Of a stretch of 64,000 bases of DNA, positions 1-64,000 are shown piece by piece. Source of the DNA: Cylicocyclus nassatus (taxonomy: Eukaryota > Nematoda > Chromadorea > Rhabditida > Strongylidae); the NCBI GenBank assembly GCA_958299035.1, contig CATQJL010000112.1, positions 12,252,880-12,316,879 on the forward strand, read 5' to 3'. The notes beneath the pieces were generated by a model, which did not search any database, had not been told where the DNA came from, and worked only from the letters and a program-made list of their open reading frames with translations. Position 1 is the first letter of the stretch. Every line of letters starts with the position of its first letter. The position numbers were made by a program, and so were the translations under genes.

Positions 1-1485
1 AGATGATCTGGTCCTGGAGCCGTGGACGTCTTCATGAATTGTATCGCGATACGCACTTCAGCAGGTATTATAGAATTCGTGGTGGTACTTCTCCAGTGGG
101 AACAACGGGCATCTGCACGGGTGTTGATGAGCGGAAGAGGTTGGTGTAAAAGTTTTTCGCGATAGATTCCATCTTGTACCGGGAAGAAGTGGAGTCCTGT
201 CTTCGTTCAGTAGTGCAGCCAGCGGTACGTGATATTCGCAGAGGTCCCTTCGGCACTTCTTGAGACTTCGTCTTCTCTCGGCTGCTTCCAGTATCTTGGC
301 TTGCCTGTACTTCCTGAGATCCTCCTGCAAAGCTGTTCTGCAACTGGCATTAGCTATCAGTCGCTCGAGATGGGGTGCATTCGGATCTTGCCTCAGAAAT
401 CTTCTTCTTTCGAGCATTTCCTTGGTGGTCCTCGAAATACGTTCAAGTTCTTCTCAGAGGTCACTGAGGCACATTCTCCGCAGGCTCGCAATCCTTTCAG
501 AAGCCGGTCGTAGTCGTGCGTTGGGTCCTCCTCGGTGGGCCAGTCACATCTTGATATGAGCTCCTCCAGCCTGTTACCGTCATAAACGACTTCCTTCCTT
601 TTCGCGACACCGTGACAGACTTTCTTTTCCAGCCTTCGGCTAAGTCGTATCTTGGTTCGAAGGAGCGGCGATCGGAGCCACTGCAGAAGGATGGAACTAC
701 TGAGACATCGAGCAAGCTCCACCTTCGTTTGGTGAGAATGTGGTCGATCTCCGCGTGAGTCGTTCCGTTGGGCAATTTCCATGTCCACCGGCGATGTTCT
801 TTCTTCATTGAGATAGAATTTTCCATGGAAGAGTCGTGCGGCGGAGAGAAGCCCAGCGAGACGGTTGCCGTTTTCGTTCCGGAGCCCATATCCAAACTTC
901 CCGATCCTATATTCCTTTTCCAGTGGCATCCCGATTTTCGCGTTGAAGTCGCCCACAACAAACTTGTAGAAGGACTTTTTGTTGCGGACGACCTCCTCCA
1001 CGTCTTCGTAGAAAGCATCTAGTTCTGAGTCGTCAGCTGCTGATGTTGAAGTGTAGCAGTTGATGATGCTGATGGTCTTCTGACGTGGAGGGCGTAGTCG
1101 TAGGATGGCTAGTCGGGGTGATAGGATCTCGTGCGAATCGACAAGATGGACGATAGATGGGTGGACGACAAAACCAACGCCTCCCACGTTTGTGATGGGA
1201 CCTTCTCACCACGAATGATGAGCGTCCCATCATTCATCTGTCGCACGTCCTTCTTCCTGAACTTCGTTTCCTGCAGAGCGATGATGTGGTACTTGATGTG
1301 CTCTGCAGCGTCGAGAAGAGCGTGGACGTCGGCGTTTGTGGAGACTGTCCTGGTTGTAGGTGCAGAGCATGAGGCAGTCTCCGTGGCGTGTCGTCCGGGC
1401 AGACGTGTCGTTTTTGTCCGATCCAAAAGGCGCCCTGAGGACCCTGACATCAGTCTTGCTACCACCCGGCGCCGTAGGCGGGATT
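1..1485 (-). mobile_element. RTE-type non-LTR retrotransposon, decayed copy (endonuclease to start of RT)
   Basis: Read on the minus strand, this encodes an apurinic endonuclease-like (APE/EEP) domain followed by the beginning of a reverse transcriptase. Visible landmarks are IIALQETKFR (catalytic Glu of APE, about 1290-1260), GGVGFVVHP (about 1180), [10 protein letters not shown] (about 960-930), and at the extreme left edge a stretch ending STAPGPD. This last matches RTAPGPD in the better-preserved copy at 23266-25583. The reading frame is broken by frameshifts: the endonuclease is split between a segment ending near 1109 and one starting near 1187, and again between about 560-740 and near 400. 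No intact protein can be made. RT, and presumably the 3' tail, continue to the left of the window. The family is RTE-like by domain order and by similarity to the second copy here; the clade name is from family knowledge. Confidence 0.85.
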
Positions 1486-1849
1486 CAGTGGCAAACTGAG
1501 GGGGGGGGCGGGGAAGGGGGGGGGGGGCGCCTCTCCCCGAGAATGGGTCGCGAAATTTTTGGAAGTTACTTAAATGTGTTATAAAACTGTGAAGATGACT
1601 TGCTTTTACTTGTAATTCATTAAAATAATTTTTAAAAACTTTTAAAAATTCAGTTTAGCTTTGTAAAAAAATTTTTTTCGGGGGCGTGACTGCCGCCACG
1701 CCCCTTTTTTCTGAAATTTTGGGGTCAGGAGCCTATTCTGGGAAACACCTCAAAAAATTTTTCAGAGTGCATGGCTGACGCCACGCACCTTCATTAAAAA
1801 ATTTTTTGTCGCCCCCCCCCCCCGAGCCGAAATCCTGGGTACGCCACTG
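1486..1849. mobile_element. hAT-like MITE inserted in the RTE copy
   Basis: A 364-bp non-coding element with ends CAGTGGCAAAC and, on the other strand, CAGTGGCGTACCCAGG. It contains poly(G) runs (1500-1508, 1516-1527), poly(C) (1812-1823) and runs of T/A. The flanking octamers GCGGGATT and GTGGGATC agree at 6 of 8 positions, as expected for an aged 8-bp hAT target duplication. RTE-like sequence lies on both sides, so it inserted after the RTE. A related element with a perfect 8-bp duplication is at 30887-31053. Confidence 0.6.
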
Positions 1850-2263
1850 GTGGGATCCGATGTGCAGGGTTTCTTTCTATTCTTCTAACTGGTAGAGTAA
1901 TGAAATTTTCCCCTACAAGAGCAGACTTACTAGGCCAACTCTTGATTTCCACGGGGCAATCGCTGACCCCGGGCTTGTAGCGGGGAGAACCGCCTAGCGA
2001 CCTGAAAATCAGACGGCGGTGGATCTGGCCTGGCCGGCTCTTAGCTAGGCATCCGGCCGAAATCGGAAACGTCAAACTCCTTCACAGCTTGGGAGGCCCT
2101 GCCAGAGTATACACTCGGCTGTGCATCGCAGTTCGACACCCATTGTCACCTCCACGCCACGATGAGGCGGCCGACCATTGTGGAGGTTTACCTTAGGTAC
2201 ACTTGATAAAATGAGCGAACCTTCCAATGGTTTGCGAGCAGACATCTTGTTTTCCGCAGTCAA
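1850..2263 (-). mobile_element. 5' portion of the same RTE copy (leader/ORF start), split off by the MITE
   Basis: Minus-strand open segments at 2263-2072 and 2075-1850 overlap in different frames and lead into the endonuclease region beyond the MITE. GC content is higher than in the DNA to the right. They are assigned to the RTE only by position, orientation and the matching flank of the MITE target duplication. No domain is recognisable. Confidence 0.45.
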
Positions 2264-2293
2264 GATCGTGCGTTTAAGAACAAATTCATTACC

Positions 2294-2520
2294 GTCACCT
2301 TATATATAAAGCTGAATGTCTGTCTGTACGTCTGTATGTACGTTTCGAATAGAAAATTCCAATTCTAAACCAACCCGGACCAAACTTTGCACACATGCAT
2401 TTCCTGGCTGGGCGGGTGCCGCAGGCTACTTTTTGTTTTCGATCGATATCGACTTTGTCGACTTATTGCAAACTTTGAACTACGAGCTGGGGGTTGGCAC
2501 AAGTGGATAAGTAATGCTGA
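2294..2520 (+). repeat. Helitron-like repeat fragment
   Basis: Starts with TATATAAAGCTGAATG followed by a GTCTGTCTGTA-type simple repeat, then a segment homologous, in opposite orientation, to 34092-34399. Shared pieces include GAAAATTCC, CGATCGATATCGA and GCTGATTACGA. The 3' terminal part seen in the other copy is missing here. Confidence 0.4.
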
Positions 2521-4917
<2,397 letters not shown>

Positions 4918-6365
4918 ACTGCTGACTTCATTGTCGTAAATTACCGCTCCCTCGTCGTGGAATGAATGTGAATTTTACCGCTGCTGTTTACACGAAGGTT
5001 ACAACTGGTATGATAGAACTTGATAAAAGATCTTTTTTCTTGTAAAATAAATCAATAGAAGATGATTCACTGCAAAAAGCAGCCTACGGGGGGGGGGGGA
5101 GGTGTTGCAAACATATGTTTGCAATGTTTGGCGCCGATCATTTTACACAAAGAAGTTCCTACAAAAAACACAAAACGCGATTAACAATTTACCGACACCC
5201 AGCTTTATATGTGTATAGATTGGGACCCTAATAAGCAATCTGCATCAAATGTCAGCTTAAAAGCGCAGTTATTTGGTATCCAGTACTTGAATTGAAAAAA
5301 GTAGCATATTAGAAACCCGCATCAGTGTTTCTGTACAGTTATCGCGATTTCATGCCACTTAAAGCCTCATTTTGGAATTCAAAGGGTTATAACTTATTCC
5401 AAAAGTCACCTCACAGCAAGAAAAGCAGATAATCAAAGTTTGAAGACGCGTCTTGAGAAATACATTATTTTTTTTTCAATTTATTGATGCGACTTAGTAT
5501 CCTCTTCTTATAGTTCGTTCTAAGCTATATAACGGGTCGAAATATAAGCTTTGTTACTTTTCCTCCATCTTCCTTCGAAAAAACTCCACAAACTCCGGTA
5601 TGTTCACATGTTCGGGCTACATGCATACTTAGGTGAAAGGCTAAGTATGAATATCAACTGCACTTTTAAGCACACGAATTACAATAGACATGCAGTCAAT
5701 TTTGAATAACGGCGCACCAAACGATTTGCGTCATCAACCTTGGCAAAAAATTTTTCAATCGTCCAAAAAATGAAGGGCCTTGCAAAATGCTCGTTTATGT
5801 CAGTTTCAAGCTCTTCAAATGAGGAGATTGAAAAGTACGTTTCGGCGGCTCATGTCTGCCGAAACGAACTTTTCAATCTGATAATTAAAGCTTGGAGATG
5901 ACTCATCAATAACTTTGGTCTTTCCACGTTCACCCCTGTGAACAATGTCTGCTTTCTGAGCATGATAGAACTTATCGCTTTTGTGCTGTATGGGCGGAGG
6001 TCATACAGATATCTTTACAGATCTATTTGATCACTAAACGTGTGCTGGTAGTATCAAGGCGCAAAGCAGGTGAACCAAGAACCAACCCAGAGGTGCGATA
6101 GGTGGAGCAGGGCCCCCCAAAAGTTAAGGTGGTTCCAACTACCACTGGCCGGCCAAAAGTGAAGGTGGTAGTGCCGGACACTCACTTCCCAAAAACAGGG
6201 GGGGGGGGGGGTAGGGTTAGCGTCGACCGAGCCTATCCTCCAGGTCGTTGCCGCCAGTGCGCGGAAAATAAGCGAAACAACTGCAAAAGAGATCATTGAA
6301 AGCATATTTATATGTATACAGTGGCATAAATATCTAAAATAAAGTGCTTACCAAATGGTGTATTT
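4918..6365. other. Gene-free stretch with a short hairpin and G runs
   Basis: Contains G12 at 5088-5099 and G14 at 6198-6211. An inverted repeat at about 5828-5880 has arms ATTGAAAAGTACGTTTCGGC and its near complement around a short loop. Nothing supports a gene. Confidence 0.5.
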
Positions 6366-6368
6366 GTA

Positions 6369-6911
6369 AGGGTTGTTTCAGACTGCCGCACTGACTGCAG
6401 CAGACTGCAGCTGACTGCACTGACTGCAGCAGACTGCAGCTGACTGCACTGACTGCAGCAGACTGCAGCTGACTGCAGCTGACCGCACTGACCGCACTGA
6501 CCGCACCGGTCGCAGCCTCTTCTCTCAAAAGAAAAAACAACCGCGATTATTAAAACAGCGTGATTTACGCATAAGAAGATCATAAGTTCAATCAGAATTC
6601 TTCTCAATCAAATTTTGGCGATAGTTTTCTTTGGTATGTTCGTATTTGTGCTAATTCCTCCTATCATTGCATATACCTGTTTTGTAACATTCTAAACCGT
6701 GTTGTCTTTTGCTTTTACGTATATATTGTTGTTGTTTGTTTGAACCAAAGCTATTTATCCTCTCCGCCTGCAGGCTGCAGCCGCTGCGGTCGTTGCGGTC
6801 AGTGCGGTCAGCTGCAGTCTGCTGCAGTCAGTGCAGTCAGCTGCAGTCTGCTGCAGTCTGCTGCGGTCAGTGCAGACTGCTGCAGTCAGTGCGGCAGTAT
6901 GAAACAACCCT
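6369..6911. mobile_element. Foldback element with minisatellite arms
   Basis: The ends are inverted copies of AGGGTTGTTTCA followed by ACTGCCGCACTGACTGCAGC. The left arm (6383-6520) is built from a unit of about 29 bp rich in CTGCAG, repeated three times and decaying into CTGACCGCA. The right arm (about 6770-6900) holds the complementary array. About 250 bp of AT-rich spacer lies between them. No transposase is present. The Cys/Gln/Ser-rich open frames here are repeat artefacts. Confidence 0.8.
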
Positions 6912-6951
6912 AAGTAAAACTCAGCTAGACTTTATAACGTATGCGAATAAA

Positions 6952-8148
6952 GTAGGCCGATCCAGGTAGTACCACCGAGAATCAGAATTTCGAATAAGAA
7001 AATAACGTAAAATCACGCAAAATTTCCACTGTTATGAATCTGATAGTTGAAGATGTCAGCGATTGCGACTTCATAGGTTTTGAAGCTAAGTGTTGTCCTA
7101 CCAGATAGTGAAGGAAACAGCTCGATTTGAGTAGTGGCCGCCGAGAACGAAAATTTTAAAGAATTAAGCGATTTTAGGTCACTTACAGTTAGTGACAGCT
7201 GATGTTCAGACTCCTATAAATCTGGAATGTGAAGGTGTGCAATGTTGCGACTTCATAAGTTTTGTAGGGTAAGGTTCGCCTTATCAGAATATATCTTAGC
7301 CGTACCGATCCATAGAGACACCGCCGAGATTCAGGCTCTCAAAAAAACAGGTAAAAAATTGTTTTTTGAAATTCAACAGCTCATAACTTCTTCAGAATTG
7401 CATGAATCATGTTGCGACTTCATACGTTAGATTCTCCTCTTCAAGAGCTTTCAGAAGATATATAATACGTGGGGGTCCAATGATTTTTGCGGCTCTAACC
7501 CAGGGTGGATACTTTTTACCTCAAAGTCCCCGCGGCGGTCTCCAGCCAATACATTAACATGGGCGAGGTGGAGACTTTGGGGTGAAAAGTCTCCACCCTG
7601 GGTTAGAGCCGCAAAAATCATTGGACCCCCACATATTTTATATCATCTGAAAGCTCTTGAAGAGGAGAATCCAACATATTAAGTCGCAGCATGATTCATG
7701 CACTTCTTAAGAAGTTATGAGCTGTTAAACTTCAAAAAGCGGTTTTTTACTTGTTTCTTTGGGAGCCTGGATCTCGGCGGTGTCTTGATGGATCGCTACG
7801 GCTAAGACACATTCTGATAAGGCGAACTTTACTCCACAGAACCTATGAAGTTGCAACATTGCGCACCTTCACGTTCCAGATTTATAGGAGTCTGAACATT
7901 AGCTGTCATTAAGTGACCTAAAATCGCTTAATTTTTTAAGTTTCTCGTTCTCGGCGGCCACGGCTCAAATCAAACTGATTCTTTCACTGCCTGGTAGAAC
8001 AACACTTACCCTTCAAAACCTATGAAGTCGCAACTGCGGAGGTCTTCAGCCAGCAGATTTGTAACAGTGGAATGATTTTTCACGACTTTTCATTATTTTA
8101 TCATTCGAAATTCTGGTTCTCGGCGGTTACTGCCTTGATCGACCCACT
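6952..8148. mobile_element. 1.2-kb palindromic element with internally repeated arms
   Basis: Two arms of about 590 bp in inverted orientation, centred near 7550. Each arm holds three degenerate direct repeats of about 180 bp. Each repeat is marked by a CCGCCGAGA-like box (left arm about 6974, 7140, 7320) and a TTGCGACTTCATA box (about 7063, 7246, 7412). The innermost sequence next to the centre, GCGGCTCTAACCCAGGGTGG and its complement, is the best conserved. No coding capacity. Confidence 0.85.
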
Positions 8149-9388
8149 GCATAGACATATGCTCTCATTACTTTCTTTTGCGATCCTTTTGCTCATTTTC
8201 CTTTTTTTAAGCTTCAGCAAAAAGTTTTTTTTTCAAACCCATAAGTGAAGGTGGTCACTCCGTACCAGCTCAAAAGTGAAGGTAGGCAGAGACTCGGCTC
8301 CGACTATCGCAACTCTGAACCAAACGTTCCTTCTCTTCTGCATATCTAAGGAAAACAAGCTAAGCTAATGAACTCTAATCTTTGTCTGATGATTTTGAAA
8401 CAGTCGTCATTAATGATAGTTGTATAATGTGATCGCGGTGTTTTATCTTGCTCATAAAACAGAATGCGTGAGCAGCTTTCTTCCCAACATTGACTCCTTC
8501 AAAGTGCGCCTATCAGCTGTAAGATAAAGCATTTTACAACCATAGTGTTTGCTATTGGTTATTACACTAGACGAGTGGGGACTTCAGCAAGCTCCCCGGA
8601 CATGTAAAATGATATGCTAGCAGAGGGAGATCGCGAAGAAGATACCTCGCTGCCAGAGGCTGCCCCAGGATTTCCGTTCGGATTTATTTTCAAATGAAGG
8701 TGCGTTACGCACGCACTCCGAAAAATTTTTGGAGGTACTTCTGGAAAATTTTTCGGGCCCAAGACCCCTAAAATCTAGAAAAAGGGGGCGTGGCTGACGC
8801 CACCCCCTCGAAAATTTTTTTTACAAGGCCAATTTTAATTTTTAAAAAATTTTAAATATTATTTCAATCATTTACAAAAGTATATGGGTGCTTTTTCCGG
8901 GTTCTTATAACGGAAAGCGCTTGGATTCGGATTTTGTTGAGTTTTATTTTCTCATGAAACTTGCTCAGTGACAAATTAGTGCATTTCATCCTCGCATCCT
9001 GATGATAATTCTAAGTTGATAATGATTAGGCTGCTCGAAATGCACAAGATAAAACAATTCAAGGCTGCTTATCTGGCAGAGCTGAATTTAATAAGTTTGC
9101 AAAACAGCTTCCAGAAGTTTTTGATTTGCAATGCAAAAACTTATCTCAAAATTGATTCTTGGAGCTTTGTAGTTATGGTCAAGACAAAAATAGCTGTCAT
9201 TTGACATCGACAGGTCCCTAAAGATCAAATGACAGTTGAGCTGAATTATATTCAAACTCTAAAACCTTTCTAGGTAGATTATGAAATGATCACAGTACAC
9301 TATAGGCCCACTTACAACGAGTCAGTGCCTTTCAGCTCAGTGTCTGGTATAAAGCTCATACTGTGCTTGTTTCATAAGGATTCAAATA
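8149..9388. other. Gene-free stretch with a MITE-like fragment
   Basis: At about 8690-8830 there is sequence resembling the interiors of the hAT-like MITEs at 1486-1849 and 30887-31053: GCACGCACTCCGAAAAATTT and GGGGGCGTGGCTGACGCCAC. The remainder is AT-rich without a supported gene. Confidence 0.45.
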
Positions 9389-10402
9389 TTTTAGAACCGA
9401 AAGTTCCGATCGCACCATTTTCAAAAATCGTAATTTCTTCCTGTCATCGTATTTTTCCATTCAAAAATATTACTAGAAAGAATAACTCAAGCACTTTCTG
9501 AAGATACCTTGCTTTTTCTCACATATGCTCTGATTGCATAGATAAAATTGTGGGAAGAAAATTACTTCAGGGTCGGAAATTTGAGGCAAGCTCTAAAAAA
9601 TTTCAAAACTGTGCATAAAATCTAAAACAACCAGTATTCTAGATTTTTTGACCCCTCCTTCGAGATTAGCAAAATTCGCGCTGATCGAGCTGTTCAGTGA
9701 GAAGTTATGATTTTTGAGAAAAAATGGCAGAAAATCAATTTTCTTAAAAAGCCAATTTTTCGACATTTTTTCTCGAAAATCACAACTTTTTAACACATTC
9801 ACGACAACACGACCCACCGGTGGGTCGTACGTGTTCTGCCATTTCGGACAATACGACCCACCGGTGGGTCGTATGCTTTCTGAAGTTTTTGATTTTGCTA
9901 GTTTACGGTGAAACTTTTTAGACAAGCCGAGTAAACTCCTGCATACACCTCTTAAAGTACTTCCCAAAAGATTAACACTTCAGACTACAGGGCCCATCAG
10001 TGACCTAAAAATATTCCGCAAACTCAATTTTGCGAAATATGCTCTGGTCCGAAATGGCAGTCAGCGAAAAATCGGCCCTGTCGTGAATGTGTTAAAGAAA
10101 CGCTCAATCAGCGCGAATTATGCTCAGCTAGAAAGAGGGGTCAAAAAATTTAGGATATTGGCTATTTTGGATCTTATGACGCAGTTTTGGAATTGATAGC
10201 TGGCTTGCTCAAAACTCCGAACCTGAAGTGATTTCCTTTTCCATTTTTATTTCTGCGACCAAAGCATAAAAAAGAGAAAGCAAGGTGTCCTTAGAAAGTA
10301 CTGGTTACCCTTTCTAGTCGTATTTTTGAATGGAAAAAACGTGAGAGGAAGAAATTACGATTTGCTGAAAGTGGTGCAACAGAATTTTTGGTTCAACATA
10401 AT
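9389..10402. mobile_element. Mariner-like palindromic element 1 (family A)
   Basis: Inverted arms: TTAGAACCGAAAGTTC...GCACCATTTTCAAAAATCG at the left and its diverged complement ending GGTTCAACATAA at the right. The interior carries GAAGTTATGATTTTTGAG and, on the other arm, a GCTCAATCAGCGCGAATTA box shared with the neighbouring elements. The loop is occupied by a TTAA-flanked MITE (9790-10095). No transposase. Confidence 0.75.
9790..10095. mobile_element. piggyBac-like MITE (TTAA-flanked)
   Basis: A 306-bp unit bounded by TTAA on both sides with a perfect 17-bp terminal inverted repeat TTAACACATTCACGACA. Inside, the 20-bp perfect palindrome ACGACCCACCGGTGGGTCGT occurs twice (9809-9828 and 9853-9872). 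TTAA target duplications are characteristic of piggyBac transposons. No transposase is encoded, so it would be non-autonomous. Confidence 0.8.
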
Positions 10403-10407
10403 ATATA

Positions 10408-11119
10408 TTAGGTTGATGCAAAAGTTCTTTCGCACCAGATTCGAAAATTCATAACTTGTTGGATTTTCAACGAATTTATAATATTTAAATCATGTATAAG
10501 AGATGAACTCATGCACTTTGCAACTGTGCTTGAACTGTTCGTTAATGTGTACAAATGAAGGAGAAAGAAGCTCAAAACCGAAATCACTCGAAATATGAAT
10601 TTTTGGTGTAGGGTCATAAAAAATCGGAAACTTGCAACAAAAATCGGAGCAGTCGGCATTGTACGTTTTTTTACCAGCTCTTTCCAACAGTGCAAAGTTT
10701 GCGCCGACGGAGCGTCTCTAAGAAAAGTTATGATTTTCGAGCAAGCAATACAAAAGGGCAAATTTGATTTATTTCGGCATTTTTCAGGGAATACATAACT
10801 TTTCAGAGAGACGCTCAATCGGCGCAAACTTTGCACTGTTGGAAAGAGTTTCTGAAAGAACCTACAATACTGACTGCTACGACTTTTGTTACGAGTTTCC
10901 GATTTTTTATGACCCTACACCAAAAATTCATATTTTGAGTGATTTCGGTTTTGAGCTTCTTTCTCCTTCATTTGTACACATTAACGAACAGTTTGAGTAC
11001 ATTTGCAAAGAGCATGAGTTCCCCTTTTAAAAAAAATTTAGATTTTGTAAATTCGTTGAGAATCCAACAAGTTATGATTTTTAGAAGTTAGTGCGAAAGA
11101 ACTTTTGCATCAACACATA
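10408..11119. mobile_element. Mariner-like palindromic element 2 (family A)
   Basis: Terminal sequence TTAGGTTGATGCAAAAGTTC, inverted at 11119. The two arms are highly similar over about 330 bp. Shared internal boxes include GTGTAGGGTCATAAAAAATC, a TTTGCGC(C/T)GA box with CTCTTTCCAACAGTGC, and AAAAGTTATGATTTTCGAG near the centre. It abuts its neighbours with only TA-rich spacers. Confidence 0.85.
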
Positions 11120-11124
11120 ATATA

Positions 11125-11830
11125 TTAGGTTGGACCGAAAGATCGTTCGCACCATTTTCAAATATTCGTTACTTCTGGTTTTTTCAATCGACTTGCGAGT
11201 TTTCATTTTCATCTGGAAGAGCAAGTCATTATCTTCATAGCGACTTCTGAGCGGCATTATAATGAGCATACCAATGAGCATAGTTATAAGCGGTAGAAGA
11301 AAATTATTCAAATTTTAAATTTTCTGTGTAGGGTCTTAAAAAATCTGAAACTTGCAATGCAAATCTGAGCAGTCAGTATTATAGGTTCTATTACCTGCTC
11401 TTTTTAACTGTGCAAAATCTGCGCTGATTGACCTCTACTATTAAAAGTTATGATTTTCCTAGGAATGCCGACATAAATCAAATTCGCTCTTTTATAGTGC
11501 TTGCTCGAAAACCATAACTTTTGATAGAGACGGTCAACCAGCGCAAACTTTGCACAGTAGGAAAGAGTTGGCGAAAGTACCTATAATACTGAATGCTCCG
11601 ATTTTGTAAGTTTCACATTTTCACATTTTTGTGACCCTACACAGGAAATTCAAAATTTGGGTACTTTCTTCTACCGCTTATATCTATGCAGTGTATGCTC
11701 AGTAGAATGCCCCCAAGTTATTGCTATGAAGAGAATGACTTGCTCTTTCAGATAAAAATGAAAACACCAAATCGGTTGAAAAAACCAGAAGTTATGAATT
11801 TTTGAATATGGTGCGAACGAACTTTCGGTA
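11125..11830. mobile_element. Mariner-like palindromic element 3 (family A)
   Basis: Starts TTAGGTTGGACCGAAAGATC. The right arm is its complement ending CTTTCGGTAA, so the last few bases are lost. The internal boxes match element 2: TGTGTAGGGTC, CTGCTCTTT, GCGCAAACTTTGCACAG and AAAAGTTATGATTTTCC. Confidence 0.82.
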
Positions 11831-12417
11831 ATATATACATATATATTAGGTCGTTCCGAAAGTAATGTTGCTTTTTTCAAACGTACGCCACATCTGGTGG
11901 AACAGAGATGTGTAAGAGATTCTGGTAGCATTTGATGCAGCATTTCATTTTCTTTCTGATGATTGTATAATTACCGCACAAAATTGAATAACCTCTGGAA
12001 AAATTATTGAAATCTGCGACCCATGCTTTTTGAAAGGGTCAAGTTTCACAATTTTTCTAAATTTTTTATAACAACCCCCAGAAGGAGTCCAAGTTATGTA
12101 TGGATAGAGCAAACCCTACGGGACAGCACAACTTCTTTCTACTTTTCGAGCTCGTCATAATTTCTGTATAGATATTTTGATGGAATTGTCGAATCTTAGC
12201 AGGCTCGTCTCAGACACAAATGCATCAAACACCAGGAAAAAGAGGAAAAAAAGCTGCTTCGAATGACACCCAAGTTGCTTGCCGGTTGTTGTTCGTGAGG
12301 TTTGAGTTGGCCAACTATGGAATTGATGGCATTTTAAAACTGATTCCAGAAACTCTAAGAAGCAAGCTAAGGAAAAAAAATTACTCTGCGTCCTATAGGG
12401 TTTGCTCTATTTACCTG

Positions 12418-12690
12418 TGTTGTGTCCTCCACTTTGGACACTTCGATTTTCGTCCTGAGGCGCACACGGGGAAATACAAGAATATTTATTAGCAAATAAT
12501 AGAGAACAGTAAAAATAAAAGAGGCGATGAGTGAACAGTCGAACTGTAGAACTGAACTGAACTGACTGTGACTATGAGTGAGCGCCTTTTATAGCGCTCG
12601 TTTCCCGCGCACTCTGAGGCTAAGATCGAATGCGCGAGGGCAGATCACTATGAGGAAAACAGCTGATCATATACGAACACTAACACAACA
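12418..12690 (-). repeat. 3' LTR of the Gypsy-type element
   Basis: 273 bp, TG...CA ends with the inverted heptamer TGTTGTG/CACAACA. On the minus strand it carries a TATAAAAG box (about 12586-12593) and an AATAAA polyadenylation signal (12485-12490). Confidence 0.95.
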
Positions 12691-12700
12691 CCTCCCCCAG
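12691..12700 (-). other. Polypurine tract
   Basis: Minus-strand CTGGGGGAGG directly precedes the 3' LTR. This is the expected position for the plus-strand priming site. Confidence 0.75.
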
Positions 12701-12847
12701 TAGGGTAGTTACACAAAACTAGCCTACGATAAAAAGCATGAACTACAAATATGAACAGCTAAAAATCGATTATACATAGACATCACTATCATTTAAGCAA
12801 CTATAAAACTAATAAAACAAACATACGATAACATACTATGGACTAGG

Positions 12848-14335
12848 TTAAAACCGTTGTACCGGTCTTCTCGTTCTGCTCGATCTCCGAAGCGTTGGCT
12901 CTGGCGTGGAGGGCTCGTGGCTTGATGGCGACGTCGATGTCGTTGAATCCACGGGTGCTGGCACATCGCTCGCGATCGCTTGCTCGGAATTCTCGTCGGC
13001 TGCACTGCTATTCCTCCGAGTGTCGTCTTCTGTCAAAACATCTAGGAGTATCTTCAAGGCTTCGGACTGTTGATGAAGTTGTTGTCGCACGGCGAGCTGT
13101 TCGCTATCGCTTCGATGTCGTAGCTGATTTGCATGCTTCTTGCACACCTCGTCGCCAACCATAACTTCATAATTGACACGTCCAATACGCCTCATCACGG
13201 TTCCTTTCATCCAATGGAAGTGGGGTGGCTTCCACTGTTTAGCGTAAACCAAGTCACCAACTTCGAATTCCTTTCGAACGACTCCATGCTTCTGGTCGAA
13301 CTGATCCTTCATGCGTTCCCGTCTCCTTCGTGCGAGTGGGTCTTCTGCATCTTCTGCCATCGGAAGTAACAGACTTAATTTTGTGCGCAAGTTTCTGCCT
13401 AGAAACAACTCCGCTGGCGTCTTGTCGTTCAAGTTCGTGTTTGGTGTTGTCCTATACGCTTGTAGCACCAGGTTTAGAGTCTCTTCTGTTGGCCTCTCCT
13501 CCCCCTCTAGTTTCTTGATCCCGCGTTTCAGCGTGTCAACGAAACGCTCTGCCTGTCCATTCGATTGAGGGTGGTACGGAGCAGTCCTTATATGTGTGAT
13601 TCCACCTTCGTCACACATCTTCTTAAACAAGTCCGACGTGAACTGAGTACAGTTGTCGCTCACTATTGTTTGCGGTAATCCATATCTCGCAAACAAATTC
13701 TTCAGAGCCTTCACCGTTTTCGCAGCTGAGATGTTGCTCATCTCGATCATCTCAGGCCATTTGCTGTACGCATCTACCACGACCAAGTAGAAGACTCCTT
13801 GCATAGGTCCAGCGAAGTCGATGTGTATCCTCTGCCACACTCGAGTCGCGGACGGCCATACTTCTAATGGCACCTTCGTCGGATTTTTGGCTAACTCCTG
13901 ACATTTCGTACATCTTCGTACTAAGTCTTCGCAATCTTTGTCGATATTCGGCCAGTAGACGTAACTTCGAGCTAACTTCTTCATCCTTACAATCCCTGGA
14001 TGACCACTATGTAGTTCCTTCAGAACACTTCTTCGAAGCTCCTTGGGTATCACAACCCTTTCGGCTGAAATCATACATTGCTCCACGATTGACAATGTCT
14101 CTCTTCGATTTCGAAAATGTGCCAATTCTCCATCCACGTCTGGCCACTCTCCTTTCTTCACGTAGGTCATTACTCTTTTTAGCACCGGATCCTTCTTCGT
14201 ATAGGATTGCACATCTGATGCTGTCACTGGCAATTTCCTTATGCAGTTCTTCAACATGCAATTAACGTCGTTTTCAACGGCAGCTATTATGACGTCTTCT
14301 TCGGGATTCTGATTCTTCGTCATCAACCGTGACAA
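12848..14335 (-). CDS. Gypsy-type Pol C-terminal part: integrase
   Basis: A 495-aa open frame containing the retroviral-type integrase. The zinc-binding HHCC module uses H108, H112, C142 and C145. The catalytic core has D173 (HIDFAG), D227 (VSDNCTQF) and E263 (AERF), a D,D(35)E arrangement. After the core comes a basic GPY/F-like region and an acidic, Ser/Pro-rich tail. The frame lies -1 relative to the upstream gag-pol frame and overlaps its end by 13 bases, so it was originally the continuation of that polyprotein. The internal Met at the start is probably not a real initiation site. The usual Gly after SDN is Cys here, which may impair the core. A chromodomain is not evident. Confidence 0.9.
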   Translation of the reverse strand: MSRLMTKNQNPEEDVIIAAVENDVNCMLKNCIRKLPVTASDVQSYTKKDPVLKRVMTYVKKGEWPDVDGELAHFRNRRETLSIVEQCMISAERVVIPKELRRSVLKELHSGHPGIVRMKKLARSYVYWPNIDKDCEDLVRRCTKCQELAKNPTKVPLEVWPSATRVWQRIHIDFAGPMQGVFYLVVVDAYSKWPEMIEMSNISAAKTVKALKNLFARYGLPQTIVSDNCTQFTSDLFKKMCDEGGITHIRTAPYHPQSNGQAERFVDTLKRGIKKLEGEERPTEETLNLVLQAYRTTPNTNLNDKTPAELFLGRNLRTKLSLLLPMAEDAEDPLARRRRERMKDQFDQKHGVVRKEFEVGDLVYAKQWKPPHFHWMKGTVMRRIGRVNYEVMVGDEVCKKHANQLRHRSDSEQLAVRQQLHQQSEALKILLDVLTEDDTRRNSSAADENSEQAIASDVPAPVDSTTSTSPSSHEPSTPEPTLRRSSRTRRPVQRF

Positions 14336-17076
14336 GGCATCGGGTGTCCGAACTTCGTAGTTTTGACATATTCTATGTCAAAGTCATATCCAAGCAGTAT
14401 TGTAGCCCATCTCATAAGTCGGTTAGCGGAGTAGACTGGAACTCCTTTCTTATCACCGAGAATGGCTAACAGTGGTTGATGATCCGTCAACAACAAAAAC
14501 TTTCGTCCAAATATGTACTTGTGGAATTTCTTGACTGCAAAAACAATTCCCAAGGCTTCCTTTTCGATCTGTGAATAGTTCTTCTCCGCCTTCGTTAAAG
14601 ATCGCGATGCATGTGCGATTGGCTTTTCGGATCCATCGGCATACCTATGCGATATCACACAGCCGATACCATAGTCGCTGGCGTCCGCTGCCACGACGAT
14701 CTTCTGCTTCGGATCATAGTGAGCAAGGTTTAGCTCACTTGACAAAGTCTCCTTGAGCTTTTCAAACGCTTCTTGGTGAATTCGAGTCCATTCCCACTTC
14801 GAATCCTTCTTCAGCATCGCATCCAACGGTCCACGAAGATCCTTGATCTTTGGCATAAACGCCGCATAGTACGTTATCATGCCAAGAAACGCTTTCAATT
14901 GGCTAACATTCTTCGGTTCATTCATATTCTTGATTGCTTCGATCTTCGCTAGATTCGGTCTTCTGCCATTTTTATCCACTATGAAGCCAAGATATCGTAT
15001 CTCTGGCTTGCCAAAAGAACATTTTTCCAAGCGAATCCTAAATCCGTACTCGGCGATTCTTGCGAACACAGCTAATAAGTTCTCCAAGTGTTCCTCTTCG
15101 GTTCTTCCACAAACCAAGATGTCGTCTAGGTAGGTTGCTACCCCTCGCAGACCACTCACCATCTTATTCATGATTTGCTGGAAGATTCCTGGTGCTGTCT
15201 TGATTCCAAAAGGCAGTCTGTTGTACTGGTACAGTCCTCTATGCGTATTTATTACCACCATTTTCTTCGCTTCTTCTGACAATTCGATTTGCAGATAGGC
15301 GTCCGACAGATCTATCTGCGAAAACACCGTTCCTCCGTTGAGGGATGCGAAAATATCCTCCGGTAATGGCAACGGATAATCGTACGACTCCAGCGCTTTG
15401 TTGAGTCCGGTTGAGAAATCAGCACACACTCTCAACTTTCCATTCGCCTTCCTAACGCATACGATAGGGGCTGCCCATTCGCTATGTGTCACGGGACTTA
15501 TAACCTTCAGGTCCAATAGCCTGTCAAGCTCCTTTTCGACAGCTTCGAGCGCAGCATGTGGAACAGGTCTACTAGCCTTGAAAACAGGATAAACGTTTTC
15601 GTCAACTCTCAAGTGTGCCTTTTCCTTCGTGCATAATCCTAGACCTTCTTCGCAGACTTCTGGATAGGCTTCTTTCAGCTTCTGAGCGATGTCATGGGTT
15701 CGCTCTGTCTTCACTTCAGCAATCATTCTGCTTAAGTGATAGGACATATTTTCGTTCTTCTGAATCCACTCAAGTCCTAGCAGTGAGTTGTGAGGTGTCA
15801 CGTATGCGTAGCCTTCGCTTTTGGATCCTTTGATTTCGTACTCACACCATAGTTTTCCATGGACTTTCATGGAACCTCCACTAGCATTTTTGACGACCAC
15901 GTTCGTGTGCTCCAACCGAGGAGCGCCCATGCTTCTCCATGTTGATTCGTTCAAAAGTGTGATGTCTGATCCAGTATCTAGCAGAAAACTAACTGGATGA
16001 CTATTCACTCTTGCTTCGATATACATGCGTGTCGAGTTGACATCCACCATCGCATTTGCAATCTTCGCTACGCTGTGCACATGACGTTTTGGTTTCGTCC
16101 AACTTTTGTTCTTACTGGTGTCGCTGCTGCTGTGGATTCTTCGTTTCGAATGCTGCTGAGTAAGCATTCTCTCCGCTATTTGTTCGCAAAACTTCTCCTT
16201 ATGACCTGTCTTCTTGCATTTCTTGCAAAACCACAGCTTAGCTTTGCAATCTCTTGAAAAATGTTCACCACCGCAGTTCCAGCACTCCAGTTTTTTCGGC
16301 ACTTCCTTGCTTGTTGCTTCGACGGCTTTAAAGCACCCAGCTACAGTCTCACTATCCTTCTTGAGACTCAGGAAGTTTTCGCATTCCAGGTACAACTCCT
16401 GCAGCGACATTTTTCGTCCGGCCTTGTATTCTTTGTCCAGCACGGCGATGAGTCGCTGCCTGATTTCAGCTTCTTTTTGGCTCTTCAAGCCAAATATCCA
16501 TAGCAGGCATTCGATCCCGTCGCTGTCGAGGTCGTGGATCTTCGCCTTTTCGCACAGTTCGTTCACTCGACCGGTATACATGAGGTAATCTTCGGAATCC
16601 GCCTTCTCCAGCTTCAAACACTGGTACCTCATGGTAAATTCGGAGATCTTCAAGTCGAACAGCTGCTTCAATGTTTCGACCGTTTCTTCGAATTTGATGG
16701 TGGTTACCTCTTTCGGTAGCACATGCCTCTGATATTTTTCGAAACAATCCTTGTCCAGTTTTTCGCACAACAGCCTTACCCTGGCGCTCTCTGTGAGCTG
16801 CTTCGCGTCTTCGACAAAGACTTCCTTGTAGCGAGCGTACCATCTGCTGAAGCACATATCCGCCTCGGGGTCGAAGGAGAACTTTTCGATCCTGTTGCTG
16901 AGCGCGGACATCACATTCGGAATTTCGGTTGAGGTACTGCTTCGTTCAGTACCAGTAATGTGCTTCAATATCTCCAGTAGTTCTCTTCTTTCTTCTTTCA
17001 TCAGTTCTCTGAGATTTCGCTGATCTTCTTGGAACTCCTTCAGCATCAGCATCTCTTCTGATCCCATCTTCGCCAT
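14323..17076 (-). CDS. Gypsy-type Gag-Pol polyprotein (gag, protease, RT, RNase H)
   Basis: A 917-aa frame starting 76 bases inside the 5' LTR. Residues about 1-260 are a gag-like helical region. There are two zinc knuckles: C265-X2-C-X3-H-X4-C277 and C284-X2-C-X4-H-X4-C297. The aspartic protease active site is DTGSD at 367-371. The RT fingers/palm include LPFGIKTAPG at 621-630 and the catalytic YLDD at 649-652. RNase H has DASDYG at about 798 and TDHQPL at about 864. The frame ends just after the RNase H domain in a stop caused by a one-base shift (about 14340-14350), where the sequence in the neighbouring frame continues in the expected way into integrase. Apart from this, the polyprotein is uninterrupted, in keeping with a young insertion. 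Confidence 0.93.
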   Translation of the reverse strand: MAKMGSEEMLMLKEFQEDQRNLRELMKEERRELLEILKHITGTERSSTSTEIPNVMSALSNRIEKFSFDPEADMCFSRWYARYKEVFVEDAKQLTESARVRLLCEKLDKDCFEKYQRHVLPKEVTTIKFEETVETLKQLFDLKISEFTMRYQCLKLEKADSEDYLMYTGRVNELCEKAKIHDLDSDGIECLLWIFGLKSQKEAEIRQRLIAVLDKEYKAGRKMSLQELYLECENFLSLKKDSETVAGCFKAVEATSKEVPKKLECWNCGGEHFSRDCKAKLWFCKKCKKTGHKEKFCEQIAERMLTQQHSKRRIHSSSDTSKNKSWTKPKRHVHSVAKIANAMVDVNSTRMYIEARVNSHPVSFLLDTGSDITLLNESTWRSMGAPRLEHTNVVVKNASGGSMKVHGKLWCEYEIKGSKSEGYAYVTPHNSLLGLEWIQKNENMSYHLSRMIAEVKTERTHDIAQKLKEAYPEVCEEGLGLCTKEKAHLRVDENVYPVFKASRPVPHAALEAVEKELDRLLDLKVISPVTHSEWAAPIVCVRKANGKLRVCADFSTGLNKALESYDYPLPLPEDIFASLNGGTVFSQIDLSDAYLQIELSEEAKKMVVINTHRGLYQYNRLPFGIKTAPGIFQQIMNKMVSGLRGVATYLDDILVCGRTEEEHLENLLAVFARIAEYGFRIRLEKCSFGKPEIRYLGFIVDKNGRRPNLAKIEAIKNMNEPKNVSQLKAFLGMITYYAAFMPKIKDLRGPLDAMLKKDSKWEWTRIHQEAFEKLKETLSSELNLAHYDPKQKIVVAADASDYGIGCVISHRYADGSEKPIAHASRSLTKAEKNYSQIEKEALGIVFAVKKFHKYIFGRKFLLLTDHQPLLAILGDKKGVPVYSANRLMRWATILLGYDFDIEYVKTTKFGHPMPCHG

Positions 17077-17129
17077 TCTAGTCGACTGCTACCGGGGGTT
17101 TCGACTGCTCTCTGCCTTCTTCGACTCCA

Positions 17130-17152
17130 CGTGTCTTCGTCCTGATCGCCAC
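17130..17152 (-). other. Candidate primer binding site
   Basis: On the minus strand, the bases just inside the 5' LTR read G then TGGCGATCAGGACG. A TGG start is expected for pairing with a tRNA CCA end. I do not assign the tRNA. Confidence 0.55.
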
Positions 17153-17425
17153 TGTTGTGTCCTCCACTTTGGACACTTCGATTTTCGTCCTGAGGCGCAC
17201 ACGGGGAAATACAAGAATATTTATTAGCAAATAATAGAGAACAGTAAAAATAAAAGAGGCGATGAGTGAACAGTCGAACTGTATAACTGAACTGAACTGA
17301 CTAAGACTATGAGTGAGCGCCTTTTATAGCGCTCGTTTCCCGCGCACTCTGAGGCTAAGATCGAATGCGCGAGGGCAGATCACTATGAGGAAAACAGCTG
17401 ATCATATACGAACACTAACACAACA
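17153..17425 (-). repeat. 5' LTR of the Gypsy-type element (promoter)
   Basis: 273 bp, three substitutions from the other LTR. Minus-strand TATAAAAG lies at 17321-17328 and AATAAA at about 17219-17224. It should drive transcription of the element. Confidence 0.95.
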
Positions 17426-17682
17426 ACCTGCAACTTGTACTTCTTCGGACAACAGGTACAAAAATCTAAAAAAAAATAGCCGAACTTGACCATGGCAAAA
17501 AGCATGAGTCGCACATTTCGTTAATTTTTCGAAAGATCAATGAAAATTATGCAATGAAATTACAACCATTAGAGAGAGGATGATAGGCTGCATCGAATGC
17601 CCCTAAGATCTCTTGAAAATCTTGATTCCATGAAATGTGGCGTTTATTTGAAGAAAGCGACATTACTTTCGGAACGACCTAT

Positions 17683-20127
17683 ATATACATATATATAAGA
17701 TTTTAGCGATCTTTCAAACATTTTCATGCATTTTATAAGCTAAGATTGTTTTCGAAAACTGCCAAATTTTGCGAAAATCATATTGTGCTTCCATCGATTC
17801 ATCTTCTCTGTAAGTATAGCCGATGGCTGTTTCGGCTTGTTAATATCGTTTTGCAAAAAAAGTGTTTGTTTCCTTGGAAATCTCCGCGAAATCGAAAAAC
17901 GTACTCAGGGGGCCTATCTGCAAAAATCTCAAAAAGCATTCCAAAATTTTCGGAAAGCACGCAACGTATTTTGTCGATGATAGGAAAAAATCTTTGTTAC
18001 TCTCTCCCCTCTCCTCACTCTCACCGAAAAAAATCCTGGATGTCCAGATATCCTGGATGGCCTCTAGATTAGTCTCAGACAACCGACCGGATCTTCCGCA
18101 GCGCTTTCGCAGAAATTCCGCAGGTAACCCGGTGGAAATCCTGCGAAAGCGCTGCGGAAACCCTGCAATCTCAGGGTACAGGGTTTCCGCAGTACCTTGT
18201 TTGCAGTTCCGCAGCATTTTGCGGTTTTCGCATTTGATTCGCGACCCGTTTCTTCCTTATCAAGCTTCCTTTTTGATACTAGGTTTTCCTTTCCAATACT
18301 AGGTTTTCGTTTATTACTAAGGCATTATTCCTTTGATGTGGAAATTCCTTTAGACTTTCTAGATGCTAAGAGACCTAGACAGCGAGATAGTTTTAATGGG
18401 AAAGCAAATGGCACAGTGTATTGTTTTATGCAGGTACCATATAGAATCACAATAGGCCGAAGTTGATAATTGCAAGTTAACAAATCAATGAAGTGTGTAT
18501 AAATAAATATACATAAAATCACGGAAGCATTCGAGTAGCTGTGCATAACCGAATAAGGTTGGAAAGAATCGGCAGATATTAAGAATTAAAAAGCAGTGTT
18601 ATATTGGTGGAAAGTAAAGAATAATGGAAGAATAAGACTAAATTAAGAACAACAATTTCATTCACAAAGGATAATATGCGCTTCAAAGGGAAGATGGTCC
18701 TGTGGAGAAATAAACCCGTTCCACTTATCGGGTGTCATTTTGACCTTGTCCGCGCGACTAAAGGCTTCGGTCTCCCTTCCTTTTTGTAATGAGAATTAAT
18801 TGAAATTTCTTGATGTAAATCGTGCCTTGCCGCAAGTGTTCCACTTTGCACTTTGTTCGCCAAGAAATACGGAGCAAATTTAGACGATTCATTTAAAAAT
18901 TTTCGGAAATTTCGAAATCTCAACAAGAAAAGTTCTGAAACAGATTTGAAAATTACAAGAGTTTTCTGCAAAAATCAAGGCTTTACTTCGACTTAAATTT
19001 TTTTTCTTGGAATTTTCAAATTTGGAGCGACAGAACTTTTGTTTTAGTCTAACATTCCAGCATTTTCCACACAAAACAGGTATGTTCAGACTCTAAGGCA
19101 GGTATGTGTAAGTAAAAGTTACCCTAAATTAGTGCTGAATTTTCATAAATTGATACTTATAAAATAAATTGATACTTATAAAATAATACTAATGAACCAA
19201 AAGCTCTTCGCCACACTAAGCTATGATTTTTGAGAAAGCCGTAAGAGAGAGTAAATATGATTTTTTTGGCATTTGCTTCGAAAATCATAGCTTTTCATAA
19301 AGAGATTCAATCAGCGCAAATTTGGCAAAGTCAGAAAGAGCAGGCTACAAAACCTATAATGTTCCAATTTCCGTTGCGAGTTTCAGTTTTGCGATCAAAC
19401 ACAGAAATTTTGAGAAGGGAGTAATTTTCTTCTCTTGCTTCTATCTCTGGAGCTTGCTTCCATTAAAAGGTACATTGCAGTGGCGGTGCAGGAACTTTTT
19501 CAAGAGGGGGAGGGGGACAAAAATTATATGGGTTTGTGAGCGTAGCCACCGAATGAAGGGAAACTTAGGAATGGTTGAATTTTCGTGGTTCCAGTTTTTG
19601 AACGCCCTCGATTTTTTTTAGCAAAAAGGGGCGAGGAGTGAGCCACACCTTCGGAAACTGCCTAGACAAACTACTTTAGAATTTAACAGAGCTTTGATCT
19701 TCCATTATCTACAGTCCCCGCCCCTTTCTTTTGATATATTTCTACCACATTATTTCTATTTTATTCATTCATTCAACACTATTACTTAAAAATTTTAATT
19801 TCGAATCTCTCGAGCCATTATTCTAAACGTAAGTTTTGAACTTTTTATCTTTTAATCAAAAATTATTATCTTGTGATGTGTGCGGTATTGTGAGAGGGAA
19901 AAGATTTGAAAATCAAAAGCAGAGAGTAGAAAAGGATATACACACGAAAAGCACTGGCGAGAAATTCATTTAAGGGAGAAGAGGGAGGGATGAAACTTTT
20001 GGGTTTGTGGGCGTGTGGCCACTTTCAGCAAAAGAAAATTCAGGAGTGGTTGAATTTTTGCGGTTGCAATTTTTGTACCACCTCGATTCTTTTTAGCACA
20101 GCTCCTTCGAAAATTGTCCACAACTAC
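17683..20127. other. Gene-free stretch with hairpins and a partial family-A repeat
   Basis: At 18072-18230 there is a cluster of inverted repeats rich in CTGCGGAAA (for example GCAGCGCTTTCGCAG at 18098 paired with 18141-18155, and GCGGAAACCCTG at 18153 paired with 18179-18190). At about 19210-19460 there is a half-element with the boxes AAGCTATGATTTTTGAG and TCAATCAGCGCAAATTTGGC, typical of the palindromic family A. At 19480-19620 and 20000-20110 there are related stretches with GTGGCGGTGC and GGGTTTGTGGGCGTG. No supported gene. Confidence 0.5.
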
Positions 20128-21029
20128 CAGGTGGAACCAAAAGTACGTTTGCCACTTTTTCAAAATAATCATAATTTCCTTTCGACTCGATGGATCTCTT
20201 TGATTTTATAATCATCTAAGAGAGGACAAGTCTCTTTACAATGGTAGCTCTGCCATAAATTGGCTCAAGAAAGTTCGCGAGTTAAAAGCCATTAAAGATT
20301 ACTCAAGATTGGCATTTTACGGCAAGGTCACCAAAAAATTCTGAAATTTTTCGATAGAAGAAATTATGTTCTTTACTATAGTGCCTTTCCCAAAAACAAA
20401 AAAGATGAGAATCGATAGCAAATAAAGAGAACTATTACTTCAATTTGCAATTTTTGAGCATGCTCAAAAATGCCCGAAAAGTCACAGAAAAGACGGGATA
20501 TTTATGAACATGGGTTTTGTGACCTTTTAGCTGAGAGAAACTCGTGCCAATCGGAAGCAATTTTGATTTTCGTAGAAAATCAGATCCGGAAATTCGGTAA
20601 CATTACGAGAATCAAAATTGCTCTCGATTGCACGAATTTCTCTCAACTAAAAAGAGAAGGTCACTAAACCCATTTTCACATGAATTTCCCGTCTTTCCCG
20701 ATGCAAAACTCAAGTAATTCTCTTTATTTGCTTTTAAATCTGTCTTTTTTGTTTTTGGAAAAGGCACTATAGTAAAAAGCATAGCTTTCTCTATCGAAAA
20801 GTACTTTCAGAATTTTTTGGTGACTCTGCTTGAAAAATGCCAATTTTGAGTAATTTTCTTCAGTTGCTTCTAACTTTCAAACGTTTTTTATGCCAATTCA
20901 TGGCAAAAGTACTGCTGTAAAAGGAAGGATTTTCTTTCTTAGATAAATATAAATGCAAAGAGATCCACCGAGTCGAAAGGAAGTTATGACTTTTTTGAAA
21001 ACTGGCGAACGTACTTTTGGTTCCACCTA
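20128..21029. mobile_element. Mariner-like palindromic element (AGGTGGAACC type)
   Basis: About 900 bp. Left end AGGTGGAACCAAAAGTACG, right end its complement. Arms share long matched blocks such as TTTTTGGTGAC and its complement, and GGCACTATAGTAAA with TTTACTATAGTGCC. The centre lies near 20570. Non-coding. Confidence 0.85.
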
Positions 21030-21250
21030 ATTTGATCTGAAAATTTTTGAAAATATTTCAATATTCACCAAGAGCTTGTAGATCATTTTGAAATTGGTGA
21101 CCCATCCCCCCCCCCTTTGTTTTGATATATTTCTACCTAATCACTTCAGCTTTATTTATATCCTGTGCATAGTTTCTACAAAGTAATAGTTTTAAATTAC
21201 TTGCATTATTATTTTAATCAAAGCACATAAAGCAAAGAAGTTCGACATAC
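21030..21250. other. Intergenic/intronic, nothing seen
   Basis: AT-rich with C10 at 21106-21115. No feature recognised. Confidence 0.4.
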
Positions 21251-24200
21251 CTGAACAAGGGCATTGTGCTTAGACGAAATCCCTGCGGAGTTCTTTTCCA
21301 GCACCCAACAGCTTGGTGATGGTTGTTCACATACCTGCACCGATGCCTGAAAGAATACTAAAAACATGGATGAGTATAGGTTTACTTAAGCCAACATCGA
21401 AGAAAGAAAAAAAAGAGAAAAATTAGAGGAGGAACAGAAGCGAAACAGTATGGAAGAAAAGAGTGCGCTATGCGTTGTTGACGTTGCGTTCGCTATTTCG
21501 CAATCGCGAATGCATGCGCTCTCAAAGTCCTGCGGAAATGCTGGCAGGTCAAAGTGCTGCGGAAACCTTACGAGGCTCACTGCACTTTCGCAGCGCTTTA
21601 TGGAAAGTGCTGCAGAAGTTCCGGTTTACGATTGCTGTGACGTCAATTTCCTGCGGAAACCTCGCATTTTGTAGCGTGCACTTTCTCAATGGTTAAGAAA
21701 GTGCTGCGGAAACGTTACAAGTTCTGCTTGTCCTGCGGAAGTTCCGGTGAATTGTCTGAGAGTGTTAGAAATCCCCCCCCCCTCCCTACTGGAGGAAAGC
21801 GCTACATAAAAGTTTGAAAATTTCTTTAGTTTGTTGTTTGTTGTTTGGAAATGTTTGGAAATAAAAATGAGTCCGTATAGCATTCCCAAAGGAAGGTGGA
21901 GAACTTCGAAATACTCATTGCTTAAGCTATCTCGAAAGATTCTTTTGTGGTCTTGAATTACAGCTGTATATTCTTGCTCAGACCGTACTCACCATTGTAC
22001 CATGGGCGCTGATTGGTCCGCTCGAATGCATTACGGTCTGGGACGGAGTTTTTTGATGAATTTTTCAGCTACTATAAATAATAGGAGCTTCCGCTTGGGC
22101 AGCGGCTTACCTTAGGCCGCTAAATTAGCATCTATGTAAGGTTCAGGTACCCAGATTTCTCTGGAATTATCATCAGGGTAAAGCGGGGGTGCGGCACGCG
22201 ACCGCCGGATACGACCCCCCCTTGGGCCGGACCTCGGCACGACCCCCCACCCCCATTCCCTACCCCCCCCCCCGCTCTTGATCTTTCGATGCAATGAGGG
22301 TGTTCTGCAAGAAACTGACGAGTGATGGTACCACAATTTTGCTAGATAACACGGATTCTCAGTGACACAGTTCTTGTGTGATTGTGGGATTGTGGAAATA
22401 TTTGAAGAATATTTGAGAATTGAATATAATTGAATATTTATAGAATTGTAGCCTCGTAACGGCATGACTCATTTAACAGATCGATACAAGCGTTATCGGG
22501 AACACTAATCCACAAATCGGATAAATATGTACTCGTGTGAAAAACAGAAAAAGTGAAATGTGCTGATACAAGAATAAAAGTACGAATATTGCAAAAAGTT
22601 CAAATCGTACATTCTCGTTGATCAGCTGTCGTTCATGCTCAAATGAAGAACTCAACGAGGACAGTTCGTTTGTCAGATCCATATTCGATAACTCGAGCTG
22701 TAAATAAAAAGAAGTTATGAAATTTGATATTTAGTTATTCTATCTAATGAGTTAGTCATGTCGGCGACGATGTTGGTTCCATGCTCAATTTTGCCTTTCA
22801 CTATTAGCATGATATATTGCAAATTGGGACCACGTTTATCACAACGCGCAAATGAATTGTTTTAGCAAGAAACTTTTGTTGAATTAAAAGAACGGCCATA
22901 GGTTGCCGGTGTTGTCGGTGTTTGCCGGTGTTGTCGGGGTCGTTGGGGTCAGAGACAATTTAGAGAGCGCGCGAAACGTGGAGGCTATCATGAGGTTCTG
23001 CAACGACCGGCAACCTCGGCAACATCGACAACCTAAGCAGCACCGTCAACACCGACAACACCGGCAACCTATGGCCGTTCCCTAAGGCAACAAACTATGC
23101 GAAAATGAAAGAATAACACTCGTACAGGCAAACAGAAACCATATTCGATAGTTGATATAGACGCTATGACGTAAGCAATATCATGCTACTCACACTTCTG
23201 ATACTGTTCGATTGTACATCGTTTTTCTCTTCGAACTTGGACATTTCCACCTCGTACCGTTTCTTTCTTTAGGACTATCCATGGAAACTCACAGTTCCAA
23301 AAGCCCTCTTCCTTACGCTGGACCTGGGAATCGCCCGGTGGAGAGTACCATAACGAGATTGACCACATCATCGTCAACAGAAGGTACTGCCTGACGGACG
23401 TCGCTGTTGTTCCGAAGTTCTACACGGGATCAGAACATCGTCTCCTGCGCGCCAAATTCTACTTTCCGCGGAATGGAGAGAGAGCCGTCAAGTTCAGGAA
23501 ACATCGTCCCATGAATATCACCAACTGGGATCTGTTTTCTTCGATATCCGGCTCATGGCGAGATACCGTGATGGACAACATCGACGAAGAATACGAACGG
23601 TTCGTACAACATCTCCACGGTTGTGCCAAGGAAGCTCAGAGTCTAAGAAGTACGAGAAGGCGTCTCATCACGGGGACTTTGGAGCTGATACGCCAACGTG
23701 GACGCGCACGAGCCACAGGCAACTACCGACTGACGTCCGAGCTTGCGAAGCGATGCAGAGAAGCGATAAAAGAAGACCTTAAGGAGAGAAGAGTAGCAGT
23801 GATGGTTGACGCCGCGGAGGCTGGAAGAAGTATACGCAACGCCCGCCGAAGCTTCGTCAACTTCAAGACAAAGATGACCGCACTTCGTCGTCCTGACGGA
23901 ACCATAACTGCTTCCCGAAGATCAATGGAGAAGGTCATCCACGACTTCTACTCGGATCTTTTTGCGAGCCACGTCCACCTTCCACCATGCCATCTCAAGG
24001 AGGACGAGTATGTCGCACCGTCTGTTCTTCCTTCCGAGATTCGTCATGCTATCATGTCGATGAAAAACCGTACAGCACCCGGTCCCGACGGGATTAAGCC
24101 AGAACATCTGAAGAATCTTTCGCCAGTTCTCATCAAGACTTTGGCAAGGCTCTTCACGCGGTACCTGACGGAAGGCAAGGTTCCAAGGCAATGGAAGACC

Positions 24201-26762
24201 AGCAAAACCGTGTTGCTGTACAAGAAGGGAGATCCCTGCGACATCGGCAATTATCGCCCTATCTGCTTGTTGTCTGTAGTCTACAAACTCTTCACGCGAG
24301 TCATTCTCAACAGGATCGGAAGAGAGTTGGACGAAGGACAACCATGCGAGCAAGCTGGGTTTCGAAGAGGATTCAGCACGATCGACCACATACACACGGT
24401 GTCAAGGCTCATTGAAGTGTCACGAGAGTATAAGATGCCGCTCTGTCTCGCCTTCATCGACTTGAAGAAGGCCTTTGACTCGGTTGAGACTGAAGCCGTC
24501 ATCGATGCCTTGAGCAATCAAGGTATTCCGACTCATTACATCAAGATAATTCGTGAGCTGTATAACGACTTCACAACCACCATAACACCATTCTACAAGG
24601 ACATTATCATTGACGTGAAGAGAGGCGTGCGACAAGGCGATACTATATCGCCGAAACTATTCAGTGCCGCTCTGGAGAACGTCATGCGTAAGTTGGAATG
24701 GGACAACATGGGAGTGAAAGTCGACGGCCGGCAGCTACACCACCTTCGCTTTGCTGATGACATCGTATTGATAACACCAAGCATCACGCAGGCGGAACAA
24801 ATGCTGGCCCAGTTTGACGAAGTGTGTGGAAAGATCGGTCTACGGCTGAATCTAACGAAGACGATGTTCATGAGGAACGGAAGAGTGCCTGATGCTCCTT
24901 TCATGCTCAACGGGACGAACATCACCGAATGCTCAAGCTACACCTACCTAGGTCATGAACTCAATATGATGAACGATCTAGCTCCGGAACTGAGCAGAAG
25001 GAAACGTGCAGCATGGGGAGCATATAAGACAATTAAGGACGTAGTGAAGAAGACCAAGAACATCCGGCTCCGCGCCCACCTTTTCAACTCGACGGTTCTT
25101 CCTGCTTTGACGTACGCTTCAGAAACATGGACAATGAGAAAGCAGGATGAACACGCGGTTAGCGTCATCGAACGAGCTGTTGAGAGAGTGATGCTAGGAG
25201 TGAATCGACTCACGCAAGTGAGGCAAGAATTACGAAGTTCTACCCTACGTCAACGATCGAAGATCAGGGACGCTGCCGCGTACGCCAAGCAGAACAAGAT
25301 AAGATGGGCCGGGCACGTAATGCGTTTCGACGACAACCGGTGGACGAGAGCTGTAACAGATTGGATACCACTGGACGTCAAACGCGAACGAGGAAGACCG
25401 CCGACGCGATGGTCAGATATGTTCACGAAGTCCTTTAATGAAGTCCTTCAGAGCGTTCCACGTGTTCCTGGTGCGATACGTAAACATTGGTCAACAATCG
25501 CCCGAGACAGGGACGAATGGAGGCATCACTGGTACCCGCTCGTGCAACACGATGATCAACGGGGATACAGGTGATACAGGTGATACCGTTTCTTCTCTTC
25601 GATCATCTGGAACATCAATGAAGTAGACTTCTTTGCAGTAAACGATGCCGAACCAAGAGTCGCAATATTCCAACCTGTTCAAGTTTGTTGCTAACTTGGG
25701 TAAACTTGGTAAGATTGCTTTCGTTCTCGCATGCATGCGAGTCACCTATCTCACGAGCACTAACGCGTACGGTCTCCTCTAGCTGACCAATTTTATCACG
25801 ACAAACATTAAGTTCCGTGAGGTTTGCTTCGATTCTGAAAACAAATCAATCAGTGCAGTTGTTGCAGTGTAAAGTGCTACTTGCAAAACATGGCAAAGAG
25901 AAATTCTTACTTCCCGTGAAGTTCTTCCACACGCTTCCCCTTTTGCAAAGCATCACCTTTTGCATCTTCCAGATCTTTTTTACAAGCTGTTAGCAAATGC
26001 CGTGTGTCCTCCCTCTAACTCAGTGACCAAAGCACGGACTTCTTCAGCAGACCTAGAACAGTTGCTCGATCGTGAAGGCAATTCACTCTAAGATGAAGGG
26101 CTAATCATAACTTGAGGAAAATCTACCATATTTTCCATCCCAAGACAATTCTAGTCAAAAAACCTGGATCATCAAAGTCTGTCCCATTATGGATAGACAA
26201 ATTACATATTCACTCCTGTAGCTCTACTGTCACACACTTATTAGCAGTAGTGAAAGTAGCTGATTAAGCAAATTTATACACCACTATAACGTTAGATCTG
26301 AGATGTGATGAGGTGCAACTCGTTTTAACAAAGTTTATGTGCAGCTTGTTCGTTGCAGATGAAAGCAGGAACGCAAGATCTCCAACTCAAAACAAATATA
26401 TGCTCAAAATGATAGAAAGGGCTGCCAAAAATTACTCGGTTGCTGTCATGAAAGGTCTTACAAATGACAAGTTGGATATTCAGAAGGAGCGACAAATTAT
26501 TGGGCCTTGATGGTAACATAAAAGTGCTTCATGCTCCTCAAGCGAAGAGCTTAGACAAAATGCAAATTGTTAATCAAGGCATACTCGGAATTTGCTTGTG
26601 AAAAAACAGAAAAAATAGGCGTTAAAAGAGCATGATTAGCAGATAAGTATGACCTAGTTCCCATAGCATGGAAAGGCTTGAGAAGGAAGCATAAACTCAC
26701 TCTTTCGAAGTCCACTGGTGTCGGAGAGTTGCTTTTGGAGATTATCTACGACGCACTTCTGC
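21251..26762 (-). CDS. Coiled-coil protein gene, partial, one exon split by an RTE insertion
   Basis: I do not recognise this gene. On the minus strand I see six exons with consistent frames, rich in Glu, Lys, Leu and Gln like a coiled coil: 26762-26701 (QKCVVDNLQKQL), 26052-25911 (SAEEVRALVTEL, then CKKDLEDAKG), 25834-25675 (KIEANLTELN...KLEQ), a 36-codon exon now in two pieces (25630-25584 and 23265-23194, MIEEKKRYEVEMSKFEEKN), 22697-22611 (LELSNMDLTNELSS) and 21346-21251 (ASVQVCEQPS...ALVQ). Donors GTAAG, GTGAG, GTACG and GTATG and acceptors TTTCAG and TTTACAG fit nematode splicing, and phases join for the last four exons. At least one exon between 26052 and 26701 is missing, and both gene ends are outside what I can follow. 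A one-base excess in the 26052-25911 exon breaks its frame. Function unknown; a cytoskeletal or Golgi tether-like role would be a guess. Confidence 0.65.
21450..21770. repeat. CTGCGGAAA-rich repeat
   Basis: Several copies of (T)GCTGCGGAAA and CCTGCGGAA on one strand. The right end, read in reverse as CTCAGACAATTCACCGGAAC, resembles CTCAGACAACCGACCGGATC at 18073-18092 in opposite orientation. It lies within an intron of the minus-strand coiled-coil gene. Confidence 0.5.
21975..22290. repeat. Small inverted repeat and G/C-run repeat
   Basis: CAGACCGTA...TACGGTCTG brackets about 65 bp at 21979-22045. At 22160-22280 a TCAGGGTAAAGCGGGGGTGCGGCACGC block leads into poly(C) tracts; an inverted relative is at about 27880-27975. 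Confidence 0.5.
22891..23079. mobile_element. Foldback element with minisatellite arms (GTTGTCGGTG type)
   Basis: Ends AACGGCCATAGGTTGCCGG and its complement are perfect inverted copies. The left arm is a degenerate GGTGTTGTCGGTGTTGCC array and the right arm its complement, around a spacer of about 80 bp. It lies in the intron between two coiled-coil exons. Confidence 0.75.
23194..23265 (-). pseudogene. Distal half of the coding exon interrupted by the RTE
   Basis: Minus-strand codons run from the target duplication (23265-23255) to a GTGAG donor at 23193. Together with 25630-25595 and one copy of the duplication they form a 108-base exon of 36 codons in one open frame, phase 0 at both ends. 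Confidence 0.7.
23266..25583 (+). mobile_element. RTE-type non-LTR retrotransposon, 5'-truncated, ORF intact
   Basis: About 2.3 kb bounded by an 11-bp target duplication TACCGTTTCTT (23255-23265 and 25584-25594). It begins within the second half of the endonuclease, as expected from incomplete reverse transcription, and ends in a short tandem tail of TGATACAGG units (about 25562-25583), the simple-repeat 3' end typical of RTE elements. The coding frame is open throughout. Confidence 0.93.
23511..25574 (+). CDS. RTE reverse transcriptase (endonuclease C-terminus continues upstream)
   Basis: From the first Met the frame gives 687 aa. It stays open upstream without a Met to about 23266, encoding the end of the APE endonuclease (landmarks NEIDHIIVNRRY, then GSEHRLLRAKF, the catalytic His region). 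Reverse transcriptase motifs: RTAPGPDGI at 187-195, NYRPICLLS at 247-255, FIDLKKAFDS at 315-324 with the first catalytic Asp, GVRQGDTISP at 372-381, and the catalytic FADD at 414-417. A C-terminal region with RWAGHVMR and GRPPTRWSD follows, common in this family. The protein would nick target DNA and copy element RNA at the nick. This copy lacks the N-terminal half of the endonuclease and so is not self-sufficient. Confidence 0.93.
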   Translation: MNITNWDLFSSISGSWRDTVMDNIDEEYERFVQHLHGCAKEAQSLRSTRRRLITGTLELIRQRGRARATGNYRLTSELAKRCREAIKEDLKERRVAVMVDAAEAGRSIRNARRSFVNFKTKMTALRRPDGTITASRRSMEKVIHDFYSDLFASHVHLPPCHLKEDEYVAPSVLPSEIRHAIMSMKNRTAPGPDGIKPEHLKNLSPVLIKTLARLFTRYLTEGKVPRQWKTSKTVLLYKKGDPCDIGNYRPICLLSVVYKLFTRVILNRIGRELDEGQPCEQAGFRRGFSTIDHIHTVSRLIEVSREYKMPLCLAFIDLKKAFDSVETEAVIDALSNQGIPTHYIKIIRELYNDFTTTITPFYKDIIIDVKRGVRQGDTISPKLFSAALENVMRKLEWDNMGVKVDGRQLHHLRFADDIVLITPSITQAEQMLAQFDEVCGKIGLRLNLTKTMFMRNGRVPDAPFMLNGTNITECSSYTYLGHELNMMNDLAPELSRRKRAAWGAYKTIKDVVKKTKNIRLRAHLFNSTVLPALTYASETWTMRKQDEHAVSVIERAVERVMLGVNRLTQVRQELRSSTLRQRSKIRDAAAYAKQNKIRWAGHVMRFDDNRWTRAVTDWIPLDVKRERGRPPTRWSDMFTKSFNEVLQSVPRVPGAIRKHWSTIARDRDEWRHHWYPLVQHDDQRGYR
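25584..25630 (-). pseudogene. Proximal half of the coding exon interrupted by the RTE
   Basis: Minus-strand exon start after a short intron (25674-25631, 44 bases, acceptor GCAAAG; an alternative acceptor lies three bases further). The codons read into the target duplication and, in the pre-insertion allele, straight on into 23254-23194. Confidence 0.65.
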
Positions 26763-29047
26763 CTAAAGACAACAGCCACTCTTATCCAGGGTACAGCGAT
26801 GTAGTACAATCGACATAGATAAGCTCTAGATACCTGCAAGGAATGGCTACACGTAGAATCAAAACAAAGAAAATCACACTTGATGAACGGGCAGATGTCG
26901 CTCCAGTCGAGCTGAGTTGACTAACGACTGCTTACATTCCGGACAAACGAGAGAGAAAAGCGAGAAAAAAAGAGAGAAACCCGAAAAACTGCACATCACA
27001 AGATGAGATTTTAGCTCGCAGATTTCAAAGACTCGCATCTCGCGGCTTTGTGTTTTGACAGTTTTCGAGCACTAACGTAACCCAATATTTTTTGGCCACA
27101 CTTCCCAGCATATGGTTCGCAAAAACCATATGTATCTCCTTCTGTAGAAGAAGGTTCGAGGGGAAGCAGCTACTACGGAGAGAGGAAGGATGGATCTATA
27201 GGTTGACATGAAAAAGGCAGCTGTTTGAACGTTTTGAAGGTAAGTTGATGGCCTGCGGCACCCCCCCCCCCCCTCAAAACCTGCGGCAGCCGCAGGTTCT
27301 GAGGGGGGGGGGGGTGCCGCAGGCCATTAACTATATCAAAAAAAACATTTTTAGCGGACAATATTTATATGAATCAATAGCCTAAACCTCGTAGATTCCA
27401 TAGGGATGTTTTGAGCCTGATTCGTCTTCTTAGCTCTGAGTAATATTTGGTGAAAGCACAGCGATCAAAAGCTAAAAGCGATATTGGCTGGCTTCTAATT
27501 CAATAGTTTGGAGGTCTTCTGAAGCGGGATTCCTGAGGTGGACAAAGAAGGAGTAGTGCTTTGTATTGAGTGCAAGAAGAGGTAGCTTACTCACCGTTGA
27601 GATGAAGTTAATCATGTTTTAAATTACTGCTTTATACAAGGTTGTTTACTGCTCGGAGACCTCAGAGTTCGCTGAAACTTGGGCATAGGGGTTATTCGAC
27701 ACGCGGATTATGACAATTATGCTTGATTAGAGGTACGGTAGGTTACGGTAGGCATACGGTATCTGCAAATTTGTGTCGTTGAACTTGAATTTCGCAGGAT
27801 TTCAACAGCGTGGCACATCTAAGAATTTAGCTGCAGTCATTTCCCCTTAGAAACCGCTTTTGACCTTGGGTCGATACGACCCCCCCCCCCTACCTACCCC
27901 CCTCCCTTACGACCCCCCCACCTCTGCGGCGTGCCGCACCCCCCCCCCCACTTTACCCTGATTATCATTGAATGAAGTTCTCCCGCTTATGTTTTCACTT
28001 CAAATTCATATAGTTCCGCGTCTGATTTCGGATGCTTGCAAAGTCCAGCCCTCGCTCCCACATGGCTACCTATTCCGGAGCTCGCTTATGAAAGTTTGAG
28101 CGTCACCTTAATTCCAGGGCTCGGCACAGGTGCCTTGCAAGCAAGGTGGATATTGTTTTTGAAACCGAAAAGGCACAAAAAATCGTATTTTTTAGTCGAC
28201 GTCTCGTTGCTTGAGGGTTTTTTAACGTTCAGGGTTTATAATCAGAGGGAGCTTTGTAAGGGACTTTGTTTTTTTGCATTTTCAAAAGTTACCTCGTGCC
28301 GAGCCCTGCTTAGCTCCGCCCGTTTAGCTGTAATTTCATTTTTACCGAGTGTTCTCCATCGTTTTTTCTTACTCACCAACAACTGTGCCTAACTAACCGG
28401 AATATCGAAGAAATTGAATTCCCATCCTTACGGAAGACTTGCTCTATAACGAACATATACACGTATTAATGTTCTAGCTATTTAATGAGGGATTCCTGGT
28501 TCACTCATTGTTACACCATTTTCAAAAAATCTGCAAATAAAGTGCTGCTCCAGAAAAACTCTGTTGCGACTCAGCGATGCGAGCAGCTCCTCGAAACAGC
28601 GAGCCGGGAGCGCTGGTTGCCGCACTGCCAGTCGCGCTGCTATTTTCGCGGCTGGACCTCTTCCGCTGGCTGCCAAGCAGAGGGCTATATATAGCCGCGC
28701 CCAGAGCCCTTGACCGGGCATTCTTCTGACTGTTCAACTGACTATCCTAAAGCATGGGAAGGGGGGCGGGATTAGGGTCACCCGAGGAAGTTCGTCTAAA
28801 TGATTCATCTCAAGTCACCTGGGATGAATGGGGTTTACTACGGGCCTTTACCTTCTTTTAGGTCATTTCATAATTTTTCACAACAACAATTTTCAAGAGC
28901 TAGGGAATTATTTTTTGCTCCTCTATCTTGACCTCTTTGTGTTTCCAAATTTTGCAGAATGAGATAAACACAGAAATATACATAATGCCGATATAGAAAG
29001 TATACCTGAGCAAGCTAGAAGTCCATGAAATGTTTTTTGAACAAGTA
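26763..29047. other. Gene-free stretch with palindrome and poly(C/G) repeats
   Basis: Holds the perfect C/G-run palindrome at 27248-27327, a poly(C) cluster at 27880-27949, and a GC-rich patch with CTATATATAG at 28680-28695. I cannot extend the coiled-coil gene into it. Confidence 0.45.
27248..27327. repeat. Palindrome with poly(C)/poly(G) arms
   Basis: ATGGCCTGCGGCAC followed by C13, then AACCTGCGGC, and the inverted copy with G12 ending GTGCCGCAGGCCAT. About 40-bp arms with almost no loop. Confidence 0.9.
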
Positions 29048-29686
29048 CAGAGTGTCCCAAAATATGTGCCTACTGTTTGATTCTTGATAACTCTCTTGTC
29101 ATGGAATATTTCGAGGAGGTTTAGGCACCATTTTGTAACGCTGGATTTAGATTTGCAGTGTGGAGCGAATCGTCGATTGGTCCTCATTACTGTAGGATTA
29201 CGGTAGGAACTCGCAGCATATGGTGCTAGAGATGGACCGCTGAAAAAAATTTCAAAAAAAAATCTGGAAAATTGTCGAACAAGATATTCATTCATGCTGA
29301 TTTCACTACATAACTTTTCGCGCGTTAGCAAAGAGTTTTGAAATGAAATGGTGTGATCAAATTATTGACAATTATTAGATCGGTTGTTAAGGCTCATATG
29401 GCATAACTTATGACAGAAGAGCTGCGTTGAAGTGTGAGTTCTAAATCTAAAATCAGCGGCTGATTAACCTAGTGTAAAACCAGGGAGAAAATATGACTTT
29501 TAATAACGTAAAATCCTCCACAAAGTTTCTAACGTAGTCCTACAGTAACGAAGAGAGAATGACAATTCGCCCTTATAGTGCAAATCTAGGCTATAGCCAG
29601 CTCTACATAGTGGCTTCTTCTCGAAAGACTCCATGACAAGAGAGTTATTGACAATCAAACAGTCAGCACATTTTTAAGACACCCTG
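29048..29686. mobile_element. Tc1/mariner-like palindrome, family B copy 1
   Basis: Ends CAGAGTGTCCCAAAA and, inverted, CAGGGTGTCTTAAAA. Both arms continue with ACTGTTTGATT and ATAACTCTCTTGTCATGGA, and share CTACAGTAA/TTACTGTAG boxes. Non-coding. Confidence 0.82.
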
Positions 29687-29851
29687 CGTGTTTTTTCCCG
29701 ATTTTTCGAGTTTGAGATAACTTAATTGGGTACAATTTTTTCAGATACTTGGGCCCCATCTTGTAGAGCTTTCTATGCTCTATCAAGCGTACCTCAAAAC
29801 TAACAAACTTTATACCAGTTTGCCAACACTTATCTGACCTTTTTATATCTG

Positions 29852-30503
29852 CAGGGTGTCTCAAAAAGATGTGGACACTGTTTGATCGTTGAATACTCCC
29901 TTGCTTTCATGTCTTTTGCTGAGTTTGAGGTAGCATTCTGTAGAGCGAGGATCAACTTAGACTTGCAAATGGAGCGATTCACCAGTCGCTGTTCATTACT
30001 GTAGGAAAACGGCATGAAGTTTCAGCATACAGCGCCTTGTGGAATAGTCTTTCTGATGAAAACAATTTCGCAAATCTAACAAGCTGTGTAGCAGAGTTTT
30101 CGGGCGTGCTAATTTCACTATACAACTTCTTCCCAGATTTTCGAGCTTTTTTGTGATTGTAATATTTCCGACGAACACTGGAATAACATTTGTTATCCCT
30201 AACCTGAAATAATCTATAAAAGAAGCATCACGGTAAAGTGTATTTCATATTTATTAGCGCCTTCGATTAGCGTAGTACCAGAGTTTCTGGCTAGTTTGGT
30301 GTTTATTTCTGAGGCTAATCGCTTTCAATGGCTTAAAATCCTTTTCAAAGTTCTTACCGTATTCATACAGTAATAAAGAAACATTGAAGATTTATTTACT
30401 GAACGTCTCAACTGAACCTTGCTCTATCAAATGGTACCTCAAGCTTGGCGAAAGACATTCAAGCAAGAGAGTTTTTGATAATCAAACAGTGTGCACTTTT
30501 TTT
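29852..30503. mobile_element. Tc1/mariner-like palindrome, family B copy 2
   Basis: Starts CAGGGTGTCTCAAAAAG, with CACTGTTTGATCGTTGA. The right arm has the complement CAATCAAACAGTG-like sequence but a degraded terminus. Internal ATTACTGTAGGA box as in copy 1. Confidence 0.72.
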
Positions 30504-30878
30504 CTTTTCTATATAGAACATCAAATACGATTATAACAATTCGATCAGTGAGTAATAATCATATAGAATCTGGTGTAACACTTTATTAAAAATATAGGCT
30601 TGTTTTTTACTAATTTTCTCAAAACCTTGAAATTTTCGCACAATTGACTGGCTATACATTTTCATTCCGAAGTAGATTCTATCTCAATTTACTCAAAAAA
30701 TAGATTTGGAGACCTTCCTTCCTCAATGAGGATTTCCACAAGGTCAAATTCTTTGACTTTGTCTAGGGGTAAGGACAAAGTTTTGTGGTCACTTAAGATT
30801 TAAAAAAACTATTATTCTTCATTATTTGCAGGAAAAATATGAATAATTGAAGGAGAAAGTGAAATAATTATAATACAT
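30504..30878. other. Nothing recognised
   Basis: AT-rich, no open frame of interest and no clear repeat. Confidence 0.4.
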
Positions 30879-30886
30879 GAGACTAG

Positions 30887-31053
30887 CAGTGGCGGACTGG
30901 AGGGGATGGGGGCGGGGGTTGGGGACCCGCAGAAATTCTAAGAAGCACCCAAAAAATTTTTTCGGAGTGCGTGGCCGTCACGTACATTCATTGAAAAAAA
31001 ATTTTGTCCTCTCCCCCCCCCCCCCTCGGGCGGAAATTTTGGGACCGCCATTG
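30887..31053. mobile_element. hAT-like MITE with perfect 8-bp target duplication
   Basis: 167 bp with ends CAGTGGCGG and CCGCCATTG (inverted, one mismatch). It is flanked by GAGACTAG at 30879-30886 and 31054-31061. Eight-base duplications are diagnostic of hAT-type insertion. Contains poly(C) at 31013-31025 and the CGGAGTGCGTGGC motif shared with 1486-1849 and 8690-8830. Confidence 0.88.
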
Positions 31054-31133
31054 GAGACTAGATATTAGAGTTCTTCCTCATTTTGTATTCCTCTTAGATT
31101 CTGTGAAATTTTTACATTGTTTTTCTTGAAATA

Positions 31134-32153
31134 TTGGGTTGTCCCAAAAGTTTTGTCCGTTTTTTCAACCTATCATGAAAATACATGGAACAAAGATAGG
31201 GAAAAGCTCTAAGCACTACCCGACGCATCTTTTCCTCCTTTTTCTAACTGTAAAGCCCAAATGCCGATTACTCTTTTGCTCACTGAGATAAACGCCGAAA
31301 TTTCGAACCCATGGTTTTTACTATGTCCAAGTTTGACAATTTTTCACAGTCTTCATTTTCAACTTTTGGAAGACCTCTGATAGCCCTCAGATAGGGTAAG
31401 CAAAGGGCAATGCAATGCAATTATATGGCTTATCTAGCTGGCTTTTTAGTATCTTTACAGATAATTTTTTCAAAAGTCTTCATTTTTGCGAGGTTCTAAA
31501 ATAGATAAACGCCTGGAACACTAACAAATCATCGGATTTTGAAGCTTTCAAAAACCGATCACGATTATTCACTATTTTAACGAAGCAAATGAGCGTTTAC
31601 CGCTTCGGAATATAAGATTTTGCATTTTACGTGTACACGCTGGGGTGGGGTCAAACTCAAGAATTACGAAAATTTTATCGCCAAAGACCCCGCAAATTGG
31701 AGAGGAAATACACTCGCTGGAAAGAGGAGGCAAAGCTGCATCGAATAACACCTTAGTTGTGCGCCGTTTCAAGATCTCTGGCTTCTGGCAACACCAAAAG
31801 TGGAATTTGATAGCACAGAAAAATAATTCTAAAAAATTTTCAAGGCTGGCTATTGATGCCGCAAATTTGCATTATATTGCCCTTTATTTGCTCTATCTAA
31901 CTGTTGCCAAAGCTTTTCCGAAAGCCAAAAATGAAGATTATGAAAAATTGCCAAACTTGAACGTAGTAAAAACTATGGATTTGAAATTTCGACGTTTATC
32001 TCCGTGAACAAAAGATTAATCGGCATGGAAGCATGACAGTTAGAAAGAGAAGGAAAAATCGCGTCGGATAGTTCTTAGAGCGTTTCCCTATCTTCGTTCC
32101 ACGCGTTTTTATGATAGGTTGAAAAAACGGACAAAACTTTCGGGACAACCTAA
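31134..32153. mobile_element. Mariner-like palindrome, family C copy 1
   Basis: About 1.0 kb. Ends TTGGGTTGTCCCAAAAGT and its complement GGGACAACCTAA. Arms match through TTTTTTCAACCTATCATGAA, GTTTTTACTATGTCCAAGTTTG and GCCCTTTGC-type blocks. Non-coding. Confidence 0.88.
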
Positions 32154-32358
32154 TATAATATTTAGGACTGTAGATAAAGCTTTGGGGGAAAATCAGTATT
32201 TTTATACATTTTATTATTTTTTTTAACTCTATTATTCAATATTTCATTAAACAAAAAATAGCATTTTCGGTTAATTTTGCCAAGTTGAATGTCCTGTCTT
32301 GGACGTTAGAAATGTCCTTTTATTTTTCGTCACACATCTCCAATCTTTTTCGATAATA

Positions 32359-33372
32359 TTAGGTTGATCTGAAAATTTTGTCAGTTTTTTTCAATCCATC
32401 GGTAAACCCGTTAGAATGGAGATAAACAAACGCCTTAAAATGTATCCTATGCAGAATTTCTTCCTCTTTCCAGCTGTTAAACTCCCGTTGCGTTTCGTTG
32501 CGAGAGTGACGAGATATTTGCTGGAAATTACAACCACTCGTTTTTACCATGTCCAACTTTCGCTAATTTTCAAAAATTTTGTATGAGATTTCCGGAGGAG
32601 TTCTAATAACCAGCAGATAGGGCAAACCTTTTGCCAACTTACACAATTTTTTGTAGCCCTACAGCTTGCTTCTCAGAATTTCTACGATTTATTTTTTGAA
32701 GTGACCAAATTCTACATTCAGCCTATTTTAACCTCGTAGAAAAATGCTGAACACTTCAGTTACCATTCGATGCAAATTTTTCTCCTCTTTCTAATTCTTG
32801 TCTCTTTTGCCGAGACAGACGGAATTTGTGGGGGAAATCGCAGTATTTCTCAATTTCAGAGTGCGCACTGACGTAACCTATGTTTGAAAATCTTCAGGTT
32901 TTGAAGCGAAAATCGCTCATTTACTTTGTAATGGTAGCGTAGTAATAATCAAGTGTTGAAATCTTAGTATTCTGTAGGTTTTGCGGTGTTTGGTGCAACA
33001 ACAGATTATGCGATTTTTCCGAAACATGACTTTTAGAAAATTATTTAGCAAAAATCTGAAAAAGCAGCTGAAAAAAGGAAAGAAATTGCATAAGTTGGCA
33101 AAAGGTTTGCCCTACCTGCTGCTTATTAGGGCTCCTCCGGAAGTCTCATACAAAAATTTTAGAAATTAGCGAATTTTGGACATGGTAAAAACGAGTGGCT
33201 GTAATTTCCGGCAAATATCTCGTCATACTCTCAACGAAACACAACGGAAGTTTAGCAGCTGGAAAGAGGAAGAAATTCTGCATTGGATACATTTTGAAGC
33301 GTTTGTTTATCTTCATTCAAGCGTGTTTGCCAATGGATTGAAAAACCTAACAAAACTTTCGGACCCACCTAA
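32359..33372. mobile_element. Mariner-like palindrome, family C copy 2
   Basis: Ends TTAGGTTGATCTGAAAATTT and its diverged complement ending GGACCCACCTAA. Shares the TTTTTACCATGTCC box and the AGATAAACAAACGC block with copy 1, showing common descent despite different termini. Confidence 0.85.
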
Positions 33373-34091
33373 TATTTTTCCGTTTCAAAGCGATCTTAAT
33401 GCTCCTGGGCAGCGTAGAACTCCTCGTCTGCTTCTCTAGCTGCAGCACAACTTTACACCGTTTCGGCACTCCGACCGCTCACATACACACATTCTATCGA
33501 TGCCTCTCACAACTTGCACAATTACAACTATCTCCGTGTGCTTGATTTGATACGTTCAATCGATTGTCGATTTCTCAATTGATGATGATGACAAAATATC
33601 TCGGGAGTTACTGACGCTCAAAATCAACATTTCGTTATTGATTTTTGCATTGTTTTTATCTTCTTCAACTGCATCTCGCCTTCTCAACCAAAGCTTTTGA
33701 CGAAATTTCGATCTGAATTTCGCGCCAATTCCTGCTCATATTTTTCTCAGTTCTGTAAAATTTATTTTCATACGTATCCACATTCGATTATGTAGAAGAA
33801 AAAAATATCAATTCTACCTCCATCAACTTATTTTTGTTCTTGATTGTTTTGACTTTTTGAATGGAATATCAAGAAAATTACAAATATTCCAAGCTGCTCC
33901 CAGTGAAAAGTCAAGATCTTTCTGTGCAGCTGTAGCTATCATTCGCTTGACAAATATCTGGAAATGTCTACTTTTTGAAAGTAAAACAAACCTACTGGTT
34001 CTCAATTACTTGAATGCATAAACCACGCAATGCAATAATTTTGACTTGTGACTACCACAAAACCCGCAAAATTTCAAAGTCTTATAAATTA
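33373..34091. other. Gene-free stretch
   Basis: No supported gene. A short minus-strand frame ending EFYAAQEH at about 33386 looked protein-like but has an in-frame stop just upstream and no partner exon. Confidence 0.4.
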
Positions 34092-34399
34092 CTAGTTGAC
34101 TTACCCGGCTCCGCCCGGCCCTGTCATTATTATATTCGTAATCAGCATGCTCGATTACCCCCCTGTGCCAACTCCCAGCCCTGTAGCTCAAATTTTGCAA
34201 AAAATCGATAAAATCGATATCGATCGATGACGAAAAGTGGCCTATGATGACACCCGCTGGGGCTCGATGTGTATGTGTGCCAAGTCTTGTCCAGATCGGT
34301 TCAGAAATGGAATTTTCTATTCGGAACATACGTACACACAGACAGACATACAGACAGACAGACAGACGGACATACAGACAAACAGACCTTCGGCTTTAT
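34092..34399 (-). mobile_element. Helitron-like non-autonomous element
   Basis: On the minus strand it runs from TATAAAGCCGAAGG, followed by a GTCTGTCTGT simple repeat, to GGGCGGAGCCGGGTAAGTC and the terminal CTAG inside ACTAGT. A GC-rich subterminal block followed by CTRR is the usual Helitron 3' end. No Rep/helicase is present and no target duplication is seen. Confidence 0.5.
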
Positions 34400-34400
34400 A

Positions 34401-35077
34401 CAGGGTGTCCCAAAAAAATGTTTCGAACGTTTGATCGTTAATATCTCTCTTCCCAAGAAGTCTTTTGCCTTGCTTCAGGTACCGTTTTGTAAAGCTAGCT
34501 TCAACTTAGATTTGCATTATAGAACGAATCACCCATCTCTCTTCATTACAGTAGGATTACGGTAGAAACTTGAAACATATGGTGTCAATGTGGAAAAAGC
34601 TGCCGTTTCAAAATTTTTCAACAAAATGTGAAAACTTGTGTATTAGGGTTTTTATGGACGCTGAGTTGAATACTCAAATATTCACAAGATTACGAAGCTT
34701 TCCAAACGGTGTAACCGCACTTTTCAGGAACATTGAAAAAATGGCCGCTACCTCTTATCTGGCATAACTCTTCAATGAAGCATCATAATAAATTGGGAAC
34801 TTTACGGTTATAATCAGCAACTCTAATTAGCCTAGTGTATAAGTTTTCAGGCTGTTTTGTTTCCTTTCTGGGGCAAAATATGGCCTTTCATTGCTTAAAA
34901 CCCTCTTTGAAGTTTCTACCGTAATCCTACAATGAAGAGGGATGAGTGATTCGTTCTATAATGCAAATCTAAGTTGAAGCCAGCTCTACAGAATGGTACC
35001 TGAAGCAAGGGAAAAGACTTCTTCAGAAGAAAGGTATTAACGATCAAACGTTCGATACATTTTTTTGAAACACCCTG
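34401..35077. mobile_element. Tc1/mariner-like palindrome, family B copy 3
   Basis: Ends CAGGGTGTCCCAAAAAAATG and its complement CACCCTG. Arms share CGAACGTTTGATCGTTAAT, AGGTACCGTTTTGTA and a CTACAGTAGGATTACGGTAGAAA-like box. Best preserved of the three family B copies. It directly abuts the Helitron-like element. Confidence 0.88.
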
Positions 35078-36862
35078 TTTATAAGATTCTACTGATGATT
35101 TCATTAGGCTGCAAATAAGCTAAAACCAGTGTTTGGAGTCTCCGATTCCATTAAGATCTTTTATTTTCTTCGCCACATACTTTTCTTGCCATTTAGCTAT
35201 TTATTAGCTCCCTCATAAAACCAAAAACATCCGAAATAAGTGGTGATAATTTGAGTTATATAATGGGAGTTGCGTTCCGAATTGGATTCTGAAATATTCA
35301 AGCACTCTCTGAAGAAGAGAAGGTGGTAAAAAGTTAAGAAACGCTAAGTGGTTTGCTGTCATAAGAACAGAACTTCAGACCTATGCATCAGAATGCAAGA
35401 TTTTGGTGGTCGTTTTGATGTGATTTTATTTGGGTTTTTCCGTGATAAACACGAAAAATTCAAGAATGCTCGAGGAATATCCAAGGCAAAAATTTTTAGA
35501 TTATGCACAAATATTATTTTGCTGGAAACATACGAAGAAAATGTAAAATTAACACAAAATTTCCAATAAAAAAATTACCCAGAGAGAAATTACTAGAATA
35601 TTTGTACTGTCAACAAACTTGGTTCAATGCAACCTAGTATAAACTATCGATTATCGATTTTTCTGTTACAATACCCTTCAGAGAAGTCTTGCTTCATTGC
35701 ACTCAATGTGTTGTGGTATCCATTGATTTTTTTCTTGGAAAATTTTTTTCTAACACTGTTGCGAAAATACGTGGCAAATGTTCAAAAATTACGCATGAGG
35801 AATTTATGAAAGTTTATGTATAAATTTCATTATTGAATGAGATTTTTTTCTGAACACGATGGCAAACTGCTTGAGCAATGCTAAATTCCAATTTCTTTGC
35901 TATTTAATAATTTTCAAATGAGAAAGCACAAAGATTTTTAAGACTTCAAAATTTTTGCGAGAAAGTCGGGTCAAAATCCTTTCTTATTGGCTGATTTCAC
36001 AGGCAGTTATGTAAAACTGCGCTTTTTTTTCCGAAGAAAAAAATTCTTAATTAGAAATCTTCCAAACCAGTCAGCAGCCTGGTGCTGTTTTTGACATGAT
36101 TAACATGAGTTAAAAATTAGTATAAAAATTCTACTCTAATCTATTGTGTTTGCAAGCCTTTCTAAAATTCAAAATTAACTTTCAATTATGAATAAAATGT
36201 TAGATTTGAATACTATTTATTCTGCTTAAAAATATGTTTTTTTAAAGAACTGTTCAATGGAAATTTTTACTTTTTTGTTTAATTTGAATTTATTTCGAAG
36301 CCTTTTTGTCTTTCCATAACTGGGACGCGTTAAAATTTAAATTTTTACATCTACCTTACATTTGCCCTAACTTGGTTTATCACGCTAGCCTCTAAACTAA
36401 AAATTTAAATTTTTACAAAAAAAAAGTCCATATTTTTCTCAAAATGTAAGTCCCTCTATTCGTGCGTGTGTTGAAGTGCATTCATGCCTCTCTGCTCGAG
36501 CTGTCAAGGAAGTGTGAAAAGCATTCGCGTTCGAGAACAGATGACTGACTGAAGCTTCATTAAAAAGGATTAAATTGATGAACAGTCATTTGTGCGCGCA
36601 TATCCAACGAATATTTTAGGTAAACAAACATTGTTTTTTCTTGTGGCTTAGCGAACTTTAGCTTTTGTCGCTGGTGTTCAAGTCTTTTCACTGTTAATAG
36701 AAAAGTTTTAGTTTTTTCAAATATTTTTTGCGATGACAGTTCGTAGAGTTCGAGTTCGTCTACCCTGATACTGCATTGAGAACATTAAAATAACTTTAAC
36801 TTTGAAACTTTGAATTAAAACTGTAACTTTAACTTTAAACTTTATTTAACTTTTGATACAAC
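35078..36862. other. Gene-free stretch
   Basis: Very AT-rich, short chance frames only. No structure recognised. Confidence 0.45.
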
Positions 36863-37000
36863 TGGCTTGGCTTCTGGAAGGCGGGACTTCGTGACCTAAT
36901 TAAGGCCGCTTGCGCCCTGTGTCTCTCCCGCGCGCGTGCTCTCTGACCATTACCTAGCCTTAATTAGGTCACGAATCTCCGCCTTTCAGAAGCCAAACCA
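36863..37000. repeat. 138-bp inverted repeat
   Basis: TGGCTTGGCTTCTGGAAGGC...CGTGACCTAATTAAGGC and its complement, with a spacer of about 50 bp that includes CCCGCGCGCGTGC. Confidence 0.85.
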
Positions 37001-37947
37001 CTTGAATCAGAGGGTACATTGATGTGCGTTTTTCTTTTACAAAAAGTCAACCTGGCATCAGATTTTGGGAAAAAAATTTACATTAATAATTAATTAGATT
37101 TCTACAGGTCTCTTGCGTGGTATCACTATGGCCTATCATTTAGCCTAACATTTCGTGATATTAAATCGCACGTATAATTTTTTGTTCAAAAGAACAGCTC
37201 TAATCAGAACTTAATACATAATGCAAACAGAAAACGAAGAGGATCAGTTGGCTAATAAACAAGTTTGTTTTGGCTCAAATGTTCACTAAAATTTGATTTG
37301 TTTCTTTATCCATGATTTTTTTTTGCATTAATATAGTTTCAAGCTTCCACTATCACGTCTCAACTGGCTATTAGTAGAGTTATCGATATTAGTGAAGGAC
37401 GTTTATGCCCTAATATGGCTAATTTTTGGAATACTCTCATCTTTGATTTTCTAAGTTTTGTTTCATATGATGGATATAGCGATGCGTAACTTGGTAATTT
37501 GGATACTGACAAGTTTTCTCTATTTGGCAACTAACAATAAAAATTGTGATCTGCCGTTTTTAGTTTTTGTTACTGAAAGAAGTGAATTTTGTCATATTTG
37601 CGCACAATGAAAAAATTAAGTTACCTTTCTTCTTTGCGCATTTCCTTCACTAATAAATAGATTTTATTCGAACAAATTCGTAATCAGTTTTAATCAAAAC
37701 TCTTCTTTTCACAGATACCAAATACCAGGCGATTGGTCTACAACAATAAGAGCCGCAGAAGCGGCCCAATTCATCGTTTTTAGCCATTCCAATGTAATTA
37801 TTACAACGATGTACATAGTCTAGCTCTAACTCTAGATATTCGCTTAATCAATAGGGCTTAGAAATTAGAATAGCTTCATAGGATTCTGCCTACTCTTTCA
37901 TCTTAACATTAGCCACTCATAAAGAACGCCACTAGGTAGTAATACTA
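37001..37947. other. Gene-free stretch
   Basis: AT-rich, nothing recognised. Confidence 0.4.
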
Positions 37948-38401
37948 ACAAGGGAATGGTCAGAAGTCGAAGTGGCCAATCCAATCAAGCTGCATACCAT
38001 TCGATGCAGCATAGAATGCTGATTACAAATCTGTCTTTCGTATCTGCAGAGCGCCTTTGTAGGCGAAGTTATGAGCAACTTTACTGCGGAAAATTCATAC
38101 ACAAAAACTGCGAAATTAGGACATCATTGCTCTTTTAGCTCACCTTTAGGTACGAACCATATAAAGGAACTTAGTTGCATGTTTTGGTCCAACACTGAGC
38201 CGAGAATGGCTTTGTACGGCCAAGTTTGCCCCTCACACGCACAATTTCTTAGCAAAATAATGACTTTTGACGGCTTATAACTTCGCCTACAATGGCGCTC
38301 TGCAGATACGGAGGACAGATTTGTAATCAGCGTTCTATGCTGCATCGAATGGTATGCAGCTTGATTGGATTGGCCACTTCGACTTCTGACCATTCCCTTG
38401 T
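37948..38401. mobile_element. Palindromic MITE, family D copy 1 (ACAAGGGAA ends)
   Basis: About 115-bp terminal inverted repeats with near identity: ACAAGGGAATGGTCAGAAGT at both ends, continuing through GCATACCATTCGATGCAGC and CTGCAGAGCGCC. The centre is less similar. It looks recent. A relative is at 55496-55973. Confidence 0.9.
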
Positions 38402-40965
38402 AAGAATCTCACGATACGACATCGACATTCCCTCACTCAGATTTCAAGAAAAATGTATAATCTTTTTTTCAATTTGCAGTTAATTCTATTTTTGTACAAG
38501 GTAGGTTCTCCTAAGCTAATGATTGAAAATGATGGACCGATTTCTCCAAATACTCATTTTTCACAGGCTAAATAAAGCAAGAGAGAGAGAAGAATTCTGC
38601 TGTTTATTTCTCATTTCTAAGCGAGAAATCATCCATCAAAATTTCAATTCCATTGCTCTTCTTATTCGCATCTGTGTCTTTTTATCTTCTCGCAAAGTGG
38701 AGCATAGATTATTTAGTCTCTTCTCGATTACTTTGAGCGCATTCTATAAAATAATATAATAACTTTTCCGATAGAGCTTTATTGTCTTTTTCATCTAGCC
38801 CAGCTCTCCAATAATGCCTCCGCATCCATAGCTCTTTTCTGGGATTGAAAGGGACCAAAATTTGGCAAGCTTAAAATTTGATCTAAACAGGTCTGTTAGT
38901 CTCACATTCGGATAAAATGCCTTAATAATGATCAACTGCAAATATCGCTTTGTACAGTATCATCATAGATTATACCATTTGTATCACGTGAGAAACATAT
39001 ACGGGGTATTTTATTTCAAAACTGCCACAGAGCATAGGAGAAAAAGAAGTTTCAGGCAGCCGACTTCTCGTAGAAATTTCTCTGATCTAGTAAAAAAGTA
39101 TTTATTTGAATGTTTGCGAAATGCTATGCGAAGTTTGAAAGAAATCGCTATTTTTGCAGAATTCAATATAAATTTAGAGTTTTGAAAATTGCATAATGGA
39201 GGCCAACAAAATAAGGAAAGACAGAAAGTGACATAGCCTACATTGTATTGCCTCCAGAACAGTGTGAAGAAGATAGGACTTATCAAAAAAACTTTCAAGA
39301 TAATCGTTGAGAAAATTAAGTTATTGAAATGATCTGCGACTTTTCATCAAGTTTATTGCTTTTTATCATGGTAGCAATTTTGTCCAATTTTCTTTGATAG
39401 TCGAAATCGAACATCCGTAATTTCTGTCTATAATGCTATTGATTTCTAAAAATATATAGTTCTAAGTTTTAAGCAGTTCAAATGCTCTACTGCTCGTGAA
39501 ATATTCAGCGACAAACTTGGAATTTACATCGTCCAATTTTGAGTATAATATTTCATTTGAAACGCAACTTCGCAAAAAAAAATTCCAAAACTAGAATTTT
39601 ACAAAATCAATTCCCAAAAAGCCTCGAAAACAGAGGTACAGCTGTACTCGTTCATATTTCATGCTGTTTCGTCTTCTTCACGCTTCTTTCGTGCTAAAGT
39701 GAAAAGCAGCGCAGAATCCCTGACGTCAACAACAATCACATTTGTCGCCACCCTCACAAAGCTTCCTTCCGCTCACATTCAAATTCTGCAGATTGTGGAA
39801 TTTGAAGTACTGGACGGGTGGCACCCGTCCTTAACATCTTGCTGGGAAGGCCTTTTAAATTTTTCTTTGAAAGTTTGAAATATTATGGTTCTAGCAATCA
39901 AAACTAATGCCGATTTTTTGAACCAATAGGCCAACGCAAAAGATTTTTCACTAAACTGCGAAGCTTCCATGAGACGTATTCACCTATTCTGAATAATGAA
40001 GCTTGTCTTTTATAATAGAATAGCAGTCCCAATTTTATCAGTAATATTTGTGGCAAAATACAAGATACATTATTTATCTGAAAAGAACTACGACTTATTT
40101 TAAAGTTTTGAACGATTTCAAACAGATTCTTTGAAAATTTTTGGCGCAAGACTTATCTTCGACCCATTTTTTATTTCATAAGTGAGTATCCGCTATCCAA
40201 ATAATCTGCAATTTTTTCGCTGGATTTACGGGCAGTCCCATTTTTATCAATAAATTCGTTTGGTGTCATAACTTACCAGATGTGTTTTGAATAAATGTAT
40301 CTTTAGTAACCTAAATTGATTATGTACATGCATTTTAAAGTCTAAATTATTGATGTATTTGATCAACTTGTCAAGCATTCCTCAGATTTGTTTCAATCAC
40401 TAGCACACCCTTTTTTGCTCTGATACATCTAGACAAAAATATGATTAAACCCTTATTTTTTTACCTAAAAATTTCCAGGCCCTTTTCCGTCACTTACTAT
40501 GTCTGGAATAATGTATTCGATTTATGTGTATTTGACATTTCTTTCAAATTATGGAATATAATATCAAACTTTTTTCCTTTGAAGAATCTTTGCTATGTAA
40601 ATAGAAAATGCATTTATGACCAGAGGGGGTTATCAGAATTTCGCAAACTAAGAGAATCTGCAAAAACCTGTCGCGGAAAATCTTTCTGTTCAGAACTGAG
40701 AAAGCTTTTGTAAACATCAAAACTACCAAATCTTAACACATTTGAAACACAATGATGTGCAATCTGGAAGAGAAAACAGAAAGTTCCACGTAATTTGCGA
40801 TCAGGAGCAAGAAATTGATCCGACACTATGATAAATTTGGTCTCTAATTATAGGAATTTTTCAGGATAAATAGACATAGAGCTTCCAATAACGTTTTTGG
40901 GAAGAATGATACACATTAATGAAACATTCCTCCTTTTTTATTAGAATGGGAGGATTACATTGGAA
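38402..40965. other. Gene-free stretch
   Basis: AT-rich with scattered short frames of 60-90 codons that lack domains. No repeat or RNA gene identified. Confidence 0.4.
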
Positions 40966-43240
40966 TTGGCTAACCCCGCAGATTACCACGTCCCCTTTTG
41001 GTTCCCGAGCGTGAATCGTTTTACATTGCCAGTCGATCTTTCAGAAATAAGATCTTAAGACATTATGATTGAGATTCATGGACTGTTCAGTTTCCAATGG
41101 AACGGATACAGTATATCTAAAATGGCTAACTCCGCCCATTTACTCGTCCCTTTTCGGTTCATCCTCCAGCTCAAACTTTTCGTCTCCGCTTGCGCTGTCG
41201 TTAACTCCTTTTATTCTGGATGTTTAAGTCTTAAGCGGTTGCCTATCATAAATTTCTCCTTCATCAACGAAAAAGCTACCACAATTTCAAAATTGGTTAA
41301 CTCCGCCCGCTGATAATTTTTCCTCGTTTTTACCATCACGTTATTGATATAAAACAACTATATTGATGGCTGACCATATGTGCAACACTCGCTCCTTCCC
41401 TGTACTTGTGAATGAATGAGTTGAAAAGTGGCTAACTCCGCCCACTTGCGCAGCCCCTCTCGGTTTCATCATTGATCCAAACACTCCTACACGTCGCTTT
41501 CGACAGACATTAAGGAAATGTACTCCTTACATACGTGCAGTCTCAACTTTTTTGGGGGTAGTGGCCAACTTCGCCCACAAACACGACTTTTTAGGTTTTA
41601 CACTCCGGAACGAATACACTTGAGTCGCTTCCAAACCTTCATACTGTTCAATAACGATCATCTACTACCTGTTTATAGCTGCAACTTCCCATACATTCCT
41701 TATGCTGCGCATAAATGGATTTCTGGGGGGGGGGGAGGGATAGCTCCGCCCACTGACAAGCTCAAGTCCTCTACTCTCCCAAAGTACAACTTCCAGCATC
41801 TACTGCCCCTCTATATTCGCGATCCCTTCTACTGGTGAAACTGGCTCCGCCCATTGGCACGCTCTTTATTAATTTTGTCACATAGCTCGGTTATATACCG
41901 TCATTGAATAATCTATGGTTGCGTTTGCAAGTTACTCCATACTTCACCTGTGCAAGCGCCTCCCCTCGATATTGGCTAGCTCCGCCCACTGATACGCCCT
42001 TTCTTACTTTGATCTTCTGAGAATTCTCCCCAACTTGTCTGTCTTCAAATCTGTTTTCGTATGGTATGGTGCGCTTTCTAAATTTTTGTCCGCCTTTTTG
42101 TGCAATCTCTCTCCTCCCCCCCACCTCCTCTCCATTGTACTTGTGAATGGATTTATCGGGAAGCAATTCCCGTGCAAGAGTGCAGAAGCCAGACCTGCAC
42201 GTTGGAAGGAGGGGAGGGGGGAGGGCAATAAGTAATTACAAGCAAGGAGCCGCAGCTCTCGTGCCCAAATGGAAATCATCCGATTCGGACGTGTGTGTGT
42301 GCGAGTGTGAGCACAAGCCTCTGCATTCGCCAGCCCCGTCGCCGCTGTGACGGGGAGAGGGGGGGGGGAGAAGAAGTGGGCGGGGGTTGTTTCGATCTCA
42401 GCCCCTCACAACATCGTCGTCCTCGGCTCTCTTCCGAATATTCGACACTATTCTGACAAGAGACATGACGAACGTCTTCAAATACGCGTGCGCGCGAATT
42501 CCTTAGTGTCATGTTTTGTTTTGGCCCCTCGAGTCTGTGAACATCATTGGTTTTGCCCTTTTGAGTGGTTCCTAGTTTCGAAATCTATTCTTTACAAACA
42601 ATTCGAGCAAAATTTTCTTGATTTCTCAAATTCGTATTTGGAGAGTGCAATTTGCTGATATCGGTATATAAATATTTGCTGTCGAAAGATTTTATTAGTA
42701 CCTTTTTTGTATCCAAAAATTTATATTTTATTTTATTATATACCACTATAGCGAGAACATCATAAATTATTCGTAAAGCAACATAAATAAATAAAGGAAT
42801 AAATAAATCGCTTTAAATTTCGCCTTCTTTCTCCGGATTGTCTGTATCTTTTCCACTTTATTTTCTACTGAGAAAATTCCCTTTTTTCCTGAATTTCCTA
42901 TAAAAATTTTTCCTTGCCTTCTTTTTCTTCTTCTTGCATTTTTGCCTTGATCAATGAACACAATGATTCATCGTAATTCTGAAGCATTGCGCTGATCTGT
43001 TCATCATTCCAGATTTGGCCAAAGAGACAATTTTGAACCTTTTTAGACAAATTTTTCATTTTATTTATCATAGTCAATCTTAATTTTCGTTGCAAACTTT
43101 CCTAGTGGAATGAAAAGATAGTGAATCTCCAGAATTTTTGAGCCATTTCTAGCAATTTCAATTCAAAGCATTTTCTGTCTATATATGCGGTCCCCTTCTC
43201 AACGAAATTGGCTAGCTCCGCCAACCGACACGCCCTTTAC
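40966..43240 (+). repeat. Degenerate periodic repeat with GGCTAACTCCGCCCACTG core
   Basis: The core occurs at about 40968, 41124, 41295, 41430, 41573, 41741, 41841, 41973 and again at 43209, usually followed by (T)ACACGCCC-like and CTTTT-rich sequence. Spacing is mostly 100-170 bp. Units between cores are strongly diverged. A pyrimidine-rich, G-run-containing segment (about 42090-42370) interrupts the series. Confidence 0.7.
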
Positions 43241-46108
43241 TTTTCTATAACGGGAATTTCAAGCTATCGTCAACCCCTTATAAGGCACAATTTGAACATT
43301 TCCTGCTCATACCTGCAATCTCCTCCTTTGCCCTCCGTTGTACTTCTAAAAGGAGAATTTAATAATTTATTACTAATTTTAAATTCTTCCCGATTCCATT
43401 TAAAACAATTTTACTCCATCTTGTCTAGCATGAATTTCAAAAAACTTGCTTTTTGACGCATGTTTCTAAAGTTCCAGCAATATTTTTTTCTTATTTCATC
43501 ATAAAAGGAAATTTTCTTTTTTACGCAGATAGTGATTAAATTTCATCTTGAGGCTTTTGAAAAAGGTAAAAAAAGTAGCATTTGGATTCTTGTGAACAAA
43601 TAAATTGTGGGTTTTGCAGTAAACAATATTACTAATTTACAAAACAAATTTACAAGCATTCTCACGTTTCTCGATGTGCTCTGCTCTTCGATTTGAGAAT
43701 GCTTGATCTTGAATATTGCTTTTTTTTGTGAAATGAAAATGGAATTTTTGCTCATTCAATCACTTGATACCTAAAATTCGCATAACTTTATTATTGTAAA
43801 ATGTGACGCGATTAAAATATTGATGTTATGCTCTCAAAAAATGGCGTGTTTTATTTTTGGCTGAAGCTGGGATCCAGAGATCCCAGCTTCATTTATTTTT
43901 TTCACTAAAAAATTGTTATTTAGAATCTCTGATGTCTAGACCTATCAAATATTGAAGAGCGAACGTTCAAAGAGACGTTCTTTCTCTCATTTGAGGCCCC
44001 GACATTCGAACGGAAGTGTTTTTCACATTGACAGCTTGCCGGGTTGTTGGTGTGTATGTGGCAAAGCTCAAATATAAATCATCCAGAAAGTGTGGAGCCC
44101 CTCAGACGAGTCACACCATCGTAAAAATAATGATATTAGGCGTGAAAATTGCTTGGAAAAATTCGTCTCTGGACTTTGACCGCCTAAAACCTCATCAATT
44201 TTTTGTCACCTCGGGTTGTGAAAGATCTGATTGTTATGTGAGGTGCTTAACCGAGTCCTGAGAGCTGTTTCCTCTGAACACCCCCGTTCAAAATTCATCG
44301 TAAGACGGGGGGGGGGGGGGGGGGGAGAACTAATGCGTGAGAGAGCGACCAGTACGACGACGACGACGACGACGGGCATCGATTTTGAGACCTCGATGAG
44401 TTTCGTCTCGTCCGAGTCTTCGCGCTCTTTTTGCGCACGTACTCCTGGACCATCACATTTAGGCACCCTCAAAATTTGCATGGGATGGCTCTGCAGATGG
44501 GGCTAATTTTTTTCGGGTTACGAAAAAGAATTGATTCTGAAAATTTGCTGCAACGCCAGCAAACCTGCAGCCGAAACCGATGCCAAATTGAATTTCCGAT
44601 TTTTTCTTAGAATCCATTTAGACAAATTCATGTGACTTCGTTTTCTAAACCATCATTCTAAAAATCTGTCAACTCCCTTTACACCCACTCTGTCCATGTG
44701 ATTTTCATGCTTTACGTTAATCTCTAGCTTATTTTAGGTTTTTTTTAGTCAAGCAATTTATCGTTCCAGCCTTTTTCTGCAGTTCAAATTTCAGTCAACT
44801 TATCAAATTATGGAGTACGGTTGAAGTTAACCTAGCAAATGTAAGAAGTACTGTTTGTCTGCTGTTGAAGTACTAACCTCCAGGACAAAGTTTTTTCAAT
44901 CATTATTAAGAAAGTTTTTCTCAGTTTGACTCAAAAATCAAAAAATTTCCCGATGACACTCGTTGTTTCTAGATTGCGAAAGGACAAGTATCGTTAGACA
45001 ATCAGATGGCAAACAGCATCAGATGTGATCATCTTAGTTCTTTGAATTTGCTTTGGAATAGCTAATTCTTCTCTTTTTTAATTTTCTACTTTATATTTTG
45101 TACGCATAGGAATCGATATTCAAAATTTGGATTTCTGAAAATTTTTGATCAGATTTCCTACTTGATGAAAATGATTAAAAGCCATCTCTACTATCTTTTT
45201 AACTGAAAACTCATTTCTAACAGTGCTCGTGCTAAATGAGGTTTGTTTTTTCTTACCCATTCGTGATGCTTAGATAATCGTGGGCGTAAAATTTTGATAG
45301 TGCAAAATCAAGTCTCTAAATCCAATCGCTTTCTTTGGATTGACTCTTTTTGAAGAATCTTCACAGCTCTACCACTTTGAGCAACTACTTCTTTTTTTGA
45401 ATTATCCGAAATTAAAGAAAAATTGGTGATCTGTCGAGGCTATCGTATGGAGCCAAGAAAAGCACTGCAGTTATCCAATGAGTAGTTTCAAGTCAGCATT
45501 TGACATTTGAGAGGCCACTGTCAAAGAAAATGTAAACAAATATCGAGGAATTAGGCAAAACTAAGAACGCTAGATTTTCTAGCTGGTCAAAGCGGTTTTT
45601 GACACATAAGCCTTTCTCATCTTAGCCTTTTGCAAGTAAACCATGAGAACTTTGCTCTTAAGGCTTTTTTTCGATAAATTAAAGATAAATTCGCCGCAAT
45701 CGACGGCTCTCGGCTACTTCGGTTCTGAAATAATTACAAAGATTTTACAATGTTCAAACAGATTTCTTAAAAAGGCTTTCCAGACTGTACCAGCAGGTGC
45801 ACTGTCCATTTATGTTGTGAGAGGTTTAAATAAGATAAGAAGAAACAAAAATAACTCTGTATGATTATAAAAAATATGATTGATGTGAGCACTTGATTTT
45901 CATTATTTTCACTTTTTTCAGCTCATGCAGAATTGAATACTTGAGATACTCAACGTAGAATTTTTGACATTTCCGTAACTTAAAATAAAAATTGTTTCTT
46001 AATTTCCTCAATGCTAGTCACTAAATTAGACACTTACTGGATTACCGTATTTATTTCATCATTCAAATTCATGTTCACCATCAGATAATTGCTTTTGACG
46101 CCCATTTT
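43241..46108. other. Gene-free stretch with hairpin, G19 run and trinucleotide repeat
   Basis: Perfect hairpin GAAGCTGGGATC/GATCCCAGCTTC at about 43864-43892. G19 at 44307-44325 followed by a (ACG)n tract at about 44355-44375. No supported gene. Confidence 0.45.
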
Positions 46109-46577
46109 TAATACCGCCCCCTTTTTTTTTGAAAAATCGACGCAAAGTCGCCCGATTCATGTGACATCACAGTCGCGTGGCCATATTTCGCTTCATAGTA
46201 GGCGAATTTTTGATTCAATCGACTCAGCTCGGCTCGCGCATTTTTTGATATATAGAAGTGCCTCTGGACACAGTAGGAGGCCAGTTTCCACATCTTTTCA
46301 GCTTTTTGCTTACGGTAGGTTGCCCAGTGAGTGCAATGAATAAGCACATTGAGTGATTTACCGTAAGCAAAAATCTGAAACGATATGTGGAATCTGACCT
46401 CCTACTGTGTTCAAGCATGCACTTTTGCATATCGGAAGATGCGCCGCGCCGAGCTAAGTCAAATAGTGCCCTTGGATTGAGAATTCGTTCACTTTGAAGC
46501 GGAGTATGGCCACGCTACGGTGATGTCACATGAATCGGGCGACTTCGCGTCTTTTTTTTCAAAAATGCGAGCATTAC
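46109..46577. mobile_element. Palindromic element, about 470 bp
   Basis: Arms include CCCGATTCATGTGACATCAC with its complement, TCCTACTGTG(T) blocks, and TTGCTTACGGTA with its complement flanking a centre at about 46340. Confidence 0.85.
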
Positions 46578-48144
46578 TGTGCCTTCGTGCGAATACGTCA
46601 AGCTTTATTCACGAATGCTGACGAAGAAATTTTTTACTTATTCTGACTTTCATTTCCTGCCATTTTCGTGAAAAATTTTCTACTCAGGTTCCCTGCTCTC
46701 TCATTTCGAATGCATGTTCAAGGTCGGCTGCACTTGAAACAATTGTCGGCGCAAATTTCTTTCCGTTTGAAGTTTGCGTCAACACTGACGTTACAAGCTA
46801 ATTTGCTGTGCAGTAAGAGAGAGCTGAGCGGCCGGCCGGCAAACGAATTCTTTCACGAAATGACGAAGAGGGTGGAGAAGATAGATGACGGGCGGAAGGG
46901 GGGGGGGGGAGAATGTGAACAGAGCACGGATATCCGGTCAGTTGTTAGTTGTGGGAATTAACGTGAAGGTCAACGATAGTGACGGGAATGTGCGCCTAGT
47001 TGACATATGACAGCAGCTAGGGATATCTCACCCGCTGAGAGCAGCTTTTTCCCTTCGGGAATGTGCACCTGGTTAATTGAGATTCTCTTTTCTTTGATGA
47101 TCAGAATTCCGAACAATTCTGTCAGCTTTGTGGTGTTGAAGCACATGCATTTGCTGTGTTTTTCTCAGTGAAATTTCAAAATTACATACATGCCTAACTT
47201 TATCCTCCATTTTTGTGATTTTCCTGTTTTTCATGGATTTTCACAAAAAAATCGATCATGAGGATCTAAGAGTATGATACAAGTCTCAGTTCATTTCATT
47301 CATTCGCGCCAAAAAGTGCGTTTCTAGTGCCAGCCCGGAAAGAAATCATGAATGGACCAATCAGCGACCGTGAATACGGTAAAAAATACTGTCTGGGCTG
47401 TTTGGAACTGTACTTCCCAGCCAAGAACGAATTTTCATGAAATACCGAGTATGAGGCCCTAAGTAACGTATAACCCAAGTAGCTCGTGTTAATCATTCTT
47501 GCCTAATAAAATCTTTTTCCTTATTCAGACCGTACCGTAATCTTGAGTGGATTAATCAGCGACCTTGGGTATGGTAGAAAATATGGTATGTGCTGGTTAG
47601 AAATGAAATTTCTCGACCAAGAGCTATTTTCTAAAAAGAACCTATTGTTAGGCTTTCCGTGAACTGTTATCCCGGTCTCAGGTCTTGCACTTCACTCGTT
47701 CAGCTTTATGGGTTGGAATTTAGAGCTGTAATTATCGACCAAAAACCAGTTTTCAAGAGAACCGATTACGAGGTCCTAAGTACATAAATCGTCATTCAAC
47801 TCATCTTCTGTAGATCGTTTGTGGCCAATAAAATCGTTTCCAGACTTCAGACCATACTGTAATTTTGAACAGACCAATCAGCAACTTTGATGGCAGCAAG
47901 CACCGGCTGGGCTAGAATTCAAATCGCATTTCTATGATTGCGAATGAATAATATTAGCTGTCGCTTGGACAGTGGTTCGATTGAGGCCTACCAATAAATT
48001 TTCATATTGGTTAAGCCCATTTGGGCTGCTTCAAATTATACCTATACTAAAAAGACTCATAGTATGATTCCTTGAGTCTAAATGCCATAAGAAAAGAAAA
48101 TTGATTCCATTGTTTAGGAAGTTGAATTCGCAAAATTGAGGGCG
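46578..48144. repeat. Region with diverged direct repeats (CCAATCAGCGACC box)
   Basis: Three related units begin with a GACCGTA.C..AAT...(C/T)(C/T)AATCAGCGAC box near 47353, 47548 and 47872, followed by GG(C)TAGAAAATA-like and GAGCTATTTTC-like sequences. The rest (46578-47300, 48000-48144) shows only a G12 run at 46898-46909. Confidence 0.55.
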
Positions 48145-48550
48145 GTGAGATTTCAATGCTGTACAATAGCAGAGCCCCTATCTAAGTAATCGCTCAAGCC
48201 CAGCTGCGGAAGATAAATTCCGAAGCGAGAAAATCGCCCTAGTAAGTACACGCCTCCCAGGAATCTCCGCCCATCAACTTGGGTGGTTTGGAGTTGATAA
48301 GTCCAAATTGCGCTCTAATGTATCTAGAGTTGTCATAAGTTCCTTTATTATGATCATCAGATTTTTGACGCTTCAGTATACCCTAGAGATCACTTTCGTA
48401 TTCATCTACTTCGGACCACCCACTTTGATGGGCTGAGATTTCTGGGCCGCTTGTACCTTCGAGGGCAATTGTTTCGACTCGGAGTTCGTCTTTTGCAGAA
48501 CTCTTGGGCGATTACTTAATTAGGGGCTATGCTGTTCATCAAAATCTCAC
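48145..48550. mobile_element. Palindromic element, about 405 bp
   Basis: GTGAGATTT(C)AATG...CAGAGCCCCTA and its complement; AAGTAATCGC and GCGATTACTT; CCATCAACTTGGGTGG and its diverged complement at the centre. Confidence 0.78.
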
Positions 48551-49638
48551 TATATTTAATTTGGATAGGCGGTGCCTTTATACAGCCCACGATTAAATCA
48601 TTTCTGCTCATAATTGCTTACTATAGAGTCGACCTCCTAGCGGAACATATTTAATTTTGCTCTACTCCTACGAATTTTGCCTGGGTCATTAGAAGTGCGT
48701 AAAGTTCCTGAGTATGTGTTAATAGATCTCCTCAATCTTAAGCGGTTTGCAAAAGATTTTATATAAATTTATGGAGACAATTCGCGCAAAGCTAAATTTT
48801 TTAAGGTATTTTTTTCGAGGAAAATGAGTATAACAGATGATGTCTAGCAGTTTCAGAACATACTATCACGTCTTTGTCACATCAACATTGATTGATGGAA
48901 TTGCGAGATATCGATTTTGTTTGTTTTTGGAGCTGCCTTTTCTTCCCATGATTCTTTTCCATGGTTCATTATAGCGTCTAACAAAAAAAGCAAGGAACTT
49001 TGTTGTAAAAATGCAGTATTTGACAATAAACAATGGTTAGAGACATTTATCCTGCAACATCATCAAATTCTTGCAATTTCTAGTTTCAAGAGCATTTTCT
49101 GTTTATTATTTGGATGAGCATCCGATTATTAGAATTTTTTTGGTTGTTTAAGGATATTGAATCACATAAACACTTGCCCACAACCGCTCTTCGCTGTTTC
49201 CCTCAGTTAGATCAAGGTTTATTCACATCTAAACAAACATGCTCAGCAGGATTACTGTAGAAAAGAAACGCAATGGGTATGGTATACATATTGCCCGTTA
49301 CAGGAAAAAGCATTCATTTCAAATATAGTATTTCACATTGTTTATTTACATATTGCTGCGACTTGGAGAACTGCTTTCCAAAAAGGCGCTATCCAATTTC
49401 GAATACAAAATTCGAAATCTAGGGCTTCTATGACAATTTAGTAAAAAGCTACTAGGTTGGAGCACAATTCTTGTACCAAAATTTTAAAAAATCTTTTAGT
49501 TTTCTGCAGCATCGGTGAAATCTGTAGATTTAGATAATAAAAAGAGTAAATCTTGCGCTTCAAAAAGTGTTTGAAGTAAAATTTTTTGAGGGCATGTGGG
49601 ACCGATATAACGATCAAAGGCAGCGCCTAGGCAAATCT
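48551..49638. other. Gene-free stretch
   Basis: AT-rich, nothing recognised. Confidence 0.4.
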
Positions 49639-49974
49639 GGACGTTTGGGGATCTCACGTGGACAATAGTTTTGGGGCCCTAACTAAGACACTGCCCAACC
49701 GGCAGTTCAGTTGATGTCCTAACGGCTGAGATATTCGCCTCCAAACTGGAGCTCAGGAACGTACTTTGCATGGATTCATGGCGCGGCACATCCGTTTCGC
49801 GTGGGTCCCCGCGCGAAAGCATGCAAACACGATGCAAGTCGTCCGATAATACGTTTTGGGATCCACTTTGGAGGCGTATATCTCAGCCGTTAGTGAGTCA
49901 TTTGCGCTGCCGCTTGGGCCGTGTCTTAGTGAGGGCCTCAAAATTACTTTCCACGTAAAAATCTCCAAAGGTCC
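49639..49974. mobile_element. Palindromic element, about 335 bp
   Basis: GGACGTTTGGGGATCTCACG with its diverged complement; near-identical inner blocks CTAACGGCTGAGATAT and ATATCTCAGCCGTTAG; CGCCTCCAAA with its complement TTTGGAGGCG. Confidence 0.85.
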
Positions 49975-51633
49975 AAAAACGAATTACTCGAAAAATGATT
50001 TTCGATTTTTGGTCAAGACTGCTAAACGTCTACTAAAATTCAAACTTATCTTTGGCTAGGAATAGGCTATGAATATTTTTTGAAACCAGCTGGTCCCTTT
50101 TCTTTGATATTGATTTTCTATAATATATAATAAAATATTACTTTTGATATACATAACAATGAACATTTTGTTGAGTTAATTATTTCGTTCTGAGCATTTC
50201 TAAAGCGATTTTCTTCTACTTATTGGTGCAAGAATTGTGCATCATTTCCCCCCCCCCCCCTCCTGCATGTACTGGCTGCTCAAACGACGGTTAGAAAAAA
50301 CAATTTTGAATGTGTCCTTGCAGTTGGAAGAACAAGAGTCAGGCAACAACCTTGTTCTGCCCTTAAGAGGTCCCCAAAAAGGTCCACCTTCAGTTCCAGC
50401 ATTTCTATGTTGCTTAAGACTTTGTGTGCTGGTCTTCGACTGCTGCGCCACTAAGCCCGAGCGCCTATCGGGCTTACCGAAGGGGCTTAGATGGCGTCCC
50501 CCCTTGTCTTGGGCATCTTTTACCCCCACTCTCCCCGGCCCAAAAGATGAGATTCCCTTCTTTCTCATCGACTGACTCGCTCTACGTGTGCTTAGTGCAA
50601 GATCCTTCCGCGAATAGAAACATTCGTCCCTTCGTGTTCTCGGGTTTCGCTTTCACGAAATTTTTCGGTTGTTCACTATGTGTGCGGATCTGCTTTCACC
50701 CATCATAACAATGTCGCAAATCGTTAAAGAGAATCCCTTGTGTAATGAATTTTAGAGCGACAGACATGCTCTCTCTCAAATAAACAAAATGGATGTAATG
50801 CGGTTTGCAGTTCTTTCAAACAAGCACTTAGTTCAGCAACGATACACGCTTCTGTTGAATGAAGTGTATTTCTTTGAATTTTGATTTTATTAATCACTAG
50901 CTAGCATTGTCAAAAAAATTTGTGCATACCTCAAAAAATTTTTTATGCCGTAGTTAAAAAGACACGAAGTTTATAGTACGTCAAAAAGTTTTGGAAAAAA
51001 AGTTTTAGATTACAAAATAAGTTTTTAGATTTCTCAGATTGTAAGGTCCTGATTATTAAGGTGAAAGCTTCGGCTCAAACTTGCTTGTTGCAAAAGCTAG
51101 AGAGCCTTTATTTATTCTATTTTTCGTCTATCTCAGTCTTAACCAAAAGATCCCTATTTTTGCTTTCTCAAATCGTCTGTGTTTTTCAGGGAATTGATAT
51201 TTTTGAGAGAAAGAGAGATTTGCGAGAGGATTTTGAGAGAATTTTTGACATTGTTACTAACGTTTTTTGGCAAAAAATCCAAACTTACAATTTTAACGGC
51301 TTTTTTAAAATCTATCCTTATTAAACTTCCCAGCATATTACATATTACAAAATAGGAATAATGGAGCAAAAACCTGATCAAATAAAAAGGTAATTTATTT
51401 TAATGCGCAGAAAAAGGTAGTGATTTTTTCGTACAGGGAGTACATCTGTCTATGTTTTAGGCTATCTCGTAAATCTTATACAGGGTTTTCCACCATTTTT
51501 CTACATTTTTTGAATTGAATTTTCCATGTCATGGACTTTAATCTTGTACAAGAAAAATTTTCATCCAAATTTTTATAATATTTGAGTTGAATTCTTGTAT
51601 ATCATGTCTATCTTTTCAACACCAGCTATTTAT
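49975..51633. other. Gene-free stretch
   Basis: C13 at 50248-50260 and a GC-richer patch (50330-50560) open in two opposing frames of about 110 codons, neither with a recognisable domain or splice context. Confidence 0.4.
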
Positions 51634-52604
51634 CAGGTTGTTCCATAAGTTCCGTCCGTTTTGTTTTTCAATCGCAATAAATCATGAACTTCTTGTTTCT
51701 AAATAGGTTTCAAGGCACCGCTCGATAGAGCAAAGCAAGCTCTACAAGAGGCTATCTCGTTTTTGCACCAGCTCTGGTCCATCTCGAGTTTCAAGGCAAA
51801 ACTAAAAAGACTCAACTACCCGAAAAGTCGAGAAAAAATCATAACTTCGCTCAGAAAAATCCTACAAAATTATTTACTTGTTCACATAAACACTATCCAT
51901 CTAAGACTCTTATATACGCCACTCCCGTACTTTTTCCATGGTTAGAAATTAAAAAAACGAAGATTTTCATGCTTTTGTCAGAGTGATGCTGTGATGTCCC
52001 TACATAGATAGTTGTATACCTAGCCTGTAGAAGTGCAAATGTAATTTTTCAGCTCCCTACAAGCTTCGGTTCTCGAGAAGTATTGAGTACAGCTTACCTT
52101 AGTTGGGCGCCTTACGCTAAAATCCATATTTCTCGAAAACTAGCGTCCTAGAGAGCTTCGCCTCAATTTTCATACTATTTCTACAGGCTAGGAGTATACA
52201 GTAGTGTACAACTATCTATGTAGGAACAGTACAGCATCGATTGAGCAAAAACATGAAAATCTTCGTTTTCTTAATTTCTAACCAAGAAAAAAATACGGGA
52301 ACGGCGTATATAAAATATAATGTATATAAAAGTCTCAGATGGATAGCGTTCATGCGAGCATGCAAGAATTTTTGTAGGTTTTTTTGAACGAATTTATGAT
52401 TTTTTCTCTAATTTTTGGGCAGTTGAATCTCTTTATTTTCCCCTTAAAACTCGAGATGGATCAGAGTTGGTGCAAAAGCGAGATAGCCTTCTTGTAGAGC
52501 CTGCTTTGCTCTATCGAACGGTACCTTGAAACCTATCTAGAAACAAGAAGTTCATGATTTATTGCGATTGAAAGTCAAAACGGACGGAAAGTATGGGACA
52601 ACCT
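51634..52604. mobile_element. Mariner-like palindrome (CAGGTTGTTCCATAAG ends)
   Basis: About 970 bp. Left CAGGTTGTTCCATAAGTTCC, right end its diverged complement. Long matched arms include AATAAATCATGAACTTCTTG, GATAGAGCAAAGCAAGCTCT and AACGAAGATTTTCATG with its complement. The centre lies near 52120. Confidence 0.88.
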
Positions 52605-53670
52605 ATTATTTCACCACTTTGTATCGATCTAAGATTGAAATCAAAAATCCATAAATCTGACGACTTTTTTGAAATCTTGTGAGAGTCAAGGCAACTCACG
52701 AATATTATAGATTTTCAAGTAATTTTTCCATTTTCTTACTTTTCCATATGTTGCACAAATTATGACTTTTCTATTTACTCTTTCCTAAAACATTTTCCAC
52801 TGGACATTTTTCTAGTTTTCCAAGAATTTCTTCAAACTGTTTTGATTGATGATCCATTGCAAGCGTCTGGCATGTTCCGTAACTCGAACGGCTTTTCTAT
52901 GATTGATTACTGGACATATTTTAAGCTTCTGAAACTGGTGAAACTTCTAGAATTTATGCTAGGTTTTAGGTTTCTCTCAGACATTTTCTTATAATGCTCC
53001 TTGAAAGGCTACATTTTTTTGCCAATTTTTGATTCACTGATAATTTTTTTCTTTCAAATTCGCTTTTATCAGCGGATTCATCTGAGATTTGATCATTTTC
53101 ATCTTATTTACCTGCAGCAGTAATGCATCTTGGTTATCACATCAACGCGAATATTCCATTTTCTTTGCAAGACCTACATTTTTTAGCTTTCCTATGCTAC
53201 TAACCCCTAAGTAACTCCATAGACAAGACATATTGACGGCCATAAAGACTTGCGCTGACGATTTTCTTTGCTGATTGCTGTCTTTTGGGAGTCATTAATG
53301 GCATTTACGGAGCATCCACATTGATGCTTGTTTTCTACTTGAGGTTAGGGAGTAAAGAAATAAAGAATTTTTCCATCAGATCCTGTTTTTTACCTTTTTT
53401 CTTCGAAATTGCCTCACTTTTCTAAGATTATGATTTGCTTTTCTAGTTGCCCTTATAACCAATCTTCTGTCGTGAAAATTCCACTTTCAGATTTTCAAAA
53501 TTTCCATTCTCCGCTTCGAAACGAATTTTCTGGAAAAAAAATCCCGGAAATTTATCGATTTTTTCATTTTAGTGCTCAGCTTCGTTTATTTGACCAGATT
53601 CAGGCGAGTTGATGGCCACATGTAGCCAACCGGTCACCAACAGATAGAAGGTAAGCTGGAATATTTGCCT
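52605..53670. other. Gene-free stretch upstream of the receptor gene
   Basis: AT-rich. An AAG|GTAAGC donor-like site at 53650 could mark an untranslated first exon of the receptor gene, but I cannot confirm it. Confidence 0.35.
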
Positions 53671-53679
53671 GAGCTCTTA

Positions 53680-54021
53680 TTGGCGGGTTTTCTACCGTAA
53701 TCAGCAAGAAAGAACCAAAATACGGTAAATTGACAGAAGAATCGCGCATGCGCTTTTTAGCCGCTTGTCGCTTGACTTACGTGGTTTCCAGTGGAGAACT
53801 CGTGTAATTTTTTCCTTTTTATTGAAAATGGCTATAAATATTGTGAGTCGTATTAAAGGCAAGTTTTTCACCGTAATCAGTAGAAAAATGCTAAAAATTA
53901 GGTAAAATGGTAAAATCGTATACTCGCTGTAAAGGAATTTTCGCTTGAGTTGTTTTGTGGTAGAAAAGTCATGCGGATATTTTTCTTTTGGTCTCTATAA
54001 ATGGACGAGTTTTCCTCTTTA
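53680..54021 (+). promoter_or_regulatory. Tandemly duplicated promoter-like region of the receptor gene
   Basis: Two diverged copies of a unit of about 165-175 bp. Each has ACCGTAATCAG (53694 and 53870), a TGTCGCTTGA/TTTCGCTTGA block, a T-rich run and CTATAAAT (53832-53839 and 53995-54002). The second TATA-like box is followed by a pyrimidine-rich TTTCCTCTTTAG ending at 54022, a possible spliced-leader acceptor 13 bases before the start codon. Confidence 0.5.
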
Positions 54022-54035
54022 GTGGATGGGGCCGA

Positions 54036-57000
54036 ATGCTGACGCGACAAGTGTTCGTGATAGCGTGGGCGGTGGCGATGTACGCGATATCGCACGCGAA
54101 TCGCGATGCGAATCGTCTTTTCGAGGATCTACTGGCCGACTACAACAAACTCGTCCGACCGGTCGACAACAATAGCGACACGCTTGTCGTCCGTTTCAAA
54201 TTGAAACTTAGCCAATTGCTCGATGTGGTGAGATTTGATCTCTTGTTAAAGGATGAGGTTAGAGGGTTGATTTAGCATTGGAGCGCGTTATCCGCGAAAA
54301 TACGCTCTTTTTTGCTATTTTCTAGCGCAAATTTCACACTTTTTCTGCAGAATTTTCGCATCAATAGTGCTAATGCCCCCACTCAATCGCTTATGATCAC
54401 TCATATGCGGTTGTGAAGCTGTTCATCGGCGAGTGGCAACGCATTTGACAGCACTCTTCAAATCTGCCAATACGCCTGCCAATTTGTACCCGGCGTGTGG
54501 CTGGCGGCGCACGCACGACTTCCGATGATTAGCCAAGCGAAATCGCTTTCGAGACCTAGCGGCTGGAAAGAGGGGGAAAATTTAAGAAAGAAAAGTCTGA
54601 GAAAACGTTGTTTTCCTAAAAGAAAAATGTTTTTTCCAGCATGAAAAGAATCAAATCATGACGACGAACGTTTGGCTGCAACATGTGAGTTTGTTTCTTA
54701 CAATCATACTTTTAGAGAAATTTTCTAAATGAAGAATTTGAAGCTGCAATGTGTGGAAAGTTCAAAAAGTAATAAAGAAAATGCGCTGTTTTATAAATTA
54801 TTCTCGTTACTGATAATTTTTCTCAAAATTTCTTAGAATTCAATGTTCGAGTCTGCTTGTCAAAGGTATTTGATTTGGTCTTTTTATATTTGGCATGATC
54901 GTAATTCTAAAAATTTCCTTTATAAATTTTTACGTCGTTGTGACTGTTTTCAACCAAATTTTTCGAAATTCTTAGAAAATTTGGGACGCATACAAGCGTG
55001 TAAAAATTTTTGAAATCTTTGCTGAAAACTTTTCGGAGGGCTTCATGACGTCAATATCCTGTATCTATAAAAAATTATCTTACACATTCCCTTTCCCCCC
55101 ATTCCCGCAAAGAACACTCATAGGAAAAGCATTGACTTAAGGTTACATTTGCAAGATTTTTTTTCCTAACGTCTTGAAAGCTTTTCGACAGCAGATTGCC
55201 TCGTTAGTATCTTTTTATTCTACTTTACACTAATAATTGCTCTGCTTTATCTTCTTATCACTTTCTGTTGATTTTTCTCCTTTCTCTCGATTTTTCTGTA
55301 TTTTCTTATCTTACAATTATAAAACTCGGATAAGCGCTCTCTCATCAGAAATACTTGAAATTAGCTTTACTAATAACGGTTCAATCGAGAAAACTCAAAG
55401 TGTGCAGTCTGCGACTGACATCTGAGCGTTGTTTTGTCGTGCGGGTGGTGCTAGCAGTGCTCAAATTTCATCTCTAGAGAGATTTTTCTGGTTTGACAAG
55501 GGGAAAATACTTGGTCGAAGTGGCGTTTCCATACCATATGTATATTGCCTTATAGAGCATGGAACGCTGATTTCAAAACTGCTTTCGATATCTGCAAAGC
55601 ATTTTTGGGAAGGGAGTTATGGAAGTTTTTCTTTGCAAAATTTTGAAGCGCCAATAAATGCAATAAAATCATTCAGAACCTTAGTCTGTGAGCTCAAATG
55701 TGGCCATGATTACTACCAAAGCGTTTTGTGCAATAATTAGCTTCAATCTAATAAAGTCATGTCCGTCACTACTCTTTTTAAACGCCGAAAAGACTTCAAC
55801 ACCCGTTTTTACCTCAACCAAATCAATGAATTTTTACCTCAAAAATTCCCAGAACTTTCCTTCCAGAAGGAAAGTTTGCAGATAAAAAAAGCAGAATTAA
55901 AATCAGCGTTCCATGCTTTATAAGATAGTATACATTTCGAAACCGCCACTTCGACCTGGTATCCTTCCCTTGTGAGACCTCAGTTTGATTAAGAAACTGG
56001 CATATGAGAAGAAATTCCAAAGTAGCCCTCTACAGTATATTTTTTAATCTTCGATTACTTGAACCTTACTCTTTTCAAAGATGTGCATAGCAGATGTGTT
56101 TCATTTATTTTTCTACTTTGGAAAATTCTTATTTTCTTTTTACACTAATCTCTCGTTCTGTGATTTTTTATTAAGTTTTAGAAAAATGCTCATCACCGTA
56201 ACATGATGTTTTTCTGAAAGATAGAGAAACTTGAAGGCAGTAGCAGGGTCCTGATCATAAATGCAGCAAAATCGAACTTGAACTTTGTCTGTTTCCTTTG
56301 TATCCTCTGTTTCTGCAGAATTTCCTGATACACTATGCGAACCAAAAGAAAAGTCAGTCGAAATAAGATCGAAACCTGAGTCAGAAAGAAGTTAAGCAGA
56401 AAAAAATGCTGCTGAACAATTTCTTCAATATCATTAGCTCATTCTATAGAGCTCTATCCAATGAGCGCATACCTGGTTCGGGGTCACATATCTCGCAAAA
56501 AACCCGTGAAAATAGGTAATTTCAAATTGGTCTTATATAGAAAATCTGTTGTTTTATGTGCCTATCGAATGGTTCGTGTATAAGTACAAATTTTTACAAA
56601 CGCGGATACTAAATGAACCTTTTGCTAAGCTAAAATAATTTTTACTCAGAACAGCACATTTCTAGACCATCAAAATTTCATGGAAATTTTAGAAAAAATC
56701 TTTCGAACTATTTTGATGATTTATACCAGATGCCTATTTGATTGCCAGCTACGCGGCGATTTATGAGCAAAAAATCTAGAAGCGTGGACGTTTACCGTGA
56801 CGTCACCGCTAAGATGGAAAACTTCGAGTTCCGAAAATAGAAATATTGGGCGCTGATTCCGTATATGTCTTTTGCTTGAAAGTGATTTTTAAGGGAGTCA
56901 TGAGATTGCGGCGTTTTCAACGCGACATCGTTTTTATTTCTAAAATCTTGAAAGTCTCATCAAAGGTATTATGTAACGCAAAAAATTCTTCTATCATTCA

Positions 57001-59757
57001 GTTTTAGCTAGCATATTCCTTGAATTCATAGTAAGAATTCGTACAGAGGTAGCTGACTAAATAGTTCACTTCAAAGTATAAAACTTGCAACATATTAAAC
57101 GATATTGTTCTTATTTTTCATAATATTTTGTACTTTCATAACTATACCTCATTACGGATAATAAAAGCATTGTAAAAGCAATCGACTTTCTTTGTACCTC
57201 TCAAGTTTGGTTTTCATTCTATATGAATTTACGCAGAATAAGTATGGATACCCCATTTGGAAGGAGATTTCTCACCTGTAAATATCGAAATTTACTGATT
57301 TAGATGCTTGCATTAACTTAAAACAACGAACAATTACATATAAAAATGTGACGAATTGTATTCAGAGTTGGACAGACTACAAATTACGGTGGAATCCCGA
57401 CGATTACGGTGGTGTTGATGTCCTCTATGTGCCTTCTGATACGATATGGCTGCCGGATATTGTTTTATACAACAAGTAATTATCAATATTTATATTTTAT
57501 TCTATAGATTTGATTATCTGCATTTTAGCGCCGATGGTAATTACCAAGTGACTATTATGACCAAGGCTAAACTTTCCTATAATGGAACTGTCGAATGGGC
57601 TCCTCCAGCTATTTATAAGAGGTTAGCAAGAGATTTTTTTTTATAAATTATTTCTGCTCTTTCATGAAAAATGAATTTATAGCATGTGTCAAATAGATGT
57701 CGAGTTCTTTCCTTTCGACCGGCAACAATGCGAGATGAAGTTTGGTTAGTGATTTTAAGCGAAAGCGATATGAGCATGAGAGCTTTTGTCTCCATGACCC
57801 TAACCTTAAAAGATTTTTCGCCTTTCCTACAATTTTTGTTTTACTCAACTTTAGAATATTTGTAAAGACCACCGTGGTAAGATTTTGATTAAGAAATTGT
57901 GGGAGATGGACCATTTTTCAGAGTTTTTGAATTTCATTTTCTAAGTTCTAGTTTGAAAAGTTTGAAGTTTAGGCTCTTGGACGTATGGTGGCCTCGAGGT
58001 AGATTTGATTCATAAGGACGAACATCTCCAAGAAGAGATGATTGAGATTGTTGAAGGAGTCGACGGGCCAATGGAAGAGTCTGTCTGGATAGTCGACGAA
58101 GGTAAGTGATTACGACGAAGGTAAAGGACATCGAGAATATGATTGATTCAATCAATCATATTCTCGATGTCCTTTTTTGAATGATTATTGGTCATTTTTG
58201 AATTCCTCCTTATTTTGCAGTAAGCTTCTGTGGTGTAAACAATTATCGAGAACTCTTTTCGCCTCACTAGATTTGCCCTCCTACGTTTAGCATTCTATTA
58301 TTGAGGCTCACATTGCTGTATATATAACTTCTGCAACAGCAAAGAGGAGCTACTGTCATGCCAAAGTTGTTATAATACTTCACCAGCTAACATTTCCGTT
58401 TATTTGAATTCGTCAGAGACCGGAAGTGAGAAACATAATGAGATCTTGTCTCTTTCGAACGCTTTATCACAGCAGTTAAACAACAATAAGTTGGACAAAT
58501 TCATGGAACATGTCGAAGACAAAACAACTCACCTTTTCGGAAGTTGAATAGAAACAACCACTCACTGCTGCGCGCTAAGGATCAAATGAGGAGCACTAAG
58601 GTCGGATACGGATATTGCTCCAGATGGCGCGAGTTCATTCGTTATAGTTATGCATCCCTCCTTTCTGTTCATCCTTTTGTTTCTAGTCGAAACCCAGCAC
58701 ATTTGTAAGGTTTTTCGAGTCGCCACATTAGTTCGTGACAGAAGATGTAAGATTCTGCATTTGATGGCGCTTTTTCGGCGCATGCCTAGATTACGCTGTT
58801 TCCTGGATTACGAGTAACCAAGTGGCTGCGAGAAAAACCTTGAAAGCGTGCTGATTTCGGTTGGAAATCCGAGGATGAAGAGAATGCATAACCATAACGA
58901 ACGAACTCGCCATTTTTGAAGCAATGTTGCTTTTGACCTAGTTGATGCCTCAGGGCTCCTCATCCTTCGTTTGCGCTCAGCAGTGAGTGGTGTTCTTTAT
59001 CCAAATAAAAAGTTGGGCTGTTTCATCTTGGCACTTTTTTCAGTAGAAGAGGATTACATAAGAACATCAAACAAGAAAGCAAGCGAAAAGAGTTTTTTCC
59101 CATGCTGTTTTGGGGCTAAGGACTAGACCAATGTTGCGTCCTTCCTTGGCGTCCGGGTTTCAACTCGCTGTGATTTAATCTCCTGTGTTAGAGGGTTGAT
59201 GATAAGATCTTATATGTTCCTTACTTCCAGGCTTTGGTGAAGGCAAACAAGTCGAACGTTAGCTGAGGATGACTAGATAAGGCAAAAGAAGCCTTAAAAT
59301 TTGTCAGCCCTTTTGAGCGCTCTATGTAGAACCACCTTATTTTCAGATGTATGAACCGCTCTTTTTCGAATTTTTAAGCGAGCTGCTCCGCTTCACTAGG
59401 CTGAAAACTTTTAGGCCGTACGCAGTACGGTATATGGTCCTTTGGTCGCAAAGTTCTTTGGCGTGTTTGGAATGGTCAATTTGAAAATATCCCCGCGGCT
59501 TATACACCTGAAAATAGGATAGTCTTCCCTTCTTTGTTCTTTCCTCCTTTTTTGCTCTAATTCCTTGGTAATTCCTGGAATAATTATATTTTGCCACCCG
59601 CGTCGCAAAATTAGCCCTTCAAATTAATAGGGCTTGCCACAGTATTAGCTATTTTCTTTCCCCGACATTCGCTTCTTCTAGGTATTGACTTGAGCGACTA
59701 CTATCCCAGCGTTGAGTGGGATATTCTGAAAGTGCCGGGCAAGCGACACTCTAAACG
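54036..59757 (+). CDS. unc-29: Nicotinic acetylcholine receptor subunit, levamisole type (partial, 7 exons)
   Basis: A Cys-loop ligand-gated cation channel subunit of the cholinergic neuromuscular junction. Coding exons: 54036-54227, 54640-54684, 57366-57475, 57529-57621, 57683-57744, 57973-58101 and 59682-59757. All junctions are GT/AG with matching phases, about 235 codons. The start Met opens a signal peptide ([20 protein letters not shown]) followed by [12 protein letters not shown]. Ligand-binding-domain landmarks: [33 protein letters not shown], the Cys-loop between C149 and C163 with [16 protein letters not shown], and [12 protein letters not shown]-glycosylation sites NNS and NGT are present. 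The region up to KRHSKR ends before the loop C position where alpha subunits carry a Cys pair, so alpha or non-alpha cannot be read directly. The long insert after GLEVDL and overall sequence suggest UNC-29/LEV-1 group, unc-29 most likely. The transmembrane exons are not found before 64000. Confidence 0.88.
55496..55973. mobile_element. Palindromic MITE, family D copy 2, in receptor intron 2
   Basis: Ends ACAAGGGGAA and TTCCCTTGT with shared GGTCGAAGTGGC, CATGGAACGCTGATTT and their complements. More diverged than copy 1 at 37948-38401. Confidence 0.78.
58123..58175. repeat. Perfect 26-bp inverted repeat with one-base loop, receptor intron 6
   Basis: AAAGGACATCGAGAATATGA and the following six bases are repeated exactly as reverse complement after a single C at 58149. 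It begins 21 bases after the exon 6 donor, next to a duplicated CGACGAAGGTAA copy of that donor. Confidence 0.95.
58180..59334. other. Receptor intron 6, nothing else recognised
   Basis: AT-rich intronic DNA without a supported exon. Confidence 0.4.
59335..59518. mobile_element. Small palindromic repeat, family E copy 1, receptor intron 6
   Basis: CCTTATTTTCAGATGTATGA at the left and, inverted, CCTATTTTCAGGTGTATAAG at the right, about 184 bp. The same termini occur at 62689-62892. Confidence 0.75.
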
Positions 59758-61038
59758 GTAAGTGCTTTCCATTTTTAAGTTTTAGGGGAGGGGGAGGGGG
59801 GGGGGGGAGGGAACACGCAAAGCCAAGAATGATCGAAGATTGGTGAAAGAAAGCTATTTCCTTACCCACATCTGTAATGTAGTTGTTCCAATGTAATTAT
59901 TTGGATGTTTCGAGAAAAAAGTAATTGCTTTCGAAAGACTCCAGATTACCTAGCAAAAACAGGTTTTCGTTTCCGAATTTCTAAAGTTACCGTGTCCGCT
60001 AGAATGCGTCCCACTGCTCCACCCACTTCTGGAGATTTTTTACTCAGAAATTCATTTGAGAAACGCTGACGTATTGCCAGCTGCAAAAAGCTTGAAAATT
60101 GATTGGATTTCTTCGGAAGGATTGCATGCTATACGGTAACTCAACATTCCCTAAACGCAATTACACAATATATTGAGGGAAGTAGATATCTCCTAAATTT
60201 GTTTCTTATGGAAGAAACCATTTCCGTGATTGAAATTGAAGAAGATGCACAAATTGTTCAGTAGATGAGGGAAATTTTGAAAAGTACAAGGGAGTCTTTT
60301 TCAAACCAAGCTTGGACATAAATTTTTTTCACATATCTGCAAAAACTGAAAGCAAAGGGCTTATATAATAAAATTTGTGGAACAATAACTTAGAAAAAAA
60401 TGCTAAGAAGTCTCTTAAACGCCCGTTCTCTGAGTCAAGGTTTTTTCTGCCAATTAAGAATTACAATCTCTCAGAGATCAATGCTGAATCCTTTTCTATG
60501 ATCGTTGTCAAATTTTTTTGTTTTGTTTTCGCAGTGATAATTTCTCTTTGAAAAAACCAAACTCAACTATCCGCTTCCTTCGTTAATTTCTTCCGCAGTC
60601 GTTCTTTTTTTCTGCCTTCCTTTCTACGATATTAATCCAATATATGCACATCGATCGTCGGGTGTTCGCTTGGAAGACGGCTGACAGGCGAATTCCCTAA
60701 GGGGAGCAGCGCAGCGGAATGATTTTTTCGCAACTGTGCAATGAATTCTTTCTTCCCGTCATACGCTGCCTCCTCGAATCGCCTTTTAAACAAGCTGACG
60801 AGACAAGCGAACACATCTAACGGATAGGGGCAGAATAGAATGAAAGAATGGTAAGGAGAGGGAACGAATGGTGAAAATTATTCCTTTTGGATTGAAAAGA
60901 GCAAATAATTGAACAACATAAACGAAGAATGACTTGTCGTAACCCATTCATATGCCTAAAAATAAGGCTGGGTTTATATATTCCGGAATTCGCGGATCAG
61001 TATGAACCCGGCCTAAGCTGCAGTAATCGTTTTATATA
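59758..61038. other. Intron 7 or downstream DNA of the receptor gene, nothing recognised
   Basis: No exon encoding loop C or a transmembrane helix could be found. G12 run at 59796-59807. Confidence 0.4.
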
Positions 61039-61770
61039 AGGTTGAACCGAAAGTTCGTTCACACCATTTTCAAAAAATCATAACTTCTTTCCGTCACGAC
61101 GATTTTGCGCATTTCAAGTTTTATTAGAAAGAGTAAAGCATGTAGTTTCCATTAGTCCCTTGGCTACTTTCCAGCATGTTCAGATTGCAGAGATAAAAAT
61201 GAAAGAACGAAAACATCCGAAATTCGGAATTTTTGAGAAACAATTCCAAAAATCTAGACACTGCCCGATAAAATCCAGAAAAGCCATTATCCTAATTTTT
61301 CTTATATCTGATTACTAACTGAGTCAAGTTTGTGCTAATCGAGGTCTTCTTTCAGAAGTTATGATTTTTTGGAAAAAATTCCGAAAAATCACTTTCCTAA
61401 GAATTCCTGAGAAATTGATTTTTCGGCATTTTTTTTTCAAAAAATCATAATTTTTGAAAGAAGAGCTCGATCAGCACAAACTTTACTCATTTAGTAATCA
61501 AATATAAGAACAATTAGGATAATGGCTTTTCTGGATTTTATCGGGCAGTGTCTAGATTTTTGGAATTGTTTCTCAAAAATTCCGAATTTCGGATGTTTTC
61601 GTTCTTTCATTTTTATCTCTGCAATCTGAACACGATGGAAAGCCTCCAGGAGACTGTTAGAAACTACATACTTTACGCTTTTTAATAAAATTTAAATTGC
61701 GCAAAATCGTCGTGACGGAAAGAAGTTATAATTTTTTGAAAATGGTGCGAACGAACTTTCGGTTCAACCT
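61039..61770. mobile_element. Mariner-like palindromic element (family A)
   Basis: Ends AGGTTGAACCGAAAGTTCGT, inverted. The arms are almost identical across most of 360 bp, including AAAAATCATAACTTCTTTCC and CCAGAAAAGCCATTATCCTA. The centre carries AGAAGTTATGATTTTTTGG and its complement. TA-rich flanks. The best-preserved family A copy. Confidence 0.92.
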
Positions 61771-62364
61771 AATATAATTATGTCCGTTATTGCACACACA
61801 TTCCATCTTCGGCCGCACAATCCTGAAATTCCCATCAAACCGCAAGGGTCTAACCGATTGTTATGTCTTACATCACTTCGAAGAGAGTTCTACGCAAAAA
61901 GAGTTCATCTTGCCTTTATCTATAGTTAGTTTTTTGGGATCAAGCCAGGGTCAAGCCAGCTAGCTTCCACCCGCAGGCTCGTTGACAACAAAAAAAGGGG
62001 TCTATCAATCTAGATGAAGCAAAATTCTGCTGTCTAGTCGTCTTTGATTGATTATTCCTTATCTGCTATTTAGCAGATTTTACGGGACTGAGTCTCCTAG
62101 TTCGCTCCTACGTGCGCATTTAACTTCCGTTGTGTTTGAGACTAACTGGCATTGTATTATGCTGTTTCTTTTTCTTTTCCTATACCTCACAGTGTAGAAG
62201 TAAAGTAAAGTATGTGAAGTAAATTACCGCAAACATTAGTTGAAGAATTGCCTGTTTCAAGTCCAGGATGAGAAGACCAAATATGATGTTGTACATTGAC
62301 ACACATGATCATATGAAATGACTCTACTGTGGGAATTTTGAGCGAGAAATGGTCAGAGCTCAAA
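61771..62364. other. Nothing recognised
   Basis: AT-rich DNA without gene or repeat evidence. Confidence 0.35.
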
Positions 62365-62949
62365 TCAGCCATATTAAACAAGTTATATGCCATCGGATTT
62401 ACTTTGAAACGCTGATCTCAAATACACTTTTATTGTCTGCCGAACGAGCGTCTGGAAGAAATTACGAGCGTTCAAATGTGCGCTTTCCTGGCGCTACTCA
62501 CGCAGTAGTTTCGAAAACATTCATTTGCTGGTGAATGTGCTTCTTCCTTGTAATATAATTCTCATAATGAATTTAACTACGCGCCCTCAGGCTGCCTTGC
62601 AAAGCCATGTACGTTGGGACCCGGATAATTTTCATATATAAACGCTTATAACTCCTTCCATATAGTCACTCGGCAGATAGTAAACATATACCCTATTTTC
62701 AGGTGTATAAGCCGCATCCTTTTCACTCTAAAGGCGAACAAGCCAAAAGACTGACTGTCATCATGGAGCGCGTTAAGTGAGAGCAGTATGCGATAAGGCG
62801 ACCGCTTCGCGAGACATATGCGCGGCGGCACGCCTGGGTCTGCTCGCGTTTAGAGCAAAAAGGGTGCGGCTTATACACCTGAAAATAGGGTACTTGAAAT
62901 CAGTGTTACATGGTGAGCCGATGAGATGTAGCTTGTTTGGAATGGCTGG
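62365..62949. mobile_element. Diverged palindromic element containing family E copy 2
   Basis: Left TCAGCCATATTAAACAAG...GCTGATCTCAAAT and, at the right end, the diverged complement (62895-62949). Nested inside is the 27-bp perfect inverted repeat starting TACCCTATTTTCAGGTG (62689-62715 and 62866-62892). Confidence 0.7.
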
Positions 62950-63498
62950 GTTACGTTTTCCCTATTTCCTCGTGTGTATACTTTTAGGCTAGTAATTCTT
63001 TTGCTTTTTTTGAAAAGGGTAGAAATGTAACTCCGGGAAGGGGGGGGGGGGGGGGTAGCATCATTGACGCAGTGATGTCTTGAACAATTACTTTCAACTA
63101 CTGTGGCTTTGGCCAGTCATCCTTCGCGTGCCCGTGCATTCGACACTGTCACTTTCATTTACTCACGAAGTAAGTAAGAAAGTTAACAGTTGAGAAGAAG
63201 ATAAAAGCGCGAGACAAACGTTGTTTGTTCCCTGTCAAATGCTCGATATCAAGCGCTAAAAGCGACGCAAGCCACTGGCCCCTACTGTACGGTGAACCTC
63301 ACTCTACTCTTCCAATGTTTGAAGCTTGCAACCATGCAGCTATGCCATGCTTGATGTTCTAGCTTAACCAGTCGTGAAAATCCTTTCGCAGACTTTCGAG
63401 TCTGTGCACTGAGAACGGAAAAACACTATGATTGATAACGGAAGTTCATGAAAGAGAAGATATATGCCACTTTCTGCGTGACAGCTATATGTAGGCTG
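62950..63498. other. Nothing recognised apart from a G16 run
   Basis: G16 at 63040-63055. No supported exon. Confidence 0.4.
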
Positions 63499-63791
63499 TA
63501 CCAGCCAGCATCGGTTATGCGACGTCGCGCCTGCGGCAACTTGCGACGATGCGGTGTGACGCGTTCAAACTGGGTAGGAGAACGAAATCCGCCAGTGGGC
63601 CGCCTCCGCGGACTGCTGGTCCTGGAACGACATGCAAAAACACTGCGAAAGGACCAGTTGGCCGCAAAAGGCGGCTCAAACTGGCGGTTTTTGTTCCCCT
63701 ACCCGTTCAAACTCTGCTACGCGTTAAGGAACGTTGCATGCGACGGTGCATCGTTACAAATCATACTGGTACAGGGCCGATGCTGGCTGAT
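63499..63791. mobile_element. GC-rich foldback repeat
   Basis: ACCAGCCAGCATCGG at the left and CCGATGCTGGCTGAT at the right, with inner inverted blocks GGGTAGGAGAACGAAATCCG and its diverged complement, and GGTCCT/AGGACC near the centre (about 63645). The long open frames crossing it are palindrome artefacts. Confidence 0.72.
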
Positions 63792-64000
63792 CCTATACAC
63801 CCTTCGGCTCCGACCGCGAATACAGTAACGGGACAAGTTTTGCGAATAATGCACTCCCGATCCTAATCCTCATGTAGCGAGCCGCAGTAGCGGATGTCGA
63901 AACAGAAAAGCAGCATCCAGTGGAGCTTAGGGTAGGAAGAACGCCTGAAAAAAGAAATCAAAATCATTCTTGCATTATCTATTCATGAGCAATAATATAG

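What the first reader, a model, noticed from the sequence alone, without database searches (positions are those of the whole stretch)
23194..25630. RTE retrotransposon inserted inside a coding exon of a coiled-coil gene
Removing 23266-25583 plus one copy of the 11-bp duplication TACCGTTTCTT rejoins a 108-base minus-strand exon. It has 36 open codons, phase 0 at both ends and splice sites at both borders, and neighbouring exons in matching phase. The gene is therefore broken in this haplotype by a recent insertion in opposite orientation. If the gene is otherwise conserved, this would be a natural loss-of-function or presence/absence allele.
Basis: partly seen in the sequence, partly recalled or inferred. 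Interest (0 to 1): 0.75.

Follow-up and report, generated by a model that had tools for sequence, protein, structure and literature searches.

The report
Retrotransposon inside a captured gene fragment
A jumping element landed in a dead scrap of an endosome gene that another transposon had apparently carried here; a complete-looking copy of the gene lies elsewhere in the genome, so this is a nested relic rather than a knocked-out gene, and the carrier transposon seems to have picked up pieces of several genes.

Summary
The insertion is real: a 5'-truncated retrotransposon copy (23271-25583; 5 extra bases 23266-23270) with an 11-bp target duplication splits an exon on the minus strand. The exon is 84 nt, not 108. 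The broken-gene reading is not supported. The host sequence (22274-26800) holds only middle exons of EEA-1 (175 of 1256 reference residues). The parent gene, from zinc finger to FYVE domain, lies on contig C1 at 54.9 Mb without the insertion. The window copy lacks both gene ends, has two other frame-breaking length changes, and its substitutions look unconstrained. It sits between terminal inverted repeats (22174-27960) with a perfect 8-bp duplication (ATTATCAT): a hAT-like, Pack-type element. Copies with the same arms carry fragments of other genes (Dopey; amphiphysin), three of them with their own 8-bp duplications; a second, decayed EEA-1-bearing copy lies on C1 at 64.4 Mb. Likely order: capture, transposition, decay, then a young retrotransposon hit. 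Pack-type hAT elements are known in animals; in the passages of the one survey I saw, multicopy ones were rare, so the carrier family is the interesting part. Presence/absence polymorphism and expression were not testable.

The parts
22166..22173 (.). 8-bp target site duplication ATTATCAT, left copy
   Evidence: only pair in the area searched with 8/8 duplication and at least 9/10 terminal repeat match; 1 of 200 resamples has one
22174..22273 (+). Left arm (100 bp) of the hAT-like Pack-type element, starts CAGGGTAAAG
   Evidence: aligned with left ends of 4 other copies (L037, L038, L039, L040), which then split by cargo
22274..26800 (-). Captured fragment of the EEA-1 gene, exons and introns, interrupted by the retrotransposon
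   Evidence: 86% to C1:54906932-54908151 and further matches down to C1:54906112
26702..26762 (-). EEA-1 exon remnant 1, one frame-breaking length change relative to the parent
25911..26052 (-). EEA-1 exon remnant 2, frame-breaking length change relative to parent and to copy B
   Evidence: borders read against the parent exon
25675..25834 (-). EEA-1 exon remnant 3, open
25584..25606 (-). EEA-1 exon remnant 4, 5' part (includes one copy of the 11-bp duplication)
23194..23265 (-). EEA-1 exon remnant 4, 3' part (includes the other copy of the 11-bp duplication)
22611..22697 (-). EEA-1 exon remnant 5, open
22274..22304 (-). EEA-1 exon remnant 6, cut by the left arm
22890..23080 (.). Small palindromic repeat (MITE-like) in an intron, shared with copy B, absent from parent A
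23255..23265 (.). 11-bp target site duplication TACCGTTTCTT of the retrotransposon, left
23266..23270 (+). 5 extra bases at the 5' junction, matched by none of the 39 other scored places
23271..25583 (+). 5'-truncated non-LTR retrotransposon copy (RTE-like), reverse transcriptase frame open
25584..25594 (.). 11-bp target site duplication, right
26806..27960 (+). Right arm of the hAT-like Pack-type element, ends CTTTACCCTG
   Evidence: 40 of 40 scored places match (2686 first-look candidates); 85-94% in L036-L040, in L038 and L039 over part of it
27961..27968 (.). 8-bp target site duplication ATTATCAT, right copy

Best explanation
Nested transposons around a gene relic. (1) A hAT-like, non-autonomous terminal-inverted-repeat element captured a stretch of the EEA-1 gene with its introns (about 2 kb; how it was captured is inferred). 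(2) The loaded element transposed and made the 8-bp duplication ATTATCAT here; a second, decayed loaded copy (B) lies on C1 at 64.4 Mb. (3) The fragment decayed without visible constraint, with frame breaks. (4) Later a 5'-truncated RTE-like retrotransposon inserted by target-primed reverse transcription (inferred from truncation and 11-bp duplication) into what had been an 84-nt exon. No working gene was lost: a complete-looking parent EEA-1 gene remains at C1:54.897-54.910 Mb. Shown: relation to that gene, empty sites in two paralogs, element ends and duplications, other gene fragments on the same arms. Inferred: capture route, hAT superfamily, order of the frame breaks relative to the retrotransposon.
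For: Parent and second copy. Parent: 1187 of 1256 hookworm residues matched, window 175, B 159. EEA-1 identity: 17 relatives at the default cut-off, best 82% over 100% of the query; FYVE (Pfam E 1.2e-15); EEA1 structures 1joc (E 1.3e-14) and, weakly, 3mjh (E 0.0044). Element: one duplication/terminal-repeat pair in the area searched (1 of 200 resamples has one). Of 7 copies examined (window, B, L036-L040) 4 have both ends with perfect 8-bp duplications, each different; in 3 one end was not found. Same arms, other interiors, traced to one diverged place each, Dopey and amphiphysin. Decay: codons differing only in the window copy 7 synonymous/14 nonsynonymous, only in B 10/17, only in A 7/2 (Fisher W+B against A p=0.027, W alone p=0.046); W-B distance coding 0.134, noncoding 0.118. 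Young insertion: 12 private sites in 2313 among the 8 copies compared against 24 of 772 noncoding sites private to the window copy.
Against: The hAT label rests on duplication length and end motif; no transposase was found in the right arm, the L038 interior or 1.5 kb of L045. B has no recognisable left end within the 30 kb held, its end motif differs by a base, and about 6 kb of other sequence splits its right arm. The codon counts are small. Overall W-A dN/dS is 0.24, so part of the history was under constraint: the path between A and the W/B ancestor looks constrained (7 syn, 2 non), which would fit capture from another EEA-1 allele or a duplicate that worked for a while. The 'only in A' class mixes changes on A with changes in the W/B ancestor. 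The parent gene model was chained by a simple script and finished by hand; 69 reference residues were not matched.
Confidence: 0.9

Rival explanations
1. One reading: a functional coiled-coil gene is disrupted in this haplotype by a recent retrotransposon insertion, a natural loss-of-function or presence/absence allele.
For: Exon frame, neighbouring phases and duplication are real; insertion is young.
Against: Both gene ends are missing, other exons have frame-breaking changes, the stretch lies in a transposon-like element and a complete-looking gene is elsewhere.
Confidence: 0.02
2. An ordinary segmental duplication of part of EEA-1 that was later flanked by chance by two unrelated repeat ends; no transposon carried it.
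For: Introns are retained and the right arm belongs to a very common repeat family (2686 first-look candidates, 40 scored).
Against: Perfect 8-bp duplication at exactly both ends; the same two arms enclose other gene fragments with their own 8-bp duplications in L037, L039, L040; left arms agree for about 100 bp and then split by cargo.
Confidence: 0.06
3. The loaded element is a new chimeric transcription unit (as some animal Pack-TIRs are) and the retrotransposon has modified or silenced it.
For: A proportion of Pack-TIRs in animals are transcribed, often as chimeras (PMC8277862, abstract and passages); exon remnants 3 and 5 keep open frames and splice sites, and remnant 4 does if the insert is set aside.
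Against: Substitution pattern looks unconstrained; frame breaks in exon remnants 1 and 2; no transcript data were available.
Confidence: 0.05
4. Assembly or haplotype artefact: a misjoined alternative haplotype of EEA-1.
For: Only one assembly was available.
Against: 14% divergence from A and 19% from B, and a different contig; shared intron repeat with B but not A.
Confidence: 0.02

Closest known systems
Pack-TIRs of animals, in particular Pack-hAT elements (Tan et al. 2021, PMC8277862)
   Same: Host gene sequence between hAT-type terminal repeats; the survey reports 370 Pack-TIRs in 100 animal genomes, 208 of them hAT
   Different: The passages I saw name four multicopy cases in the reference genomes (three frog, one alligator), with a 291-bp capture as example; here arms of one family bear three traced multi-exon fragments, two of them at three places each and EEA-1 at two
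Plant Pack-TYPE elements (Pack-MULE, Pack-CACTA, Pack-hAT; PMC8903248)
   Same: Non-autonomous terminal-repeat elements carrying captured coding DNA; hAT ones there have 8-nt duplications
   Different: Plants; acquisition there is proposed through tandem insertions and re-mobilisation, not tested here
Turmoil-1 of C. elegans (PMC2572040)
   Same: Nematode DNA transposon that took up coding fragments of host genes
   Different: Harbinger superfamily, which usually makes 3-bp duplications; short fragments (205 and 131 bp) inside the inverted repeats
RTE clade non-LTR retrotransposons
   Same: Reverse-transcriptase frame, 5' truncation, target duplication, short 3' repeats instead of a long poly(A) (clade traits recalled)
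   Different: Clade not tested by phylogeny

Membership tests
Pack-type terminal-inverted-repeat element | Terminal inverted repeats with a target duplication of fixed length enclosing the whole structure | tested here: met
   Window: CAGGGTAAAG/CTTTACCCTG and ATTATCAT twice. Both ends with equal 8-bp duplications in 4 of 7 copies examined; one end not found in B, L036, L038
Pack-type terminal-inverted-repeat element | Interior derived from a host gene whose parent lies elsewhere, outside such an element | tested here: met
   EEA-1 parent at C1; no CAGGGTAAAG or mirror in the 72 kb held around it. For Dopey and amphiphysin the parent is taken to be the one diverged place; their flanks were not examined
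Pack-type terminal-inverted-repeat element | Related copies with the same ends without this cargo | tested here: met
   L037-L040 (both arms) and L036 (right arm)
hAT superfamily | 8-bp target site duplication | tested here: met
   4 of 7 copies, four different 8-mers
hAT superfamily | Transposase of the hAT type in an autonomous relative | tested here: inconclusive
   No Pfam match in six frames of the right arm or of the L038 interior; no autonomous copy was sought in the genome
EEA-1 (early endosome antigen 1) gene | N-terminal C2H2 finger, long coiled coil, C-terminal FYVE | tested here: not met
   Window copy: only coiled-coil exons, reference residues 297 to about 487. Parent A has all three, the finger below Pfam cut-offs and matching EEA1 3mjh at E 0.0044
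RTE clade retrotransposon | Reverse transcriptase domain | tested here: met
   RVT_1 E 1.2e-34
RTE clade retrotransposon | RT phylogeny inside the RTE clade | not tested
RTE clade retrotransposon | 5' truncation and target duplication | tested here: met
   Of 7 other copies fetched, 6 share about 790 bp and 1 about 570 bp further 5'; 11-bp duplication

The most novel reading that the evidence does not exclude
One hAT-like family in this nematode is a serial gene-capture vehicle: its arms (a 100-bp left end and a right arm with 2686 first-look candidate relatives) have independently picked up multi-exon, intron-bearing pieces of at least three host genes (EEA-1, Dopey, amphiphysin; perhaps a DOCK-like gene and others seen only as different interiors) and amplified them. 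That would be a Pack-MULE-like system in an animal, and could act on the parent genes through small RNAs.
Probability: 0.6. Interest if true: 0.65.

Novelty: new member of a known kind. Interest (0 to 1): 0.45.

Why it matters
It corrects a plausible false positive: an exon with splice sites, a clean duplication and a young insertion looked like a natural knockout, yet a complete-looking gene is present elsewhere. More usefully, it exposes a transposon family in a nematode (close to hookworms by its EEA-1) that carries pieces of several conserved genes. In the passages I saw of the one animal survey, multicopy Pack-TIRs were rare, so a family with several multicopy cargoes would be a tractable case for how terminal-repeat transposons take up introns and exons, and whether such cargo silences its parent genes. 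It also warns gene annotators: such fragments look like genes.

Tried and rejected
Rejected: disrupted allele of a working gene (see rivals); plain segmental duplication. The 27804-27976 match beside copy B first looked like shared flank beyond the element end; alignment showed B's own end there. The L045 interior gives only a weak DOCK hit (TPR_DOCK E 0.022; joined pieces only weak TPR matches and no PDB match), so DOCK is a by-eye guess. The L046 interior holds a phage-integrase-like stretch, probably another mobile element. A weak Myosin_TH1 hit for the first cargo and weak PDB hits were set aside once the diverged place showed Dopey; PDB had no match for the Dopey pieces. The Rfam scan of the window at gathering scores was empty. 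Left ends were looked for in the 1.5 kb held upstream of 11 right arms (L041-L047, L049-L052) and not found in any, the window's own included since its left end lies further off; L048 was not tested. Pattern searches for two left ends did not complete.

Dropped before counts: first mixed non-homologous codons into dN/dS; one search repeats it without exon 1, with exon 6 cut at the break, and with a local-identity filter on columns (489 coding, 772 noncoding columns kept). Rows for common repeats near 29-35 kb were ignored. In one search rows lying wholly inside the retrotransposon were not printed. Of the 40 scored retrotransposon places only 8 were compared base by base. From the script's exon chain of the parent I dropped by hand two pieces and the outer exons, which looked spurious, and added the finger and FYVE frames.

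Full report
What is there. TACCGTTTCTT stands at 23255-23265 and 25584-25594 with no further match on either side. The insert carries one long open frame (23202-25574 stop to stop) with a reverse transcriptase domain. It belongs to a young family: 40 places were scored of 745 first-look candidates, the window included, and all are 99-100% identical. Of the 7 other copies fetched, 6 share about 790 bp and one about 570 bp further at the 5' side, so this one is 5'-truncated; five bases, 23266-23270, are matched by none of the 39 other places. The 3' end is a short repeat (GATACAGGT), not a long poly(A). The clade name RTE was not tested.

The host sequence is not a working gene. Searching the right flank against the same assembly gave 12 places, three of them long: the window itself, C1:54906932-54908151 (86%, here A) and C1:64405862-64406570 (81%, here B). 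Both lack the insertion. A is part of a complete-looking gene: a simple script chained the coiled-coil exons, a C2H2 finger frame lies before them and a FYVE frame after them at C1:54897.3 kb; I put these together by hand. The resulting protein has 17 relatives at the default cut-off; 16 of the 17 carry a source name and these are nematodes, the best 82% identical to Ancylostoma ceylanicum over 100% of the query. The FYVE part hits Pfam FYVE (E 1.2e-15) and EEA1 structure 1joc; the finger hits EEA1 structure 3mjh at E 0.0044 and stays below Pfam cut-offs. I take A to be EEA-1 (early endosome antigen 1). Against the hookworm protein (1256 residues), A matches 1187 residues between 1 and 1256, the window 175 between 297 and about 487, and B 159. 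The window stretch has neither finger nor FYVE.

Two exons upstream of it in the window carry frame-breaking length changes relative to A; the one in exon 2 is also absent from B. Codons differing in one copy only: window 7 synonymous and 14 nonsynonymous, B 10 and 17, A 7 and 2 (Fisher p 0.027 for window plus B against A, 0.046 for the window alone). Window-B distance is 0.134 in coding and 0.118 in noncoding columns. So both fragments seem to have been drifting. The path between A and the window/B ancestor looks constrained, which I read as capture from another EEA-1 allele, or a short working life; numbers are small. The whole-history W-A dN/dS is 0.24.

How it came here. At 22174 begins CAGGGTAAAG and at 27960 ends CTTTACCCTG, and the 8 bases outside each, ATTATCAT, are identical. 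No other pair in that search area meets the criteria; 1 of 200 resampled sequences gave one. Bases 26806-27960 recur across the genome: 2686 first-look candidates, 40 of 40 scored places match. Five copies were fetched with wider flanks. L037, L039 and L040 have the same ends and perfect but different 8-bp duplications (GTAATGAC, GTCATGAT, CACATAAC). In L038 only the left end and in L036 only the right end was found. Left arms agree for about 100 bp (L038 is some 20 shorter) and then split by class.

Between the arms these copies do not carry EEA-1. L037 and L040 share one interior (96%), and L036, L038 and L039 share another (91-95%), unrelated to the first apart from the end next to the right arm. 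The first interior is found at three places next to the element's right arm and at one diverged place, C112:37632080-37633650 (84 and 75%); exons at that diverged place match Dopey (Pfam Dopey_N, E 2.6e-10 for pieces joined by hand, 1.8e-5 and 2.2e-6 for single pieces; no PDB match). The second is at three element places and one diverged place, C305:43136000-43138141 (79-89%); exons there match amphiphysin (9bqx, E 1.7e-20; BAR in Pfam just under the cut-off). A further interior (L044/L045) has three places at 98-100%, one partial at 97%, and two diverged ones; it looks, by eye and by a weak Pfam hit, DOCK-like, which later tests did not confirm. Six more right arms (L047-L052) have upstream sequences that differ from most others beyond about 70-130 bp; no left end was found in the five of them tested. 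They are either more cargoes or broken copies.

Copy B is probably an older loaded copy: it shares with the window an intron repeat (22890-23080) that A lacks and parts of the right arm, split by about 6 kb of other sequence, and an end CAGAGTAAAG lies at C1:64398367. Its left end was not found in the 30 kb held.

Timing. The retrotransposon has 12 private sites in 2313 among 8 copies compared; the window copy has 24 private noncoding sites in 772 since its split from B. The insertion is thus likely the last event. Whether it is fixed cannot be told from one assembly.

Literature. Transduplication of protein-coding genes was called unknown in animals in 2008, when Turmoil-1 of C. elegans was described (PMC2572040, first of two parts of the text read). 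A 2021 survey found 370 Pack-TIRs in 100 animal genomes, 208 of them hAT, with four multicopy cases named in the passages I saw; one passage concerns an element near rpb-4 and mtch-1, names of worm style, so nematodes were probably covered (PMC8277862, outline, abstract and passages). Plant Pack-TYPE elements of several superfamilies, hAT with 8-nt duplications included, are described in PMC8903248 (passages); PMC8616336 (passages) reviews the subject. Listings for gene capture, Pack-type and transduplication (titles and abstract beginnings only) showed no strongylid case; they cover one open library only.

Verdict. Observation sound with one correction. The knockout reading is not supported. 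The finding is a nested relic, and the carrier family is a new, unusually well-loaded member of the animal Pack-TIRs.

Noticed in passing
window 12418-17429 (-): LTR retrotransposon: two terminal repeats of about 277 bp, 98.6% identical, with long gag-pol-like frames between (921 and 509 codons, in different frames). Looks young.
   Followed up: no
window 58-1654 (-): Frames resembling another interrupted retrotransposon (resemblance by eye).
   Followed up: no
C112:37632080-37633650, C305:43136000-43138141, C1:54897082-54910383: The three traced cargo parents (Dopey, amphiphysin, EEA-1) are all endosome or membrane-traffic genes (functions recalled). Three cases may be chance.
   Followed up: no
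L047-L052: Right arms of the element joined to different upstream sequence beyond 70-130 bp: more cargoes, or one-ended copies.
   Followed up: partly
L046, within the 1.5 kb upstream of its right-arm match: Phage-integrase-like (tyrosine recombinase) stretch, Pfam E 1e-6: another mobile element near or inside this copy.
   Followed up: partly
window 22890-23080: Palindromic MITE-like repeat with many copies in the genome, inside an intron of the fragment (query 22450-23265, 40 of 527 candidates scored, 147 matching pieces, most in this repeat).
   Followed up: partly
window 27243-27332: Nested palindrome with long C and G runs inside the right arm, present in L036-L040 too at least in part.
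   Followed up: no
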